64,000 nucleotides of DNA from Lachnospiraceae bacterium (GTDB taxonomy: Bacteria > Bacillota > Clostridia > Lachnospirales > Lachnospiraceae), in the NCBI GenBank assembly GCA_024687125.1, contig JAILFA010000096.1:1-64000 (forward strand), written 5' to 3'. The position numbers and the translations under genes are program-made. The notes beneath the pieces are model-generated. The model saw nothing but the letters and a program-made list of their open reading frames with translations. It searched no databases and was not told the origin of the DNA. Below, piece after piece: positions 1 through 64,000 of this stretch (position 1 is the stretch's first letter; every line of letters starts with the position of its first letter).

Positions 1-1
1 G

Positions 2-1012
2 TTCTGCACGATCGATCCCAACGTGGGGGTCGTGGCGGTGCCGGATGAGCGGATCGTAAAGCTCGGCGAACTGTATCACTCGAAAAAGGTGACACCGGCC
101 ACGATCGAGTTCGTCGATATCGCGGGACTTGTCAAGGGGGCTTCCAAAGGGGAGGGCCTCGGCAACCAGTTCCTCGCGAATATCCGCGAGTGCGATGCCA
201 TCGTGCATGTTGTGCGCTGCTTTGACGACGACAATGTGGTGCATGTGGACGGCTCCGTGGATCCGGTACGTGACATCGATACGATCAATCTGGAGCTGAT
301 CTTCGCGGACATCGAGGTGCTTGAGCGCAGGATCGCCAAGGTGGCCAAGACAGCCCGCATGGACAAGGACGCGGCCAAGGAGCACGCACTGCTCTTGAAG
401 ATCAAGGAGATCCTGGAAGCGGGCAGGCCCGCGTCGGCACTGTTGGAGGATCTTTCCGACGAGGAAGAGGCAAAGCTTCTGAAAAGCTACGACCTGCTGA
501 CCGCCAAGCCCGTGATCTTCGCGGCAAACGTTACGGACGGGGATCTCGCGGACGACGGCGCCGGCAATGCGCATGTGCAGGCCGTGCGGAAATGGGCGGC
601 GGACAACGGGAGCGAAGTGTTCGTCATCAGCGCGCAGACGGAAGCGGAGCTGGCGGAGCTCTCCGACGATGATAAAGCTGAGTTTTTAAATGATCTGGGG
701 ATCACCTCCTCCGGTCTCGACAAGCTGGTGGCCGCGAGCTACCGGACCCTGGGGCTCATGAGCTTTTTGACCTCCGGTGAGGATGAGACGAGGGCCTGGA
801 CCATCAGGATCGGAACCAAAGCACCGCAGGCAGCAGGCAAGATCCATACCGATTTCGAACGCGGCTTCATCAAGGCGGAGGTGATCAATTATCAGGATCT
901 TCTGCGGGAGGGTTCGCTCTCCGCTGCAAAGGAAAAGGGCCTCGTCCGCATGGAGGGCAAAGAATATGTCGTCCAGGACGGGGATGTGATCCTTTTCCGT
1001 TTCAATGTCTGA
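2..1012 (+). CDS. ychF: Redox-regulated ATPase YchF, 5' end missing
   Basis: Obg-family P-loop ATPase that associates with ribosomes. The reading frame is already open at base 2 (Phe-Cys-Thr-Ile-Asp-Pro-Asn before [11 protein letters not shown]), so the N-terminal 25-30 residues with the P-loop lie outside the window. Visible are the [19 protein letters not shown] switch region, the central coiled-coil insert, and the C-terminal TGS domain ([20 protein letters not shown]... to VILFRFNV). About 336 of the usual 360-odd residues are present. The specificity position reads FAANVTD rather than the GTPase NKxD motif, as expected for the ATP-preferring YchF branch. The stop lies just before lgt, and the lgt Shine-Dalgarno starts inside the stop codon. 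Identification is firm. Confidence 0.96.
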
Positions 1013-1022
1013 GGTAACAGGT

Positions 1023-2033
1023 ATGCCGGAAATGATGAATGCGGGCGATATCGCCTTTCCCCATCTGGGAATCTATCTGAAGAACGTCCCGAAGCAGTTT
1101 ACGGTCTTCGGGTTCAATATCGCGCTCTACGCGATCTTTATCGTGATCGGCGTTTTCCTCGCGGTGAACCTGTGCGAACGGGTGGCAAAGCGCACCGGCC
1201 GGGACGGCGATGTCTACTGGGATATCTATTTTCCGATGGTGCTGGTCTCCGTGATCGGCGCGCGCATCTACTATGTCATCTTTTCCTGGGATAACTACAA
1301 AAACGATCTGATCCGGGTCTTTTACATCCATGAAGGGGGACTCGCTATCTACGGCGGTGTGATCGCCGGATTCCTCTTTGTCTTTTTCTACGCGAAATGG
1401 AAGAAAAAGAAGTATCTGGAGCTTGCCGACACGATCATGTTCGGCCTGCTCGTCGGGCAGATCATCGGGCGCTGGGGAAATTTCACGAATAGAGAGTGCT
1501 TCGGACAGTACACGGATTCGCTGCTCGCCATGCGTCTGCCTGTGGATGCCGTACGGGCGGGGGAGATCACGGACTCCATACGGGCGCACATGACCGCTGC
1601 GACCAACTATATCCAGGTCCATCCCACCTTTCTCTATGAGAGCTGCTGGAACCTGCTGCTCCTGAGCTTCCTGCTTTTCTATGTGAAGAAAAAGAAGTTT
1701 GACGGAGAGATCACGCTGTTCTATCTGGGAGGCTACGGCCTCGGACGGTTCTTTGTCGAGGGACTTCGGACGGATCAGCTGCAGCTGAGAAATACGGGGA
1801 TCGCTGTGTCGCAGGTTCTGGGTATCTCGCTCTTTATCTTCGCGACCATCACGGAGATCGTGATCCGCTGCCGCCTGAAGAACGCGCCGGTGGCCGTTGA
1901 TGAAGATGCAGAGGAAGGCCTGGATAAAAGCTCGGATGAAGCTCCGGATACCGCGGATGACACGGCAGAGGATCAAAAGACTGAGGGGCCTGAGGAGCCT
2001 GTGGAATCCGGGGATGCAGAGGGGGAGTCGTGA
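1023..2033 (+). CDS. lgt: Prolipoprotein diacylglyceryl transferase
   Basis: Transfers diacylglycerol from phosphatidylglycerol to the lipobox cysteine of prolipoproteins; integral membrane enzyme. Family landmarks are GGLAIYGGVIAG, the signature GRWGNFTNRECFGQ, and HPTFLYESCWN, with several hydrophobic helices between. I choose the ATG at 1023 because GAGG at 1011-1014 sits 8 bases upstream; an ATG at 1005 would overlap ychF and has no comparable site. The last 45 or so residues after the final helix form a strongly acidic Glu/Asp-rich tail that is not part of the usual enzyme core. The downstream cyclase gene starts by a GTGA overlap, so the two are translationally coupled. Substrates in this window include the peptide-binding lipoprotein and the DUF3160 lipoprotein. 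Confidence 0.95.
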   Translation: MPEMMNAGDIAFPHLGIYLKNVPKQFTVFGFNIALYAIFIVIGVFLAVNLCERVAKRTGRDGDVYWDIYFPMVLVSVIGARIYYVIFSWDNYKNDLIRVFYIHEGGLAIYGGVIAGFLFVFFYAKWKKKKYLELADTIMFGLLVGQIIGRWGNFTNRECFGQYTDSLLAMRLPVDAVRAGEITDSIRAHMTAATNYIQVHPTFLYESCWNLLLLSFLLFYVKKKKFDGEITLFYLGGYGLGRFFVEGLRTDQLQLRNTGIAVSQVLGISLFIFATITEIVIRCRLKNAPVAVDEDAEEGLDKSSDEAPDTADDTAEDQKTEGPEEPVESGDAEGES

Positions 2034-3532
2034 GCTCTGACGGTAAGAAGGCCCGGAGTTTTTCCGTAGGGAAAAAGATCTATCTGTTTGTCGGTCTGAC
2101 CGTGTTCACCGCGGCGCTCTTTGTCGCCATCATCTCACATTTCATCAACGCGAACCGTATCGATGATTATTTTAAGAGACTCGCCAGGGATACCGCAAGG
2201 AATTTTGCATCCGGCGTGGACGCCGATTATATGGCGCGCCTGCGCGAGGTCATAGAATCCCAGGAATACCAGACTCTTCGCGACCAGGCGGAGGAGGCTG
2301 AAGACGAAGCTGTGATCGAGGCGTACCTCAGGGACAAGGGCCTGTGGGAGGATTATAAAAAGATCCGCGATGAGATCATGGTGAACCTGAACAATATGGA
2401 GGGTGTGAAATACCTGTATCTTGTCGCCTGGGGCGGCAAGGAAGATCTGTATGACATGTATCTCATCACCGATGAGGGGGATCCGCTGTATACGACCGGT
2501 TATTATGAAGAGCGGGAGCAGGAGCTGCTGGGGATCGACGCATCTATGGAAGTTGAGCCGACGATCTCCCACGGAGACTGGGGATGGCTTTGTTCCGCCT
2601 TTGTTCCGGTCTATTCCGGGGACGGGACACTGGTCTGCCAGGTCGGCTGCGATGTGGCGATGGATGATATCATCATGGAGCGCAGGATCAACTTTATGTA
2701 CATCATCCTGGCGGCGCTCCTGTTTACGGCAGCGATCCTCGCCGGGGTCATGTGGCTGATCCGCAGGACCGTCATAAGGCCGCTTGATATGATCACTGCC
2801 GAGATGAAACGGTTTTCTCCTTCTGACAGTCATGACTACGAGGAATCCGGGGTCATGAACCTCGAGATCAGCAGCAACGATGAGATCGAGGACATCTATA
2901 ACGGGATCCGTTCGATGCAGATCAGGATCCTTGACTATCTGGATGATATCACCGCCATTCAGAAGGAAAAGGAAAAGGCCGAGGTTGATATCCGGCAGAA
3001 GGAAAAGGAGATCGGCGAGATCAGCAAGGACGCGTACCGTGATCCGCTGACGCATGTCGGCAGCAAGATTGCCTACAACAAGAAGATCGCCGAGATGAAT
3101 GAGACCATTCACAGGCCGGGGACCGAGTTCGCGATCGTCATGGTCGATGTCAATTTCCTCAAGCTGATCAATGACAGGCACGGCCATGCCGCGGGTGACA
3201 GCTACCTGGCGGGCTGCTGCGATGTCATCTGCCGGATCTACAAGCATTCGCCGGTGTTCCGTATCGGCGGGGATGAGTTCACAGTCATTCTTACAGGCGA
3301 GGACTATCGGAACCGGGAAGAGAGGCTGGAGGAGGTGCGCACCGCTTTTACGGAAGCCTATCACCGGACGGACGGCGATCCGTGGCTGAGGTTTTCAGCG
3401 GCATCCGGCATGGCAGTGTATTCGGCTGCCGACAACAGCGTCGAAGCTGTTTTCGGACGTGCGGACAAGCTCATGTATGCGGAAAAAGCTAAATTCAAGC
3501 AATCCCTGGGAATGGATCCGAAAGAGAGGTAG
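2030..3532 (+). CDS. Membrane diguanylate cyclase with HAMP and GGDEF domains
   Basis: Predicted to make cyclic di-GMP from two GTP. A transmembrane helix near residues 16-36 and a second near 220-244 enclose an extracytoplasmic sensor region of about 180 residues that I cannot assign to a ligand class. A HAMP-like stretch and a Lys/Glu-rich coiled coil (about 300-340) follow, then a full GGDEF domain (RDPLTHVGSK, VDVNFLKLINDRHGH, RIGGDEF near 412-417). The active-site loop is intact. The inhibitory RxxD site expected a few residues before the GGDEF loop is absent (the segment reads YKHSPVFR), so classic product inhibition is not predicted. The GTG start overlaps the lgt stop and follows GGGGGAG. 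It is the only GGDEF gene here, beside PilZ and HD-GYP genes further on. Confidence 0.9.
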   Translation: MSSDGKKARSFSVGKKIYLFVGLTVFTAALFVAIISHFINANRIDDYFKRLARDTARNFASGVDADYMARLREVIESQEYQTLRDQAEEAEDEAVIEAYLRDKGLWEDYKKIRDEIMVNLNNMEGVKYLYLVAWGGKEDLYDMYLITDEGDPLYTTGYYEEREQELLGIDASMEVEPTISHGDWGWLCSAFVPVYSGDGTLVCQVGCDVAMDDIIMERRINFMYIILAALLFTAAILAGVMWLIRRTVIRPLDMITAEMKRFSPSDSHDYEESGVMNLEISSNDEIEDIYNGIRSMQIRILDYLDDITAIQKEKEKAEVDIRQKEKEIGEISKDAYRDPLTHVGSKIAYNKKIAEMNETIHRPGTEFAIVMVDVNFLKLINDRHGHAAGDSYLAGCCDVICRIYKHSPVFRIGGDEFTVILTGEDYRNREERLEEVRTAFTEAYHRTDGDPWLRFSAASGMAVYSAADNSVEAVFGRADKLMYAEKAKFKQSLGMDPKER

Positions 3533-3583
3533 CGCGGCGGTTTTCTCTCCCGTGATCTGAAAAGCGATGTCATATACGAAGAT

Positions 3584-3613
3584 ACACCCCGTTTCGGCGG
3601 GGTGTGTTTTTTT
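3584..3613 (+). terminator. Rho-independent terminator after the cyclase gene
   Basis: A perfect 8-bp stem, ACACCCCG/CGGGGTGT, with a 6-base loop is followed by a T-rich run. It closes the ychF-lgt-cyclase unit and separates it from the division cluster. Confidence 0.9.
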
Positions 3614-3634
3614 ATATTTTTTTAAGAAAAATGC

Positions 3635-3663
3635 TTGTCAGTGGAAAAAAATTGTAATAAAAT
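3635..3663 (+). promoter_or_regulatory. Sigma-A-type promoter of the mraZ operon
   Basis: TTGTCA at 3635-3640, a 17-base spacer and TAAAAT at 3658-3663. It lies directly after the upstream terminator and about 57 bases before the mraZ start, so it should drive the whole mraZ to divIB unit. Confidence 0.7.
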
Positions 3664-3720
3664 CATGAATGTGTCAGATTGTGGTGAAATTTTCCAAAAA
3701 ATGGGGAATTCATTGTCAGC

Positions 3721-4155
3721 ATGCTCTATCTGGGAAGATACAACAACTCCATAGACAGCAAAGGGCGCGTCGTGATCCCGGCCAAGTTCCGCGAAAAGCT
3801 GGGGGAAGTGTTTGTTGTCTGCGGCGGCTTTGACAAAAGCCTTTATGTCTATGACATGGCGGACTTTGAAGAATACGCGGCGAGGCTCAAGGAGCTTCCG
3901 CGCAGTGATGAGCGCGCGCGCCGCTTTAAGCAGTTCTTCCTGACGACCGCTACGGATGTCGAGCCCGACAAGCAGGGGCGCGTATCCATCGGCGAGGATC
4001 TGATCCGTTACGCCGAGATCAAAAAGGACGTGGTCGTGGTCGGAAACGGCGATCATATCGAGATCTGGGCGAGAGAACGTTTCCCTGAAGCAGACAGTTA
4101 CGGAGATATCGGAGAACTGGCCTCCGGGCTTTCGGAGTACGGACTCCTGATCTGA
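3721..4155 (+). CDS. mraZ: Transcriptional regulator MraZ
   Basis: DNA-binding protein with two AbrB-like folds, first gene of the division and cell-wall cluster; in other bacteria it represses its own operon. Two copies of the fold can be seen: MLYLGRYNNSIDSKGRVVIPAKFR at the N terminus and the second DKQGRVSIGEDLIRYAEI near residues 82-99. The length of 144 residues is normal for the family. The ATG at 3721 gives the canonical N terminus, although the best purine run (GGGGA at 3703-3707) is rather distant. rsmH follows after 13 bases, the usual order. Autorepression is likely from family knowledge, but I cannot define the operator with confidence. Confidence 0.95.
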   Translation: MLYLGRYNNSIDSKGRVVIPAKFREKLGEVFVVCGGFDKSLYVYDMADFEEYAARLKELPRSDERARRFKQFFLTTATDVEPDKQGRVSIGEDLIRYAEIKKDVVVVGNGDHIEIWARERFPEADSYGDIGELASGLSEYGLLI

Positions 4156-4168
4156 CGGCGGGATCATC

Positions 4169-5155
4169 GTGGCAGAGCAGGACGGAGTCCGGGGGGCAGC
4201 AGGGGGAGAATTTGCGCACAAGAGCGTCCTTCTGGAAGAGACGATAGAAATGCTGCAGGTGCGCCCCGACGGAATCTATCTGGACGGGACGCTGGGCGGA
4301 GGCGGACACAGCCTCGCCGTTGCGGAAAAACTGGATGCCGCGGCAGGCGGCAGGCTGATCGGCATAGATCAGGATGAAGAAGCCATCCGGGCGGCGACGG
4401 AGAGACTTGAACCCGTGAGCGACAGGGTCACGATCCTCAGGGACAACTATGAAAACGCCGCCGACAGGCTCCTGGAACTGGGTGTGAGCGCAGTGGACGG
4501 GATCCTCCTGGATCTGGGAGTTTCCTCCAGGCAGTTTGACAGTGCGGAGCGGGGATTTTCCTACCGGATGGAGGGACCGCTCGACATGCGGATGGATCAG
4601 AGACAGACCCTCACAGCGGAAGAGATCCTGAATACCTGGAGCGAAGAGGAGATTATCCATGTGCTCAGGAACTACGGGGAAGAAAAATTTGCCCCGCAGA
4701 TCGCCAGGAGGATCGTGCAGGAGAGGGAAGAGCGCCCGATCCGCACGACTAGTGAGCTGAACGACCTGATCGACCGCGCGATCCCCGCAAGGATCAGAGC
4801 AAGAGACGCTTCCCATCCCGCAAGAAAGACCTATCAGGCCCTCAGGATCGCCTGCAACCGGGAACTGGATGTGCTCGAAAAGGCCCTGGAAGAGTTTTCA
4901 CAGCTCCTGTCCCCCGGGGGGAGATTCGCGGTGATCACCTTTCACTCGCTTGAAGACAGAATGGTGAAGCAGACGTTTCGGACCTGGGAAAATCCCTGCA
5001 TCTGTCCGCCGGATTTTCCGGTCTGCACCTGCGGCAGGAAGCCTCTGGGAAAAGTGATCACCAGAAAGCCGATCATCCCGTCCACAGAGGAAACAGAGAA
5101 TAACAGGCGCGCACGGAGCGCGAAATTAAGAGTATTTGAAAGGAATCAGGCATGA
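4169..5155 (+). CDS. rsmH: 16S rRNA (cytosine-1402-N4)-methyltransferase
   Basis: SAM-dependent methyltransferase that modifies C1402 in the ribosomal decoding centre (old name MraW). The SAM-binding loop DGTLGGGGHS, the LLDLGVSSRQFD motif and the C-terminal FHSLEDRMVKQTF motif are all present. Its 328 residues are slightly long because of about 15 extra N-terminal residues before HKSVLLEETI. GTG at 4169 is the only in-frame start I find upstream of that conserved region; its ribosome site (GGCGGGA) is modest. A better-looking AGGGGGAG further down does not precede any in-frame start. The stop overlaps the ftsL start as ATGA. Confidence 0.95.
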   Translation: MAEQDGVRGAAGGEFAHKSVLLEETIEMLQVRPDGIYLDGTLGGGGHSLAVAEKLDAAAGGRLIGIDQDEEAIRAATERLEPVSDRVTILRDNYENAADRLLELGVSAVDGILLDLGVSSRQFDSAERGFSYRMEGPLDMRMDQRQTLTAEEILNTWSEEEIIHVLRNYGEEKFAPQIARRIVQEREERPIRTTSELNDLIDRAIPARIRARDASHPARKTYQALRIACNRELDVLEKALEEFSQLLSPGGRFAVITFHSLEDRMVKQTFRTWENPCICPPDFPVCTCGRKPLGKVITRKPIIPSTEETENNRRARSAKLRVFERNQA

Positions 5156-5682
5156 CACAGAGAGAAACCGTAAGCAGAAAGTCCGGAAATGCTTATGTGC
5201 ACGGAACGGCAGCGAGAAAGATCGCACAGATGCCGGCTCTCCCCGACAGGGAGGGACGTCCGGAGCGTGTACGCAGACAGGCGCAGCAGAGAAATCCGCG
5301 CAGGCAGTTCCGCACGCTGCAGGGCGGTCTTGCGGAGCATAAACAGATCAAGAGAAGCACGTTCCTCTACCTGATGAGCATGGTCGCGGCTCTCGTTATG
5401 GCGGCGCTTGCACTGTACCGATATGTGGATATTCAGACCAGCCTCGAGAGCAGCGTCACGCAGATCTCTTCGCTGGAAAAAGAGCTCGCGACGCTGCGCA
5501 AGGAGAATGACGAGGCATACAGCAGGGCCAACGCCACGGTCGATCTGGAGGAAGTAAAACGCGTGGCGATCCAGGAACTCGGTATGAAGTACGCGGACGA
5601 GGGGCAGATCATCGTATATTCTGACGACGGCGCCGCGGATTACGTTCGACAGATCGCTCAGATTCCGGAAGCGGGAAAATGA
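5152..5682 (+). CDS. ftsL: FtsL-like septum protein
   Basis: Small bitopic division protein expected to pair with DivIC and DivIB and to recruit the septal synthase. It has a basic cytoplasmic N terminus of about 65 residues, one membrane helix around residues 70-90, then an extracytoplasmic coiled coil (SSLEKELATLRKEN) and a conserved tail (VKRVAIQELGMKYA). Sequence conservation in this family is weak, so the call rests on topology plus position between rsmH and ftsI, where ftsL nearly always sits. At 176 residues it is longer than many FtsL proteins, mostly through the basic N-terminal arm. It is coupled on both sides by ATGA overlaps. Confidence 0.85.
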   Translation: MTQRETVSRKSGNAYVHGTAARKIAQMPALPDREGRPERVRRQAQQRNPRRQFRTLQGGLAEHKQIKRSTFLYLMSMVAALVMAALALYRYVDIQTSLESSVTQISSLEKELATLRKENDEAYSRANATVDLEEVKRVAIQELGMKYADEGQIIVYSDDGAADYVRQIAQIPEAGK

Positions 5683-8051
5683 ACCTGAAGAAGACGGAGA
5701 AACAGAAACCGGAAACGCAGAAACCGGAAAAAGGCACACAGCGCGCAGCGCATCCTAAGAAGGGCCAGCAGTTCACATGGTACATGCAGAAAAAGCTGGT
5801 GATCCTGTTCCTGGGTGTGCTGCTTTGCTTTGTTCTTCTGTGCTTCCGTCTCGCGAAGCTTTCCCTCAACAATTCGGACGAATACAAGAGACAGGTACTC
5901 TCACAGCAGGCCTATGATTCCGTGACGATCCCCGCGCGCCGCGGAGAGATCCTCGACAGGAACGGCACGGTTCTCGCAACGAGTGAAAAGGTCTTCAACG
6001 TCATCCTGGACACCAAAAACCTGCTGCAGGCGGAACAGAAGAATCCCGGGTGCGAGGACGCCACCGTGGATGCTCTGGTCAGGATGTTCTCACTTGACGC
6101 CGGGAAGATCCGGTCCTATATCACGGATAATCCGACATCCCAGTATTATATCCTCGCCAAAAAGGTGCCGTATGACAAGATCGCCGCTTTTGAAGAACTG
6201 ACGACAAAGGGATCCGAGGCATATAACGACAAGGTCACAGGCGTGTGGTTCGAGGATGAGTACATCCGCAAGTATCCGAACCATTCCCTCGCGTGCGATG
6301 TGATCGGCTTTACCACGGCTGACGGCCGCGGGCAGTACGGACTGGAGGAGTATTACAACACGATCCTTTCAGGATCGGCCGGAAGAGAGTACGGGTATCT
6401 CGATGACAACGCCAATCTCGAGCGTACGACGATCCCGGCACAGGACGGCAATTCCATCGTCACAACGATCGACGGAAACATCCAGACGATCATCGAGAAA
6501 TATCTCTATGATTTCAACGAGGAGTATAAGAACAAGGCGCGTATCGGCAACGGGGCTCAGAATATCGGCTGCATCATCATGGAGGTCGACACCGGCGAGA
6601 TCCTGGGGATGGCCAGCTATCCGGTATTTGATCTGAATGATCCCCGGAATACGCAGGCTCTGATCGGAATGGCCCGCGTGGACGAAAAAGGAAAGCTCCT
6701 GACCAACGAATACAGGCGCAAGACGTGGGAGGCGCTGACAGAGGAGACGCTCCCCGAGATCGAAGCCGACAATGAACTCCTCTACCAGAATTACAATGCG
6801 CTGTGGAAGAATTTCTGCATCACGGATACCTATGAGCCCGGTTCCGTCGCCAAGCCCTTTACGGTTGCCGCGGCGCTGGAAACAGGTTCTATCACCGGCA
6901 ATGAGGTGTATAACTGCAACGGCATGCTGGAGATCGGCGGACACGAGATCAAGTGCCACAATACCTTCGGTGACGGACAGGTTTCCGTGACGCGGGGCAT
7001 CGTGATCTCGTGCAACGTCTGCATGATGTACATCGGACAGGCGACCGGTTCCAGAGTCTTTTCTGATTTTCAGAGCATATATGGGTTCGGCTTCAAGACC
7101 AATATCGATCTGGCCGGAGAGGCCAGAACTGTGGGACTGACCTATTCCGCCGATAAAATGGGCCCCTCGGAGCTCGCGACGAACACGTTCGGACAGGGCT
7201 TTAACGTTGATATGATCGAGATGATCACGGCGTTCTGCTCGCTGATCAACGGCGGCAATATGTATGAGCCGCATATGGTCTCCAAGATCGTGAATTCCTC
7301 AGGCGCGACGGTCTCGCATATCGAACCCAGGCTTCTGAGACAGACGATCTCTCAGTCGACTTCGGACAGGATCATCGAGATGTGCAATCTGGTCGTCTCT
7401 GATCCGGAGGGTACCGGCAAGACAGCACGTCCGGCGGGATACCGCATCGGCGGCAAGACGGGAACGGCGGAGACGCTGCCGCGCCGGAACGGCGAATATG
7501 TCGTTTCCTTTATGGGTTACGCGCCGGCGGATGATCCGCAGATCGCGATCTATGTGGTTGTGGACCGCCCGAACGCCGGCGTGATGGGACAGCAGGCGGA
7601 TGCCAAATACGCGACGAGGATCGTGCGCAAGATCCTGACGGAGGTTCTTCCGTATCTGAACATTCAGATGACCGAGGAGCTTTCCGAAAAGGAGCAGGCG
7701 GAGCTCGCGGAACTCCGAGCGGCCTCCGTGACGACCCAGAAGGGGATCGTAGCGGGAGAGGAGGAGAACGCCGAGGAACAGAATACGGAAGATGAAGGCG
7801 GGCAGGAGGAAGGCGTTTCCGAGGTGAGCCCCGCGGAGTTTGCCGAGCAGACCCGTCCTGTATGGAAGGATTTCGACCGCGACGCGGAAGGATACTATAT
7901 CAACCCCGCCAACGGAAACCGGATCGATCCCGATTCCGGATTTGAGTACGGCGCGGACGCTCTTTCTGAGGAGGAAGACGAGGTCGCCGGCGTGGACGGT
8001 GACGGAAATATCATATTTGAACCGATCGAGACGGAGGGGTATCAGCCATGA
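5679..8051 (+). CDS. ftsI: Septal peptidoglycan transpeptidase (class B PBP, FtsI/PbpB type)
   Basis: Cross-links peptidoglycan at the division septum. One membrane helix near residues 42-62, then the dimerisation domain (IPARRGEILDRNGTVLATSE) and the transpeptidase domain with catalytic S389 in SVAK, S444-C-N and K593-T-G. There is an insertion of roughly 50 charged residues before the active-site serine (between YPVFDLNDP and DTYEPGS). No PASTA domain follows the transpeptidase; the protein ends in a roughly 110-residue Glu/Asp-rich extracytoplasmic tail. Lack of PASTA and the position before mraY favour vegetative FtsI/PbpB over sporulation-specific SpoVD. It starts with an ATGA overlap on ftsL and ends with one on mraY. 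Confidence 0.93.
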   Translation: MNLKKTEKQKPETQKPEKGTQRAAHPKKGQQFTWYMQKKLVILFLGVLLCFVLLCFRLAKLSLNNSDEYKRQVLSQQAYDSVTIPARRGEILDRNGTVLATSEKVFNVILDTKNLLQAEQKNPGCEDATVDALVRMFSLDAGKIRSYITDNPTSQYYILAKKVPYDKIAAFEELTTKGSEAYNDKVTGVWFEDEYIRKYPNHSLACDVIGFTTADGRGQYGLEEYYNTILSGSAGREYGYLDDNANLERTTIPAQDGNSIVTTIDGNIQTIIEKYLYDFNEEYKNKARIGNGAQNIGCIIMEVDTGEILGMASYPVFDLNDPRNTQALIGMARVDEKGKLLTNEYRRKTWEALTEETLPEIEADNELLYQNYNALWKNFCITDTYEPGSVAKPFTVAAALETGSITGNEVYNCNGMLEIGGHEIKCHNTFGDGQVSVTRGIVISCNVCMMYIGQATGSRVFSDFQSIYGFGFKTNIDLAGEARTVGLTYSADKMGPSELATNTFGQGFNVDMIEMITAFCSLINGGNMYEPHMVSKIVNSSGATVSHIEPRLLRQTISQSTSDRIIEMCNLVVSDPEGTGKTARPAGYRIGGKTGTAETLPRRNGEYVVSFMGYAPADDPQIAIYVVVDRPNAGVMGQQADAKYATRIVRKILTEVLPYLNIQMTEELSEKEQAELAELRAASVTTQKGIVAGEEENAEEQNTEDEGGQEEGVSEVSPAEFAEQTRPVWKDFDRDAEGYYINPANGNRIDPDSGFEYGADALSEEEDEVAGVDGDGNIIFEPIETEGYQP

Positions 8052-9082
8052 TGACCGTGCAGATGTATACAGACTACTGTTTTCGGATCCTGTTTCCGCT
8101 CCTTGCGGCCTGGCTTTTTGCCCTGCTGCTGGGCCGCCCTGCGATCCCGGCGCTGCACCACCTGAAGTTTTCACAGACGGAGCGCGAGGAGGGACTCGAG
8201 TCCCACAAGAAAAAGAACGGCACGCCGACCATGGGCGGGATCATCTTCCTGATCCCGATGCTCTTTGTGTCTCTCCTTTCTCTGACGACCGAAACAGCGC
8301 AGACGGCCGGAGAGCGGGCTTCCTATGTCACCGGTCTCATCGCGGTACTGATCCCCGCGGCCGGATTCGGACTGATCGGTTTTCTGGATGATCATATCAA
8401 GGTCGTGCGCCATCATAATCTGGGACTGCGTGCCTGGCAGAAGCTTGTGCTTCAGTTTGCGGTAACCCTTCTGTTCGCGGGATATCTGTATTTCTTTACG
8501 GATCTGTCGCTGTCCGTGATGAAGGTCCCGTTCGGGAACGGGATGGTGCTGGATCTCGGCTTCCTCGGGCTTCCGGCGCTCATCTTTATCGCACTTGCGA
8601 CGACGAACGGTACAAATCTGACAGACGGTGTGGACGGGCTTTGTTCTTCCGTGACGCTGCCGGTGGCACTTCTGTTTGCTGTCTGCGCGGTCATGTTTGA
8701 ACTGCCTGGTGCTCCTGCCGCGGCTGCGATGGCCGGAGCGCTTCTCGGCTATCTTTTCTACAATTATCATCCCGCCAAAGTGTTCATGGGCGACACGGGG
8801 TCCCTTGCGATCGGCGGGTTTGTCGTCGGGATCAGCTATGTGACGGGCATGCAGCTGTTCATACCGATCGCGGGACTGATCTATGTGATCGAAGTGGTTT
8901 CGGTGATCCTGCAGGTGCTGTATTTCAAGAAGACCCACGGAAAACGGCTTTTCCGCATGGCACCGATACATCATCATTTTGAAAAAGGCGGATGGTCGGA
9001 AACACAGGTAGTAGGTGTGTTCATGACCGTCACACTCCTGATGTGCCTGATCGCACTCGCGGGAATGTCTCCCGCCTTTTAA
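8048..9082 (+). CDS. mraY: Phospho-N-acetylmuramoyl-pentapeptide transferase
   Basis: Makes lipid I by moving phospho-MurNAc-pentapeptide from UDP onto undecaprenyl phosphate; polytopic membrane enzyme. Diagnostic motifs are KKNGTPTMGG after the first helix, NLTDGVDGL, MGDTGSLAIGG and the histidine cluster IHHHFEKGGW. The length of 344 residues is typical. Two adjacent ATG codons at 8048 and 8051 could both serve; the first overlaps the ftsI stop as ATGA and I use it. murD follows 23 bases later. murG, the enzyme for the next lipid step, is not in this cluster. Confidence 0.96.
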   Translation: MMTVQMYTDYCFRILFPLLAAWLFALLLGRPAIPALHHLKFSQTEREEGLESHKKKNGTPTMGGIIFLIPMLFVSLLSLTTETAQTAGERASYVTGLIAVLIPAAGFGLIGFLDDHIKVVRHHNLGLRAWQKLVLQFAVTLLFAGYLYFFTDLSLSVMKVPFGNGMVLDLGFLGLPALIFIALATTNGTNLTDGVDGLCSSVTLPVALLFAVCAVMFELPGAPAAAAMAGALLGYLFYNYHPAKVFMGDTGSLAIGGFVVGISYVTGMQLFIPIAGLIYVIEVVSVILQVLYFKKTHGKRLFRMAPIHHHFEKGGWSETQVVGVFMTVTLLMCLIALAGMSPAF

Positions 9083-9105
9083 CAGTTGCAGCGGAGGAAA
9101 TAAAC

Positions 9106-10491
9106 ATGCAAAGTGACATCAAGGGAAAAAGAGTCCTCGTGATCGGATCCGGCCTGTCGGGTGTGGGCGCGGTGCATCTGCTGCGGCAGGTCGGTGCCGT
9201 ACCGGTACTGCTTGACGAGAATGACAAACTGACGGAGGGTGAGATCCGCGCGAGACTGGAAGAGGAAGACCGCGGGGATACGCAGATCCTGCAGATGAAG
9301 CTGGCAGACATAGATCCTGACGGGCTTTCGCTCTCGGCCGTGGTACCATCTCCCGGTGTGCCGCTCGACACCCCCGGTGTCCAACGGATCAAGGCGGCGA
9401 AGATCCCTGTGTGGAGTGAGATCGAACTGGCATACCGCTTTTCGCACGGAAAACTCGCCGCGATCACCGGTACCAACGGCAAGACGACAACGACGACACT
9501 GGTCGGCGATATCGTACGTGCAGCCTTTGGGGAAAACAGGACCCATGTGGTGGGCAACATCGGGTATTCCTATGCGCAGGCGGCGCTGTCCACGAAAGAG
9601 GACAGTGTGACCGTGGCGGAGATCTCCAGTTTTCAGCTGGAGGCAGTGGAAGCGTTTCACGCCCAGGTTTCAGCGATCCTGAACCTGACGCCGGATCATC
9701 TGAACCGCCATCACACCATGGAGGAGTATGCGCGGTGCAAGGAAAACGTCACGCTGAATCAGAGCCCCGAGGAGGTCTGTGTCCTGAATTATGACAACCC
9801 GGGCACACGTGAGTTCGGAGAAAAAAGGTGCAGGCCCAGGGTTCTGTGGTTTTCTTCGCATGAAAAGCTCGCGGAGGGTCTGTATCTCGACGGCGAAAAC
9901 ATCGTCAAGGCGCACGGAGGTGACCGCACTGTGCTGATGAATGTCCATGACATGCATCTGGTCGGTCGCTGCAACGCGGAAAACGTCATGGCTGCGATCG
10001 GGATCGCGCTTTCTCTGGACATTCCGCTGGATACGATCCTGAAGGTCGTTCGAGAGTTCCGGGCGGTCGAGCACCGCATTGAATATGTGGCGACCAAAGG
10101 CGGTGTCGACTATTATAACGATTCCAAGGCGACCAATCCGGATGCCGCGATCCAGGGGATCGAAGCAATGGAAAAGCCCACGATCCTCATCGGCGGCGGC
10201 TATGACAAGGGCAGTACCTATGATGAGTGGATCGAAGCTTTTCACGGCAAGGTAAAAAAGCTCGTCCTGATCGGAGAGACCAGGGAAAAGATCGCCGGGT
10301 GCGCACGGGAGCATCAGTTCACGGACTATTGTCTGGCGGATTCCTGGGATGATGCGCTGAACATCTGCAGACAGGAGGCGAAGCCGGGAGACGCCGTGCT
10401 GCTTTCCCCCGCCTGCGCGAGCTGGGACATGTTCCCCAACTATGAAGTGCGGGGCAGGATGTTCAAGGATTTTGTCAACTCATTGCAGTAA
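9106..10491 (+). CDS. murD: UDP-N-acetylmuramoylalanine--D-glutamate ligase
   Basis: Cytoplasmic Mur ligase adding D-Glu to UDP-MurNAc-L-Ala. The N-terminal nucleotide-sugar fold starts with KRVLVIGSGLSG, the central ATPase has the P-loop GTNGKTTTTT, and the C-terminal domain has the DSKATNPDA motif. The frame is open further upstream into mraY, but ATG 9106 is preceded by GGAGG at 9093-9097 with good spacing and gives the canonical N terminus of a 461-residue protein. It is the only Mur ligase gene in the window; murC, murE and murF must lie elsewhere. Confidence 0.96.
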   Translation: MQSDIKGKRVLVIGSGLSGVGAVHLLRQVGAVPVLLDENDKLTEGEIRARLEEEDRGDTQILQMKLADIDPDGLSLSAVVPSPGVPLDTPGVQRIKAAKIPVWSEIELAYRFSHGKLAAITGTNGKTTTTTLVGDIVRAAFGENRTHVVGNIGYSYAQAALSTKEDSVTVAEISSFQLEAVEAFHAQVSAILNLTPDHLNRHHTMEEYARCKENVTLNQSPEEVCVLNYDNPGTREFGEKRCRPRVLWFSSHEKLAEGLYLDGENIVKAHGGDRTVLMNVHDMHLVGRCNAENVMAAIGIALSLDIPLDTILKVVREFRAVEHRIEYVATKGGVDYYNDSKATNPDAAIQGIEAMEKPTILIGGGYDKGSTYDEWIEAFHGKVKKLVLIGETREKIAGCAREHQFTDYCLADSWDDALNICRQEAKPGDAVLLSPACASWDMFPNYEVRGRMFKDFVNSLQ

Positions 10492-10509
10492 GAACCGGGA
10501 GGAAGTGCT

Positions 10510-11733
10510 TTGGCAGGAGACAGAGCAGCGGCGGCCCAGGGGGCCGGCAAAGAGATCATAGAGGAGAGCAGGGATAAGCGTGAGGCCGCCAAAGAGGCGG
10601 TCTGGGCTCGCTTTCACAAGGAATACTACGAGGATCTGAGTCTGATCTTTGCACTGATCTTCATGCTCGCTTTCGGCCTTGTCATGCTGTTTTCCACCAG
10701 CTCATACCAGGCGAGTCTTGAATTTGACGGGGATTCCACATATTATCTGCGTCATCAGCTGTGGGCCATGATTGCCGGCGTCGCCGCCATGTTCATCCTT
10801 TCCAGGCTGCCGTACGAATGGCTGAAAAAACTGGCGATCCCCGCGTACTTTCTTTCAATCCTGATCATCTTTCTGGTGCGGACGCCGCTGGGGTATTCCG
10901 CGAACGGCGCGAACCGCTGGTTCAGGATCGGCGGTATCTCCGTCCAGCCCGCGGAAGCCGCGAAGCTGGGCATGATCGTTTTCCTTGCCTGGTTCATCAG
11001 CAAGATGGGGAAACTCGCGGCGGAAAGAAGAGTGTTTCTGATCATCCTCGCCATTCCGCTCCCGGTCTGTTTCTTTGTTTATGCCATCACCGAAAATCTT
11101 TCGAGTGCGATCATCATCTTCGGCATCGCTGCGCTGATGCTTTTCATCGCCGTACCCGACTATAAGCGGTTTATCGTGGTCGGCGTGATCCTCGCGGTAT
11201 TTGCTGCTCTCGTGGTCTTTATCGCGATCCAGACCAAAGACAATCCCTTCAACTACAGATTCCGCCGGATCCTGATCTGGCTGGATCCCGAGGCATACGC
11301 ATCCGATACGGGCTTCCAGACGATCCAGTCGCTGTACGCGATCGGCTCCGGAAATCTCTTCGGCAAGGGTCTTGGACAGAGCATGCAGAAGCATTTCATC
11401 CCTGAAGCGCAGAACGACATGATCTTTTCCATCATCTGCGAGGAGCTCGGACTGTTCGGCGCAGTCGCCGTCATCGCGATGTTCACGATCATCATCTGGC
11501 GTCTGATGGTGATCGCGACGAATGCGCCGGATCGTTTCGGGGCACTGCTTGTCGTAGGTGTCATGGGACATATCGCGATACAGGTCATTCTCAATATCGC
11601 GGTCGTTACAAACACGATCCCCAACACGGGCATCACGCTGCCGTTCATAAGCTACGGCGGCAGTGCGGTGTTCTTCCAGCTCCTGGAGATCGGGATCTGC
11701 CTGTCTGTGGCACGGCATATCCGGGTGGGATAG
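10510..11733 (+). CDS. ftsW: Septal peptidoglycan glycosyltransferase FtsW (SEDS family)
   Basis: Polymerises lipid II at the septum together with FtsI. A hydrophilic N-terminal arm of about 40 residues precedes the multi-helix SEDS core. Landmarks are GANRWFRIGGISVQPAEAAK in the periplasmic loop, the later NDMIFSIICEELGLFGA and the closing TLPFISYGGSAVFF. The start is a TTG at 10510, chosen because GGGAGGA at 10497-10503 lies 6 bases before it. Gene position directly before divIB and ftsZ favours FtsW over SpoVE or RodA; a second SEDS gene occurs at 37942. Confidence 0.92.
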   Translation: MAGDRAAAAQGAGKEIIEESRDKREAAKEAVWARFHKEYYEDLSLIFALIFMLAFGLVMLFSTSSYQASLEFDGDSTYYLRHQLWAMIAGVAAMFILSRLPYEWLKKLAIPAYFLSILIIFLVRTPLGYSANGANRWFRIGGISVQPAEAAKLGMIVFLAWFISKMGKLAAERRVFLIILAIPLPVCFFVYAITENLSSAIIIFGIAALMLFIAVPDYKRFIVVGVILAVFAALVVFIAIQTKDNPFNYRFRRILIWLDPEAYASDTGFQTIQSLYAIGSGNLFGKGLGQSMQKHFIPEAQNDMIFSIICEELGLFGAVAVIAMFTIIIWRLMVIATNAPDRFGALLVVGVMGHIAIQVILNIAVVTNTIPNTGITLPFISYGGSAVFFQLLEIGICLSVARHIRVG

Positions 11734-11734
11734 C

Positions 11735-12478
11735 ATGAAGTTCATCAGACTCCACAAGAGTCTCTTTATCATCGGCGCGACGCTTCTGGTACTCGCGGCA
11801 GGTCTGTTTTACGCCTACCGATATGTGATGGACAACTATACGATCACGCATATCTATGTGGACGGGAACAAGCACTATACCAATGAAGAGATCATCGATA
11901 TGGTGCAGACGTCGCGGTTTTCCGGCAATTCGCTGTTCCTGAGTTTTCAGTACCGTGACAGATCGATCACCGATATCCCGTTTGTGGAGCGCATTGATGT
12001 GGACATCGTGACACGCGACACCGTCCGTGTCCATGTTTATGAAAAGATGATCGCAGGATACATCCGCTATCTCGGGAGATATATGTATTTTGACCGCGAC
12101 GGGATCGTGGTGGAGAGCTCGCAGAAACCGTCGCAGGATGTGCCGCTCGTACTGGGACTGGATTTCGATCATGTGGTGCTCTACGAAAAGCTTCCTGTGG
12201 AGAGAGAGGACATCTTTTCCGAGATTCTGGATATCACGCAGCTGCTCAGCAAGTACAGTCTGCACGCGGACCGCATCTATTTTGATGACAATTACCATGT
12301 CTATCTGTACTTCGGGGATGCCGAGGTCAGTCTCGGTGAGTCCGGTGCCATGGATGAAAAGATCATCCAACTGCAGTATATCCTGCCGAGCCTGGAGGGC
12401 AAAAAAGGAGTGCTGAGGCTGGACAACTACACGTCTTCAACGAATCAGGTGACGTTTGAGGAGCGGCTGGGCGAATAG
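11735..12478 (+). CDS. divIB: Cell division protein DivIB/FtsQ
   Basis: Bitopic septum protein that stabilises the FtsL-DivIC complex. A short cytoplasmic segment, one membrane helix (about residues 9-27), then the POTRA domain beginning TITHIYVDGNKHYTNEEI and the FtsQ/DivIB beta domain with the MYFDRDGIVVES segment. ATG 11735 lies one base after the ftsW stop; a longer frame overlapping ftsW lacks any support. 247 residues. Assignment follows topology, the POTRA start and synteny between ftsW and ftsZ. Confidence 0.9.
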   Translation: MKFIRLHKSLFIIGATLLVLAAGLFYAYRYVMDNYTITHIYVDGNKHYTNEEIIDMVQTSRFSGNSLFLSFQYRDRSITDIPFVERIDVDIVTRDTVRVHVYEKMIAGYIRYLGRYMYFDRDGIVVESSQKPSQDVPLVLGLDFDHVVLYEKLPVEREDIFSEILDITQLLSKYSLHADRIYFDDNYHVYLYFGDAEVSLGESGAMDEKIIQLQYILPSLEGKKGVLRLDNYTSSTNQVTFEERLGE

Positions 12479-12502
12479 GAAAAGGGAATCTTGAAAAAAC
12501 AG

Positions 12503-12531
12503 TTGCATGATGCACAAAATGAGGCTAAAAT
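12503..12531 (+). promoter_or_regulatory. Promoter upstream of ftsZ
   Basis: TTGCAT at 12503-12508, 17-base spacer, TAAAAT at 12526-12531, about 40 bases before the ftsZ start. It gives ftsZ-nrdR a transcription source separate from the mraZ promoter. Confidence 0.6.
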
Positions 12532-12570
12532 ATCTGCGTAACTCTGTTCTAAACCCAAAGGAGGCACATC

Positions 12571-13761
12571 GTGCTGGAAATCAAATCTAACGAGACAGAA
12601 AGCGGCTGCCGTATCATCGTCGTCGGAGTGGGCGGCGCTGGCAACAATGCGGTCAACCGAATGATCGATGAGAATATCTCCGGTGTGGAGTTTATCGGGA
12701 TGAATACGGATAAGCAGGCGCTGCAGCGCTGCAAAGCTCCGAAGCTCATCCAGATCGGCGAAAAGCTCACCAAGGGTCTTGGCTGCGGCGCGGAGCCTTC
12801 CGTGGGTCAGAAAGCGGCCGAAGAGAGCGCGGAGGAAGTCAGCGCGGCTCTGAAGGGTGCGGATATGGTTTTTGTCACCTGCGGCATGGGCGGCGGCACA
12901 GGTACCGGCGCGGCACCTGTTGTGGCAAAACTTGCCAAGGATATGGGTATCCTGACCGTCGGTGTTGTGACGCGTCCTTTCACATTTGAGGGCAAGACGC
13001 GCAAGACCAATGCGGAGATGGGTATTGCCAATATCAAGAACAGTGTTGATACGCTGATCGTCATCCCCAACGACAAGCTTCTGCAGATCGTTGACAGACG
13101 CAGTTCCATCAGCGATGCGCTCAAAAAGGCGGATGAGGTGCTCCAGCAGGCAGTGCAGGGCATCACGGATCTGATCAATGTTCCCGCGGTCATCAATCTG
13201 GACTTCGCGGATGTGCAGACTGTCATGAAGGACAAGGGCCTCGCGCATATCGGCCTTGGCTACGGCAAGGGCGACAACAAGGCGAGCGACGCCGTCAAGA
13301 TGGCGGTGGAGAGCCCGCTCCTTGAGACCAAGATCAACGGAGCGACCAATGTCATCATCAATATCTCCGGTGACATCACCCTGATGGATGCCAGCGATGC
13401 TGCGAGCTATGTCAAGGAGCTCACGGGAGACAATGTCAATATCATCTTCGGCGCGACCTATGACGAGGCGAGAAATGATACCTGCAACATCACCGTGATC
13501 GCAACCGGTATCGACGACAAGAGCCTCAAGGGACAGGGATCCGTCCGCCGTGTTGATGCCATCGCGCGTCCGACGAACACGATGTCCGTAGCGGTAGCGC
13601 AGGAGCAGGCGGAAGCAGCAGAGCAGGCAGAGCCCGCACCGGTACCGGCAGCAATGCCGCAGCAGCCTGTACCGCAGCGTTTCCCGAGCGCACCACGCGT
13701 ACCCACCACGAGCACAGTCCAGGAACAGAGCCTTAAGATCCCGGACTTCTTAAAGAGGTAA
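12571..13761 (+). CDS. ftsZ: Cell division GTPase FtsZ
   Basis: Tubulin homologue forming the Z ring. The N-terminal GTPase domain has [12 protein letters not shown] and the tubulin signature [10 protein letters not shown] near residue 107, with the T7 loop [11 protein letters not shown]. An Ala/Pro/Gln-rich linker of about 60 residues leads to the conserved C-terminal peptide KIPDFLKR that binds membrane tethers such as SepF. ftsA is absent from the window. The GTG start at 12571 is preceded by a strong AAAGGAGG site. 396 residues. nrdR follows after 4 bases. Confidence 0.98.
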
Positions 13762-13765
13762 AGAC

Positions 13766-14224
13766 ATGAAGTGTCCCTTTTGCGGAAAAGATGAGACACG
13801 GGTCATAGATTCACGTCCCGCGGATGAGAATACCTCGATCCGCAGACGGCGTGTCTGTGATTCCTGCGCCAAGCGGTTCACCACTTACGAAAAAGTGGAG
13901 ACCATTCCGCTGATCATCATCAAGAAAGACAATGTGCGTGAACCCTTCAACCGTTCCAAGATCGAGGACGGTGTTCTGCGGGCCTGCCACAAGCGTCCTG
14001 TCAGCGCTGAGCAGATCACGAGGCTGGTCGACGAGATCGAGACGGCTGTCTTCAACATGGAGCAAAAGGAAATCCCCAGCCATGTCATAGGCGAACTGGT
14101 CATGTCCAAGCTTAAGGAGCTCGACCAGGTTGCTTATGTGCGTTTCGCGTCCGTGTACCGTGAGTTCAAGGATGTCGAAACCTTTATGGAAGAACTGAAA
14201 AAAGTACTGAATCAGGAGGAATGA
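13766..14224 (+). CDS. nrdR: Transcriptional repressor NrdR
   Basis: Zinc- and nucleotide-binding repressor of ribonucleotide reductase genes. The N-terminal zinc ribbon has CPFCGK and CDSCAKRF pairs, followed by the ATP-cone ([23 protein letters not shown]). 152 residues, normal for the family. It lies 4 bases behind ftsZ with AGAGG as ribosome site, so it is probably co-transcribed. No ribonucleotide reductase gene lies in the window, so its targets are elsewhere. Confidence 0.96.
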
Positions 14225-14227
14225 GTG

Positions 14228-15742
14228 ATGAAAAGAAGAAGCCTGCTTAAGAGCACGCTTCTTCCGATGATCGCCATGACAGTTCTGGCTGCTGTACTGG
14301 GCGGATGCGCAGGCGGCAAGACAGCGGACTCCTCATCCAGGATCACGATCGGCATCCCTCAGGATATCGACAGCCTTGACCCTCACTTGATGACGGCGGC
14401 AGGGACGAAAGAGGTGATGTTCAATGTGTTCGAAGGGCTTGTCAAGCCCGACGCATCAGGTGATCTTGTGCCCGCTGTAGCCAGTGAGTGGACGGTATCG
14501 GAAGACGCAATGCGCTACACCTTTACCCTGCGGGACGGGATCAGATTCCACGACGGCAGCGCGGTAACAGTGGGGGATATCAACTATTCGATTCTGCGCG
14601 CTCAGGGAACGGGCATTGTGCCCGCGCTTTCCGAGATCGCTGTTGTCAATACCCCCGACGATAAGCATGTAGAGATCGTGCTGAACCAGCCCGATTCTGA
14701 TTTTCTGTGCAATCTGACCTGCGCCGTGATCCCCGAAAAGAACACATCTCCGGAGACGACGCCCGTCGGTACCGGCCCTTATAAATTTGTCTCCCGTTCT
14801 CCGCAGGAGAATATCATTGTCACCCGTTTCGATGATTACTGGGGCGAACCGGCCGGGATCAAGGATGTCACCTTTAAGATCGAGGCCAATGCGGACGCGA
14901 TCGTCATGGATCTCGAGGGCGGCTCCGTCGACATGTTCGCGCGGATCACAAGCGCACAGAGAGACCAGCTCTCCGATAAGTTCGAGGTCTACACGGGGAC
15001 GATGAACCTCGTGCAGGCGCTGTATCTGAACAATGCCTTCGGGCCGTTCGCCGATGTGCGGGTGCGGCAGGCACTCAGCTATCTTCTCGACAGACAGGGC
15101 GTCATGAATTTTGTCTCCGACGGTGAAGGCGCAGCGCTCGGGAGCAGCATGTACCCGGCGTTTACCAAGTATTTCCTGCCGGAGCTGAATGACCTGTATC
15201 CGACCGATGTGGACAAAGCAAAGGCGCTGCTTAAGGAAGCGGGCTACGATGAAGCACATCCGCTGGAGTTTTCCATCACGGTCGCTTCCAACTATCAGCA
15301 GCATGTGGATACGGCGCAGGTACTCGCGGAGCAGTTCGCGGTTTCCGGTGTTGTCAAGGCATCGATCAATACCGTGGAATGGAACACCTGGCTGTCCGAG
15401 ACCTATAAGGCGAGAAATTATGAGGCGACGGTCGTTGGCGTGGACGCATCGACGCTTTCAGCGACGGCGCTGCTTTCCCGTTTCCAGTCCGACGCCGACA
15501 ACAATTTTGTCAACTACAGCAGTCCGGAGTATGACAAAGCCTATCAGGAGGCGATGTCCGCCGTGGATGATGCTGCCAAGACCGAGGCATACAAAAAGTG
15601 CGAGAGGATCCTCGCTCAGGATGCTGCCAGTGTGTATATTCAGGATCTGCCGTGTTTTGTCGCGCTGAATAAAAAGTACACGGGGTATCAGTTCTATCCC
15701 CTTTATGTACAGGATGTCGCGGCACTGAAGCCCGCTGAGTGA
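14228..15742 (+). CDS. Peptide ABC transporter substrate-binding lipoprotein
   Basis: Family 5 extracellular solute-binding protein (OppA/DppA type). A signal peptide ends in the lipobox LGGC near residues 24-27, so the mature protein is a membrane-anchored lipoprotein processed after Lgt. Family features include the IGIPQDIDSLDPHL start, the YTFTLRDGIRFHDG strand pair and PVGTGPYKF. I choose ATG 14228 because AGGAGGA at 14214-14220 is 7 bases upstream; a GTG directly before it is too close. The following genes encode both permeases and a fused ATPase, making a complete uptake system. Peptides are the usual substrate, but nickel or other cargos occur in this family. Confidence 0.9.
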   Translation: MKRRSLLKSTLLPMIAMTVLAAVLGGCAGGKTADSSSRITIGIPQDIDSLDPHLMTAAGTKEVMFNVFEGLVKPDASGDLVPAVASEWTVSEDAMRYTFTLRDGIRFHDGSAVTVGDINYSILRAQGTGIVPALSEIAVVNTPDDKHVEIVLNQPDSDFLCNLTCAVIPEKNTSPETTPVGTGPYKFVSRSPQENIIVTRFDDYWGEPAGIKDVTFKIEANADAIVMDLEGGSVDMFARITSAQRDQLSDKFEVYTGTMNLVQALYLNNAFGPFADVRVRQALSYLLDRQGVMNFVSDGEGAALGSSMYPAFTKYFLPELNDLYPTDVDKAKALLKEAGYDEAHPLEFSITVASNYQQHVDTAQVLAEQFAVSGVVKASINTVEWNTWLSETYKARNYEATVVGVDASTLSATALLSRFQSDADNNFVNYSSPEYDKAYQEAMSAVDDAAKTEAYKKCERILAQDAASVYIQDLPCFVALNKKYTGYQFYPLYVQDVAALKPAE

Positions 15743-15769
15743 TCGTTCTCATAAGGGCGGCCGTCGGCT

Positions 15770-16714
15770 ATGCGCTACGCACTGAAAAAACTGATCTCCG
15801 CGATCGTAACGCTCTTTGTCGTTTCGGTCGCGGTCTTTTTTGCCTTCGCGGTTATCCCGGGGGATCCGGCTCTCAGAAAGCTCGGAACTCAGGCGACGCC
15901 GGAGGCACTCGAGATGATGCGTTCCCGGATGGGACTGGATCAGCCGCTTCCCGTGCGGTATGTGCAGTGGGTCGCCGCCTTCTTCACCGGAGATATGGGG
16001 ACCTCCTTTTCCTATGATATCCCTGTAGGCACTCTGCTTGGCGACAAGCTTCCGGTCACCGGATTCCTGGTACTTTTTTCCTTTGTGCTTCTTGTGGTAC
16101 TGTCGATCCCGCTGAGCATCTGGCATGCCAAGCACGAGAACAGCCGCCTTGACCGGGCGATGCTGGTGGCCGGGCAGGTTATCATGGCTGTGCCGCCGTT
16201 TTTCATGGGGATCCTGCTGACCTTTTTCTTCGGCATCGTCTTAAAACTCTTTACACCGGGGGGATATGTCTCGTGGCAGACGGATCCCGGGCGGTTTCTT
16301 GCTTATCTGTTCTGGCCTTCGCTTGCGATCGCGCTGCCCCGTGTGGCGATGACGGTCAAGCTTTTCAGAGCCGAGATGCTCCGGGAAGCGGGCAGGGATT
16401 ATGTCCGGACGGCATACAGCCGCGGACATTCCACGATGGATGTGCTTTACCGGCATGTGCTGAAAAACGCGTTCCTGCCGCTCCTTACCTTTCTTGCCAT
16501 GAACCTGACGGATATGGTGGCCGGGAGTGTCGTGATCGAGCAGGTCTTCGGGATCCCCGGTTTCGGACGGTTCCTCCTGGTGTCGATCCTGGGACGGGAT
16601 TATCCGGTCGTTGAAGCGATCATCATGGGCCTGACGGCGTTTATCATCCTGGTGAACCTGGTGACGGATCTGCTGTACCGTGCCATCGATCCCAGGATCG
16701 AGGAGGCGTCATGA
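15770..16714 (+). CDS. Peptide ABC transporter permease, DppB type
   Basis: Inner-membrane permease subunit of the BPD_transp_1 family with six predicted helices. N terminus MRYALKKLISAIVTLFVVSVAVF is typical of DppB/OppB (Arg/Lys then a long helix with a following large external loop). The EAA-type coupling loop can be seen as RDYVRTAYSRGHSTMDVLYRHVLKNAFLP, the site contacting the ATPase. 314 residues. The ribosome site is weak. It overlaps the next permease as ATGA, so expression of the two is coupled. Confidence 0.9.
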   Translation: MRYALKKLISAIVTLFVVSVAVFFAFAVIPGDPALRKLGTQATPEALEMMRSRMGLDQPLPVRYVQWVAAFFTGDMGTSFSYDIPVGTLLGDKLPVTGFLVLFSFVLLVVLSIPLSIWHAKHENSRLDRAMLVAGQVIMAVPPFFMGILLTFFFGIVLKLFTPGGYVSWQTDPGRFLAYLFWPSLAIALPRVAMTVKLFRAEMLREAGRDYVRTAYSRGHSTMDVLYRHVLKNAFLPLLTFLAMNLTDMVAGSVVIEQVFGIPGFGRFLLVSILGRDYPVVEAIIMGLTAFIILVNLVTDLLYRAIDPRIEEAS

Positions 16715-17538
16715 AGCGCGCGGGCCGGAAGTTTTCTCAATACTGGCGGGGCAACGTGATGTTCCGTGTAGGTTTTGTCCTCACTGCGGTCATGCTGCTT
16801 TTTGTCCTGATCGGTGCCATTCATACCCCGTATCCGCCGACGGCGATGAACGAGGGGGCAAAGCTCTCGGGATTTACGCCGGCTCATCCGCTGGGGACCG
16901 ACCATCTGGGCAGGGATATGCTCTCGCGCCTGATGACCGGTGCGGGAACCACGCTCCTCATCGCGCTCGGAACGGTTCTGATCGGAGCCTTCTGCGGGTC
17001 CGTGATCGGAGCGCTCTGCGGATATTTCGGCGGACTCCTTGATGAGTCACTGATGCGCATTGTTGATGCTCTGTTCGCGTTTCCGAGCATTCTTCTTGCC
17101 CTGCTGTTCGTTTCTCTCTTCGGAAGCGGACGCTACCATGTCATTATCGCGCTGGGGATCGCGTTCATCCCGAGCTTTGCCCGCACAGTGCGCGGCGAGT
17201 TTCTCAGGGAGCGCGGCAGAGATTATGTGACGAGCGCCAGACTGCACGGCGTATCACATCTCAGGATCATCTTTTTCCATATCCTGCCCAATGCCGGGGA
17301 TGTGCTTCTCTCGTCGGTGCTGATCGGTTTTAACAACGCGGTGCTCGCGGAAGCCGGACTTTCCTTTCTGGGGATCGGCGTACAGCCTCCGGATGCTTCT
17401 CTCGGAAGGATGCTCTCCGAGTCACAGCAGTATCTGTTTAAGGCGCCGATGTCCGCGCTGCTCCCCGGATTTTTGCTTGTATGGATGATCCTCGGGTTTT
17501 CACTCGCGGGAGAGGGGGTGCGTGCCGGTGAACGATAA
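16711..17538 (+). CDS. Peptide ABC transporter permease, DppC type
   Basis: Second permease subunit. A cytoplasmic arm and first helix are followed by the DppC-specific segment HPLGTDHLGRDMLSRLMTG, then the helical core with the coupling loop GRDYVTSARLHGVSHLRI. 275 residues. A GAGGAGG site precedes the ATG. The 3' end overlaps the ATPase gene by 17 bases in a different frame. Together with the neighbours it completes a Dpp/Opp-type importer. Confidence 0.9.
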   Translation: MKRAGRKFSQYWRGNVMFRVGFVLTAVMLLFVLIGAIHTPYPPTAMNEGAKLSGFTPAHPLGTDHLGRDMLSRLMTGAGTTLLIALGTVLIGAFCGSVIGALCGYFGGLLDESLMRIVDALFAFPSILLALLFVSLFGSGRYHVIIALGIAFIPSFARTVRGEFLRERGRDYVTSARLHGVSHLRIIFFHILPNAGDVLLSSVLIGFNNAVLAEAGLSFLGIGVQPPDASLGRMLSESQQYLFKAPMSALLPGFLLVWMILGFSLAGEGVRAGER

Positions 17539-19171
17539 TGCACTTCTGACCGTACAGGACCTGCAGATCGATTTTCACGATCATCAGACGCCGGAGACAG
17601 CGGTCTATGACTTTGATCTGACTGTTTTCCCCGGGGAGATCGTGGGTATCGTGGGCGAATCCGGAGCCGGAAAGAGCCTCTCGGCACTCGCTGTTGCGGG
17701 ACTCTTAAAGCGCCACAGCGAGATCAGAGCCGGGAACATCCTCTTTGAAGATGAGGATCTCCTGCACTGCGGCCGTGAGATCCTGAGGAGCTATCAGGGC
17801 GACGAGATCGCCGTGATCTTTCAGGAGCCGATGTCGAGCCTGGATCCGCTGATGCGTGTGGGACTTCAGGTGGAGGAGAGCCTTGTCGTGCATCATCCCG
17901 AGATCGATGCCGCAGAACGGAAGCGCCGCGCGCTGGAGGCGATCCGCAGTGTCGGGATGGAGGACGCGGAGCGCGTCTATTCCAGCTATCCTCATGAACT
18001 GTCCGGCGGCATGCGCCAGCGCTGCATGATCGCAGCCGCGATGATCGCCGAGCCCAAGATCCTCATTGCCGATGAACCGACGACAGCACTCGATGTGACT
18101 GTTCAGGCGCAGATCATCGAACTCCTGAAAAGGATCAACCGGGAAAAGAGGACAGCGATCCTTTTTATCTCCCATGACCTGAGCCTCGTGAAGCAGCTCT
18201 GCGAGCGTGTGATCGTCATGAAGGACGGCCGCATTGTGGAAGAAGGCGATACGCTCAGGATCTTTGAGCACCCGAAGCATGCCTACACCAGGGAACTGAT
18301 CTCAGCGATCCCGCGGGTGGAGAAAAAAGAAAAACAGGCAAAAGATCAGGACAGGGATCTTCTTCTTGCGGTTTCCGGTCTGGATGCCGGCTACGGGCGG
18401 ATCCCGGCGGATAACGAGGCGGGGAAAAAACGGCTGTTCTCTCTGCGGGCGGACGGCAGGCAGATCCTGTATGACGTGAGTTTTTCCCTGCATGCCGGTG
18501 AGATCCTGGGTCTTGCGGGGGAGAGCGGCAGCGGCAAATCAACGCTCGCGAAAACGATCCTCGGGATGATCCCGAAGCTGCGCGGTGAGATCCGCTGGGA
18601 GAAAAAGAGCGGAGCGGCCATGGTCTTTCAGGATCCCTACGGAAGCCTGAATCCGGCGCATACTGTCGGCTGGATCCTGACGGAGGCACTGACGAAGGGG
18701 AAAAGAAGGAACTTTCCCGAAGATGAGAAAGCACTGCATGACCGCCTGGTCCAGTCGCTGGAACAGGTGGAGCTGCCGGAGGCCTTTCTGGAAAGACGTC
18801 CCTCGGAACTCTCCGGCGGCCAGCGCCAGCGTGTGGCGATCGCCGAGGCACTGATCAGCAATCCGGATGTCCTGATCGCCGACGAGCCGGTCTCAGCGCT
18901 CGATGTGACCGTACAGGCACAGATCATCACGCTCCTCGAAAAACTCCGTGAAGAGACCGGCATCGCGATCCTCATCATTGCGCATGATCTGCGGGTTCTG
19001 TATCGCATCTGCGACAGGGTACTCATCATGAAAAAGGGACGGATCGTGGAGCAGGGCAATGTAGAAAAGATCTATTTCGATCCGCAGCAGCCGTATACAA
19101 AGGAACTTCTGAGAGCCGCGGGGATCAGAACGAATGGTGAACCGGACATGACAAACGGATCCCGGATGTGA
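17522..19171 (+). CDS. Fused peptide ABC transporter ATPase (DppD-DppF)
   Basis: Two complete ABC ATPase domains in one 549-residue chain. The first has GESGAGKSLSAL, the signature LSGGMRQRC and LIADEPTTALD; the second, from about residue 300, has GESGSGKSTLAK, LSGGQRQRVAIAEAL and LIADEPVSALD. In most operons these are separate DppD and DppF genes. The linker region around residues 260-300 is Lys/Glu-rich. The GTG at 17522 follows a GGGGG stretch; a GTG six bases later is also possible. The shared ATPase presumably powers the two permeases encoded upstream. Confidence 0.92.
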   Translation: MPVNDNALLTVQDLQIDFHDHQTPETAVYDFDLTVFPGEIVGIVGESGAGKSLSALAVAGLLKRHSEIRAGNILFEDEDLLHCGREILRSYQGDEIAVIFQEPMSSLDPLMRVGLQVEESLVVHHPEIDAAERKRRALEAIRSVGMEDAERVYSSYPHELSGGMRQRCMIAAAMIAEPKILIADEPTTALDVTVQAQIIELLKRINREKRTAILFISHDLSLVKQLCERVIVMKDGRIVEEGDTLRIFEHPKHAYTRELISAIPRVEKKEKQAKDQDRDLLLAVSGLDAGYGRIPADNEAGKKRLFSLRADGRQILYDVSFSLHAGEILGLAGESGSGKSTLAKTILGMIPKLRGEIRWEKKSGAAMVFQDPYGSLNPAHTVGWILTEALTKGKRRNFPEDEKALHDRLVQSLEQVELPEAFLERRPSELSGGQRQRVAIAEALISNPDVLIADEPVSALDVTVQAQIITLLEKLREETGIAILIIAHDLRVLYRICDRVLIMKKGRIVEQGNVEKIYFDPQQPYTKELLRAAGIRTNGEPDMTNGSRM

Positions 19172-19177
19172 TAGAAT
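19148..19177 (+). promoter_or_regulatory. Candidate promoter for yqeG with almost no leader
   Basis: ATGACA at 19148-19153, an 18-base spacer and TAGAAT at 19172-19177. Transcription would start at about 19184, which is the first base of the yqeG start codon. The promoter lies over the 3' end of the ATPase gene. Confidence 0.45.
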
Positions 19178-19183
19178 ACTCCC

Positions 19184-19711
19184 ATGTGTCTTTTGAACTG
19201 TAAAAACCTGATGCCCGATGAAAGGGCGGCCTCGGCCTACACACTGCCCTATGAGGAGTATTATGCAAAGGGCGTGCGGGGGGTCTTCTTTGATATTGAC
19301 AATACGCTCGTACGGCATGGAGAACCGGCAGTGACCCGTGCGATCGCGCTTTTCGACAGGCTCAGGTCGATCGGCCTGACGCCGTTCATCCTCTCCAACA
19401 ATGAGATCCATCGGGTGCAGACTTTTGCGGATGCGGTGGGAGCGGATTACCTGCACAAAGCGGGAAAACCGAAAAAGAAGGGTTATCTGTCGGGATGTAG
19501 AAAAATGGGGATCGATCCTTCGCAGGCGATCTCCGTGGGTGATCAGATCTTCACGGATACCTGGGGCGCCAGACGCAGCGGGATCCGCGCGATCCTGGTC
19601 GATCCCATCGATCCGTCCAGGGAGGAGATCCAGATCAGGCTCAAGCGTATTCTGGAAAAGCCGGTGCTGAGGGCGTTTGAGAGAGCGCACCGCGGAGAGC
19701 AGGGGGCATAG
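19184..19711 (+). CDS. yqeG: YqeG-family HAD phosphatase
   Basis: Small HAD-superfamily hydrolase of the YqeG (HAD IIIA) type. The nucleophile motif DIDNTLV, the ILSNN motif II and the acidic motif SVGDQIFTDTWGA are all visible, so it should be catalytically competent. 175 residues. The substrate of Firmicutes YqeG proteins is unsettled; phosphatidylglycerophosphate phosphatase activity is known for related plant and cyanobacterial proteins. ATG 19184 has no Shine-Dalgarno, and a promoter-like -10 ends 6 bases before it, suggesting a leaderless message; ATG 19211 would be an alternative start. It precedes shikimate genes, similar to the B. subtilis yqeG-aroE neighbourhood. Confidence 0.85.
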   Translation: MCLLNCKNLMPDERAASAYTLPYEEYYAKGVRGVFFDIDNTLVRHGEPAVTRAIALFDRLRSIGLTPFILSNNEIHRVQTFADAVGADYLHKAGKPKKKGYLSGCRKMGIDPSQAISVGDQIFTDTWGARRSGIRAILVDPIDPSREEIQIRLKRILEKPVLRAFERAHRGEQGA

Positions 19712-19715
19712 AGCG

Positions 19716-21131
19716 ATGAGCGTCAGACAGCAGCAAACGGCATATCTGTACGGGATCATCGGTGATCCGATCGGACATACACTTTCGCCCATGATCCACC
19801 GATGGTTCGCGGCGGCGGCAAACTGCCCGCTTAAGGATTACGTGCCCTTTGAGGTAAAGAGCGAGAAACTTGTCGATGCGGTGCGGGGCGCGCATGCGCT
19901 GGGGATCCGGGGGATGAATGTCACGGTGCCGCACAAGAGTGCGGTGATCCCCTTTCTTAAAGCGATCGACCCGCTGGCGGAAAAGATCGGCGCGGTGAAT
20001 ACCCTTGTGTATGAAGCGGGGGGCTATAAGGGATACAATACGGATGTGACCGGCCTGAAACGCTCGCTCATCGAAGCGGGAGCGGAGCTGCCCGGTCTGC
20101 ACGCCGTGATCCTGGGCGCCGGCGGAGCTGCCCGGGCAGCCGCTTTTCTCCTGGCTGACAGCGGGGCAGCCGAAGTGATCCTGATCAATCGGACCAGAGA
20201 AAAAGCAGAGGCGCTTGCCGCTGAGGTAAATGAAAAGACCGGCAGCGACTGTGTGCGTGTCATGGGGGAAGACGATTTCATCACCGGCGCAGGGCAGACA
20301 GGGATGCGTTATCTTGCGATCCAGTGCACCAGCGTTGGTCTTTCTCCTGATACTGACAGATCCGCCGTTGCTGACCCTGCTTTTTATGCCTGTATCTCTC
20401 TGGCTGTCGATATCATCTACCGGCCGTATCAGACGAAGTTTCTGCGGGATGCCGCGAAAGCGGGATGCCGGACATTAAACGGCCTTCCGATGCTGCTGTA
20501 CCAGGCGGCGGACGCTTTTTCACTGTGGTTTCCGGACAGCGGACTGAAGAAAGAGGATCTGCAGAACGTGATGCGTGCCCTCAAGGGAGAACTGCTCAGG
20601 ACGCCCGGGATCTGCCTGATCGGCTTCATGGGGAGCGGCAAAACAACCGTGGCGCAGGCACTGGCCGGATTGCTGCATCTGGATGTCTGGGACATGGATA
20701 CGATGATCGAGGAGGGATGCGGCAAGGCGGTGAGTCAGATCTTTGCCGAAGAGGGCGAGGAGGTTTTCCGGAGACTGGAGACTGATACCCTGAAAAGGAT
20801 CGGCGAGGTTCTTGCCGTACAGGACGCCGGATCGGGGGAGGGCCTGATCCTTTCCACCGGGGGAGGGCTTCCCATGCGTGAGGAAAACAGGGAGCTCCTG
20901 CGATCCTGGGATATGAAGACTGTCTATCTGCGGATCCGACCCGAAACAGTAAATGAGCGCCTTAAGGATGATACGACAAGACCGCTGCTTCAGGTTCCTG
21001 ACAAGGCGCAGCGCGTGGCAGCGCTCCTTGCGGAGCGTGATCCGGTCTACGTTTCCTGTGCCGATCTGATCGTCGACGCGGATGACGGGACGCCGGAGGA
21101 GATCGCGGCGAGGATCCTCGAGGGACTGTGA
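19716..21131 (+). CDS. Bifunctional shikimate dehydrogenase / shikimate kinase (AroE-AroK fusion)
   Basis: Two consecutive steps of aromatic amino acid synthesis in one 471-residue chain. Residues 1 to about 290 are AroE: YGIIGDPIGHTLSP, NVTVPHK with the catalytic lysine, GAVNTLV, NTDVTGL and the dinucleotide loop LGAGGAARAA. Residues from about 300 are AroK: P-loop GFMGSGKTTV, DMDTMIEE, and the shikimate-binding STGGGLP. Both active sites look intact. ATG 19716 gives the canonical AroE N terminus; the open frame extends into yqeG without support. aroQ, the preceding pathway step, is the next gene, so dehydroquinase, dehydrogenase and kinase are co-expressed. Confidence 0.93.
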   Translation: MSVRQQQTAYLYGIIGDPIGHTLSPMIHRWFAAAANCPLKDYVPFEVKSEKLVDAVRGAHALGIRGMNVTVPHKSAVIPFLKAIDPLAEKIGAVNTLVYEAGGYKGYNTDVTGLKRSLIEAGAELPGLHAVILGAGGAARAAAFLLADSGAAEVILINRTREKAEALAAEVNEKTGSDCVRVMGEDDFITGAGQTGMRYLAIQCTSVGLSPDTDRSAVADPAFYACISLAVDIIYRPYQTKFLRDAAKAGCRTLNGLPMLLYQAADAFSLWFPDSGLKKEDLQNVMRALKGELLRTPGICLIGFMGSGKTTVAQALAGLLHLDVWDMDTMIEEGCGKAVSQIFAEEGEEVFRRLETDTLKRIGEVLAVQDAGSGEGLILSTGGGLPMREENRELLRSWDMKTVYLRIRPETVNERLKDDTTRPLLQVPDKAQRVAALLAERDPVYVSCADLIVDADDGTPEEIAARILEGL

Positions 21132-21162
21132 TCCGGGGTTGACGGGATCAGGGGGAAGTGCG

Positions 21163-21609
21163 ATGAAAATTCTGGTGATCAACGGGCCGAATCTTAATTT
21201 TCTCGGGATCCGGGAAAAAGAGATCTACGGCGAAGAAAGCTATGAGAGCCTGCTCAGGATGCTTGAGGAAAAAGCGGAACGGGACGGCGATACGCTGGAG
21301 TGCTTTCAGTCAAATCATGAGGGTGCGATCATCGACCGGATCCAGGAGGCGTATTCCGACGGTACCGAGGGTATCGTCATCAATCCGGGCGCTTATACGC
21401 ATTACAGCTATGCGATCCATGATGCCTTAAAGAGTGTTTCCGGGATCATCAAGGTGGAGGTGCATATCTCCGATATCAATACCCGTGAGGAATTCCGGCA
21501 TGTTTCCGTCACGGCTCCCGCCTGCGATGCGCAGATCGCGGGTCACGGACTGGCGGGATACACCGAGGCGATGGATTTGATGAAAGACTTGAAAAGTAAG
21601 AAAGAATAG
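21163..21609 (+). CDS. aroQ: Type II 3-dehydroquinate dehydratase
   Basis: Converts 3-dehydroquinate to 3-dehydroshikimate, the substrate of the AroE half encoded just upstream. Family motifs [32 protein letters not shown] and [13 protein letters not shown] are present, including the catalytic Tyr- and His-containing segments. 148 residues, normal length. The start at ATG 21163 is set by GGGGGAAG just upstream; the frame is open further up into the aroEK gene. Its 3' end contains the -35 box of the efp promoter. Confidence 0.95.
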
Positions 21610-21617
21610 AGTATAAT
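21589..21617 (+). promoter_or_regulatory. Strong promoter of efp
   Basis: TTGAAA at 21589-21594, 17-base spacer and a consensus TATAAT at 21612-21617. It begins inside the end of aroQ and would give efp a leader of about 54 bases. Confidence 0.8.
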
Positions 21618-21677
21618 TTCACAGATTATGAGTTTGAAAAGGGCAGGACGATCCTGTCCGTAACACAGGAGGTTTTT

Positions 21678-22235
21678 ATGATTTCTGCAGGTGATTTCAG
21701 AAACGGTGTGACGCTTGAGATTGACGGCAATGTGTGCCAGATCGTGGAATTTCAGCACGTTAAGCCCGGTAAGGGTGCGGCTTTTGTCCGGACAAAGATC
21801 AAGGATATCATCAACGGCGGTGTCACGGAGCGTACATTCCGGCCGACCGAAAAATTCCCTACGGCACGTATCGACCGCAAGGATATGCAGTATCTTTACA
21901 GCGACGGGGATGTCTTCAACTTTATGGACACGGAGAGCTATGAGCAGATCGGCCTGAACAAGGATGTGATCGGCGATTCTCTCAAGTTCGTCAAGGAAAA
22001 TGAGATGGTCAAGGTATGCTCCTACAACGGCAACGTCTTTTCTGTTGAGCCGCCGCTGTTTGTCGAGCTTACGATCACAGAGACCGAGCCCGGCTTCAAG
22101 GGTGACACGGCAACCGGCGCTACGAAGCCCGCAACGGTTGAGACCGGTGCACAGGTTGCGGTACCGCTGTTCGTCAACGAAGGCGATGTGATCAAGATCG
22201 ATACCAGAACCGGAGAGTATCTGTCGAGGGCATAA
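21678..22235 (+). CDS. efp: Translation elongation factor P
   Basis: Relieves ribosome stalling at polyproline stretches. Three beta-barrel domains can be followed: KOW-like N terminus ([14 protein letters not shown]), the central OB fold and the C-terminal OB fold ([31 protein letters not shown]). The modification loop reads VKPGKGAAF with lysine at its tip, as in Firmicutes factors. 185 residues. A strong AGGAGG site precedes the ATG. No terminator lies between efp and the tRNA gene 13 bases on, so the tRNA may be co-transcribed. aroQ-efp adjacency is conserved in many Firmicutes. Confidence 0.97.
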
Positions 22236-22248
22236 CATCAGCCCTTGT

Positions 22249-22320
22249 GCACCTGTAGTCTAATGGATAAAACGGTGGCCTCCGACGCCATTGTTGCTGG
22301 TTCGAGTCCAGTCGGGTGCA
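22249..22320 (+). tRNA. tRNA-Arg (anticodon CCG)
   Basis: A 72-base cloverleaf: acceptor GCACCTG pairs with CGGGTGC (one G-U), the anticodon stem GTGGC/GCCAT encloses the loop CTCCGAC with anticodon CCG, and the T arm GCTGG/CCAGT encloses TTCGAGT. The D stem is imperfect (one C-A mismatch). The CCA end is not encoded. It reads CGG codons. Confidence 0.93.
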
Positions 22321-22322
22321 TC

Positions 22323-22371
22323 GGGAACCGTGTAAATACACCAAAAATGTGTTTACACCGTTCCCTTTTTT
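22323..22371 (+). terminator. Terminator after the tRNA-Arg gene
   Basis: A long hairpin: GGGAAC pairs with GTTCCC, then a C-C mismatch and a further 10 bp from GTGTAAATAC, with a T run at the end. It ends only 13 bases before the next start codon, so it also forms part of that gene's upstream region. Confidence 0.9.
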
Positions 22372-22384
22372 AAAAGGATAGGGA

Positions 22385-24028
22385 ATGGGATATAAAAGAC
22401 GCTCAAATGGATATGGAAACGGCAGAAATTCCGCAAAAGCTCTCTGGGAGTTTCTGGTCGACAACAAGAAGCGGGTGATGCCGATCATCCTGCTCATCTG
22501 TGTTGCGGCCACGATCCTGATCGCTATCCAGGCCAACAAGGCAGCGGCGGATAAGGCGATCGCCGATGCTGATAAACAGGATGAAACGAGCACCGGCGTC
22601 AATGCTTCCGAGGCCGTTCTGTCCAAGGATTCCTATCCCGAGATCAACGCTCTGATCGCAAAATACTTTGAGGCCTATACCTCCGGTGATGTCACGATCC
22701 TGAACAGCGGGATCTACCGGACACTCGATGAGATCGAGGCGGTGACCGTTGAGGAGAGAGCCAGATACATCGAGGAGATCCAGAACCTTGCGGTCTATAC
22801 CAAGCCCGGACCGGTCGAAAACAGCTGGATCGCCTATGTCTATACAGAGGTTCGCTATATCGGGTGCGATGATTTTCTGCCCGGTGTGGTATCTTTCTAC
22901 ATCTGCTGCGACGATGACGGAACCTATTATATCAATGCCGACGAGAGTGCGCAGAGTGTCAAGGATTACGTCAACGCCATTTCCCTGCAGGATGATGTTG
23001 TTGAACTGTACAACAAGGTAAATGTCGAGTACAAGGAACGGCTGGACGCGGATCCGATGCTTTCCGAGCTTGTCGCGGCGATCTACGCGGAGATCGACGA
23101 ATCGGTAGGAGAGCGGCTGGCCGGAGCGGACGCGGTTGTCGCTGACGCGCAGGCGCAGGCTGAGAATAACAGCGCCAATCAGGGCACTGCTGGCAGTGAC
23201 GCTTCCAACACAGCGTCCACGGAAAAGGAACTTCCCAAAGAGGTCAAGATCCGGGCAACGACCACCGTCAATGTTCGCGCATCCGACAGCACCGAAGCTG
23301 CGGTGGTCGGCAAGGCGCGTGAGGGTGAGGAATATGTACGCATACTGGAGCAGCCGAACGGCTGGAGCAAGATTTCCTTTGCGGGAAGCGCGGCCTATGT
23401 AAAATCCGAGTATTTTGTGATCGTAACAGATGACGAGCAGCAGGAAGGGCAGGCAGATGCCGGTACAGGCGCTTCCACTCAGGAGCCTGCCGGCGAGACA
23501 GCGGCACAGGCCGAAACACTGGCGGCCGCCACCGGCGGATCGACATCGCCGGCTGCCGGTGCTTCGACGGCTGCATCTGACGCGGCATCCACAGCTGCGT
23601 CTGCGGCATCTACAGCGGCGTCCACCGCTTCGTCTGCGGCATCCACGTCGGCATCTGCCGCGTCTACAGCATCTTCGGCGGCTTCCAAGGCTGCCTCCAC
23701 AGGAGCCTCCGCCGCGGCATCGACGGGTGCGTCCGCCGGAACATCCGCATCTACGGGCGCTTCTTCGTCAGCCGGAACGGGAGCATCTGCTTCGTCAGCC
23801 GCTGCATCCTCGCAAAAGGCCGCAGGGGTGACCGGTACCGGCAAGAAGATGATCAACGCGAACGGCGTACGCATCCGTACCTCACCGGATACGGATTCGG
23901 AGATCGTAACAACCCTTTACTTCGGCACACAGGTCGAGGTGACCAAGAACCGCACGGACGGCTGGTCGGAGATCAAATATAACGGCAAGACCGCCTATGT
24001 GAAAACGGAGTTTCTTGTAGATCTGTAA
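22385..24028 (+). CDS. Membrane-anchored protein with two bacterial SH3 domains
   Basis: Predicted wall-associated protein of unknown role. A 30-residue basic cytoplasmic start, one membrane helix (about 31-50), then an uncharacterised globular region to about residue 245. The first SH3b domain (about 283-345) carries VNVRASDSTEAAVVG and GWSKI; the second is at the very C terminus (VRIRTSPDTDSEIV, GWSEIKYNGKTAYV). Between them runs a linker of more than 100 residues rich in Ala, Ser, Thr and Gly, suited to spanning peptidoglycan. SH3b domains usually bind wall peptides. No enzymatic domain is visible, so adhesin, sensor or wall-spacer roles are all possible. AAAGGA precedes the ATG. Confidence 0.8.
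   Translation: MGYKRRSNGYGNGRNSAKALWEFLVDNKKRVMPIILLICVAATILIAIQANKAAADKAIADADKQDETSTGVNASEAVLSKDSYPEINALIAKYFEAYTSGDVTILNSGIYRTLDEIEAVTVEERARYIEEIQNLAVYTKPGPVENSWIAYVYTEVRYIGCDDFLPGVVSFYICCDDDGTYYINADESAQSVKDYVNAISLQDDVVELYNKVNVEYKERLDADPMLSELVAAIYAEIDESVGERLAGADAVVADAQAQAENNSANQGTAGSDASNTASTEKELPKEVKIRATTTVNVRASDSTEAAVVGKAREGEEYVRILEQPNGWSKISFAGSAAYVKSEYFVIVTDDEQQEGQADAGTGASTQEPAGETAAQAETLAAATGGSTSPAAGASTAASDAASTAASAASTAASTASSAASTSASAASTASSAASKAASTGASAAASTGASAGTSASTGASSSAGTGASASSAAASSQKAAGVTGTGKKMINANGVRIRTSPDTDSEIVTTLYFGTQVEVTKNRTDGWSEIKYNGKTAYVKTEFLVDL
23536..23823 (+). repeat. Low-complexity Ala/Ser/Thr repeat tract inside the SH3 protein gene
   Basis: A coding stretch of short imperfect repeats on GCX/TCX/ACX codons giving Ala-Ser-Ala-Ala-Ser-Thr-like units. 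The reverse strand reads as another low-complexity frame. Such tracts can change length by slippage. Confidence 0.8.
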
Positions 24029-24115
24029 TCTTCATAGTTCATATATGCCTGCAGAATCAGATGCTTCAGGTTGTAACGCATAGATTTGCATAAGCTGAAA
24101 AGGAGGAGCAGACGT

Positions 24116-25378
24116 ATGGTAACCGGTAAAACGAAACGCAACGTTATCGTAGGGCAGGCGGGCGGACCCACCGCGGCGGTCAATTCTTCCCTTGCGGGTG
24201 TTTATCACGCGGCAAAGAATCTCGGATACAGCCATGTATACGGTATGCTGCATGGCGTACAGGGCCTGCTTGAAAACCGCTATATCGATCTGGCGGATCA
24301 CTTAAAGACCGGTCTTGATCTCGAACTCCTCAAGCGCACGCCTTCTGCCTATCTCGGCTCCTGCCGTTATACGCTTCCGGAGATCAATGATGACAGTGCT
24401 CTCTATGAGAAGCTTTTTTCAATCCTCGATGAGCTTGAGACGGATCTGTTCATCTATATCGGCGGCAACGATTCCATGGATACGGTCAGAAAACTTTCGG
24501 ATTACGCGATCATCACAGGCTCGCAGATCCGTTTTGTCGGCAGCCCCAAGACGATCGACAATGATATGATCCTGACCGATCATACGCCGGGATTCGGTTC
24601 CGCGGCCAAGTATATTGCCACTTCTGTCAAGGAGGCGATCCGCGACGGATGGAGTCTTGAACTGTCCAAGGGACAGGTGCTTGTCATCGAGATCATGGGA
24701 CGTGACGCGGGTTGGCTGACGGGGGCTTCCGCACTCTCCAGAGGAGAGGATTGCGACGGTCCCGACGCCATCTATCTGCCGGAGATCCCGTTTGATGTGG
24801 AAGAATTCACGACCAGGTGCAGAAATCTCCTCAAGAAAAAGAACTGCGTTGTGATGTGTGTATCCGAGGGCATCCGTACAGCGGACGGTACCTACATCAG
24901 TGAAATGGAGAATAAGGAATCGTTCACCGATGTATACGGACACAGACAGCTGACCGGGACTGCCCGTTATCTTTCGGGGATCGTTGCCAGAGAATGCGGC
25001 TGCAAAACACGTGCGATCGAGTTCTCTTCGCTGCAGAGAGCGGCCGCCCACTGCGCGTCCCGCACGGATATCGAAGAAGCGTATGAATGCGGTGCGGCTT
25101 CCGTCAAAGCAGCGGATGAGGGTGATTCCGGAAAGATGGTCGTTATGGTCCGGACCTCCAACGATCCGTACAAGATCACGACCGATATCAAGGATGTCCA
25201 TAAAATCGCCAATGAAGTCAGGTATGTTCCCCGTGAATGGGTCAATGAAGCCGGGGATAATGTGACCGAGGACTTCCTGCGCTATGTGCGCCCGCTGATC
25301 ATGGGCGACATCGATCCGATCACGGTCGATGGCATCCCGCGCCATCTGTATGTGCCCGGTTACCATGATCTGCTGTAA
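24116..25378 (+). CDS. pfp: Pyrophosphate-dependent phosphofructokinase
   Basis: Phosphorylates fructose 6-phosphate in glycolysis, probably with PPi. The family motifs are GQAGGPTAAVN, GGNDSMDT, PKTIDND and MGRDAGWLTGAS. Two positions that separate donor types point to PPi: Asp in GGNDS where ATP enzymes have Gly (GGDGS), and Lys in PKTIDND where ATP enzymes have Gly (PGTIDND). This residue rule is established for the family; the PPi assignment here is an inference from it. 420 residues from ATG 24116, which follows AAAAGGAGG; a longer frame upstream has no ribosome site. It stands between the SH3 gene and gdhA, with no clear promoter found in the 87-base gap before it. Confidence 0.88.
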   Translation: MVTGKTKRNVIVGQAGGPTAAVNSSLAGVYHAAKNLGYSHVYGMLHGVQGLLENRYIDLADHLKTGLDLELLKRTPSAYLGSCRYTLPEINDDSALYEKLFSILDELETDLFIYIGGNDSMDTVRKLSDYAIITGSQIRFVGSPKTIDNDMILTDHTPGFGSAAKYIATSVKEAIRDGWSLELSKGQVLVIEIMGRDAGWLTGASALSRGEDCDGPDAIYLPEIPFDVEEFTTRCRNLLKKKNCVVMCVSEGIRTADGTYISEMENKESFTDVYGHRQLTGTARYLSGIVARECGCKTRAIEFSSLQRAAAHCASRTDIEEAYECGAASVKAADEGDSGKMVVMVRTSNDPYKITTDIKDVHKIANEVRYVPREWVNEAGDNVTEDFLRYVRPLIMGDIDPITVDGIPRHLYVPGYHDLL

Positions 25379-25385
25379 AAGGTGC

Positions 25386-26845
<1,460 letters not shown>

Positions 26846-26876
26846 GCAGACTGACAATCGTTCAGCACAGAAACAA

Positions 26877-26905
26877 AGCGGGAGTCCGACAGGACTCCCG
26901 CTTTT
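26877..26905 (+). terminator. Terminator of gdhA
   Basis: Perfect 11-bp stem AGCGGGAGTCC/GGACTCCCGCT with a 4-base loop followed by TTT. The short U tract is compensated by the strong stem. Confidence 0.88.
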
Positions 26906-26964
26906 GGTCATCGAACTCGTTTCATACCGAAATCTCCAACAATATGGTCTTCCTGTGGAAAATA

Positions 26965-26973
26965 TGCTATACT
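26965..26973 (+). promoter_or_regulatory. Extended -10 promoter before the phosphoribosyltransferase gene
   Basis: TGCTATACT, that is TATACT with a TGn extension, about 45 bases before the start codon. No good -35 lies at the right distance, which is common for extended -10 promoters. Confidence 0.5.
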
Positions 26974-27018
26974 GTATCTGTTGTTTTATAACGGATTCTT
27001 CCCGGAAAGGGGGCAGGT

Positions 27019-27657
27019 ATGCAGGATTACAAGAAGATCGAGCATTCGCGCAACAAGGACGTCGTACTCAGATATATCCCGGGACATTTCATCACGCCCA
27101 ATTCCCACGTCAATTACTATATGGATCTTTCCGATATGAAGTCCAGACAGCGTGAAGCGAGAGCGACCGGCGAGGAACTGGCAGAGATGTACCTTGCATC
27201 CGATGTCATCGATACGATCCTGTGCCTCAACGGCATGGAGGTTGTGGGCGCGTATCTCGCCAATAAACTGACCAAGGCGGGGATCATTTCCGCAAACGCC
27301 CATAAAACCATGTATATCACGAGTCCGGAATACAACTCCAGCGGCCAGATGATGTTCCGCGAAAACAATCAGCACATGATCCGCGGCAAGCATGTCCTGA
27401 TCCTCATCGACACCGCGACCACCGGCGCCACTCTTCAGAGTGCCACCCGTACCGTCAGGTACTATAAAGGCATCACCATCGGCATCTCCGCGATCTATAC
27501 CCTGGCGACGCAGATCGATGACATCCCGATCCGCGCCCTTTATTCCCTGCGCGATCTGCCGGACTATGTGAGCCACAAGCCGGAAAACTGCCCGATGTGC
27601 CGCGATGGTGTTCCCGTGGACGCGATCTGCAACGGCTTCGGATATTCCACACTGTAA
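27019..27657 (+). CDS. Orotate phosphoribosyltransferase-like protein
   Basis: Type I phosphoribosyltransferase fold. The PRPP-binding loop reads HVLILIDTATTGATL near residues 125-139, close to the classic hydrophobic-DD-TTG pattern but with Asp-Thr in place of the acidic pair. A Cys pair (CPMC near the C terminus) is notable. 212 residues. It resembles PyrE-like proteins annotated in Clostridia, but lacks pyrimidine genes nearby, so the base used is uncertain: orotate, a purine or a salvage or regulatory role are possible. GGGGG precedes the ATG. The partner-switching genes follow after 22 bases without a terminator, so this is likely the first gene of that unit. Confidence 0.75.
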   Translation: MQDYKKIEHSRNKDVVLRYIPGHFITPNSHVNYYMDLSDMKSRQREARATGEELAEMYLASDVIDTILCLNGMEVVGAYLANKLTKAGIISANAHKTMYITSPEYNSSGQMMFRENNQHMIRGKHVLILIDTATTGATLQSATRTVRYYKGITIGISAIYTLATQIDDIPIRALYSLRDLPDYVSHKPENCPMCRDGVPVDAICNGFGYSTL

Positions 27658-27679
27658 GTACTTCACGCACGCAGCAGAA

Positions 27680-28108
27680 ATGAAGGAACTCAGAGTCGAG
27701 GCCAGCGTTAAGAAACTTCCCATTGTCTTTCGCTTTGTGCTCGAAGAACTGGAGAACTGCGGTTGCTCAAAGAAGACCATGCGGGCGATCAAGCTCAGCG
27801 TGGAGGAGGTTTTTGTCAACATCGCGCAGTATGCGTATGATCCGCAGACAGGACCTGCGATCATCTCGATGGAGGTGGTGCGGGACCCTGATCCTGTGCG
27901 GGTGATCATCTCGTTTGCTGATACGGGAAAACCGTTCGATCCGCTTGTCGTAGAGCGTCCGGATACCTCACTCCCCCTGGAACAGAGGGAGGCGGGAGGT
28001 CTGGGCGTTTTTCTTGTGCGGACGCATATGGACTGGGTGCACTATGATTATCAGGATGGAATGAATATCCTGACGATCGAAAAGAATCTGCAGGAGGTGG
28101 CAAGATGA
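27680..28108 (+). CDS. RsbW/SpoIIAB-like anti-sigma serine kinase
   Basis: HATPase_c protein of the GHKL fold that, in characterised systems, binds a sigma factor or other partner and phosphorylates an STAS protein. The N box is EEVFVNIAQYAY with the metal-binding Asn, the G1 box is FADTGKPFDP and a G2-like segment is GGLGVFLV. 142 residues from ATG 27680, the usual size; the frame runs open into the previous gene and the ribosome site is weak, so translation may depend on coupling. ATGA overlap with the STAS gene. No sigma factor gene is in the operon, so its partner is unknown. Confidence 0.85.
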   Translation: MKELRVEASVKKLPIVFRFVLEELENCGCSKKTMRAIKLSVEEVFVNIAQYAYDPQTGPAIISMEVVRDPDPVRVIISFADTGKPFDPLVVERPDTSLPLEQREAGGLGVFLVRTHMDWVHYDYQDGMNILTIEKNLQEVAR

Positions 28109-28407
28109 CTTTTCAGAAATCCGCAGACGGAAAGGAACTCACCGTTGCCCTGACGGGGGATCTCGATTCCACCAACACGCCGGAACTTGAGGGAAAGCTG
28201 CTTGAGGAGATGGACGGCGTGCAGGAGCTGTGCTTCGATCTCTCCGGTCTTGACTATGTGTCCTCGGCCGGCCTCAGAGTCTTTCTCACTACGCAGAAGC
28301 AGATGGCGGGTGTCGGAAAGATGACGATCCGCCACGTGGGCGAGGAGGTCATGGGGATCTTTACCGTGACCGGCTTTTCGAAGCTTCTGCATATCGAAAG
28401 GGACTGA
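28105..28407 (+). CDS. STAS-domain anti-sigma factor antagonist
   Basis: Single-domain anti-anti-sigma protein of the SpoIIAA/RsbV type, 100 residues. The phosphorylation loop reads YVSSAGLRVF; aligning it to the SpoIIAA DSSGLG loop places the target at S54. In the known mechanism the kinase encoded upstream phosphorylates this serine, and the two SpoIIE-type phosphatases downstream remove it, switching which partner the kinase binds. The site GGAGG precedes the ATG, which overlaps the kinase stop. The substitution of Asp by Ser before the target serine is common in clostridial members. Confidence 0.9.
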   Translation: MTFQKSADGKELTVALTGDLDSTNTPELEGKLLEEMDGVQELCFDLSGLDYVSSAGLRVFLTTQKQMAGVGKMTIRHVGEEVMGIFTVTGFSKLLHIERD

Positions 28408-28447
28408 TCAGGCAGGTAAGGCGGCTTTTTCGGGAAAACGGGGAGAT

Positions 28448-30175
28448 ATGGACAATAAGGATAATAAAGACAATAAGTATCGGATTCGATTACCGATTTG
28501 GGTCAAACTGACGATGATTGTCATCCTGATGGGAATCCTGATGGCGAGTGTTTCGATCGCCGTCGGCTACAGTAATTTCACCGCGATCAATGATAATATT
28601 TACGAAGGCAAGGCCAAGGCTGTAGCCGCGACCAATGCTGTGCTGCTGGACGCCGAGCAGGTGGCGGCGGTGAAGGAAATGGTCGTAAAAACACTTGAGC
28701 AGATCCCTTCGGACGAGCAGATCCTGAGCAGTGAATGGGGAAGTGACGCGTTCAACTCTTATCTGGCACATTTTTCCTGGATAGAAGAGACAACGGAATA
28801 TCAAAAGATCCGGGACATTCTGCATTCTGTCCGCGAGATCAATGATCTCAGGAGCTGCTACATCGTCTATGTCGACCGGGCAGATCCCAGATGTGTCTAT
28901 CTCGTGGATGCCTCCAGCTATAAGTATTGCCCGCCCGGTGTCATCGATCCGCTCTATGAGGAAAACCGCGGGGTACTGGATGCCCCTATGCTGGGATTCC
29001 CGCCTTACACGACCAGGACTCCGGAATACGGCTGGCTGATTACGGCCGGCGCCCCGATCACGGATAAGGACGGCAATGTGATCGCCTATTCGGTCACGGA
29101 CATTGATATGAATCTGGTCAGGGATGGTGTGCGCAGTTATTACCGGCGGATCATCCTCATCCTTGTCGCCTTTATGATCCTGCTGATCGTTGTCTTTCTC
29201 ATCTCTCTCCACCGGCAGGTCATCTCGCCGATCAGGAAGCTTTCGGCCGCAGCCCTGCAGTATACCCAGAATAAAAAGATGGGGACCGAGGAAAATGTCT
29301 TCGGCAGTCTCCCTGTCCACCGCGGCGATGAGGTCGGCAATCTGGCGGATGCCATGCAGCTCATGGAGCGGGAGGTCAATGAGTATATCCGCAGTCTGAC
29401 CGAATCACAGGAGGAGAACAAACGGATCTCCAAGGATCTGGATATTGCCATGAGGCTGCAGATGGATATCATGCCGACAACGGACGAGGAACTCACCGGC
29501 ATCACGGCGGTGGACCTGAATGCGGCGATGAGTCCGGCCAAGGAAGTCGGCGGCGACTTTTTCGATTTCTTCCTGATCGACAGGGATCATCTGGCTATGG
29601 TCATGGCGGATGTTTCCGGCAAGGGTATTTCCGCGGCAACCTTCATGGTCATCGCAAAGACGATCTTAAGGGACCGCACGCTCGCCGGGGGTTCGCCCGC
29701 AGAAGTCCTTGAGCAGGTGAACCACCTGCTCTGCAAGGGCAACCGGGAGCAGATGTTTGTAACGGTCTGGCTCGGTGTGCTCAAGCTTTCTACAGGAAGG
29801 CTGATCATGGCGAATGCCGGTCATGACTATCCGGCGATCCGTCATGGAAACGGCACCTATGAACTGTACCGGACGGAGAATGATCCGCCGCTGGCGGCCA
29901 TGGATCATATGGTCTACCACGACGTCACGGTGGAACTGACACCGGGAGATGCCCTTTTTATCTACACGGACGGTATTCCAGAAGCCAAGAACCGCGAGGG
30001 CTCCAGATTCGGCATCAAGCGGATGCTGGACGCGCTCAACGGAACCAGGGAAATGACATCCGAAAGCGTCACGCATATTGTGAGCAGGGCGGTACAGGAA
30101 TTCGTCGGAGAGGCCGATGCCTTTGACGATGTGACGATGATGAGCGTTCTTTATAAGGGGGACGAAGAACGGTAA
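28448..30175 (+). CDS. Membrane SpoIIE-type serine phosphatase with HAMP (first copy)
   Basis: 575 residues. A helix near 16-36 and another near 235-257 frame an extracytoplasmic domain of about 200 residues; HAMP and a short coil follow, and from about 350 the PP2C/SpoIIE phosphatase domain begins (AKEVGGDFFDFF, VMADVSGKGISAA, YTDGIPEAKN). The metal-binding aspartates are present. Expected substrate is the phosphorylated STAS protein encoded just upstream; the input signal is unknown. GGGGAG precedes the ATG. Its stop TAA shares a base with the start of the second phosphatase gene (TAATG), so the two are tightly coupled. Confidence 0.9.
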   Translation: MDNKDNKDNKYRIRLPIWVKLTMIVILMGILMASVSIAVGYSNFTAINDNIYEGKAKAVAATNAVLLDAEQVAAVKEMVVKTLEQIPSDEQILSSEWGSDAFNSYLAHFSWIEETTEYQKIRDILHSVREINDLRSCYIVYVDRADPRCVYLVDASSYKYCPPGVIDPLYEENRGVLDAPMLGFPPYTTRTPEYGWLITAGAPITDKDGNVIAYSVTDIDMNLVRDGVRSYYRRIILILVAFMILLIVVFLISLHRQVISPIRKLSAAALQYTQNKKMGTEENVFGSLPVHRGDEVGNLADAMQLMEREVNEYIRSLTESQEENKRISKDLDIAMRLQMDIMPTTDEELTGITAVDLNAAMSPAKEVGGDFFDFFLIDRDHLAMVMADVSGKGISAATFMVIAKTILRDRTLAGGSPAEVLEQVNHLLCKGNREQMFVTVWLGVLKLSTGRLIMANAGHDYPAIRHGNGTYELYRTENDPPLAAMDHMVYHDVTVELTPGDALFIYTDGIPEAKNREGSRFGIKRMLDALNGTREMTSESVTHIVSRAVQEFVGEADAFDDVTMMSVLYKGDEER

Positions 30176-32232
30176 TGGAGGAAACACAGGACAGGGCTGT
30201 ACGCAGGCGTCCGATCCGGCGGGAGATCCAGAGGATCGTTCTGGTCATCACGCTGGTGTCGCTGATCGTGACGAGTATCGTGGGAATCTTCAGCATGCTG
30301 GAGATCCGCCGTCAGAGTGTGGAAGCGCTCACTGAACAGGCGCAGAAGAACCTCAGTGATTTCGCCGAAAACAAAACGGCCCTCGCCGAGGCGTCCTTTG
30401 CCAGGTACGCGGGGCATATGAATGTTCTGTCCTCCTATATCACAGGGCTTTTTAAAAACGAGGAAGACCTCGTCAAAATGGGGCACGACATCGATCCGCC
30501 CCTTCCTACAACACCGGAGGGCGCCTATGCCATGCAGCGTGCGCTCATCGGACCGCAGGTCAAAGTGGACGATGTCCGTGATCAGATGCGCCTGCTCAGC
30601 AATCTGGAGCATGTCTTCGAGCCGATGATCAAGGAGAATACCGGTGCCATGTCTGTTCTCTATGTGGGGACGGAGCAGGGATTCATGGTCGGCTACGACG
30701 GCGATTCCTACAAGGTGATCCCGGAGCTGCAGAACGGGGAACTCTACTACGACTACCGCGATACAGAGTGGTTTTCACGCGGCCGGACGGAAAAGAGAGC
30801 TTATTTCACGGGCTTATACGCGGATGTTTACGGCCGCGGCCTGATGATCACCTGCGCGGCACCGTTCTACGACGCATCAGGAAAATTTGCCGGCGTGGTC
30901 TGCTCGGATATCCAGATCACAAATCTCTATGACGCCGTGCTGGACATCGATCTTGGGGAGCAGGCGGGTGCGTTTCTGGTCGATCACACCGGACATGTCA
31001 TCTCCCCGGAAGGGGAGAGTATTGCTCTGGAAGAACTGCAGGCGGTCGATGAGATGACCCGCAAGCAGATCCTCGCCGGAAAGACGGGGATCCGTCTGAC
31101 GGAGGACGGCATGTATCATGCGTTTGCGCCGATCCCGTCCGCCGGCTGGGAGCTGGTGATCTATGTTCCACAGTCGCAGGTACTCGCCACGGTCAAAACC
31201 ATGAACACAAGCATCTGGCTGTCGATCGTGGCATTCTGCTCAATCCTGTTCGTCGTTTTGATCGTTGTTCTTCTGAGTGTGCGGCGCTTTGCCAGAGACA
31301 TCACCATGCCGCTCGTGGCGCTCGGCCAGGATGCGCGTGAGATCAGCGGAGGCGATCTCTCACATCGCGTCAAGATCCTGACGAATGACGAGATCGGAGA
31401 TCTTGCCAGGGATTTCAACGAGATGGCGTCTTCCCTTCAGAAGTATATTACAGATTTCACGGCGATGACAGCGGAGCGGGAGCGCATCGAAGCAGAACTG
31501 GGCGTCGCCACAAAGATCCAGGCGGATATGCTCCCGTCCGTATTTCCGGCGTTCCCCGACCGCAGAGAGTTTGATGTTTACGCATCCATGCAGCCGGCCA
31601 GGGAGGTCGGCGGCGATTTCTATGACTTTTTCCTGATCGATGAGGATCATCTCTGCGTTGTCATGGCGGATGTCTCAGGGAAGGGTATCCCTGCCGCGAT
31701 GTTCATGGTCAACGCCAAGACGATGATCAAGAATCAGGCGATCCTGGGCGGAACGCCTTCGGAGATCTTTGGAAGGGTCAACGATCAGCTCTGTGAGAAT
31801 AACCGGGAGCAGCTCTTTGTGACCGCCTGGATGGGGATCCTGACGATCTCTACCGGGGAACTGGTCACGGTGAATGCCGGACATGAATACCCGATCCTGG
31901 AAAAACTGGCAGGAGGCTGTACGGAGATCAAACGGGACAATGATCCGCCGCTTGCCGTCATGGCCGGACTGAAGTATCAGGAAAACACGATGATAATGGA
32001 GCCCGGAGATCTTCTGTATGTTTATACCGACGGAGTTCCGGAAGCAAAAGCAGCGGACGGAACACGGTTTGGCGACGAACGGCTGCTAAAGACCGTAGAC
32101 GGATCCGGAAAGAGGACAGCCAGGGAGACCATAGAAGAGGTTCGGCGCGTGCTGGAAGACTTTACAGAAAAGACCGGACAGTTTGATGATGTCACGATGC
32201 TTGCACTGGTATACCGGGGGATTGAAAGCTGA
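30175..32232 (+). CDS. Membrane SpoIIE-type serine phosphatase with Cache-like sensor (second copy)
   Basis: 685 residues. First helix near 22-42, an extracytoplasmic region of about 300 residues that looks like a double Cache (dCACHE) sensor (segments such as SVLYVGTEQGFMVGYDG, EWFSRGRTEKRAYFTGLYAD and AAPFYDASGKFAGVVCSDI), a second helix near 345-367, HAMP to about 425, then the PP2C domain (AREVGGDFYDFF, VMADVSGKGIPAAMF, YTDGVPEAKAADG). Catalytic aspartates are intact. It is a paralogue of the previous protein with a different, larger sensor, so two inputs appear to converge on the same STAS switch. dCACHE domains commonly bind amino acids or other small metabolites. Confidence 0.9.
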   Translation: MEETQDRAVRRRPIRREIQRIVLVITLVSLIVTSIVGIFSMLEIRRQSVEALTEQAQKNLSDFAENKTALAEASFARYAGHMNVLSSYITGLFKNEEDLVKMGHDIDPPLPTTPEGAYAMQRALIGPQVKVDDVRDQMRLLSNLEHVFEPMIKENTGAMSVLYVGTEQGFMVGYDGDSYKVIPELQNGELYYDYRDTEWFSRGRTEKRAYFTGLYADVYGRGLMITCAAPFYDASGKFAGVVCSDIQITNLYDAVLDIDLGEQAGAFLVDHTGHVISPEGESIALEELQAVDEMTRKQILAGKTGIRLTEDGMYHAFAPIPSAGWELVIYVPQSQVLATVKTMNTSIWLSIVAFCSILFVVLIVVLLSVRRFARDITMPLVALGQDAREISGGDLSHRVKILTNDEIGDLARDFNEMASSLQKYITDFTAMTAERERIEAELGVATKIQADMLPSVFPAFPDRREFDVYASMQPAREVGGDFYDFFLIDEDHLCVVMADVSGKGIPAAMFMVNAKTMIKNQAILGGTPSEIFGRVNDQLCENNREQLFVTAWMGILTISTGELVTVNAGHEYPILEKLAGGCTEIKRDNDPPLAVMAGLKYQENTMIMEPGDLLYVYTDGVPEAKAADGTRFGDERLLKTVDGSGKRTARETIEEVRRVLEDFTEKTGQFDDVTMLALVYRGIES

Positions 32233-32257
32233 GAGGCTGACCTGAAAACGCAGAGGC

Positions 32258-32578
32258 TTACTTCTGCTCCTCAAGAATATCAATGACCTTTTTGACGGTC
32301 TTCTGTTCCGCTTCGAAGGTGCCGCCGATCGCGAGGTACTGTCCTTCGGAAAAGGTGCGTGCGATCTTGCAGTCCAAAGAGCACAGCTGAGAGGAGCCGT
32401 GGTCATAGAAAAAGAGTTTCAGGACATCTCCTTCACGGCAGGTTTTGGTAGGGTGACAGAAAGAAAAAGCGATGCCATTGAGCGAGATGTCTTTGACGAT
32501 GATCTTCTGCATCTCGCCGGGAAGTATGGCAACGCCCGTGCATTCGTATTGATGACGCTCGTATCTTCGCTGTTCCAT
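32258..32578 (-). CDS. PilZ-domain c-di-GMP receptor
   Basis: Single PilZ domain of 106 residues. Both ligand motifs are present: R4-x-x-x-R8 (RRYER) and D30-x-S32-x-x-G35 (DISLNG), so c-di-GMP binding is expected. No extra effector domain is attached; single PilZ proteins act through protein partners. It is convergent with the second phosphatase gene and divergent from the NusG_II gene. There is no Shine-Dalgarno before the ATG at 32578, and the predicted -10 box ends only 11 bases upstream, implying a leader of a few bases. Confidence 0.88.
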   Translation of the reverse strand: MEQRRYERHQYECTGVAILPGEMQKIIVKDISLNGIAFSFCHPTKTCREGDVLKLFFYDHGSSQLCSLDCKIARTFSEGQYLAIGGTFEAEQKTVKKVIDILEEQK

Positions 32579-32588
32579 ATCAAATAGG

Positions 32589-32594
32589 TATTAT
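32589..32594 (+). promoter_or_regulatory. Possible -10 box for the NusG_II gene, overlapping the PilZ -10
   Basis: TATTAT at 32589-32594, 8 bases before the ATG at 32603. It occupies almost the same bases as the minus-strand TATAAT. No good -35 is visible, so support is limited. Confidence 0.35.
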
Positions 32595-32618
32595 ATCAAA
32601 TCATGATACACACTGCAA
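32590..32618 (-). promoter_or_regulatory. Promoter of the PilZ gene
   Basis: On the minus strand: TTGCAG (32618-32613), 17-base spacer and consensus TATAAT (32595-32590). The predicted start of transcription is about 5 bases before the ATG. Confidence 0.6.
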
Positions 32619-33016
32619 TAAAAAAAAATGATATCCTCCTTCTGTTATCAGTGCTTTTGGCGGCCGCGGGTCTGTATCTGTATATGAAGGCATCCGCCGC
32701 TGCGGGCGTTGATGTGCGAGTCCTGTCGAACGGAAGGCTGCTCGGGCAGTATCCCCTGTCACAGGACCGGGTCCTGACGATCACACAGGACCGGGTCATG
32801 GAGGGGGAGCCGGGAACGGATATCGAAGGCCCTGTCAATGTGCTCGTCATCAAAGACGGAGGATGCTTTATGGAACAGGCGGACTGCCCGGACGGGATCT
32901 GCGTCAGACGGGGCAGGATCTCACTGCGCGGAGAGAGTATCATCTGCCTGCCGCATCGTCTCGTGATCGAGATTTCGGGCGGCGATGAGCAGGAGGTGGA
33001 CACGATTGCGAGATAA
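32603..33016 (+). CDS. NusG domain II-containing membrane-anchored protein
   Basis: 137 residues with an N-terminal membrane helix (about 9-28) and an extracytoplasmic NusG_II (DUF1312) domain. The characteristic cysteine pattern can be seen in GGCFMEQADCPDGICVRRG followed by ESIICLPHRLVIEI. Function is not established; in Firmicutes this domain often precedes a Gx transporter gene, as here, and the pair is sometimes near flavin-transfer or electron-transfer genes, none of which are in this window. The ATG lacks a Shine-Dalgarno and lies close to a possible -10 box. The stop overlaps the start of the next gene. Confidence 0.8.
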   Translation: MIHTAIKKNDILLLLSVLLAAAGLYLYMKASAAAGVDVRVLSNGRLLGQYPLSQDRVLTITQDRVMEGEPGTDIEGPVNVLVIKDGGCFMEQADCPDGICVRRGRISLRGESIICLPHRLVIEISGGDEQEVDTIAR

Positions 33017-33527
33017 CGGAAAAAGCAGCACAAGGGTCGCTGTCGGCGCCATGCTTCTGGGAACCGCGCTGATCCTTTCCTGGCTGGAATCCCTGCTCCC
33101 GTTTTTTGCGGGAATCCCGGGAATGAAGCTGGGACTGCCCAATCTGGCGGTCGTGCTGCTTTTATATCTGGATACCCGGCGGACGGCAGCCGTCTGCAAT
33201 ATCCTGCGGATCGTGCTCTCAGGGCTTCTGTTCGGCTCCCTCTTCGGGATCCTCTTCAGTCTCGCCGGGGCTTTTTTCAGTTTCGTGATTATGGTATCAT
33301 TAAAATGCATCGGGCACTTCGGCGTGACCGGAGTGAGTATCGCGGGGGGTGTGGCACATAATCTCGCACAGCTTGCCGTCGCGGTCTTTATCGTGCGGAC
33401 ACCGGGGGTCTGGTATTATCTTCCGGCACTGCTTGTCAGCGGGGCCGTAACGGGGGCGCTCATCGGCATAACGGCCGCCGCGGTCCTGCCCTACGGCGGA
33501 AAGTGGTTTCAGAAAGGGGAAAGATGA
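33006..33527 (+). CDS. Gx transporter family protein (HepI-like)
   Basis: Hydrophobic protein of 173 residues with about five helices, of the family named heptaprenyl diphosphate synthase component I / Gx transporter. The segment FFAGIPGMKLGLPNLAVVLLLY and later GVSIAGGVAHNLAQL are typical. The fold resembles small ECF-type substrate subunits, so a transport role for an isoprenoid or quinone precursor is more likely than catalysis; this is inference. TTG at 33006 is chosen because AGGAGG at 32991-32996 lies 9 bases before it and the protein then starts just ahead of the first helix. It ends in an ATGA overlap with ruvA. Confidence 0.78.
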   Translation: MRDNGKSSTRVAVGAMLLGTALILSWLESLLPFFAGIPGMKLGLPNLAVVLLLYLDTRRTAAVCNILRIVLSGLLFGSLFGILFSLAGAFFSFVIMVSLKCIGHFGVTGVSIAGGVAHNLAQLAVAVFIVRTPGVWYYLPALLVSGAVTGALIGITAAAVLPYGGKWFQKGER

Positions 33528-34135
33528 TCGATTTTGTTTCCGGGATCGTAGACAGAGTAGCCGAGGATCACGCGGTCATTGATGTCGGCGGTATCGGGTT
33601 TGATGTGGCGATCTCCGGCGATACGGCGTCGCGGATGCCGTCAGCGGGCCAGCAGGTAAGACTCTATACCTATTTCAGCGTATCACAGGATGTCTTTCGG
33701 CTGTATGGTTTTCTCTCCAGAGAGGATCTGGAGATCTTCAAAAAACTGATCACTGTCAGCGGACTGGGCCCCAAAGGCGGACAGGCGATCCTGTCTGTGC
33801 TCTCGCCGGATGAACTGAAATTTGCCATTCTCACCGGTGATACGAAATCGATCACGGCGGCGCCGGGCATCGGGAAAAAGATCGCTGAGCGCATCATCCT
33901 GGAGTTAAAGGATCGTTTTTCGGATGAAGAACTCACCTCCGGTGTCGGAGCAGGCACCGATGCGGTCCGTGAAGCGCTTGCTGACGACGATCCGGGCCGG
34001 GAGGCCATCGAAGCACTCACAGCGCTGGGGTACGGCGCGCAGGAGGCCATGCGCGCGGTGCGCAAGGTGCTCGCGGCGGACGGCGCCGTGGATACCGAAG
34101 CTATCCTGAAGGCGGCGCTCAAGGAACTGATGTAG
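33524..34135 (+). CDS. ruvA: Holliday junction branch-migration protein RuvA
   Basis: Tetrameric junction-binding subunit that targets the RuvB motor. N-terminal OB fold ([23 protein letters not shown]), two helix-hairpin-helix motifs ([16 protein letters not shown] and [16 protein letters not shown]) and the C-terminal domain III ([16 protein letters not shown]) that contacts RuvB. 203 residues, normal. The start at 33524 overlaps the previous stop as ATGA and follows GGGGA. ruvB lies 16 bases downstream; ruvC is absent, as in many Firmicutes. Confidence 0.97.
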
Positions 34136-34151
34136 AAAAACGGAGCATTTT

Positions 34152-35183
34152 ATGGCGATCAAAAGGACAATTGAGACCGGATCGACGCTGAATGCGGCAC
34201 AGATCCCCGAGGATCACAAGATAGAAAACTCCCTGCGGCCCAAACGCCTTAAGGACTATATCGGACAGAAAAAGATCAAAGAGAGCCTGGATATCTACAT
34301 TGAGGCTGCCAAGGGGCGCGGGGAGCCGCTGGATCATCTGCTGTTCTACGGACCACCCGGTCTCGGCAAGACAACACTGGCCGGGATCATCGCGGCCGAG
34401 ATGGGCGTGGGGATCCGGATCACCAGCGGGCCCGCGATCGAAAAGCCGGGTGAGATGGCTGCGATCCTCAACAACCTCAAGGAAAACGATGTCCTCTTTA
34501 TCGACGAGATCCATCGCCTGAATCGGCAGGTTGAGGAGGTTCTGTACCCGGCGATGGAGGATTACTGTATCGACATCATGATCGGCAAGGGTCCCACGGC
34601 CAGATCCATCCGTCTCGATCTCCCGAAGTTCACGCTGATCGGCGCGACGACGAGGGCGGGGATGCTTTCCGCACCGCTCAGGGACCGCTTCGGCATGCTG
34701 CATCGGATGGAATTTTATGATGTGGATGAACTGGAGAAGATCATCCTGCAGTCCGCCGGCGTCCTGGGAGTCAAGGTGGACAGTGAGGGCGCGAGAGAGA
34801 TGGCCAGGCGAAGCCGCGGCACCCCCAGGATCGCCAACAGGATCCTGAAGCGCGTACGTGATTACGCGGAGGTGCGGCATGACGGTTCGATCAACCGTGA
34901 GATCGCGGTGACTGCGCTGGATCTGATGGATGTTGACAGGTTGGGCCTTGATCATACGGACAGGAACCTGCTCGTGACGATGATCGAAAAGTTTTCCGGC
35001 GGTCCGGTGGGGCTGGATACCATCGCCGCGGCGATCGGGGAGGATGCCGGCACGATCGAGGATGTCTATGAGCCGTATCTGATCAAGAACGGACTGATCA
35101 ACCGGACACCGCGCGGCCGTGTCGTTACCGATGAGGCATATCGTCATCTGGGTATTGCATTGAACCTCGCGGATAAGGTATAG
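34152..35183 (+). CDS. ruvB: Holliday junction DNA helicase RuvB
   Basis: Hexameric AAA+ motor driving branch migration. Walker [13 protein letters not shown], Walker [10 protein letters not shown], sensor 1 [11 protein letters not shown], arginine finger region PLRDRFG, and a C-terminal winged helix ([15 protein letters not shown]). 343 residues. Operon partner ruvA is directly upstream. The zapA promoter overlaps its 3' end. Confidence 0.98.
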
Positions 35184-35184
35184 T
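35155..35184 (+). promoter_or_regulatory. Candidate promoter for zapA
   Basis: TTGCAT at 35155-35160, 18-base spacer, TATAGT at 35179-35184, overlapping the last codons of ruvB. Confidence 0.5.
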
Positions 35185-35246
35185 AGTACAGAAAGATACG
35201 GGGGCCCAAAGACAGCATCCCGGAGGGAGATAAAAAGGAGAAGACC

Positions 35247-35678
35247 ATGGCGGCTAAGACAGATACCGAAGTCATCATCGGCGGGAGAGTGATCACTCTC
35301 AGTGGCTTTGAAAGCGAGGAGTACCTGCAGAAGGTAGCGTCCTATCTCAACAGCAAACTCAGTGAATGCAGTCAGATCGAGGGCTTCAAGCATCAGCCGA
35401 TCGATATGCAGTCGATCATGGTACAGCTCAATATCTCCGATGATTATTTCAAGGCCAAAAAGGAGATCGAGGACATCCAGGCACAGCTCGACGAAAAAGA
35501 CAAGGAGCTTTACGATCTCAAGCATGAGCTGATCGCCACACAGATCAAGCAGGAAAACACGGAAAAGAAAGCGCAGGCGTTAAAAGAGGAGCTCGATGAG
35601 ACCTCAAAGAAGCTCCTGCTCATGGAGGCTCTGCAAAAGAATCAGAACCATGATAAGAATCACGACAAAAAAATCTGA
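35247..35678 (+). CDS. zapA: Cell division protein ZapA
   Basis: Small protein that bundles FtsZ filaments. The N-terminal ZapA fold begins TEVIIGGRVITLSGFESEEYLQKVASYLN, and a long coiled coil rich in Glu and Lys covers residues 70-135. 143 residues, longer than the minimal B. subtilis form because of the extended coil. Two purine-rich sites (GGAGGG and AAAGGAG) precede the ATG. Followed by a terminator-like hairpin. Confidence 0.88.
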   Translation: MAAKTDTEVIIGGRVITLSGFESEEYLQKVASYLNSKLSECSQIEGFKHQPIDMQSIMVQLNISDDYFKAKKEIEDIQAQLDEKDKELYDLKHELIATQIKQENTEKKAQALKEELDETSKKLLLMEALQKNQNHDKNHDKKI

Positions 35679-35686
35679 CCGGAAAG

Positions 35687-35712
35687 AGGCCGCCGAGGGG
35701 CGGCCTTTCCTT
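35687..35712 (+). terminator. Terminator after zapA
   Basis: Perfect 8-bp stem AGGCCGCC/GGCGGCCT with a GAGG loop, followed by TTTCCTT. The tail is interrupted, so some read-through into the U32 genes is likely. Confidence 0.75.
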
Positions 35713-35715
35713 ATG

Positions 35716-35732
35716 CTGAGAGGAAACCTCAG
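35716..35732 (+). promoter_or_regulatory. Hairpin covering the ribosome site of the U32 gene
   Basis: GAGG at 35720-35723, the only Shine-Dalgarno, can pair with CCTC at 35727-35730 across an AAA loop, just before the ATG at 35733. An outer CTGA/TCAG register is also possible. Confidence 0.4.
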
Positions 35733-37076
35733 ATGAAGTATCCGGAGCTTCTGTCTCCGGCGGGAGAATACGAAGGTCTGGTCGGCGCGGTAAATGCCGG
35801 CGCTGATGCGGTGTATCTCGGCGCCGAAAGATACGGTGCCAGAGCCTATGCGCATAATTTCACGGCGGAGGAACTGCTCCGCGGGATCCGTTTCGCGCAT
35901 CTGCGCGGGTGCGGCGTTTATCTCACAGTCAATACGCTCTGCAGGGAAAAGGAGACGGACGGCATCGCATCCGTCATGGATCCGCTCGTGGAACAGGGAC
36001 TGGATGGCGCGATCGTTCAGGATATCGGCGTGTTTTCTATCCTTCGGCGCCGCTATCCGCGGCTGCGCCTGCACGCGAGCACGCAGATGGCCGTCACCGG
36101 AATCTACGGCGCCGGGCTCCTTAAGGAACTCGGGGCATCCCGCGTGGTTCCCGCGAGAGAGCTTTCTCTCAAAGAACTTTCAGCGATCCGCAGATCGACC
36201 GGCCTTGAGATCGAGGCCTTCATTCATGGCGCCATGTGCTACTCGGTTTCCGGGATGTGCCTGTTTTCCGCGATGCTGGGAGGCAGGAGCGGAAACCGCG
36301 GGAGATGCGCCGGCCCCTGCAGGCTGCCGTATGAGCTGCCGGGGGATGAGGCGCACAGGACTCCTTATCCGCTGAGCCTGAGGGATATGTGTACGCTGCC
36401 GGATCTGCACCGTCTTCTGGTTCCCGGTACGAAGGACGGGGACGCAGTCATCGATTCCATGAAGATCGAGGGAAGGATGAAGGATCCTGTTTACACGGCG
36501 GGCGTCACATCCGTCTACCGGCGGGCCGTGGATGCGATCCTGGAAGATTCCGAAAGACCGTGGACACCGGCGGCAGATGACCTTACGCTGCTGAAGGGGC
36601 TTTATCTGCGGTCGGATCTCTCGGGCGGGTATTACGAAAGACACAATGGTGCGGAGATGATCACCGGACAGACGCCGGGCTATATCGGGAGTGACGACAC
36701 TGCAGTGCAGCTGGTCAGAGAGCGGTATCTGGAGGCGGATTCCCGGATAGAAGCGGAGGTACATGTCCGGATTCGGGCTGACGAGCCGCTTATGATCGAG
36801 ATCACCGCGAAAGGCGGACGGCGCGGGAGGCGTGTATCCGTCAGTACAAAAACCACCGGTGTCCCTGTGCAGAGAGCCCAGAACCGGCCGCTCACAGAAC
36901 AGACGGTCCGCGCGCAGACGGATCGTTTCGGTACAAGCTCGTTTGTCCCCTCTGAGATCTCGATAGATCTGGAGGATGGTGTGTTCGTCCCGGTTTCCGC
37001 TATCAATGACTGCAGGCGCCGGGCCTGCAGCGCACAGGAGGAAGCGCTCCTTAAAGCCTACGGGGGCGCATCATGA
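35733..37076 (+). CDS. U32 family peptidase-like protein, first part
   Basis: TIM-barrel protein of the U32 family, whose studied members act in tRNA or rRNA hydroxylation (TrhP, RlhA) rather than as proven proteases. N terminus PELLSPAGEYEGLVGAVNAG and the family signature EAFIHGAMCYSVSGMCL followed by GNRGRCAGPCRLPY are present, with the four cysteines that can hold an iron-sulfur cluster. 447 residues. In related Clostridia a longer single protein often includes an extra C-terminal part; here that part appears to be the next gene, joined by an ATGA overlap. tRNA hydroxylation is the most likely role, by family inference. Confidence 0.85.
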   Translation: MKYPELLSPAGEYEGLVGAVNAGADAVYLGAERYGARAYAHNFTAEELLRGIRFAHLRGCGVYLTVNTLCREKETDGIASVMDPLVEQGLDGAIVQDIGVFSILRRRYPRLRLHASTQMAVTGIYGAGLLKELGASRVVPARELSLKELSAIRRSTGLEIEAFIHGAMCYSVSGMCLFSAMLGGRSGNRGRCAGPCRLPYELPGDEAHRTPYPLSLRDMCTLPDLHRLLVPGTKDGDAVIDSMKIEGRMKDPVYTAGVTSVYRRAVDAILEDSERPWTPAADDLTLLKGLYLRSDLSGGYYERHNGAEMITGQTPGYIGSDDTAVQLVRERYLEADSRIEAEVHVRIRADEPLMIEITAKGGRRGRRVSVSTKTTGVPVQRAQNRPLTEQTVRAQTDRFGTSSFVPSEISIDLEDGVFVPVSAINDCRRRACSAQEEALLKAYGGAS

Positions 37077-37936
37077 TCCGCGCGGTCAGTGTCAGGAACG
37101 CTGAGCAGCTGAGGGTTGTCCTTGCGGCAGGAAACTGCCCCGAAAGGATCTACCTTCCGTATCCGGTATTCCTCGGGCAGGACAGGGAACTCGCGGCGGC
37201 CGCCGGACTTGCCGGCAGGACACATATCTTTGCGAATCTGCCTTATCTGTTCAGACAGGAGCCGGGAATGCCGGCAGAAGAGGATATGGAAAATCTCCTT
37301 GGAGATACGGTTGTACCGATGGACGGCCTTCTGGCTCACAATCTGGAGGAGGCTTCCTTTATCCGTGATAAGGGATATCGCGGGATCCTGGAAACAGACT
37401 TTCAGATCCCGGTATGGAACGCGGAAGCGGCCGGTGTGTTCGCCGGACTTTTCGAGGAGGCGCATTGGGAGTGGACAGTGTCGTCGGAGTTTTCCCTTTA
37501 TGAGATCAGGGAGCTGCTCGGCGCGCTGCGGGAAAAGAAAAAGGCGGATCCGGCGGCCGCGGGGATCGTGATCTACGGCCGTGTCCCCATGATGGTGAGC
37601 GCAAACTGCGTCCGAAAGACGGCGGGCAGATGCACGGGACGCTGCGGGGAGTTCGCGGGTTTTTCCTATACGCTTCGGGATCGCAAGGGCAGAATGCTTC
37701 CTGTGACAGGTGACTGCAGAGTCTGCTATAATGTAATTTTGAATGCCGTGCCGACATCGCTTCACAGGTATCCTGATGAGATCAGAGACCTCGGCCTGGG
37801 CCGTGTGAGGATCGATCTGACGACGGAGACAGCGGAGGAAACCGCGGAGATCCTGAGGGTGTTTGCCGGAAACGCGGACACGAAGGGCCCTGCCGCTGAG
37901 ACGACGGCCGGCCGATTTAAAAAGGGTGTGGAGTAG
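37073..37936 (+). CDS. U32-associated C-terminal domain protein
   Basis: 287 residues matching the C-terminal portion of long U32 proteins rather than a separate enzyme that I can name. The segment IVIYGRVPMMVSANCVRKT and the cysteines in TAGRCTGRCGEF and GDCRVCYN suggest an iron-sulfur or zinc site. It starts by an ATGA overlap with the U32 gene, so the two chains are made in equal amounts and may form one complex. Whether the split is ancestral or a broken fusion cannot be judged here, but both frames are clean, without signs of decay. Confidence 0.7.
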   Translation: MIRAVSVRNAEQLRVVLAAGNCPERIYLPYPVFLGQDRELAAAAGLAGRTHIFANLPYLFRQEPGMPAEEDMENLLGDTVVPMDGLLAHNLEEASFIRDKGYRGILETDFQIPVWNAEAAGVFAGLFEEAHWEWTVSSEFSLYEIRELLGALREKKKADPAAAGIVIYGRVPMMVSANCVRKTAGRCTGRCGEFAGFSYTLRDRKGRMLPVTGDCRVCYNVILNAVPTSLHRYPDEIRDLGLGRVRIDLTTETAEETAEILRVFAGNADTKGPAAETTAGRFKKGVE

Positions 37937-37941
37937 AAAAG

Positions 37942-39411
37942 ATGAAGCTGTATCTGCTGGAATTCGCTAAGATGGGAGAAGCGCTGCTGATGGCAGTCTA
38001 TGCGATCCTGTCCTTTTGCGTGTTCCTGTACAGAACAGAGAAGAAACGCTTTCCGTTCTATGTTGTGCAGATCATCCTGATGGTCGTGATCCAGTTTCTG
38101 CTGTTCATGCAGATGATGCTCAAGACCGATGACATGCGGTATCTGTTTTTCTTTTCCTTCCAGGCGATCGTCCTGATCGCGGCGATCATCATGCACCGCA
38201 TGATCTATCCTGACGCCAACCTGCTGATCGTCAACAATATGTGCCTGCTCATCATGATCAGTATGGCGATCCTGACACGTCTCTCGGGAACGTCAGCCAT
38301 CAAGCAGTTCATCATCGTGATCGCCTCCATGATCGTGGCACTGATCCTGCCGGAGGCGGTCCGCCGGCTGCGGATCCTGTCGGAACCCTGGTGGATCTAT
38401 GCAGTGATCGGTATCCTGGCACTGGGCTTTGTACTGATCCTCGGCCGTGTCGTGAACGGCTCCAGCCTCAATTTCCAAGTGATGGGGGTAACATTCCAGC
38501 CGTCGGAGTTCGTCAAGATCATCTTTGTTTTCTTCGCGGCGTCGGCGCTCGCAAAAGCGGATAATTTTGCGCAGATCGCCGGTTTTTCCGCGATCGCCGC
38601 GCTTCATATCCTGATCCTCGTGTTTTCCAAGGATCTGGGGACGGCGCTGATCTTTTATACGGTCTTCCTGATGATGCTCTATGTCGCCAGAGAGAGGATC
38701 CTGTACCTGGTGCTGGGGATCCTGGCCGGCGGCGGAGCCGGTATCGTGGCGTACCGCCTCTTTTCGCATGTACGGGCACGTGTCGCCGCGTTTATCGATC
38801 CGTGGAGCGCGATCGACGGAGCAGGCTATCAGGTGACACAGTCTCTGTTCGGGATCAGTGTCGGAGGCCCGTTCGGTCTGGGACTGTACGGGGGAAAGCC
38901 CAAGGCGATCCCTTTTGTGGAACAGGATTTCATCTTTTCGGCGATCGCAGAAGAGCTCGGGATCGTGTTTGCGGTCTCGGTCCTGCTGATCTGCCTTTCT
39001 ACTTTTTTCATGATGCTCTGGGTGGCGGAGCGTACGAGAAACCGCTTTTACCGGCTGCTGAGCGCCGGCTTCGGCGTGACCTATATCTTTCAGGTGTTTC
39101 TCACGGTCGGCGGAGGTGTGAAGTTTATCCCGCTCACCGGTGTGACGCTTCCGCTGGTGAGCTACGGCGGAACCTCGGTGCTCTCGACGATCCTGATGTT
39201 CGGCGTGCTGCAGGGCGGTGTGCTCATCCGGGCGCAGGAACACCGCGAGGCGGTGGAGAGACTCACGCACAGGGAGGAACCCGGATACCCGGACAGAAGC
39301 CGTGAAGAGGACTATCCGGAGGAAGCAGACTATCCGGAGGATGATGCGTACAGAGATGACGCGTATCACAGGGACAGCTATGAGGAAAGAGAAGAGCGAA
39401 GAGAAGATTAA
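37942..39411 (+). CDS. FtsW/RodA/SpoVE-family SEDS glycosyltransferase (second copy)
   Basis: 489 residues, longer than the ftsW product at 10510. About 100 extra N-terminal residues with three to four helices precede the SEDS core. Core motifs are FQVMGVTFQPSEFVKI, the late DFIFSAIAEELGIVFA and TGVTLPLVSYGGTSVL. The C-terminal cytoplasmic tail of about 50 residues is Glu/Asp/Tyr-rich with a repeating YPE-D-AY pattern. The transpeptidase gene starts within its last 32 bases, so a SEDS-PBP pair is produced, similar in layout to the rodA-pbpA pair of actinobacteria. Elongation or sporulation roles are both possible. Confidence 0.88.
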   Translation: MKLYLLEFAKMGEALLMAVYAILSFCVFLYRTEKKRFPFYVVQIILMVVIQFLLFMQMMLKTDDMRYLFFFSFQAIVLIAAIIMHRMIYPDANLLIVNNMCLLIMISMAILTRLSGTSAIKQFIIVIASMIVALILPEAVRRLRILSEPWWIYAVIGILALGFVLILGRVVNGSSLNFQVMGVTFQPSEFVKIIFVFFAASALAKADNFAQIAGFSAIAALHILILVFSKDLGTALIFYTVFLMMLYVARERILYLVLGILAGGGAGIVAYRLFSHVRARVAAFIDPWSAIDGAGYQVTQSLFGISVGGPFGLGLYGGKPKAIPFVEQDFIFSAIAEELGIVFAVSVLLICLSTFFMMLWVAERTRNRFYRLLSAGFGVTYIFQVFLTVGGGVKFIPLTGVTLPLVSYGGTSVLSTILMFGVLQGGVLIRAQEHREAVERLTHREEPGYPDRSREEDYPEEADYPEDDAYRDDAYHRDSYEEREERRED

Positions 39412-40840
39412 ACGCGTGGGACGATTCAGACCGCCGACCCCCACACAGGTGATCGCGGCAGCCTTTGGCGTTCTGTTCGCGGCCATGATCGTCTATCTGT
39501 GTCGGTACGCCTATGTCAACCGGCAGGTGATGATGAGCAACAGCTACAATTCCCGGCAGAAGATCCTGCTGGAGCAGAATACGCGCGGTGATATCCTGGC
39601 GGCCTCCGGCGAGGTGCTCGCTACGACCGAAAAAAAGGAGGACGGAAGCGAAGAGCGCGTCTATCCTTACGGAAATCTATTTTCACACGCCGTCGGGTAT
39701 TCGGCCAAAGGAATGGGCGGCGTAGAAGCCGCGGCAAACTACTATCTGATCCGTTCCGATATCCCGCTCTCAAAAAAAGCGGAGCTGATGGACAAAGGGG
39801 AAAAGTATCCGGGCAACACCGTCATCACGACCCTGGACAGGAACCTCCAGGAGACTGCGTACCAGGCACTTTCCGCCTATCGCGGCGCCATCGTTGTTAC
39901 CGATGTGCGCACCGGAGCTATCCTGGCAATGGTCTCCAAGCCGGATTTTGATCCCAATGAGATCAATGCCCTCTGGCCGCAGCTGACTGCCGACAAGGAG
40001 GATTCACGTCTGCTGAACCGCGTTTCCCAGGGTCTGTATCCCCCGGGCTCCACCTTTAAGATCGTGACCGCGCTGGAATATATCCGTGAGAATCCGGCGG
40101 ATTACGGGAAATATTCGTTTAACTGCAGCGGAAGCTATACGGCGGAAGGTCTGACGATCCACTGCTTCCATGGAGAAAGCCACGGCAGGGTGGATTTTTA
40201 CACCTCCCTCCAGAAGTCCTGCAACTCTTCCTTTGCCAATATCGGTATGTTGCTCGACCGCGGGGCTTTCGCAAAGACGCTGAAGACCCTGTATTTCGGC
40301 GAGGAGCTCCCTGTGGACTTCCCGTGCGGCACGAGCAGAACAGCGCTGTCGGCTTCCTCGGGCGCAAGCGAGGTGATGCAGCTTTCGATCGGTCAGGGGG
40401 CAACGAGCATCTCACCGCTTCATCTGAACATGATCACACAGTCGATCGCGTCGGGCGGGGAGATGTACAAGCCGTATATCATCGACCGGATCGTCAGCGC
40501 GGATGACAAGGTCCTGGTCAGCAATGAAAAAGAGAAGCTCCGTCGTGTCATGAGTGCCGAGGAAGCGCAGATCCTGACGGAGATGATGACGACTGTCGTC
40601 AACGGAGGAACGGCGAGACGCCTGCAGGGACTGTCCTATCAGGCGGCCGGCAAGACAGGATCCGCCGAATACAACAGTGTGGAAAAGACGGAGAGCCACG
40701 CGTGGTTCACGGGATTCGCACCGGCGGACGATCCGCAGATCGCAGTCACGGTCATCATTGAACAGGCCGGCTCCGGCGGGGAGTACGCGGTCCCGATGGC
40801 GAAGAGAGTGTTTGACACGTATTTTGAGGCGGAGGACTAA
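39380..40840 (+). CDS. Class B penicillin-binding protein (PbpA/PBP2-like transpeptidase)
   Basis: Partner transpeptidase of the SEDS protein encoded upstream. One membrane helix near residues 23-43, a reduced dimerisation domain (NTRGDILAASGEVLATTE) and the catalytic domain with S224 in STFK, S280-C-N and K425-T-G. 486 residues, much smaller than the FtsI at 5679, as in actinobacterial PbpA. The ATG at 39380 is inferred: it lies inside the SEDS gene, with AGGGACA upstream, and gives a basic cytoplasmic start before the helix; upstream in-frame starts are possible but would add out-of-family residues. The next gene is convergent on the minus strand. Confidence 0.88.
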   Translation: MRKEKSEEKIKRVGRFRPPTPTQVIAAAFGVLFAAMIVYLCRYAYVNRQVMMSNSYNSRQKILLEQNTRGDILAASGEVLATTEKKEDGSEERVYPYGNLFSHAVGYSAKGMGGVEAAANYYLIRSDIPLSKKAELMDKGEKYPGNTVITTLDRNLQETAYQALSAYRGAIVVTDVRTGAILAMVSKPDFDPNEINALWPQLTADKEDSRLLNRVSQGLYPPGSTFKIVTALEYIRENPADYGKYSFNCSGSYTAEGLTIHCFHGESHGRVDFYTSLQKSCNSSFANIGMLLDRGAFAKTLKTLYFGEELPVDFPCGTSRTALSASSGASEVMQLSIGQGATSISPLHLNMITQSIASGGEMYKPYIIDRIVSADDKVLVSNEKEKLRRVMSAEEAQILTEMMTTVVNGGTARRLQGLSYQAAGKTGSAEYNSVEKTESHAWFTGFAPADDPQIAVTVIIEQAGSGGEYAVPMAKRVFDTYFEAED

Positions 40841-40874
40841 AGCTTCTCTCTGCGGGAAGCGTAATACTTATCCG

Positions 40875-41936
40875 TCAGAAGATCGCCGCGATCGACAGCC
40901 CGAATTTCGACAGATCCATCTCCGCGCCGTTGTCCGTGAGCCTGACATTGGGGTGGGAGAGGGCGTTTTCGTTGATGGAGAGCACTTCCGCATTGCGTCC
41001 GTCGGAGAGACGGACGTTTCTGCCGATCTGTGTGTGAGCGATGTGTGAAAGGACCGTGGTCAGCGCATCCCTGTCATATCTTACAAAGCCGTTTGTCTCC
41101 TCGTAATGCGCGATCACCTGGAACGGATGGAGCGACTGCCGGTAGATCCGGGCGCTGGTCATCGCTTCGTAGGTATCCACGATCGCGATCAGCTTGGCAT
41201 AGGGATCGATCCGGTCAGCCATGAGACCGTCCGGATAGCCCGAACCGTCATTGCGCTCATGATGCTGCAGGGTTGCGAGCGGGATATGGACATTGAGCGC
41301 GAGGTTCTTGACCAGATCGTAGCCCATGGTCGTGTGCCTGCGCAGAAGAGCCATCTCGCTGTCATCCAGCTTGCCGGGCTTCCAGAGGATGCTGTCGGGG
41401 ATACGGAGCTTGCCGATATCATAGACAAAGCCGGTCTGGATATAATTGATCCGGTCGGAATTCGAAAGCCCCAGCCATTCGCCGAAGACACCCGCGATCA
41501 GCGCGGAGTTCAGGCAGTGTGAGTGGGTCAGGTCATCTTCTGACGGGATCATGTTGTAGAGATAGTCCAGCAGGAGCTCCGGAGTCTCAGCGGCTTTATA
41601 GATGTCATCAAAGACATCCATCAGATGATCGATATTAAAGGTCGCGTGGTAGTTGACAAAGTCGAGCAGAAGGGTCTTATAGATGGCCAGGTTTTTCTGG
41701 TAGATCTTTTCGAAGGCTTCGAAGCTTTCGGAAAAGCGGATCTTTTCATAGTGAGTCGTGGCGTAGTCGATCTTTTCGTGGACAGTGACAGCCATGATAT
41801 CATGGCGGGCCATCTTGGCGAGGTGCGCTTCCGTGAGCTGCGATCCCGAACTGACGATCATCTTGCCGTTCTTGTCGACGATATCCTCAGCAACGGTCAT
41901 TCCCGGGACGCATGCGATCCTTGCGATAGTCTTCAT
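40875..41936 (-). CDS. HD-GYP domain protein with degenerate HD motif
   Basis: 353 residues: an N-terminal region of about 110 residues and a C-terminal HD-GYP domain, the family that hydrolyses c-di-GMP. HHERNDGSGYPDGL, with the GYP motif and its histidines, is intact, as is HSHCLNSALIAG. The core His-Asp dyad is changed: the segment reads FVYDIGKLRIP with Y172-D173 where canonical enzymes have HDIGK. The metal centre is therefore altered and activity may be reduced or changed. ATG 41936 is preceded by GGGAG at a good distance. It is the only gene on the minus strand between the PilZ gene and rpmB, and is divergent from the small gene at 42005. Confidence 0.88.
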   Translation of the reverse strand: MKTIARIACVPGMTVAEDIVDKNGKMIVSSGSQLTEAHLAKMARHDIMAVTVHEKIDYATTHYEKIRFSESFEAFEKIYQKNLAIYKTLLLDFVNYHATFNIDHLMDVFDDIYKAAETPELLLDYLYNMIPSEDDLTHSHCLNSALIAGVFGEWLGLSNSDRINYIQTGFVYDIGKLRIPDSILWKPGKLDDSEMALLRRHTTMGYDLVKNLALNVHIPLATLQHHERNDGSGYPDGLMADRIDPYAKLIAIVDTYEAMTSARIYRQSLHPFQVIAHYEETNGFVRYDRDALTTVLSHIAHTQIGRNVRLSDGRNAEVLSINENALSHPNVRLTDNGAEMDLSKFGLSIAAIF

Positions 41937-41964
41937 TTTTTCTCCCAATAACTTGTGGCGGTCA

Positions 41965-41993
41965 TTGACGAAAACACCAATATAAAGTATAAA
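41965..41993 (+). promoter_or_regulatory. Promoter of the small gene at 42005
   Basis: TTGACG at 41965-41970, 17-base spacer, TATAAA at 41988-41993. Transcription would start about 4-5 bases before the ATG at 42005. Confidence 0.65.
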
Positions 41994-42014
41994 GAATAAT
42001 AGACATGTTGAAAA
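41986..42014 (-). promoter_or_regulatory. Candidate promoter of the HD-GYP gene
   Basis: Minus strand TTTTCA (42014-42009), 17-base spacer, TATACT (41991-41986). Its -10 overlaps that of the divergent promoter on the plus strand. Confidence 0.45.
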
Positions 42015-42376
42015 GGGCTTTTTGCAAATTTCATAAAGAATGTTACTTCAGCAGCGAGATCCGGAAAAAGGGCCGTGAAAAAGCCGGTATCCTCCGCGGC
42101 AGGAGCGGCATCTTCAGCTACTGCATCCTGATTTCCGAGAGCGGAGAGCAGCTGGAGATCCTGCACAGCGCATTTCTCAGGGACAAAAGATACCGTGAGC
42201 ATCCGCCGACGGTCTGGGGGGTTGCGAAGACCAGGCTCGGCGCGATCGAGGTCGTGAAGCGGATGATGGATGATGCCGCGGCAGCAGGCATGCCGGGGGA
42301 CGCGCGCTCCTATCTGCTGATGAAGGAGCACGGGGATAAGAGGGCGGATGGCCGCAGTCATACTGACAATCCTTAA
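42005..42376 (+). CDS. Small protein of unknown function
   Basis: 123 residues, not recognised. It is basic at the N terminus (MLKRAFCKFHKECYF, KKGREK) with Cys-rich first residues and a mixed alpha/beta look: a strand-like stretch IFSYCILISESGEQLEILHSAFL and a helix IEVVKRMMDDAAAAG. No signal peptide or membrane helix. The ATG has no ribosome site and lies 11 bases after a good -10 box, so translation may be leaderless. The next gene begins inside its last 29 bases, indicating an operon with the DUF2953 and gerW genes. A role with those sporulation-linked genes is possible but unproven. Confidence 0.6.
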   Translation: MLKRAFCKFHKECYFSSEIRKKGREKAGILRGRSGIFSYCILISESGEQLEILHSAFLRDKRYREHPPTVWGVAKTRLGAIEVVKRMMDDAAAAGMPGDARSYLLMKEHGDKRADGRSHTDNP

Positions 42377-43415
42377 GATCATCGGGATCATACTGCTGTG
42401 TGTTCTGGGACTCGCGCTCCTGCTGGTCCTGATCGTTCTGCTTTGTCCGATCCGCTACGAGATCCGGGCAAATGTCCGGGACGGAGGGGCGGATACGAGT
42501 CTGGCGGACCGCACGGAAGCGTTTTGCAAAGCCACGTATCTGCTGCATCTGGTGCGTGTCAGGGCAGAGTGGCCGGCGCCGGAAGACGGACTGTTCTCTG
42601 TTCATATCGCGTTTTTCAGGCTTTTTCCGCGGAAAAAGAAGACTGATACGGAAACGGAGGACTTTGCGGAATCTGATGACGTCTGGAAAACGGAGGCTGA
42701 AGAAGAAACGCAGGTGACAGAGCCGGCGGATACCGGGGAACCGTTGCCTGCGGATTATGAGGAGCCGGCAACCGGGGATCCTGAGGGATGGGAGCTGATC
42801 ACCGACGCTCCCGAGATGCCGATGCCGGCTGATGCTGACGAGGAATCGGAGGAGAACAGGGAGGAAGACAGCGCGGAACCGGAAGCAGAGGACGCACCGA
42901 AGAAAAAGATCCCGCTTTCCGAGCGGATCAGTGCGTTTTGGGACAAGCTCCGCGACCTGGCGCAGAAACCACAGTTAGCGGCTGAAAAAATCTACTATAC
43001 AACATCTGGGATTTATGATAAAATAAGTATGGTACGCGTAACACTGGAAAACGACATCTTTGTAAGAGCAAAACAACTGTTATTTAATGAGGCCCGGCGG
43101 GTGGTCAGACATCTTCTGCCGCGGAAATGCCGCGTCTCTCTGGTATACGGTACCGACGACCCCGCGAAAACAGCGGACGTCATTGCCAAGGTATCCATGC
43201 TGTATCCGATCTTTGAGGATCGCGTGAGCGTGACTCCTTCGTTTGAACGGGAGGCACTGTACGGGACGGCACTGATCAAAGGACGGGTGCGGCTGGTTGT
43301 ACCGCTTTATTCCTTTTTAAGGCTGTATTTCAGTAAGGATGTGAAAAAGACGGTACGCAGGTTTAAGAAAATCAAAGAAGGAGGCAGGACCGGTGGCAGA
43401 AAAGAAGACAAATGA
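42348..43415 (+). CDS. DUF2953 protein (YtfI-like)
   Basis: 355 residues. An N-terminal membrane helix (about 4-27) is followed by the domain start PIRYEIRANV, an acidic Glu/Asp-rich middle region of about 100 residues (about 95-190) and a C-terminal DUF2953 part (VSLVYGTDDPAKTADVIAKVSMLYPIFEDRV). In Bacillus the homologue ytfI stands directly before ytfJ (gerW), and the same order holds here. Biochemical function is unknown; a role in spore-related membrane biology is inferred from the partner. The ATG at 42348 overlaps the previous gene; GGGGATAAGAGG precedes it. Confidence 0.8.
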   Translation: MAAVILTILKIIGIILLCVLGLALLLVLIVLLCPIRYEIRANVRDGGADTSLADRTEAFCKATYLLHLVRVRAEWPAPEDGLFSVHIAFFRLFPRKKKTDTETEDFAESDDVWKTEAEEETQVTEPADTGEPLPADYEEPATGDPEGWELITDAPEMPMPADADEESEENREEDSAEPEAEDAPKKKIPLSERISAFWDKLRDLAQKPQLAAEKIYYTTSGIYDKISMVRVTLENDIFVRAKQLLFNEARRVVRHLLPRKCRVSLVYGTDDPAKTADVIAKVSMLYPIFEDRVSVTPSFEREALYGTALIKGRVRLVVPLYSFLRLYFSKDVKKTVRRFKKIKEGGRTGGRKEDK

Positions 43416-43797
43416 TTTTCATGAAGTAATGGAGTCGCTGCTTGGCGGGGTAGATACGCTTCTTTCTTCCAAGACAGTGGTAGGGCAGCCGCAGTCCGTG
43501 GGTGACTGCATGATCGTGCCGCTTGTGGATGTTTCGGTAGGCGCCGGTGCCGGTTCCTCTGTTTCTGACAAAAAGGGCGGCGGCGCAGGCGGATTTTCCG
43601 CCAAGCTTTCTCCGTCGGCCGTACTGATCATCAAGGACGGTGTTACCAAGGTCGTGAACATCAAGAACCAGGATGCCGTCACCAAGGCGATCGATCTGGT
43701 GCCCGACGTCATCAACCGCATCATGGCGGGCAGAGACAAGAAGATGCCCGATGACAAAGAAGCTTTAGATATTGCATTTCCGGAGGACGATTCCTGA
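43393..43797 (+). CDS. ytfJ: Spore germination protein GerW (YtfJ family)
   Basis: 134 residues, typical YtfJ. It opens FHEVMESLLGGVDTLLSSKTVVGQP and has a glycine-rich stretch (GGGAGGFSAKLSPSAVLIIKDG). In B. subtilis the protein is made in the forespore and is needed for germination with some nutrients. Its presence suggests a spore-forming lineage, although homologues also occur in some non-spore-formers. The GTG at 43393 follows GGAGG and lies inside the end of the DUF2953 gene. It shares one base with the following J-domain gene (TGATG). Confidence 0.88.
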   Translation: MAEKKTNDFHEVMESLLGGVDTLLSSKTVVGQPQSVGDCMIVPLVDVSVGAGAGSSVSDKKGGGAGGFSAKLSPSAVLIIKDGVTKVVNIKNQDAVTKAIDLVPDVINRIMAGRDKKMPDDKEALDIAFPEDDS

Positions 43798-44354
43798 TGG
43801 CACTGACTGCCTATAAAGATATGACGGAAGAGGAGCTTCGCATACGCCAGGAGGAGATCATCGGTTCAGGTTCCGAGGATGAACTGCATGATCTCAGGTG
43901 TTTCCTGTTCCGTGAGAGCGTCCGCCTGACGACCAAGGAGCAGGCGATCGACGACAAATATGAGCGCTTTGAGACGGAACGCAGGCAGTTCCGCGATGAG
44001 ATGCGCGACCTCAACCGGCAGATGGAACGTGACCGCTGGCAGCTCCGCCAGGAGACGGAACTGTTTGACAAGCGGCTTGAGGTTTTAAAGAGCGGCTTTG
44101 ATCAGCTTGCTGCCGATAAAAAGCGTCTGGAGCAGGATCGTATGATGCTCGAGGCGGAGCGTGAGGTGGTGGAGAGGGCCCGTCTGGGCAGCGGGGAATT
44201 CCTGTTTCGCGGCGTGAGCGATTCCTGGACACTGAGAAAAAGGTACAGGGACCTGATCAAGATCTTCCATCCGGACAATGCTGGCGGAGACCATGAGATC
44301 ATCCAGATGATCAATCAGGAATACGAGGAACTCGCAGACGCGTACGGCGCCTGA
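43797..44354 (+). CDS. Coiled-coil protein with a C-terminal J-domain segment
   Basis: 185 residues. Residues about 50-135 form a long Glu/Arg-rich coiled coil. The last 45 residues resemble the core of a DnaJ domain: RKRYRDLIKIFHPDNAGGDHE with the HPD motif at 158-160, then a helix INQEYEELADAY. The HPD tripeptide suggests it can stimulate an Hsp70 ATPase. No membrane segment or zinc-finger region, so this is a minimal type III co-chaperone with the J domain at the C terminus, an unusual order. Coupled to gerW. Function unknown. Confidence 0.75.
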   Translation: MALTAYKDMTEEELRIRQEEIIGSGSEDELHDLRCFLFRESVRLTTKEQAIDDKYERFETERRQFRDEMRDLNRQMERDRWQLRQETELFDKRLEVLKSGFDQLAADKKRLEQDRMMLEAEREVVERARLGSGEFLFRGVSDSWTLRKRYRDLIKIFHPDNAGGDHEIIQMINQEYEELADAYGA

Positions 44355-44375
44355 ACGGATAAGAGGAACACGAAA

Positions 44376-44402
44376 AAGCGGCCCTGCGGCCGCTTCTTTC
44401 AT
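44376..44402. terminator. Shared terminator between convergent genes
   Basis: Perfect 8-bp stem AAGCGGCC/GGCCGCTT with a 4-base loop. A-rich sequence on the left and T-rich on the right let it serve both the J-domain gene and rpmB. Confidence 0.8.
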
Positions 44403-44439
44403 TAAAGAAAATGTGAGACGGAAACGTATCTGTTATGTC

Positions 44440-44625
44440 TCAGCCTCTTTCCACCTTGCCGGAGCGAAGGCAGGAGCTGCAAACGGGCATCTTCTTTTTC
44501 GCGCCGTTTACAAGCACCGTCACGCGCTGGATGTTGGCGTGCCAGATCTTATTGGATCTTCTGTGCGAATGGCTGACGTTGTTGCCGAAATGAACGCCCT
44601 TGCCGCAGATTTCACATTTAGCCAT
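44440..44625 (-). CDS. rpmB: Ribosomal protein L28
   Basis: Large-subunit protein of 61 residues. Starts MAKCEICGKGVHFGNNVSHSHRRSNK and ends with a second cysteine pair (CSSC), so this is the zinc-ribbon (C+) paralogue form. GGGAGG precedes the ATG. As in Bacillus, it is divergent from the asp23-fakA genes. A GC-rich hairpin occupies its leader. Confidence 0.97.
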   Translation of the reverse strand: MAKCEICGKGVHFGNNVSHSHRRSNKIWHANIQRVTVLVNGAKKKMPVCSSCLRSGKVERG

Positions 44626-44649
44626 GATGATAACCTCCCTTTAAAACCA

Positions 44650-44676
44650 CTGCGCGTCGCGTCTATGCGCGCGCAG
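44650..44676 (-). promoter_or_regulatory. GC-rich hairpin in the rpmB leader
   Basis: CTGCGCG and CGCGCAG arms, 7 bp, enclose a 13-base loop that can pair further (CGC/GCG). It lies between the predicted transcription start and the ribosome site, so it may regulate rpmB. No match to a known motif. Confidence 0.4.
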
Positions 44677-44681
44677 AAGAC

Positions 44682-44710
44682 ATAATATCAGAAATTCAAG
44701 ACAAATGCAA
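44682..44710 (-). promoter_or_regulatory. Promoter of rpmB
   Basis: Minus strand TTGCAT (44710-44705), 17-base spacer, TATTAT (44687-44682). Confidence 0.65.
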
Positions 44711-44745
44711 GTAAAAACATACTTTCTTTTTTTGTAAAAAGACAC

Positions 44746-44781
44746 TATAATGATTTGGGCAATTTATGGGTGCTTGCACCC
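44746..44781 (+). promoter_or_regulatory. asp23 promoter -10 and leader hairpin
   Basis: Consensus TATAAT at 44746-44751 with a poor -35; then a small hairpin GGGTG-CTTG-CACCC at 44768-44781, with a CUUG tetraloop, in the leader before the GGGAGGG ribosome site. Confidence 0.5.
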
Positions 44782-44802
44782 GCCACCATACGGGAGGGAT
44801 TT

Positions 44803-45165
44803 ATGAGATCTTCTACCATGAATACGCACATCGGGAATATCGCGATCGACAATGAGGTGATCGCTCAGTACGCGGGAGCCGTCGCGATGGAATGCTTCGG
44901 CGTCGTCGGCATGGCCGGTATCAGCGTCCGGGAGGGGCTCGCAAAGCTTCTGAAAAAGGACCGGATGACCCGCGGGATCCATGTTTATGCGACACCGGCG
45001 CATAAGCTGCGTCTTGATTTTCATGTGATCGTTTCCTACGGCGTGAGCATCATGGCGGTAGCTGACAATCTGATCGATAATGTAAAATACAAGGTCGAGG
45101 AGTTCACCGGGATGGAGATCGAGAAGATCAACATCTATGTTGAAGGTGTTCGGGTCATCGACTGA
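44803..45165 (+). CDS. Asp23/Gls24 family protein (YloU-like)
   Basis: 120 residues of the Asp23 family, small envelope-stress associated proteins. Start at ATG 44803 after CGGGAGGG; the sequence GNIAIDNEVIAQYAGAVAMECFGVVGMAG is characteristic. In Bacillus the homologue yloU lies directly before yloV (fakA), as here. Its biochemical role is unclear; a function linked to fatty-acid kinase is suggested by this conserved pairing. Confidence 0.9.
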   Translation: MRSSTMNTHIGNIAIDNEVIAQYAGAVAMECFGVVGMAGISVREGLAKLLKKDRMTRGIHVYATPAHKLRLDFHVIVSYGVSIMAVADNLIDNVKYKVEEFTGMEIEKINIYVEGVRVID

Positions 45166-45185
45166 GCAGGACGGAGGAAAGAGAG

Positions 45186-46856
45186 TTGAACGAAATGACC
45201 ATTGATGCTGCGATGCTCGCGAGGATGTTTCTCGCGGGCGCAAAGAGACTGGAATCGCAGCAGGCGATCATCAACGAGCTGAATGTTTTCCCCGTGCCGG
45301 ACGGTGATACGGGAACCAACATGACGGCGACCATCATGCAGGCGGCTGAGGAAGTCGCCGGCGAACAGGACGCTTCGATGGAAGTGATCTGCAAATCCAT
45401 TTCCTCCGGATCCCTCAGAGGGGCCAGAGGAAATTCGGGCGTGATCCTTTCCCAGCTCCTGCGCGGCTTTACCAAGGTCATCAAAAAGCAGGAGACGGTT
45501 GATGTCCCTGTTATCGCGGATGCCTTTGAAAAAGCGGTTGAAACGGCCTATAAGGCGGTCATGAAACCCAAGGAGGGCACGATCCTGACAGTCGCCAAGG
45601 GCGCGGCCGAGCAGGCCAGAGCTCTGGCAGACAACGGTGTAGAGGATCTGGATACCTTTTTCCGGGGCGTGATCGATTATGCGGACGAGGTCTTGGAAAA
45701 GACACCGGATATGCTGCCCGTCCTCAAGGAGGCGGGGGTCGTTGATTCCGGCGGCAAGGGCCTGGTGGAAGTGCTCAGGGGCGCGTATGACGGTTATCTC
45801 GGCAAAGGGATTCCGTTCTCCGCTTCTGCCGAAGAGGAGGCGCAGGAGGAAGAAGAGCGACTGAAATATGCCTATTGCGTGGTTCTCAGAGCCGTGCTCA
45901 AGCAGCCGCTCAACCGAAAGCAGATGAGCGATATCCGCAGCTTTCTCGCTTCCGTCGGTGACGGTGTGCGTGTGAGCGACTGCGGAGACGCCGGGATCTC
46001 CCTGCACATTCATACGGATGATCCGGGACTGGTGCTGCAGCGTGCCCTGATGTACGGTGATCTGCGCGAGGTCAGCGTGCACGATATCAAGACCGAGGGA
46101 CATATCGAGGGGCCGGCCGGAGAGCCTGTCACCGCGGAAGCTCTGGAGCTCGACAGTTCGATCATCGCCGAGGAACCCCAAGTTCCTGCGGAGAAGAAGC
46201 CGGTCGGATTTGTGGCCGTATGCGCCGGTGACGGGATGGCGGAGATCTTCAGGAGCCTCGGCTGCGATGCTGTGATCGAGGGCGGACAGACGATGAATCC
46301 CAGCACGGACGACATCATCCAGGCGGCGCATCAGGTGAACGCGGAGACCGTGTTCATCCTGCCGAACAACAAGAACATCATCCTGGCGGCGGATCAGGCC
46401 AAAAAGATGTGCGACAGCGAGAATCTGATCGTGATCCCCACAAAGACCATGCCGCAGGGTATTGCGGCGCTTGTGAGCTTTGTCCCGGACGATTCGCCCG
46501 AAGAAAACGAAACGATGATGAAAGATGCCATTACGCAGGTTTCGTCGGGTGAAGTGACCTATGCCGTGCGGGATACGGTGATCGACGGTACACAGATCCA
46601 CCAGGGAGATTACATGGGGATCGGCGAAAAGGGGATCCTCGATGTCGGCAGAGACAGAGTCGAGGTCGCGGCGGATATGATTGGCAGGATGATGACCGAC
46701 GGTCAGGAACTGATCAGTATCTATTACGGCGCCGATGTGGATGAACAGGAGACTGAGAAGCTCCAGTCCGTGCTGAGCGAGAGATTTCCGGGAGTCGATG
46801 TGGAAATGCAGTACGGCGGGCAGCCGGTATATGCCTATATCGCTTCCGTGGAATGA
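45186..46856 (+). CDS. fakA: Fatty acid kinase catalytic subunit FakA (YloV, DhaL-DegV-like)
   Basis: 556 residues. The N-terminal DhaL domain has NELNVFPVPDGDTGTNMTATIMQ with the metal-binding aspartates, then GARGNSGVILSQLLRG; the middle and C-terminal regions (from about 330) are the DegV-like parts (FVAVCAGDGMAEIFRSLG, GGQTMNPSTDDI). FakA phosphorylates fatty acids held by FakB/DegV proteins, so that exogenous fatty acids enter phospholipids. The TTG at 45186 follows GGAGG with 8-base spacing; ATG 45195 is a possible alternative. A FakB-type gene lies at 48981 and a DegV fusion at 55918. It ends in an ATGA overlap with recG. Confidence 0.92.
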   Translation: MNEMTIDAAMLARMFLAGAKRLESQQAIINELNVFPVPDGDTGTNMTATIMQAAEEVAGEQDASMEVICKSISSGSLRGARGNSGVILSQLLRGFTKVIKKQETVDVPVIADAFEKAVETAYKAVMKPKEGTILTVAKGAAEQARALADNGVEDLDTFFRGVIDYADEVLEKTPDMLPVLKEAGVVDSGGKGLVEVLRGAYDGYLGKGIPFSASAEEEAQEEEERLKYAYCVVLRAVLKQPLNRKQMSDIRSFLASVGDGVRVSDCGDAGISLHIHTDDPGLVLQRALMYGDLREVSVHDIKTEGHIEGPAGEPVTAEALELDSSIIAEEPQVPAEKKPVGFVAVCAGDGMAEIFRSLGCDAVIEGGQTMNPSTDDIIQAAHQVNAETVFILPNNKNIILAADQAKKMCDSENLIVIPTKTMPQGIAALVSFVPDDSPEENETMMKDAITQVSSGEVTYAVRDTVIDGTQIHQGDYMGIGEKGILDVGRDRVEVAADMIGRMMTDGQELISIYYGADVDEQETEKLQSVLSERFPGVDVEMQYGGQPVYAYIASVE

Positions 46857-48907
46857 CGGATCTTAAGGCGCCCCTTACGGTACTTAAGGGGATCGGTGAT
46901 AAAAACGCAAAGCTCTTCGACGCGTGCGGTGTGCGCACGGTCGGGGAGCTTTTGACATACTGGCCCCGTGCGTATGATCATTTTGAAGTACCCGTCACGC
47001 CCGATACCTTTCGGGCGGGGGAGCGGGTGGCTGTGCGCTGCCGCCTTGTACGCGAGCCGGCGCTTCGTTATGTCCGGCGGTTCGCGATCCTGACAGCGGA
47101 TGCCGCCTGCGGGACGGACGTGTTTCATGTCACCTGGTTCAACCAGCCTTATCTGAAGAGAAGCCTGTATGCCGGCAGGGAATATGTACTGCGCGGTATC
47201 CTGGCCGTCAAAGGAGCCTCATTTGTTCTGGAGCAGCCGTCGATCTATGCGCCTGAGGAATATGCGCAGATCGCCGGGAAATATCTTCCCAGATACCCGC
47301 TCGTCCGGGGACTGAAGAATACCGCGGTCATACGTGCGGTCAGACAGGCGCTGGAAAGCGCCGATCCGGGAACAGACGCGGTTCCTGAAGCTGTATCGGA
47401 TAAGAGGGGCTTTCTTTCCTATCAGGATGCGATCAGGATGATCCATTTTCCGCCCGATGACGGCTGCCGGGAACAGGCGAGACGCCGGCTGGCGTATGGC
47501 GAATTATTTCTTTTCCTCACGGGACTGGGACTGATGAAACGGGCGGATGAGCTCACCACCGGCGGGATCCGGATGCAGAGATGTCCCGAGGCGGACGATC
47601 TGGTCCGAAACCTGCCGTACAGCCTTACGGGGGCTCAGCAAAGAGTGCTGGAAGAGATCCTCGCGCAGATGGAGAGCGGGCAGCATGTTCACCGGCTGAT
47701 CCAGGGAGATGTGGGCTCGGGCAAGACGATCCTTGCGCTCCTGTTCATGCTTACCGCGGTGACTAACGGCTGTCAGGCGGCTCTCATGGCACCGACACAG
47801 GTACTGGCCGCGCAGCATTATGAGACCTTTGTCTCGATGACGGAAAAATATCATCTTCCGCTGCATCCGGTGCTGCTCTCGGGCACCTGCACGGCAGCGC
47901 AGCGCAGGAACATTCTGGCTTCGATCGAAAACGGCGAGGCGGACTGTGTGATCGGCACGAATGCTCTGATGCAGGACGCGGTGAGCTATCATAAACTGGG
48001 ACTTGTGATCACGGATGAACAGCACCGGTTCGGCGTGCGGCAGCGTGAAAAACTCGCCGGGAAAGGGGAGAGACCGCACATCATTGTCATGAGCGCCACG
48101 CCGATCCCCAGAACCCTTGCCCTGATCCTTTACGGAGACCTTGAGGTGTCTGTGCTGGATGAGATGCCCGCTTCCCGGAAAAGGATCAAAAACGCCCTCG
48201 TGGGCCCGGAATACCGCCCCAAAGCGTATAAATTCATCACGGAACAGGTGGCGGCAGGGCATCAGGCCTATGTGATCTGCCCCATGATCGAGGAGGGGGA
48301 GACGGAGGGCGAAGAAAACGTCAAAGATTACGCGGATAAGCTGAAAAGCGCTCTTCCGGAAAGCGTCCGTGTGGCGATCCTGCACGGCAGGATGAAGGCC
48401 GAGGAAAAGGACAGAGTCATGAGCGCTTTCGCCGCGGGGGAGACGGATGTGCTCGTATCGACTACGGTCGTTGAGGTGGGGGTCAATGTTCCCAACGCGA
48501 CCGTCATGATGATCGAGAATGCCGAACGCTTCGGCCTTGCCGCGCTCCATCAGCTGCGGGGTCGTGTGGGACGCGGGGAAGCCCAGTCCTATTGCATCTT
48601 TGTCAATACATCGGACAGTGAAGAGTCCGAAAAACGACTGCAGATACTGAGGGATTCGGTTGACGGATTTGCCATTGCGGATCAGGACTTAAAGCTCCGC
48701 GGCCCGGGAGAACTCTCCGGTGTCCGTCAGAGCGGAGAGATGGGATTCCGTCTGGCGGATATTTACGCGGATGCGGATCTGCTCCGGCAGGCGTCGGAGG
48801 ATGTCGGTGAGCTTCTCGCAGCGGATCCCCATCTGACCGCACCGGAACATGCGATCCTCAGAACAGCTGTTTCGGACAGGGTTCAGATGGATGTGAAAAC
48901 GCTATAA
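46853..48907 (+). CDS. recG: ATP-dependent DNA helicase RecG
   Basis: Branched-DNA helicase for fork reversal, 684 residues. N-terminal wedge/OB region (LTVLKGIGDKNAKLFDACGV, then FHVTWFNQPYLK), helicase motif I GDVGSGKTILAL, motif II DEQHRFGV, motif III SATPIPRTL, and motif VI QLRGRVGRG. Overlaps fakA as ATGA; recG downstream of yloU-yloV is an order shared with Bacillus. No clear terminator follows; a promoter for the DegV gene lies 5-33 bases on. Confidence 0.97.
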   Translation: MTDLKAPLTVLKGIGDKNAKLFDACGVRTVGELLTYWPRAYDHFEVPVTPDTFRAGERVAVRCRLVREPALRYVRRFAILTADAACGTDVFHVTWFNQPYLKRSLYAGREYVLRGILAVKGASFVLEQPSIYAPEEYAQIAGKYLPRYPLVRGLKNTAVIRAVRQALESADPGTDAVPEAVSDKRGFLSYQDAIRMIHFPPDDGCREQARRRLAYGELFLFLTGLGLMKRADELTTGGIRMQRCPEADDLVRNLPYSLTGAQQRVLEEILAQMESGQHVHRLIQGDVGSGKTILALLFMLTAVTNGCQAALMAPTQVLAAQHYETFVSMTEKYHLPLHPVLLSGTCTAAQRRNILASIENGEADCVIGTNALMQDAVSYHKLGLVITDEQHRFGVRQREKLAGKGERPHIIVMSATPIPRTLALILYGDLEVSVLDEMPASRKRIKNALVGPEYRPKAYKFITEQVAAGHQAYVICPMIEEGETEGEENVKDYADKLKSALPESVRVAILHGRMKAEEKDRVMSAFAAGETDVLVSTTVVEVGVNVPNATVMMIENAERFGLAALHQLRGRVGRGEAQSYCIFVNTSDSEESEKRLQILRDSVDGFAIADQDLKLRGPGELSGVRQSGEMGFRLADIYADADLLRQASEDVGELLAADPHLTAPEHAILRTAVSDRVQMDVKTL

Positions 48908-48911
48908 GGTA

Positions 48912-48940
48912 TGGACGCAGACGGGCATCTGCGGTATAAT
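48912..48940 (+). promoter_or_regulatory. Promoter of the degV gene
   Basis: TGGACG at 48912-48917, 17-base spacer and consensus TATAAT at 48935-48940, 40 bases before the start codon. Confidence 0.55.
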
Positions 48941-48980
48941 AAATTGTTAATTTGCTTTTCTTTTGGGAGTAGAGGTGTTT

Positions 48981-49853
48981 ATGGGCAGGGTCGCGATCGT
49001 AACGGATTCGAACAGCGGTATCACACAGCGGGCAGCCGAGGAACTGGGCGTTTTTGTCCTGCCGATGCCTTTTCGTATCGATAATAAAGACTATTACGAG
49101 GATATCAACATCACGCAGGAAGAGTTCTATACTCTGATCGAAGCGGGCGGTGAGGTCACCACCTCGCAGCCTTCTCCCGCGGAGGTGCAGGCGCTGTGGG
49201 ACAGACTCCTGGAGGATCACGATCAGATCGTGCATATCCCGATGAGCAGCGGTCTCTCCGGGAGCTGTCAGAGTGCGGGAATGCTCGCGGAATCCTATGA
49301 CGGAAAAGTTGAGGTGGTCGACAACCAGCGCATATCCGTCACCCTGCGCCGTTCCTGTATTGACGCCCTTGAACTTGCCGCCGGCGGGATGAACGCGGCG
49401 CAGATCAAGGCGGAGCTGGAGCGCACCGGCCTGGATACCTCGATCTACATCATGCTGGATACGCTTTCTTACCTTAAGCGAGGCGGGCGGATCACACCCG
49501 CGGCGGCGGCGATCGGATCGCTCCTGAAGATCAAGCCCGTCCTGCAGATCCAGGGCGAAAAGCTGGATGCCTTTGCCAAAGCAAGGACCAGCGCGCAGGG
49601 CAAAAAAATGATGATCCAGGCGATCCGAAATGATATCGAGCGCAGATTCGGCGGACTGGATGTGCATGACGTCGATATCGATATGGCGTATACGCGGCAC
49701 GAGGATATGCTGCTGGAGTTTCGGGAGGAAGTGGCGGAGGCATTTCCCTGGGCGGGGGAGATCCATTATGATCCGCTTTCACTTTCCGTCGGATGCCACA
49801 TCGGTCCCGGTGCGATCGCTGTCACCGTGACAAAGCGGAACCACTTTTCATAG
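48981..49853 (+). CDS. DegV/FakB family fatty-acid-binding protein
   Basis: 290 residues. The N-terminal start RVAIVTDSNSGI, the head-group loop TTSQPSP (T60-S65), the second loop SSGLSGS (S89-S95), the mid helix TLSYLKRGGRI, and HIGPGAIAVTV near the C terminus are all canonical, so binding of a fatty acid with its carboxylate or acyl-phosphate is expected. FakB proteins present fatty acids to FakA, which is encoded four kilobases upstream. ATG 48981 is preceded by GAGGTG; a TTG further up is less likely. Ligand chain type cannot be told from sequence. Confidence 0.92.
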   Translation: MGRVAIVTDSNSGITQRAAEELGVFVLPMPFRIDNKDYYEDINITQEEFYTLIEAGGEVTTSQPSPAEVQALWDRLLEDHDQIVHIPMSSGLSGSCQSAGMLAESYDGKVEVVDNQRISVTLRRSCIDALELAAGGMNAAQIKAELERTGLDTSIYIMLDTLSYLKRGGRITPAAAAIGSLLKIKPVLQIQGEKLDAFAKARTSAQGKKMMIQAIRNDIERRFGGLDVHDVDIDMAYTRHEDMLLEFREEVAEAFPWAGEIHYDPLSLSVGCHIGPGAIAVTVTKRNHFS

Positions 49854-49886
49854 AGCGGGATCTGCTGATCCATAAGGGGGGAGATC

Positions 49887-50450
49887 ATGGATAAAAAGAT
49901 GAGAAGCATCGGGATCAAAATGAGCCTTCTGATGGGGCTGACGATGAGCCTGTTCCTGTCCCTGGTGGGTACGGTGCACGGCCTGAGCAGTTCTCCGGCC
50001 GAGGTTCCTTTTATGGGATATGTGATGAGCTATCTCAAAGGCTTTGCTGTGAGCCTCATCATCAGCCTGGTGATCGGCTTTATCGTCCCGATGGGCCGGA
50101 TCAGCCGGGCGATCGGTGAAAAGGCCGGACACGGGACACTCAAGGCGAGGATCCTTGACAGCTTTGTTTCCAATCTGATCTACACGCCGATCATCACGGT
50201 GGTGATGGTCGCTCTGAACTACGGCAATGCGGCATCGCAGGCTGAGGCACACGGACAGGCGGCTCCGCCGTTTATCATGATGTTCCTGTCGTCCCTGTGG
50301 ATCTGTTTCCTTGTGGGCTGGGTCATCATCTTTATCGTACAGCCGCTGTATATGAAGCTTTTGATGAAAGGGATCCCTGCAGGGGGTCCGGGAATGGGAG
50401 GCCCCGAAAGACGCGGCCCGGGCGGCCGGGGGCCTGAAGGTCAGGCATGA
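49887..50450 (+). CDS. Four-helix membrane protein of unknown function
   Basis: 187 residues, about four hydrophobic helices arranged as two pairs (residues about 10-30, 50-68, 93-112, 132-152). The two halves look similar (GIKMSLLMGLTMSLFLS and SNLIYTPIITVVMVALNY), faintly recalling the DUF2798 repeat, but I would not name it. The last 20 or so residues form a Gly/Pro/Arg-rich tail (GGPGMGGPERRGPGGRG). A strong AAGGGGGGAG site precedes the ATG. Between the DegV gene and the gyrase B-like gene; no context-based function. Confidence 0.65.
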   Translation: MDKKMRSIGIKMSLLMGLTMSLFLSLVGTVHGLSSSPAEVPFMGYVMSYLKGFAVSLIISLVIGFIVPMGRISRAIGEKAGHGTLKARILDSFVSNLIYTPIITVVMVALNYGNAASQAEAHGQAAPPFIMMFLSSLWICFLVGWVIIFIVQPLYMKLLMKGIPAGGPGMGGPERRGPGGRGPEGQA

Positions 50451-50468
50451 GGAGAAAATCACATCAAT

Positions 50469-52397
50469 ATGGGAAGTCTGGTAAATAACGATTATAACGC
50501 ATCAAGCATCACGGTACTGGAGGGCCTGGAGGCTGTCCGCATGCGACCCGGCATGTACATCGGGTCGACGACGACCAGAGGCCTGAACCACCTGGTCTAC
50601 GAGATCGTGGACAATGCCGTGGATGAGCATCTGGCGGGATTCTGCAGTGAGATCCGCGTGACGCTGGAGGCTGACGGATCCGCGACAGTCGAGGACAACG
50701 GCCGCGGTGTTCCGGTTGACCGGCACGCCAAAGGAATCTCCGCGGAGCGTATTGTCTACACGACACTCCATGCGGGCGGAAAGTTTGACAACAGCTCCTA
50801 CAAGACGAGCGGCGGACTACACGGTGTGGGCAGCTCCGTTGTCAATGCGCTGTCTTCCCGTATGACCGTCCTCATCAAGACCGGCGGCCATATCTATCAG
50901 GATACCTATGAACGGGGGGAACCGACCACACCTCTGGTGATGGGGCTGCTCACACCGATCGGAGATACCAGGAAGACCGGGACCAAGGTCAATTTCCTGC
51001 CGGATGATACGATCTTCGAAAAGACACGCTTCAAGGAGGACGACATCAAATCCCGCCTTCATGAGACAGCGTATCTCAACCCGACGCTCACGATCATTTA
51101 TGAGGATAAGCGCCCGGGAACCGAAGAGACCATCACCTTCCATGAGGAGGAAGGGATCGTCGGCTTTGTGAAGGAGCTCAACAAGGGACACGAGGCAGTG
51201 ACGGATGTGATCTCCGTGCAGGGGGCGAGCGAGGGGATCGAGGTTGCCTGTGCCTTCCAGTACATCGGTGAATTCCGCGAAGAGGTGCTGGGCTTCTGCA
51301 ACAACATCTACAACGCCGAAGGCGGTACCCATCTGACCGGCTTCAAGACAGTACTCACCTCGGTCATAAATAATTACGCCAAGGGACTGGGTTCCCTCAA
51401 GGAAAAGGACGCCAACTTCACGGGTGCGGATGTCCGCAACGGACTGACAGCGGTCATTTCGATCAAGCATCCCGACCCGCGGTTTGAAGGACAGACCAAG
51501 ACCAAGCTCGACAACCAGGATGCCTCCAAGGTGGTCTCCAGGGTTGTGGGAGACGAGATCGTAAGGTTCTTTGACCGCAATCTCGAGACGCTCAAATCCG
51601 TCATCGCATGCGCGGAAAAAGCGGCAAAGATCCGCAGAACCGAGGAAAAGGCCAAAACGAATATGCTCACCAAGCAGAAGTATTCGTTTGATTCCAACGG
51701 CAAGCTCGCGAACTGCATCAGCCGTGACGCGAAAAAGTGCGAGATCTTTATCGTCGAGGGTGATTCCGCCGGCGGCAGTGCCAAGATGGCCAGAGACAGG
51801 GAATATCAGGCGATCCTGCCGATCCGCGGCAAGATCCTCAATGTAGAAAAAGCGTCGATCGACAAGGTGCTCGCGAACGCGGAGATCAAGACCATGATCA
51901 ACGCGTTCGGCTGCGGCTTTTCAGAGGGCTACGGCAATGATTTCGATATCAGGAAGCTCCGCTACGACAAGATCATCATCATGGCGGATGCCGATGTGGA
52001 CGGCGCGCATATCGCGACGCTGCTGCTGACGCTGTTTTACCGGTTTATGCCGGATCTCATCTATGAGGGGCATGTCTACATCGCCATGCCTCCGCTGTAC
52101 AAGGCGATCCCGGCCAGAGGAGAGGGCGAGTACCTCTACGATGACGAGGCGCTGATGCGCTATCGAAAAAAGCACAAGGGCTCCTTTACGCTGCAGCGCT
52201 ACAAGGGACTGGGAGAGATGGATCCGGAGCAGCTGTGGGAGACGACGCTGGATCCCGCGCGCAGACTGATGAAATCCGTGCAGATCGAGGATGCCAGAAT
52301 GGCGTCAGAGATGACCGAGCTCCTCATGGGAGTCGATGTGTCGCCCCGCCGCGACTATATCCACGCGCACGCGACGGATGCGATGCTGGACGTGTGA
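50469..52397 (+). CDS. Type IIA topoisomerase B subunit (GyrB/ParE)
   Basis: 642 residues. GHKL ATPase domain (VYEIVDNAVDEH, DNGRGVPVD, GGLHGVGSSVVNALS), transducer, and the TOPRIM domain (EGDSAGGSAKMAR, PIRGKILNVEKA, MADADVDGAHIATLL), with C-terminal QRYKGLGEMDPEQLWETT. Length suits both GyrB and ParE. The neighbouring A subunit gene is absent, and the typical dnaA-recF context of gyrB is not here, so ParE or a second GyrB paralogue is likely. The ATG at 50469 lies 14 bases after GGAG, an unusually long spacing. Confidence 0.9.
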   Translation: MGSLVNNDYNASSITVLEGLEAVRMRPGMYIGSTTTRGLNHLVYEIVDNAVDEHLAGFCSEIRVTLEADGSATVEDNGRGVPVDRHAKGISAERIVYTTLHAGGKFDNSSYKTSGGLHGVGSSVVNALSSRMTVLIKTGGHIYQDTYERGEPTTPLVMGLLTPIGDTRKTGTKVNFLPDDTIFEKTRFKEDDIKSRLHETAYLNPTLTIIYEDKRPGTEETITFHEEEGIVGFVKELNKGHEAVTDVISVQGASEGIEVACAFQYIGEFREEVLGFCNNIYNAEGGTHLTGFKTVLTSVINNYAKGLGSLKEKDANFTGADVRNGLTAVISIKHPDPRFEGQTKTKLDNQDASKVVSRVVGDEIVRFFDRNLETLKSVIACAEKAAKIRRTEEKAKTNMLTKQKYSFDSNGKLANCISRDAKKCEIFIVEGDSAGGSAKMARDREYQAILPIRGKILNVEKASIDKVLANAEIKTMINAFGCGFSEGYGNDFDIRKLRYDKIIIMADADVDGAHIATLLLTLFYRFMPDLIYEGHVYIAMPPLYKAIPARGEGEYLYDDEALMRYRKKHKGSFTLQRYKGLGEMDPEQLWETTLDPARRLMKSVQIEDARMASEMTELLMGVDVSPRRDYIHAHATDAMLDV

Positions 52398-52463
52398 TGC
52401 CAGGAGACCAAACATATGCAGCGAAGCAATCCGATGGCATCACAGATATGAAAGGAAGTGTAA

Positions 52464-53441
52464 ATGCTCAAGACCGCGCTCATTGTTGATGATGATCATC
52501 TGGAGAGAGAATACCTGACGGAGCTTCTTCTCCGGAATGATTATGTTGTACGCTCCGCGCCTTCCGTTCCGAACGCGGCCGCACTGATCCGTACGATGCG
52601 CTTTGACGCGATCTTCATCGACGACAGGATGCCGAGCATGACCGGAGCCATGGCGCTTTCGGAGATCAAGAACGCGCTCCCCGACGATGCTGATGTGCAG
52701 ACCTATTTGATGGGCGATGCGCAGGATGAGAGCGCGCGGAATTACAAAAAAGACGGATTTACCGCTTTTCTGGAAAAGCCGGTGGATGTTGCCCGCCTGT
52801 TCCCGGCGGTTTCGCCGGAGGAGGGGGACTCGGAGGAAAGCTCGGTGTGGGATGCCAGGGGGGCAGCTGAGGAGAGCACGCTTGACGAGAAAAGAGGGAT
52901 CGCCAACTGCGGGACGAAAGAGAACTACCACCAGGCGCTCAAGATCTTCATGGATTCCGCGGAGTCCAAGTCGCAGGAGATTTGGGACTTCTATGGCCGG
53001 GAGGACTGGAATGACTACACGATCAAGGTGCATGCCCTGAAATCGAGCGCCAGGATCATCGGCGCGGAGGCACTTTCCGCGAAAGCCGCGGAGCTTGAGG
53101 ATGCCGGAAACAGGGAGGATATCGCCAAAATACGCCGCGATACCAGAGCTCTTCTCGACGACTATCGCCGGATCAGGGACCTGGCCGCGGAAAAACTCGG
53201 ACTTTCCAAAACGGACGAGGAAGAGGACGGCCGTCCTGCTGCCGGCGAGGAAAGGATCCGTGACGCCTATCGCTCCATCGCCGATTTCGCCGGGCAGATG
53301 GATTATGATCTGGTAGAGATGGTCCTGACGGCCATGAATGAGTTTCATCTCGAGAGCGGTGACCGGGAAAAGTTCGACCGGATCCGCCGGGAGCTGCTGG
53401 CCCTTGACTGGGAAGGCATCTTGCGGGAGGTGCAGGAATGA
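52464..53441 (+). CDS. Receiver-Hpt phosphorelay protein
   Basis: 325 residues. Residues about 4-120 form a receiver with phospho-acceptor D53 (FIDDRMPSM) and lysine in EKPVD. Residues about 150-245 form an Hpt domain with H190 in VHALKSSARIIG, intact. A C-terminal stretch of about 80 residues (DAYRSIADFAGQMDYDLVEMVL...) is predicted helical, role unknown. No output domain. It is the first gene of a coupled five-gene unit, after AAAGGAAG, and overlaps the next gene as ATGA. It could pass phosphate between the two hybrid kinases and the receiver protein downstream. Confidence 0.88.
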   Translation: MLKTALIVDDDHLEREYLTELLLRNDYVVRSAPSVPNAAALIRTMRFDAIFIDDRMPSMTGAMALSEIKNALPDDADVQTYLMGDAQDESARNYKKDGFTAFLEKPVDVARLFPAVSPEEGDSEESSVWDARGAAEESTLDEKRGIANCGTKENYHQALKIFMDSAESKSQEIWDFYGREDWNDYTIKVHALKSSARIIGAEALSAKAAELEDAGNREDIAKIRRDTRALLDDYRRIRDLAAEKLGLSKTDEEEDGRPAAGEERIRDAYRSIADFAGQMDYDLVEMVLTAMNEFHLESGDREKFDRIRRELLALDWEGILREVQE

Positions 53442-55921
53442 ATCCGGATCAGGAAAAAATCGAACGGGGGCGGGAAGATCGAAACCGCTATGTGATCATG
53501 GTCCTGACGCTCTCTTATTCTGCCTGCGCGCTGGGACTGATCATAGAAAACCTCGTGGTGGGATGGGAGCCCTGGGCGATCCCGTTCCTTGCGGTCAGCA
53601 TCGGTTTCGCATGGTGGATCCACCTGCTCCATCCGTTTACCGAGACAGGGAGAGTCTATGCGCTCGCCACGGTCTTTTACGCCGTCACCTTTTATCAGGG
53701 CGTGCATGAATCCAGCCTGTTTGATGTTTCCCTGATCATCTGCTTTGTCTTTTTCATGTTTTCTCTCGCCGATGCGCCGGCGGTGTACAATGTCGGGCTC
53801 GTCGTCTATTTCGCGACGATGCTCTACCAGATCCTGATCCATTACGGATGGGGGATCTTTTCGGATCCGCTTACTTTTTCCAGAGTGATCCTGCATGTGC
53901 TGATCGTCTTCCTGTCCTCCAGATTCGCAAAATCCATGATCAACGGACGCCAGCGCGGGACGGAGACGCAGGGGATGATCATCAGACGCCTCGCTGAGCT
54001 CAATCACCGTACCGAGGATTTCATGGCCAATGTCTCTCATGAGCTGAGGACGCCGATCAATGCCGTGACCGGTTTTTCTTCGATCATGATGGAACGGGAT
54101 CGGTCGGAAGGGCCGGAGATGAAGGCCATCTATCAGGCGGGCTGCCGGCTTTCCGACCAGGTCGGTGATATCCTGGATTACACAGAGATCGACAGGGAGC
54201 GGGTCATTCTGGCACAGGAGACCTATGGGATCTATTCGATCGTCAATGATGTCATCAATATCAATCGCATATCCCGGGGCGAACAGGAGAACGCGGCCGG
54301 GCTTCCCGATATCGTCGTTGACGTGGAGAGCGGGGTTCCGGCAAAACTTAAGGGAGATCCAAGACGTCTGAAGAAGATCATCCTGCATCTCCTGGACAAC
54401 GCGGTCAAATTCACCAGGGAAGGCGGGGTCTATGTACATATCTACGCGGAGCCGAGAGAATACGGCATCAATCTGTGCATAGAAGTCAGCGACACCGGGA
54501 TCGGTATCCCGATGGAAGAGCTGATCGTGATCCAGCGGGGATTCTATCAGGCCGATTCCAGCCGTACAAGGAGCGCGGGCGGCATGGGACTGGGGCTCGC
54601 GATCGTCTACGGCTTTGTGAGGATCATGGGCGGCTTTGTTTCGATCACCAGCACAGTCGGACAGGGGACGACCGTGCGGATCAGTATCCCGCAGGAGGTC
54701 GTCGATCCGGAGCCCTGCATGAGCGTTGCGGATCCCGACAGGTACTCCGTCGCCGGATATCTCAAGACAGAAAAATACAGGATCCCGATGGTGCGCGAAT
54801 TCTACGAGTCCATGCTGATCCATCTGGTCAGGGGGCTTCATGTGCCTGTCAAGCGGAGCGGCAGCCTGCATGATCTGAAGCAGATCGTGGAGGATATCAC
54901 GCCGACGCATGTGTTCCTCGGCACCCAGGAGTATGAAGAGGATCCGGCATACTTCATCAAGCTTGCCAAATCGGCGGAAGTGATCGTTGTTGCGGATCAG
55001 GAGTTCACTGTGCCCCGGACCAGCGGGATTATTGTTCTCAGAAAGCCGTTCTACGGATTCCCGATCGCCGGTATCCTCAATGAACTTAACATCGGCGGCG
55101 CCTATGTCGATCCTGCCCGCGCGGATGAACGTGTGGATTTCCCGGGTCTGTCCGTCCTGGTCGTAGATGACGAGGAGATGAACCTGGTGGTTGCGAACGG
55201 GATCTTCTCCGGTTACGGAATGAAGGTGACGACGGCGATCTCCGGCAAGGCAGCCCTCGAATGCTATGAAAAAGAGGATTTTGATGTGATCTTTATGGAT
55301 CATATGATGCCGGAAATGGACGGTGTGGAAGCCATGAAGCTTCTGAAACAGGCGGCGCGTGCCAAGAACCGTGAGACGAGGTTTGTCGCGCTGACCGCCA
55401 ATGCCGTCAGCGGAGCCAGGGAGATGTTCCACGCAGAGGGCTTTGACGGATTCATTCCCAAGCCGATCGAGACGGTGGAGCTTGAGCGCGTGCTCTGCCG
55501 CATCCTCCCCGTCAGCAAGGTGCGGATCACGCAGGGAGAATCGCGGGAAGGCTCCTCTCATGACAGCCGCGGATATTACGGAGACGAACTGGGTGTGGAG
55601 CGCTGCTTCGGTGACCGGGATCTCTTTAACCGGCTTCGGAGGATCTTTGTTGAGGAGATGCCCCATAATCTGCGTGTTTTCCGCTCTGCCTACGCGACTG
55701 GGACCATGGAACCGTATTCCGTGCGTCTGCGGTCACTTCGCGACGGAGCGAGGATCATCGGAGAAGAGGAGCTTGTCCGCCGCGCAAGGCGTCTGGAACA
55801 GGCGATCGCGGACAGCGACACGATCCGTGTCCAGAAGGGACACGCGGATCTGTGCACCTATTACGAGGAGTGTGTACAGGCGATCAGGGAACGTCTGGAA
55901 AAGGAGGGATACTTCGTATGA
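53438..55921 (+). CDS. Membrane hybrid histidine kinase with receiver and degenerate Hpt
   Basis: 827 residues. Six hydrophobic helices in the first 165 residues with no large external loop; HisKA with H201 (MANVSHELRTP), HATPase with LLDNAVKF, SDTGIGIP and GMGLGLAIVYG. A region about 430-560 looks like a receiver that has lost its acceptor (THVFLGTQE, ending LRKPFYGFPIAGIL). The true receiver at about 568-690 has D621 (VIFMDHMMPEMDG). The C-terminal region is Hpt-like, but the phosphorylated His is replaced by R765 (VRLRSLRDGARIIG). Its sequence closely parallels the intact Hpt in the gene upstream. So phosphate must leave by another protein. Confidence 0.9.
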   Translation: MNPDQEKIERGREDRNRYVIMVLTLSYSACALGLIIENLVVGWEPWAIPFLAVSIGFAWWIHLLHPFTETGRVYALATVFYAVTFYQGVHESSLFDVSLIICFVFFMFSLADAPAVYNVGLVVYFATMLYQILIHYGWGIFSDPLTFSRVILHVLIVFLSSRFAKSMINGRQRGTETQGMIIRRLAELNHRTEDFMANVSHELRTPINAVTGFSSIMMERDRSEGPEMKAIYQAGCRLSDQVGDILDYTEIDRERVILAQETYGIYSIVNDVININRISRGEQENAAGLPDIVVDVESGVPAKLKGDPRRLKKIILHLLDNAVKFTREGGVYVHIYAEPREYGINLCIEVSDTGIGIPMEELIVIQRGFYQADSSRTRSAGGMGLGLAIVYGFVRIMGGFVSITSTVGQGTTVRISIPQEVVDPEPCMSVADPDRYSVAGYLKTEKYRIPMVREFYESMLIHLVRGLHVPVKRSGSLHDLKQIVEDITPTHVFLGTQEYEEDPAYFIKLAKSAEVIVVADQEFTVPRTSGIIVLRKPFYGFPIAGILNELNIGGAYVDPARADERVDFPGLSVLVVDDEEMNLVVANGIFSGYGMKVTTAISGKAALECYEKEDFDVIFMDHMMPEMDGVEAMKLLKQAARAKNRETRFVALTANAVSGAREMFHAEGFDGFIPKPIETVELERVLCRILPVSKVRITQGESREGSSHDSRGYYGDELGVERCFGDRDLFNRLRRIFVEEMPHNLRVFRSAYATGTMEPYSVRLRSLRDGARIIGEEELVRRARRLEQAIADSDTIRVQKGHADLCTYYEECVQAIRERLEKEGYFV

Positions 55922-58590
55922 AAAAATGGGTGTCTTCTCTGTTTGACCACCGGCTTCCTCTGCAGGAACGGACCTTCCGCCTGATCGCTGCGATCGGTAT
56001 CATATCTCTGACGCTGATGGCGATCGTGGCAGTGATCATTCAGGAAAGTATCGTGGATACGCTGATGATCATTGGCTGTCTCCTGTTTATCATGCTGGTC
56101 ACCGCCATGTCGATCAGATTTCATAAGGTCGATCTTGGGGCGAGCCTCATCGCTTTCGCGGTCATCTTTTTCGGACTGCCGATCATCTATCTGTCCTCCG
56201 GCGGTATGTACGGCGGAACACCGATGTGGTTCATCTTTTTTGCCATCTATATCAGCTTTGTCCTGCGGGGGAGAAAACGGATCTTTTTCCTGATCTGTGA
56301 CGGCCTTGTCCTGCTTGTTTGCTATTATATCCAGTGGTATCATCCCACGATGGTCATCCCGCATACGGCCAGAATGGCTTACGCCGATTCCCTGGTCTCC
56401 ACGATGACCGTCGGATTCCTGATGAGCCTGATGGTCGTCTTCGTGACAAAGATCTATCTGACAGAGCAGAAGCTTACAGAGGAGCAGCGGCGGCAGATCG
56501 AGGAGATCAACCGGGCGCAGAACCGCTTCTTCTCCAATATGAGCCATGAGATCCGGACGCCCGTCAACACGATCATCGGTCTCAATGAGATGATCATCCG
56601 AGAGGCGACGACCGCCGAGGTCGCTGAGGATGCGAGAAGCATCCAGGGCGCAGGGCAGATGCTGCTCGCGCTGATCAACGACATTCTGGACATGTCCAAG
56701 ATCGAATCCGGCAACATGGAGCTGGTTTCGAACAGCTATGAAGTGGAATCGCTTCTTTCCGATGTCACGGACATGATCTGGTCGCCCGCGCATGAAAAGG
56801 GACTGGCCTTCCATGTGGATATTGATGAAAAGATCCCCAGGGGCTTTATCGGCGACGAAGTCCGTATCAAACAGATCCTGATCAATCTGCTCAACAACGC
56901 GGTCAAATACACCAGGGAGGGTACGGTGACCCTGACGGTGACCTGCCGCAGGGATCAGGCTCCGGGACGGGCGTTCCTGATCTTTTCGGTCGAGGATACC
57001 GGTATCGGGATCCGCAAGGAAGCACTGCCGATGCTGTTTGATGTTTTCCGTCGTCTGGATGAATCTCAGAACCGGCTGATCGAAGGGTCGGGACTCGGGC
57101 TCTCCATCGTCAAGCAGCTCGTGGAGCTGATGGGCGGCGAGATCACCGTGGACAGTGTCTATACCAAGGGCTCGACCTTCCGTGTCTCCATTCCGCAGAT
57201 GATCGCGCAGGAGGATCCGATCGGCAAGGTACAGCTCCGGGCGGAGACCACCGCCGGCGAACAGCAGGAGTATGAACCGGCCTTCAAGGCGCCGGGGGCC
57301 GCCGCACTGATCGTCGACGACAATGAGCTTAACATCTCTGTCGCGGCCAAGCTCCTGTCCGCGACGGACATCCAGATCGACACCGCGGGCAGCGGCCGGG
57401 AGGCACTCGCCCATACGCAGGAAAAGCATTACGATGTCATCCTGATGGACCATCTGATGCCGGACATGGACGGTATCGAAACGCTGCATGCGATCCGTGC
57501 ACAGCGCGGCGGTATGTGCCGAGAGACACCTGTGATCGCGCTTACGGCCAACGCAGGTTCCGATAATGAGGCGATGTACCGCAGAAACGGTTTCGACGGG
57601 TACCTGCTGAAACCGATCACGGGCAGTGAACTGGAGAATGCGGTCATGGCGAGGCTTCCGCGATCTCTCGTCAAGAGCAGTCAGATCGTGCGGATGGATG
57701 CCGGTGAAGCACAGGTGATGGACGCCTTCCATCGTAAAGCGAACATGATCATCACGACGGATTCGCTCTGCGATCTGCCGATCCCGCTGCTCATGCAGAA
57801 CCGGATCGAGATGATCCCGCTGCGGATCATCACCGACGAGGGCAGGTTCGCTGACAGGACCGAGGTCACCACGGGCGAGACGCTCCGCTACATGCAGAAG
57901 TTTTCGGACAGGCGTATTGTCGCCGAGCCTCCGTCGGTGAGCGAATATGAGGCCTTTTTTGCCGGATGTCTGCTCAGAGCGGATCATGTATTCCATATCA
58001 CGACATCCGCATGGGGCGAGAAAACCTATCAGAACGCTATCGAGGCGGCAAGGTCCTTTGGCAATGTGACGATCTTTGACAGCGGGCAGATCTCGGCGGG
58101 TGTCGGTGCGTATGTCCTGCGTGCCGCTTCGATCATTGAGACTTCCAATGTGCCGCCGCAGGCGCTCTTCGGGATCCTGTCCGGTATGCGCGGCAGTATC
58201 CGCAGTGCGCTCATAGTCGATAACACGGCGATGCTCCTTAGATCCGGCAGGATCACGACGAGACAGAACACGATATTCCAGAATTTTCTGCTCCGTCCGA
58301 TCTTCGTGCCGACGCGGAAAGGGGTCAGGATACGCGGATTCGCCGGCGGACCGAGAAAACAGTACACGGAGCGCTTTTTCAGGAAGATGATCTCCAGGCC
58401 CGAGGCGGATCATGGACGTCTCCTTGTGATCTCGCCGAGTATGCTGCCTGAAGAGGCACAGTACATGGAGGGGATCATCAAAAAGCATATACCGTTCCGG
58501 GAGATCCGGTTCCTGCAGGCCGGTCCGTCGACGACACTCACCTGGGGGCCGGATTCACTCGCGATTGTTTATGAAACGAGGTCAAAATGA
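55918..58590 (+). CDS. Hybrid histidine kinase - receiver - DegV domain fusion
   Basis: 890 residues from ATG 55918, which overlaps the previous stop and follows AAGGAGGG. Six helices in the first 175 residues; HisKA with H210 (SNMSHEIRTP), HATPase (LLNNAVKY, VEDTGIGI, GSGLGLSIVKQ); receiver with D511 (VILMDHLMPDMDG). From residue 609 to the C terminus runs a full-length DegV fold: MIITTDSLCDLP, FDSGQISAGVGAY, LLRSGRITTRQN and TLTWGPDSLAIVY match the FakB-type scaffold. Positions that bind the fatty-acid head group are changed: TTSQPS is VAEPPS and SSGLSGS is SAWGEKT. I know of no characterised protein with this domain order. The frame is continuous, with no sign of frameshift at the junction. 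Confidence 0.9.
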   Translation: MKKWVSSLFDHRLPLQERTFRLIAAIGIISLTLMAIVAVIIQESIVDTLMIIGCLLFIMLVTAMSIRFHKVDLGASLIAFAVIFFGLPIIYLSSGGMYGGTPMWFIFFAIYISFVLRGRKRIFFLICDGLVLLVCYYIQWYHPTMVIPHTARMAYADSLVSTMTVGFLMSLMVVFVTKIYLTEQKLTEEQRRQIEEINRAQNRFFSNMSHEIRTPVNTIIGLNEMIIREATTAEVAEDARSIQGAGQMLLALINDILDMSKIESGNMELVSNSYEVESLLSDVTDMIWSPAHEKGLAFHVDIDEKIPRGFIGDEVRIKQILINLLNNAVKYTREGTVTLTVTCRRDQAPGRAFLIFSVEDTGIGIRKEALPMLFDVFRRLDESQNRLIEGSGLGLSIVKQLVELMGGEITVDSVYTKGSTFRVSIPQMIAQEDPIGKVQLRAETTAGEQQEYEPAFKAPGAAALIVDDNELNISVAAKLLSATDIQIDTAGSGREALAHTQEKHYDVILMDHLMPDMDGIETLHAIRAQRGGMCRETPVIALTANAGSDNEAMYRRNGFDGYLLKPITGSELENAVMARLPRSLVKSSQIVRMDAGEAQVMDAFHRKANMIITTDSLCDLPIPLLMQNRIEMIPLRIITDEGRFADRTEVTTGETLRYMQKFSDRRIVAEPPSVSEYEAFFAGCLLRADHVFHITTSAWGEKTYQNAIEAARSFGNVTIFDSGQISAGVGAYVLRAASIIETSNVPPQALFGILSGMRGSIRSALIVDNTAMLLRSGRITTRQNTIFQNFLLRPIFVPTRKGVRIRGFAGGPRKQYTERFFRKMISRPEADHGRLLVISPSMLPEEAQYMEGIIKKHIPFREIRFLQAGPSTTLTWGPDSLAIVYETRSK

Positions 58591-59378
58591 ACTACGGAGA
58601 TGAGATTTTCGGGATCGCGGGAACGAAGAACGTAACAGTGATCAGCCGTGCGGAAACGTTTACCGTCATGGGAATGATCAAAAAACTCAAGGAATACGGT
58701 GTTCCGGCGGGCTTTTCGACACCCGAGCTCGAGATGCTGGAGTTTCTCGCGGATGAGACGGAACTGTTCATTCTGCTGACTGACGAGCCGGTGGAGGATT
58801 TCAGGCGCACGATCGTCTTTCTCAAGGATACCTGCATTGATACGGAAAAGAGGCTGATGCTGGTGGGAACCAAGCGGGAGCTCGACTATGTAATGCAGTA
58901 TTTTCCGGAGAAATATCTGGTCAACTGGTTTGACCGTCCGATGGTCCTGCCCGATATCCTGGAGGCAGTCAGGCGCTATATCGCCGACGAGCAGGTCGAG
59001 GCAAGAAAAAAGAGCATCCTGATCGTCGATGATGATTCGACCTATATGCTTACGATCCGTGACTGGCTCCTGCCCAAGTACCGTGTGGCCATGGTCACGA
59101 GCGGGCTGCAGGCGATCCAGTGGCTTGCAAAGAACACCGCGGATCTGATCCTGTTGGATTATGAGATGCCGGTCACACCCGGACCGCAGGTGCTGGAGAT
59201 GCTCAAGAGCGAGCTGTCCACCAGTACGATCCCCGTTATGTTCCTGACCGGTAAAGGGGACAAGGAGAGCATTGTCAAGGTTCTTTCCTTAAAGCCCGCG
59301 GATTATCTGCTCAAGACGATCGACCGCGACGGACTCAACGAGAAGCTGGACGCCTTTTTCCAGAGAAAGAGATTCTGA
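58587..59378 (+). CDS. Two-domain response regulator, N-terminal receiver degenerate
   Basis: 263 residues. Residues about 10-130 look like a receiver without acceptor Asp (ELFILLTDEP; Arg-Pro in WFDRPMVLPDIL where Lys-Pro is usual). Residues about 145-263 form a normal receiver with DDDST and D191 (LILLDYEMP), although the Lys-Pro after the switch reads LKTID. No DNA-binding or enzymatic domain. Starts by ATGA overlap on the fusion gene and shares a base with the CapA gene. Likely an end-point or phosphate sink of the relay. Confidence 0.85.
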   Translation: MNYGDEIFGIAGTKNVTVISRAETFTVMGMIKKLKEYGVPAGFSTPELEMLEFLADETELFILLTDEPVEDFRRTIVFLKDTCIDTEKRLMLVGTKRELDYVMQYFPEKYLVNWFDRPMVLPDILEAVRRYIADEQVEARKKSILIVDDDSTYMLTIRDWLLPKYRVAMVTSGLQAIQWLAKNTADLILLDYEMPVTPGPQVLEMLKSELSTSTIPVMFLTGKGDKESIVKVLSLKPADYLLKTIDRDGLNEKLDAFFQRKRF

Positions 59379-60529
59379 TGAACCTGCCCGGTGCGCTTTG
59401 TACAGCAGCGCTTCTGGCTGTAACCCTGCTGGGAAGCGCCGGAAATGCGATTCCCGTGACACAGGTCGCGGAAGCCGGAAGCAGCAGTCCGGCGGACGGC
59501 GTCACGATCGTGATGGTGGGAGACATGCTCATGCATATGCCTGTCCTCAGAGCGGGGCAGGAAGCCGACGGCTCCTACTGCTTTGACGGCCTTTTTGCGC
59601 ATGTGCAGCCGCAGATCCGTTCCGCGGATATCGCGATCGTCAACCAGGAGACGATCATGGGCGGGGAGGAACTCGGAGGCTATACCGGGTATCCGACCTT
59701 TAATTCGCCGTATGCCGTGGGGGATGCCGAGGCAAACGCTGGATTTGATGTAGTTCTGCAGGCGACGAACCATGCGCTGGATCGAAGCGCCAAAGGGATT
59801 GAAAACTGTCTGTCGTTTTGGGAGACGGTCTATCCGCAGATCGCTGTGACGGGCATCCACGAGAGCGCCGAAGATCAGGCGGAGATGACGATCCTTACGA
59901 GCGGCGGGATCCGGATCGCGGTGCTCAACTATACCTACGGAACCAACGGGATCCAGATGCCCAGGGGCAAAGGATATCTTGTGGATTACCTCTCCATGGA
60001 CCGTGTGCGCGCGGATCTGGAAAGAGCCGAGCGGGAGGCAGACTTTACGATCGTGTGCCCCCATTGGGGAATCGAGTACAGCCTGACACCCTCCGGCGAT
60101 CAGAGGCAGTGGGCCGCTTTTTTTGCGCAGGAGGGAGCGGATCTGATCATCGGAACGCATCCGCATGTGATCGAGCCGCTGGAGTACCTGACAGAGGGAG
60201 ACAGACAGATTCCCGTCTACTATTCCCTCGGGAATTTTGTGAATTCCACCGCAGGCAGGGGCGCGGGTGTCATGAACCGGATGGTAGGCGGCATGGCCCG
60301 GGTCAATATCGGCAGGGCGGCGGACGGCAGCGCTGTTGTCAGAAAAGCGGAGGTGATCCCGCTCGTCACGCATCTGGGTGAAGGAGAGGTAACAACCTAT
60401 TTCCTCGCGGATTACACGCAGGAACTGGCGGAGAATAACAGGATCAGACTGCAGGATTCCACGTTTTCGCTGGAGAACAGCAGGAAACTCACGGATAAGG
60501 TCTGGGCCGGAGGATATTCGGACCGATGA
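59378..60529 (+). CDS. CapA/PGA_cap family metallophosphatase, secreted
   Basis: 383 residues. A signal peptide (about 1-25) precedes the calcineurin-like fold: VMVGDMLMH, AIVNQET, ATNHALD, CPHWGIEY, GTHPHVIEP and SLGNFVNST, with the metal ligands intact. In Bacillus the CapA relative takes part in poly-gamma-glutamate export or anchoring; many members in Clostridia have unknown substrates. No capB, capC or capD gene is nearby. The start shares one base with the response regulator stop, so it is translated with the relay, making it a candidate output of that system. Confidence 0.88.
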   Translation: MNLPGALCTAALLAVTLLGSAGNAIPVTQVAEAGSSSPADGVTIVMVGDMLMHMPVLRAGQEADGSYCFDGLFAHVQPQIRSADIAIVNQETIMGGEELGGYTGYPTFNSPYAVGDAEANAGFDVVLQATNHALDRSAKGIENCLSFWETVYPQIAVTGIHESAEDQAEMTILTSGGIRIAVLNYTYGTNGIQMPRGKGYLVDYLSMDRVRADLERAEREADFTIVCPHWGIEYSLTPSGDQRQWAAFFAQEGADLIIGTHPHVIEPLEYLTEGDRQIPVYYSLGNFVNSTAGRGAGVMNRMVGGMARVNIGRAADGSAVVRKAEVIPLVTHLGEGEVTTYFLADYTQELAENNRIRLQDSTFSLENSRKLTDKVWAGGYSDR

Positions 60530-60554
60530 CAGATGATATCAAGGAGGGGTGAAG

Positions 60555-62942
60555 ATGAAAGGGCAACTGAAGCGGATACTGGCCATGCTCCTGTGTGCGA
60601 TGATGCTTGCGTCGACGGCGGCCTGCGGACAGTCGGATACGAGCGGCAAAAAGACGCGTCAGGAAAAGGACGACTCGGACGAAAAGGAAGAGAAGTCTAA
60701 GAAAAAGTCTTCCAAAAAGGACGAGGACACGAAAGAAGACGATACCGAAACCTCCAAAAAATCCGGCGGCGTGCAGAGCACGGTGATCGATCACTCAAAG
60801 CGCGTGCATGAGAGTACAGGGGTGTTCATCCGCCCGGTGCTGCTCACCGACGCGGCGATCACAAACCGGAAACAGCGGTATTCGCATGTACAGGCTTCCT
60901 CTGACTATCGTGTAGAAAAAGGCCTGAAGAACATCACCAACCTGGGCGATTACTATCTCATGGATGAGCAGAAAAAACAGCTTGAGGAGGACGGCTTTTA
61001 TGTCTATGACACGGGGATGTCGGAGTTCTTTGAGATCTACGAGGACAACCGGTATGTCCAGAAGGCTAATTTCATCACCGTGGACTCCCTGATGCACAGC
61101 TACCATCTTTACTATGCCCATCTGCTGCGTGAGATCGAAAAGAACAAGCTCTTTGATCTGACCGATGAACTGACCGACCGCATGCTGCTTCTTTCCGCGG
61201 AGCTGAAAGAGGAGATGGAAGCGTGTGAGGAGGACACGGAGTATACGAAGATGTGCCTTGACGCAGCCGACCGCAACATCGTTTTCTTCGCGGTGGCAAA
61301 GGCGCTGCTTCATCCGGAATGGGATCCGGGCAAGGACGGGGGACTGTCCGGTGACGCGCTCAGGATCGCGCAGGAGGAGCTGGAGCTTGTGAACAGCGCA
61401 AACGGAATCGCGTTCTCTCCGCTCTCCGCAGTTCCCCAGGAGATGGAGGATTATACCCAGTATAAGGTTCGGGGTTATTACGAACTGGATGAAAAACTGG
61501 GGCGGTATTTCCGTGCGATGATGTGGTACGGCCGCCGCAATTTCAGACAGAGTGAACGCGCGATGGATATGAGTGCGCTGCTGATGACGCTCGCGATGGA
61601 TGACAAGGCCTACGGCCAGTGGGGAGTGATTTATGCCGTGACGAGTTTCTTCGCTGGGGCGGCCGATGACAACGGCGTCTGTGAGTATCAGCCGCTCATC
61701 GAGGACGCGTTCGGCAAGGGAGTCAATGAGCTTGACGGCTATCTGGTGATCAGTGATCAGGAAGGCTTTGAAAGATTCCATGAACTGACCGAAAAGCTGG
61801 AACCCCCGGCGATCAATTCCGTGCCGATGATGGATGACGGCGGTGAGACGGATAAGAAGGCGGTGAACGCGGGCTTCCGCTTTATGGGACAGCGCTTCTC
61901 TCTGGATGCGGCGATCTTCCAGAAGCTGATCTACAGTGAAGTCCTGGTGAACGCTGACGGCGACAAGCGCACGCTCCCGGATCCGCTGGATGTTCCCGCG
62001 GCGCTCGGTTCAGAGGAGGCGCTGGAGATCCTGACGGAGGATAAGGACGCGTATTCCTATCCGAAGTATGAAGAGAACATGAAGGAGCTGCGCAAGACGA
62101 TCGAAGACGCTCCGGACGAATCCTGGACGGTTTCCCTCTATGCCGGCTGGCTCAATACGCTGCGCCCTTTGCTGGATGAAAAGGGTGAGGAGTATCCGGA
62201 GTTCATGAAGAGCGAGAAGTGGGCAAGAAAGGATCTGGAGTGCTTCCTCGGCAGTTACACGGAGCTCAAGCATGACACGATCCTGTACAGCAAGCAGGTC
62301 ATCGCGGAGATGGGAGGCGACGATATCGAAGATAAGGATGACCGCGGCTACGTGGAACCGGAGCCGGAAGTCTATGCGAGATTTGTCCAGCTCGCGGACG
62401 CGACAGCGGAAGGTCTGGATTCCTTCGGCCTGCTGGATGGCACGGCCAGAACGGATCTGCAGCGTCTTTCCAATATCGCTTCCACGCTGGAGGCAATCTC
62501 CGACAAGGAGCTGGCGGATATGCTGCCCACAGACGAGGAGTTTGAGTTTATCCGCAGCTACGGCGGCGAGATCGAGCACTTCTGGCAGGAGGCCTTCCGT
62601 GAAGATGCCGGCAAAGATGAGTTTACGGCACGCGAATTCCCCGCGGCGCTCGTTGTGGATGTCGCGACTGATCCCAACGGAGCGATCCTGGAACTGGCCA
62701 ACGGCAATGTTTCCCAGATCACGGTATGTGTCAAGGTGGACGGAAAGATGAAGATCGCCACTGGCAGTGTCTACAATTACTATCAGTTCAGTGCACCGCT
62801 CGACGGCCGGATGACGGACAGCGAATGGCGTGTCCAGCTGGGGATCGACGCGGATGAGAACGGTGAGTATCACTGGGAGGAGGCGCTGCCTGACAAGGAA
62901 GACTGGACGATGGATTACCGTGTGCCGCTTTCCTGGCGGTAG
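60555..62942 (+). CDS. DUF3160 lipoprotein
   Basis: 795 residues. Signal peptide ending in the lipobox-like STAAC near residue 24, then a Lys/Glu/Asp-rich linker of about 40 residues, then the DUF3160 region (NITNLGDYYLMDEQKKQLEEDGFYVY, ITVDSLMHSYHLYYAHLLREIE, and a C-terminal part around FWQEAFREDAG). Its biochemical role is not known. Start at ATG 60555 follows AAGGAGGGG; a GTG at 60549 lies within that site. The CapA gene ends 25 bases upstream and the next gene overlaps its end, so the three may be co-transcribed. Confidence 0.85.
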   Translation: MKGQLKRILAMLLCAMMLASTAACGQSDTSGKKTRQEKDDSDEKEEKSKKKSSKKDEDTKEDDTETSKKSGGVQSTVIDHSKRVHESTGVFIRPVLLTDAAITNRKQRYSHVQASSDYRVEKGLKNITNLGDYYLMDEQKKQLEEDGFYVYDTGMSEFFEIYEDNRYVQKANFITVDSLMHSYHLYYAHLLREIEKNKLFDLTDELTDRMLLLSAELKEEMEACEEDTEYTKMCLDAADRNIVFFAVAKALLHPEWDPGKDGGLSGDALRIAQEELELVNSANGIAFSPLSAVPQEMEDYTQYKVRGYYELDEKLGRYFRAMMWYGRRNFRQSERAMDMSALLMTLAMDDKAYGQWGVIYAVTSFFAGAADDNGVCEYQPLIEDAFGKGVNELDGYLVISDQEGFERFHELTEKLEPPAINSVPMMDDGGETDKKAVNAGFRFMGQRFSLDAAIFQKLIYSEVLVNADGDKRTLPDPLDVPAALGSEEALEILTEDKDAYSYPKYEENMKELRKTIEDAPDESWTVSLYAGWLNTLRPLLDEKGEEYPEFMKSEKWARKDLECFLGSYTELKHDTILYSKQVIAEMGGDDIEDKDDRGYVEPEPEVYARFVQLADATAEGLDSFGLLDGTARTDLQRLSNIASTLEAISDKELADMLPTDEEFEFIRSYGGEIEHFWQEAFREDAGKDEFTAREFPAALVVDVATDPNGAILELANGNVSQITVCVKVDGKMKIATGSVYNYYQFSAPLDGRMTDSEWRVQLGIDADENGEYHWEEALPDKEDWTMDYRVPLSWR

Positions 62943-63531
62943 ACTTTTCGAAGCCGCTGCCGTCGGTATCGCCGCGGCTCTGATATTCCTGCAGTCACTG
63001 TGGCTGGACGGCGCGTTCCTGCCGCGGTGGATCCTCTGGCAGGAGAGGGAGGGCGTGCTGGAAGAGCCTTCCAGGCAGGGACAGTTTCGCTATGAACTGC
63101 GCGGCAGATACTTTTTCCTGTACCGGGATGGGGAGCGGATCTATGAGGCTCCGGGTGACTGGCGCATACAGGATGTGCTTACGGACGATGTCAACGGCGA
63201 CGGAAAGCAGGAGATCGTCATGCTCGCCTGGCGGCGCGGCAATTATGGAGATCACATGCCGAGCTGGGTGGAAAAGAATGATACCTCTTTTTCCCAGCAC
63301 CTCTTTGTCTATACGCTGCGGGACGAGGATGAAGACGGGCCGGCGCTTCGGGCTCTCTGGATGAGTTCGGCCCTCGGGTTTGACGTCCGGACCATGGAGA
63401 GCGGCGGAGAGGTCCGCGGGACAGGAAGGCCGTCCCTTACACTGACAGGGCCTGACGGGAGCGTCTCGCACTGGGCGTGGCTTTCCTGGGGATACAGAAT
63501 GGTGGAGGAGATCTCCGTCAGACAGAAGTGA
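62920..63531 (+). CDS. Membrane-anchored protein with FG-GAP-like motif
   Basis: About 203 residues if the GTG at 62920 is used; the start is uncertain because the frame is open upstream within the DUF3160 gene and no good ribosome site is seen. A membrane helix (FEAAAVGIAAALIFLQSLWL) is near the N terminus. The segment DDVNGDGKQEIVMLAW matches the calcium-binding D-x-N-x-D-G loop of FG-GAP/VCBS repeats, but only one copy is visible. An aromatic C-terminal region follows. Likely an extracytoplasmic partner of the DUF3160 lipoprotein; function unknown. Confidence 0.7.
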   Translation: MCRFPGGRLFEAAAVGIAAALIFLQSLWLDGAFLPRWILWQEREGVLEEPSRQGQFRYELRGRYFFLYRDGERIYEAPGDWRIQDVLTDDVNGDGKQEIVMLAWRRGNYGDHMPSWVEKNDTSFSQHLFVYTLRDEDEDGPALRALWMSSALGFDVRTMESGGEVRGTGRPSLTLTGPDGSVSHWAWLSWGYRMVEEISVRQK

Positions 63532-63567
63532 CAGAAAAGAAAACATAAGAGAACAGGTGTTAACGAT

Positions 63568-64000
63568 ATGTTGTACAAATTAGAACGTAAAATAGAGAAA
63601 ATTGCGATCCGTGATCTGACGATCAAGCTGCTCATCTGCTATGTCATCGGCTATATCCTTCTGTATTTTCCGGGACTGGAGCAGGTACTCGGATATCTCA
63701 CGCTGGATCCGTATCAGATCGTGCACGGACAGGTCTGGCGACTCATCACCTGGATCGTGATGCCACCGGACTCCTCCAATCTGTTCTTTATCATCATCAC
63801 GCTGGTCTTTTACTACTCTATCGGGAGCACGATGGAACGGCTGTGGGGGCCCGCGCGCTATAATCTCTACATCCTTTCCGGCCTGATCCTCACGGTGGTC
63901 AGTGCCTTTCTCACGATGGGGGCGGTATATGTGTTCCGGCCGGAGCTTACGTCGGAACTGATCGTCGCACGCAATTTCGCCGCGATCTCACAGTGTTTTT
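63568..64000 (+). CDS. Rhomboid-like membrane protein, 3' end missing
   Basis: The first 144 residues of a gene that runs off the window. After a basic 20-residue start there is a helix (LLICYVIGYILLYF), then PYQIVHGQVWRLITWIVMPP, a further helix, and the STMERLWGPARYN segment that resembles the GlpG/rhomboid first-loop region. The catalytic Ser and His would lie beyond the end, so it could be an inactive relative. An AGGTG-like site precedes ATG 63568. It follows the FG-GAP gene after 36 bases. Confidence 0.72.
   Translation, partial: MLYKLERKIEKIAIRDLTIKLLICYVIGYILLYFPGLEQVLGYLTLDPYQIVHGQVWRLITWIVMPPDSSNLFFIIITLVFYYSIGSTMERLWGPARYNLYILSGLILTVVSAFLTMGAVYVFRPELTSELIVARNFAAISQCF

Follow-up and report, generated by a model that had tools for sequence, protein, structure and literature searches.

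Proteins of the DegV family (PF02645) have been studied mainly as carriers for phospholipid synthesis, and the family's reference structures include Staphylococcus aureus FakB1 (5uto), Bacillus subtilis DegV (3fys), and 4x9x, which we take to be FakB2. In FakB1, a hydrogen-bond network of Thr62, Ser95, Ser171, and His270 is reported to hold the fatty-acid carboxylate, and Arg173 packs on the fatty acid (PMC8892158). Arg173 has been reported to be essential for the FakA reaction, and Arg205 to be key for binding FakA and the membrane (PMC9136124). DegV is also reported to occur in multidomain proteins (PMC12288450), and hemolysin III neighbors are mentioned in PMC3146951. In S. aureus, free fatty acid is reported to inhibit the SaeRS system; the likeness to our case is that a two-component system is tied to the fatty-acid-kinase pathway, and the parts of that source available to us held no mention of a DegV fusion (PMC5539427).

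Hybrid kinases of the BarA/TorS/ArcB type share the HisKA-HATPase-receiver core of the protein described here, their NCBIfam models matching it below cut-off. Unlike them, the protein has a C-terminal DegV domain and, by Pfam, no further sensor domain, and its Hpt domain is on a partner gene. DhaK and DhaQ are distant relatives with the DegV fold that take part in transcription control (entry titles include "operon co-activator" and "DhaR(N)-DhaK"), but they have another ligand and only 8% identity, and we know of no fusion to a kinase among these entries. To our knowledge, a cytosolic lipid-type ligand is known for few sensor kinases. An earlier note on this DNA stated that its author knew of no characterized protein with the kinase-DegV arrangement. 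Among the titles and abstracts listed from open-licence PMC, we likewise found none on such a fusion, a weak kind of absence. The kinase-DegV family is real, conserved, and, within the literature covered, undescribed; it is a variant of the hybrid histidine kinases.

A hybrid histidine kinase with a C-terminal DegV domain

The window, a 64,000-nucleotide stretch from a Lachnospiraceae bacterium (contig JAILFA010000096.1), contains the features given in Table 1. Kinase, receiver, and DegV parts lie in a single 890-residue frame, as had been claimed, and five orthologues share the arrangement. The six membrane helices proposed for the N-terminal part are borne out by the helices of the AlphaFold model; hydropathy over the same region gave five peaks above 1.6. 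The HisKA histidine, the HATPase boxes, and the receiver Asp, Thr, and Lys that define a hybrid kinase are all present, and the catalytic residues of kinase and receiver are invariant across 59 aligned rows. Judged by sequence, kinase and receiver look intact.

TABLE 1 Features of the kinase-DegV gene and its surroundings in the window
Feature	Coordinates	Strand	Remarks
fakA (Dak2, FakA-like_M, FakA-like_C)	45186..46856	+	Start codon uncertain
Stand-alone DegV/FakB-like protein	48963..49853	+	Reference for FakB1 numbering
Receiver-Hpt protein	52464..53441	+	Intact Hpt histidine
Companion hybrid histidine kinase, 827 aa	53438..55921	+	Hpt-like tail
Shine-Dalgarno-like AGGAGGG of the kinase-DegV gene	55902..55908	+	Read in sequence
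Hybrid histidine kinase with C-terminal DegV domain, 890 aa (P0001)	55918..58590	+	Orthologues exist
Six-helix membrane module, residues 1-190	55918..56487	+	Very short loops; AlphaFold helices
HisKA, residues 200-265	56515..56712	+	Phospho-acceptor H210 at 56545-56547
HATPase_c, residues 312-427	56851..57198	+	N327 and glycine boxes invariant
Receiver, residues 464-576	57307..57645	+	D511 at 57448-57450; retains D467, D468, T543, K565
Flexible linker, residues 588-605	57679..57732	+	pLDDT <50
DegV (FakB-fold) domain, residues 609-890	57742..58587	+	Pfam match 57751-58578
Response regulator, receiver only (144-254)	58587..59378	+	Present in five orthologous loci

The C-terminal part scored 97.9 bits against the Pfam DegV profile (curated cut-off, 27) and 110.6 against TIGR00762, the NCBIfam DegV model (cut-off, 99.7). 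Its predicted model is confident and has the DegV fold along the full length. The comparison with FakB structures that had been proposed as a check showed a true DegV fold, alike as a whole, with 276 residues aligning to FakB1 at 2.4 Å. The model of the entire protein had a pTM of 0.39, and packing between domains is not resolved in it. It contains no extracytoplasmic domain, so the input should come through the membrane module, the cytosolic DegV domain, or both.

Distribution of the family

Nine DegV matches lie in the genome that carries the window; five occupy frames no longer than expected of a stand-alone protein, and four occupy long frames. All four long frames have kinase and receiver before DegV, and one has an Hpt domain after it. 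Fused proteins in the genome survey were counted by open-frame length among the matches listed, so the counts are lower bounds, and domains were checked in the fetched loci only. Long frames were present in at least 28 of 150 genomes of the window's GTDB family (one per genus, own genome included; at least 42 frames) and, at the genus level, in at least 37 of 61 genomes (own included). Across 341 genomes surveyed at the class level, the matches listed include long frames (>700 aa) outside the family in three genomes, which belong to a single genus in another family. The 601-aa long frame of G045 was excluded from the fused counts as a Dak2-FakA_M-DegV protein; G103 (L031) was kept, though its kinase is degenerate.

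A scan of named genome contigs gave 560 stretches encoding relatives, not all checked for fusion, and the best 80 were retained for locus analysis. Receiver or kinase domains share the DegV frame in 79 of these 80 loci, and the remaining one ends at a contig end. The order HATPase-receiver-DegV, for which a database search had been suggested, is thus recurrent. A chimera or frameshift behind the window's frame is ruled out by the five orthologues and the 79 loci; that the protein is unique is ruled out by its many relatives, including paralogues in the same genome. By title, 40 of the best 80 loci are Lachnospiraceae, and most others are further Clostridia or genera such as Eubacterium, Roseburia, and Acetatifactor. 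The outlying titles are Bacteroides (L035), Thermoflexaceae (L039), and Candidatus Treponema faecavium (L098); their placement may reflect mis-binning, odd naming, or transfer.

The two-kinase operon

In the window, the receiver-Hpt, companion, kinase-DegV, and receiver genes follow one another in that order. The five orthologous loci retain all four genes, one gene being cut by a contig end. To count operons across relatives, we used the named loci whose sequence extends >2.5 kb beyond the start of the kinase-DegV gene (n = 66). All 66 have a same-strand gene directly upstream, which is a HisKA-HATPase-REC-Hpt hybrid kinase in 60; the other six are two kinase-DegV genes, two frames with the membrane module only, one receiver-Hpt gene, and one gene without a match. 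The overlap with the kinase-DegV gene is 4 nt in 45 of the 66. Outside the named loci, L132 and L215 have the upstream neighbor on the opposite strand. This conserved two-kinase operon was absent from the earlier note.

Other operon genes vary. A solute-binding lipoprotein gene (SBP_bac_3 by Pfam, a label that rests on one representative of a BLAST cluster) follows the kinase-DegV gene in 32 of 80 loci and is missing from the window operon; elsewhere there are genes for receiver-GGDEF proteins, chemoreceptors, and hemerythrin. Two loci (L044:3781-9167 and L060:5470-10858) have tandem kinase-DegV duplicates, followed by a hybrid kinase with an N-terminal receiver. The window's companion kinase has about 150 extra residues between HATPase and receiver, possibly a degenerate receiver. 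No DNA-binding domain was found in the response regulator at the end of the set, and its first ∼140 residues have no Pfam match; its homologues are encoded close to the operons of two kinase-DegV paralogues in the same genome (L002 and L003).

In the window, fakA, recG, and the stand-alone degV lie in a row (45186-49853) and precede the kinase-DegV gene by 6 kb. A degV and a gyrB-like gene adjoin the operon in four orthologous loci, the fifth being cut, and tblastn located PGA_cap and DUF3160 genes in two of these five loci. Because the genome has a PlsX-family gene in addition to the fakA of the window, FakB-type carriers and kinase-linked DegVs coexist in one cell.

Location of the Hpt domain

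Among 119 kinase-DegV genes, 102 had a same-strand HATPase gene directly upstream and were counted as pairs (99 clusters at 97% identity, distributed 81/16/2). The other 17 comprise four with no upstream gene in the locus, two with an opposite-strand neighbor (L132 and L215), and 11 with a neighbor in which no HATPase was matched (at contig ends, in cut or broken frames, or otherwise). The Hpt domain was on the companion only in 84 pairs, on the kinase-DegV protein only in 16, on both in none, and on neither in two. The last two are second copies of tandem kinase-DegV duplicates, whose upstream neighbor is the first copy. A FastTree tree of the 119 DegV domains calls for a single change of Hpt state; therefore, the 16 pairs represent one swap that was retained, not 16 events. 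The rule shows which two kinases should be studied together.

The phospho-accepting column holds His in every Hpt domain of the kinase-DegV proteins (17/17) and in 79 of the 89 that belong to companions or to fragments of them. The ten exceptions comprise L216 to L219 and the group of the window with its five orthologues (Arg in 6/6). In the window, this Hpt-like tail was matched by a custom profile and not by Pfam. The receiver-Hpt gene upstream of the Arg-type companion has His in 6/6, and three of L216 to L219 have a further kinase-receiver-Hpt gene with intact His upstream (L229, L230, and L232); the corresponding gene of the fourth (L231) is cut by the fetched region. Thus, every exception that can be read has another intact Hpt in its cluster. 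The window fits the trait of the clade, a companion directly upstream and Hpt on one partner, with the His lost from the companion's tail.

Ancestry and selection of the DegV domain

Alignment A7 took 58 of 72 relatives. The tree of DegV domains has 69 rows, in which 20 fused rows drawn randomly from L035 to L114 were added to earlier rows; most of the relatives outside the HK-linked group had been picked for scoring best against HK-linked profiles and are no random sample. One branch splits 52 HK-linked rows from the 17 others with support of 96/99, the bootstrap being not quite settled; the midpoint root is for display only. Two of the HK-linked DegVs are unfused, those of G064 (L029 and L130) and G044 (L121), and each is encoded by a separate gene whose start overlaps a hybrid kinase-receiver-Hpt gene at its end. 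Within the HK-linked rows these two DegVs form the deepest branches, which, with the midpoint root, is consistent with a neighboring gene first and a fusion later.

The window's own row is a long branch (2.4), and its exact position is unsure. Among the orthologues, the DegV part is 40 to 49% identical and HisKA 86 to 94%, so the DegV part evolves faster than the kinase. Even so, dN was smaller than dS in eight of nine orthologue pairs, those with usable dS. For the window against four orthologues, dN was 0.46 to 0.55 and dS 1.11 to 1.73 (the fifth had no estimable dS); the resulting dN/dS of roughly 0.3 to 0.45 is only rough because dS is near saturation. The DegV part of the window group is still under purifying selection.

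Residues of the FakB1 fatty-acid site

FakB1 numbering was mapped via the window's stand-alone DegV protein and its alignment to FakB1, with the third Ser of LSSGIS, counted by eye in the alignment, taken as the Ser95 site. The set had 145 fused DegV rows, all distinct (140 clusters at 97% identity), of which 139 are outside the window's orthologue group. Among these 139, position 62 is Ser or Thr in 126, position 95 is Ser in 113, position 173 is Arg in 100, and position 270 is Asn in 127 and His in 3. The full set (Ser/Thr62, Ser95, Arg173, and Asn/His270) occurs together in 89, leaving 50 without it. Arg205 is missing in 144 of the 145 fused domains (138 of the 139; the exception is L141); it is also missing in the two unfused HK-linked DegVs, whose position 270 is Asn. 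In contrast, His270 and Arg205 occur together in 23 of the 24 relatives that come from other genomes and do not belong to the HK-linked group, L131 being the exception. The own genome's five stand-alone DegVs have Arg205 in four, and position 270 is His in three, Tyr in one, and a gap in one. By this signature, no Arg205 and mostly Asn270, regulators of this kind could be told apart from carriers in other genomes.

The window copy has Ala62, Glu95, Ser171, Arg173, Thr270, and Gly at position 205. It therefore shares Ser171 and Arg173 with FakB1 and has neither the complete carboxylate network nor the docking arginine. None of the six members of its orthologue group has the four-residue set; position 270 is T, I, V, M, V, and A, and Arg173 is kept in four. 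The three paralogues in the same genome have Asn270 and no Arg205, with Arg173 in one of the three.

Possible functions of the kinase-DegV protein

The kinase-DegV protein is probably one half of a two-kinase phosphorelay. Its DegV domain would descend from a FakB-like fatty-acid carrier, probably at first a separate gene beside a hybrid kinase, that was later fused behind the receiver of the second kinase. With its FakA-docking arginine gone and its carboxylate-site His changed to Asn, the domain would have left the fatty-acid-kinase pathway; its most likely role today is that of a tethered cytosolic regulator that binds a ligand. A carboxylate or acyl ligand, once bound, may alter the passage of phosphate by receiver, linker, and kinase core, and phosphate would move between the kinase-DegV protein, the companion, and the Hpt domain of the cluster; ligand binding, the direction of signaling, and the output are what we infer. 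We place a FakB-derived, tethered, ligand-binding regulator first because kinase and receiver look intact, there is no extracytoplasmic domain, and DegV is the only part from a known ligand-binding family; we give this reading an even chance of being right. An acyl carboxylate is the first candidate ligand because much of the family retains the polar site. In the window group the polar contacts have diverged further, so either the ligand changed or the domain acts by protein contact, and for this group another ligand or protein contact is as likely as an acyl carboxylate. Against the regulator reading stand the window copy's loss of three polar FakB1 carboxylate-site contacts, its long branch, and the fast evolution of its DegV part.

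It is possible, more tentatively, that HK-linked DegVs are undescribed cytosolic sensors of acyl chains or fatty acids, former FakB carriers that gave up FakA docking and joined a two-kinase phosphorelay in gut Lachnospiraceae, with paralogues in one genome (four here) reading different ligands. Gut lipid supply would then be wired directly into phosphorelay signaling, and with a conserved kinase-tied DegV clade one can test directly whether these bacteria read fatty acids from diet, host, or self. The suggestion in the earlier note that the kinase could sense lipid status through DegV is reasonable for the family, in which 89 of 139 keep the polar set, and weakest for the window protein (0/6), for which it is unsupported. 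Transmission of lipid status to FakA is unlikely given the near-universal loss of Arg205, which also lowers the case for the DegV domain as a FakA substrate.

The divergence of the window group would also suit a DegV fold that binds no ligand and offers a protein-contact surface to the companion or the Hpt protein, much as FakA binds FakB through a DegV-like C-terminal domain of its own. A pure docking surface, however, has no need of the full polar set found in 89 of 139 domains, and we consider this explanation rather unlikely. Alternatively, the membrane module alone might sense, with DegV only tuning the level or position of the kinase at the membrane. An external signal could reach the kinases through the solute-binding lipoprotein that 32 of 80 loci encode, but the window operon has no such gene, the membrane loops are very short, and the membrane-docking arginine of FakB1 is lost; we regard membrane-only sensing as quite improbable.

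DegV follows the receiver, the usual place of an effector, and receiver phosphorylation might therefore switch it to carry or release fatty acid for lipid synthesis. The genome has genes for FakA and a PlsX-family protein, and Arg173 is kept in 100 of 139 domains plus four of six in the window group. Because Arg205 is missing in 144 of 145 fused and both unfused HK-linked DegVs and is present in 23 of 24 outside relatives and four of five stand-alone proteins of the own genome, an output into the Fak pathway is less likely. Moreover, in one lineage Hpt follows DegV, which is then not the end of the chain; we regard this role as improbable. That DegV is a passenger or an artefact (fused by chance, misassembled, or decaying) might be read from the fast evolution and long branch of the window copy, but it is already contradicted by the same arrangement in 79 of 80 loci, the five orthologues, dN below dS, and the confident fold, and the chance that it holds is very slight. 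The tethered ligand-binding regulator is the reading that we prefer.

Atypical relatives

Several loci depart from the common architecture. In G103 (L031; L132:5790-8375), DegV is fused to a degenerate kinase, in which custom HisKA and receiver profiles found no match. L153 (G184:C44) is a 580-aa stop-to-stop frame with a C-terminal DegV domain and about 300 preceding residues without a Pfam match; the real start may lie inside the frame. In L047, L072, L079, and L097, the N-terminal part of the kinase-DegV protein is in another frame or missing within the contig; these are broken genes or sequence errors. DegV matches of the clade also occur in frames of 477 and 528 aa (G528:C234:53659 and G536:C47:6116), which are perhaps receiver-DegV proteins without a full kinase. 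In G045 (L131:6117-7900), a 594-aa Dak2-FakA_M-DegV protein joins the kinase and middle domains of FakA to a DegV-profile domain.
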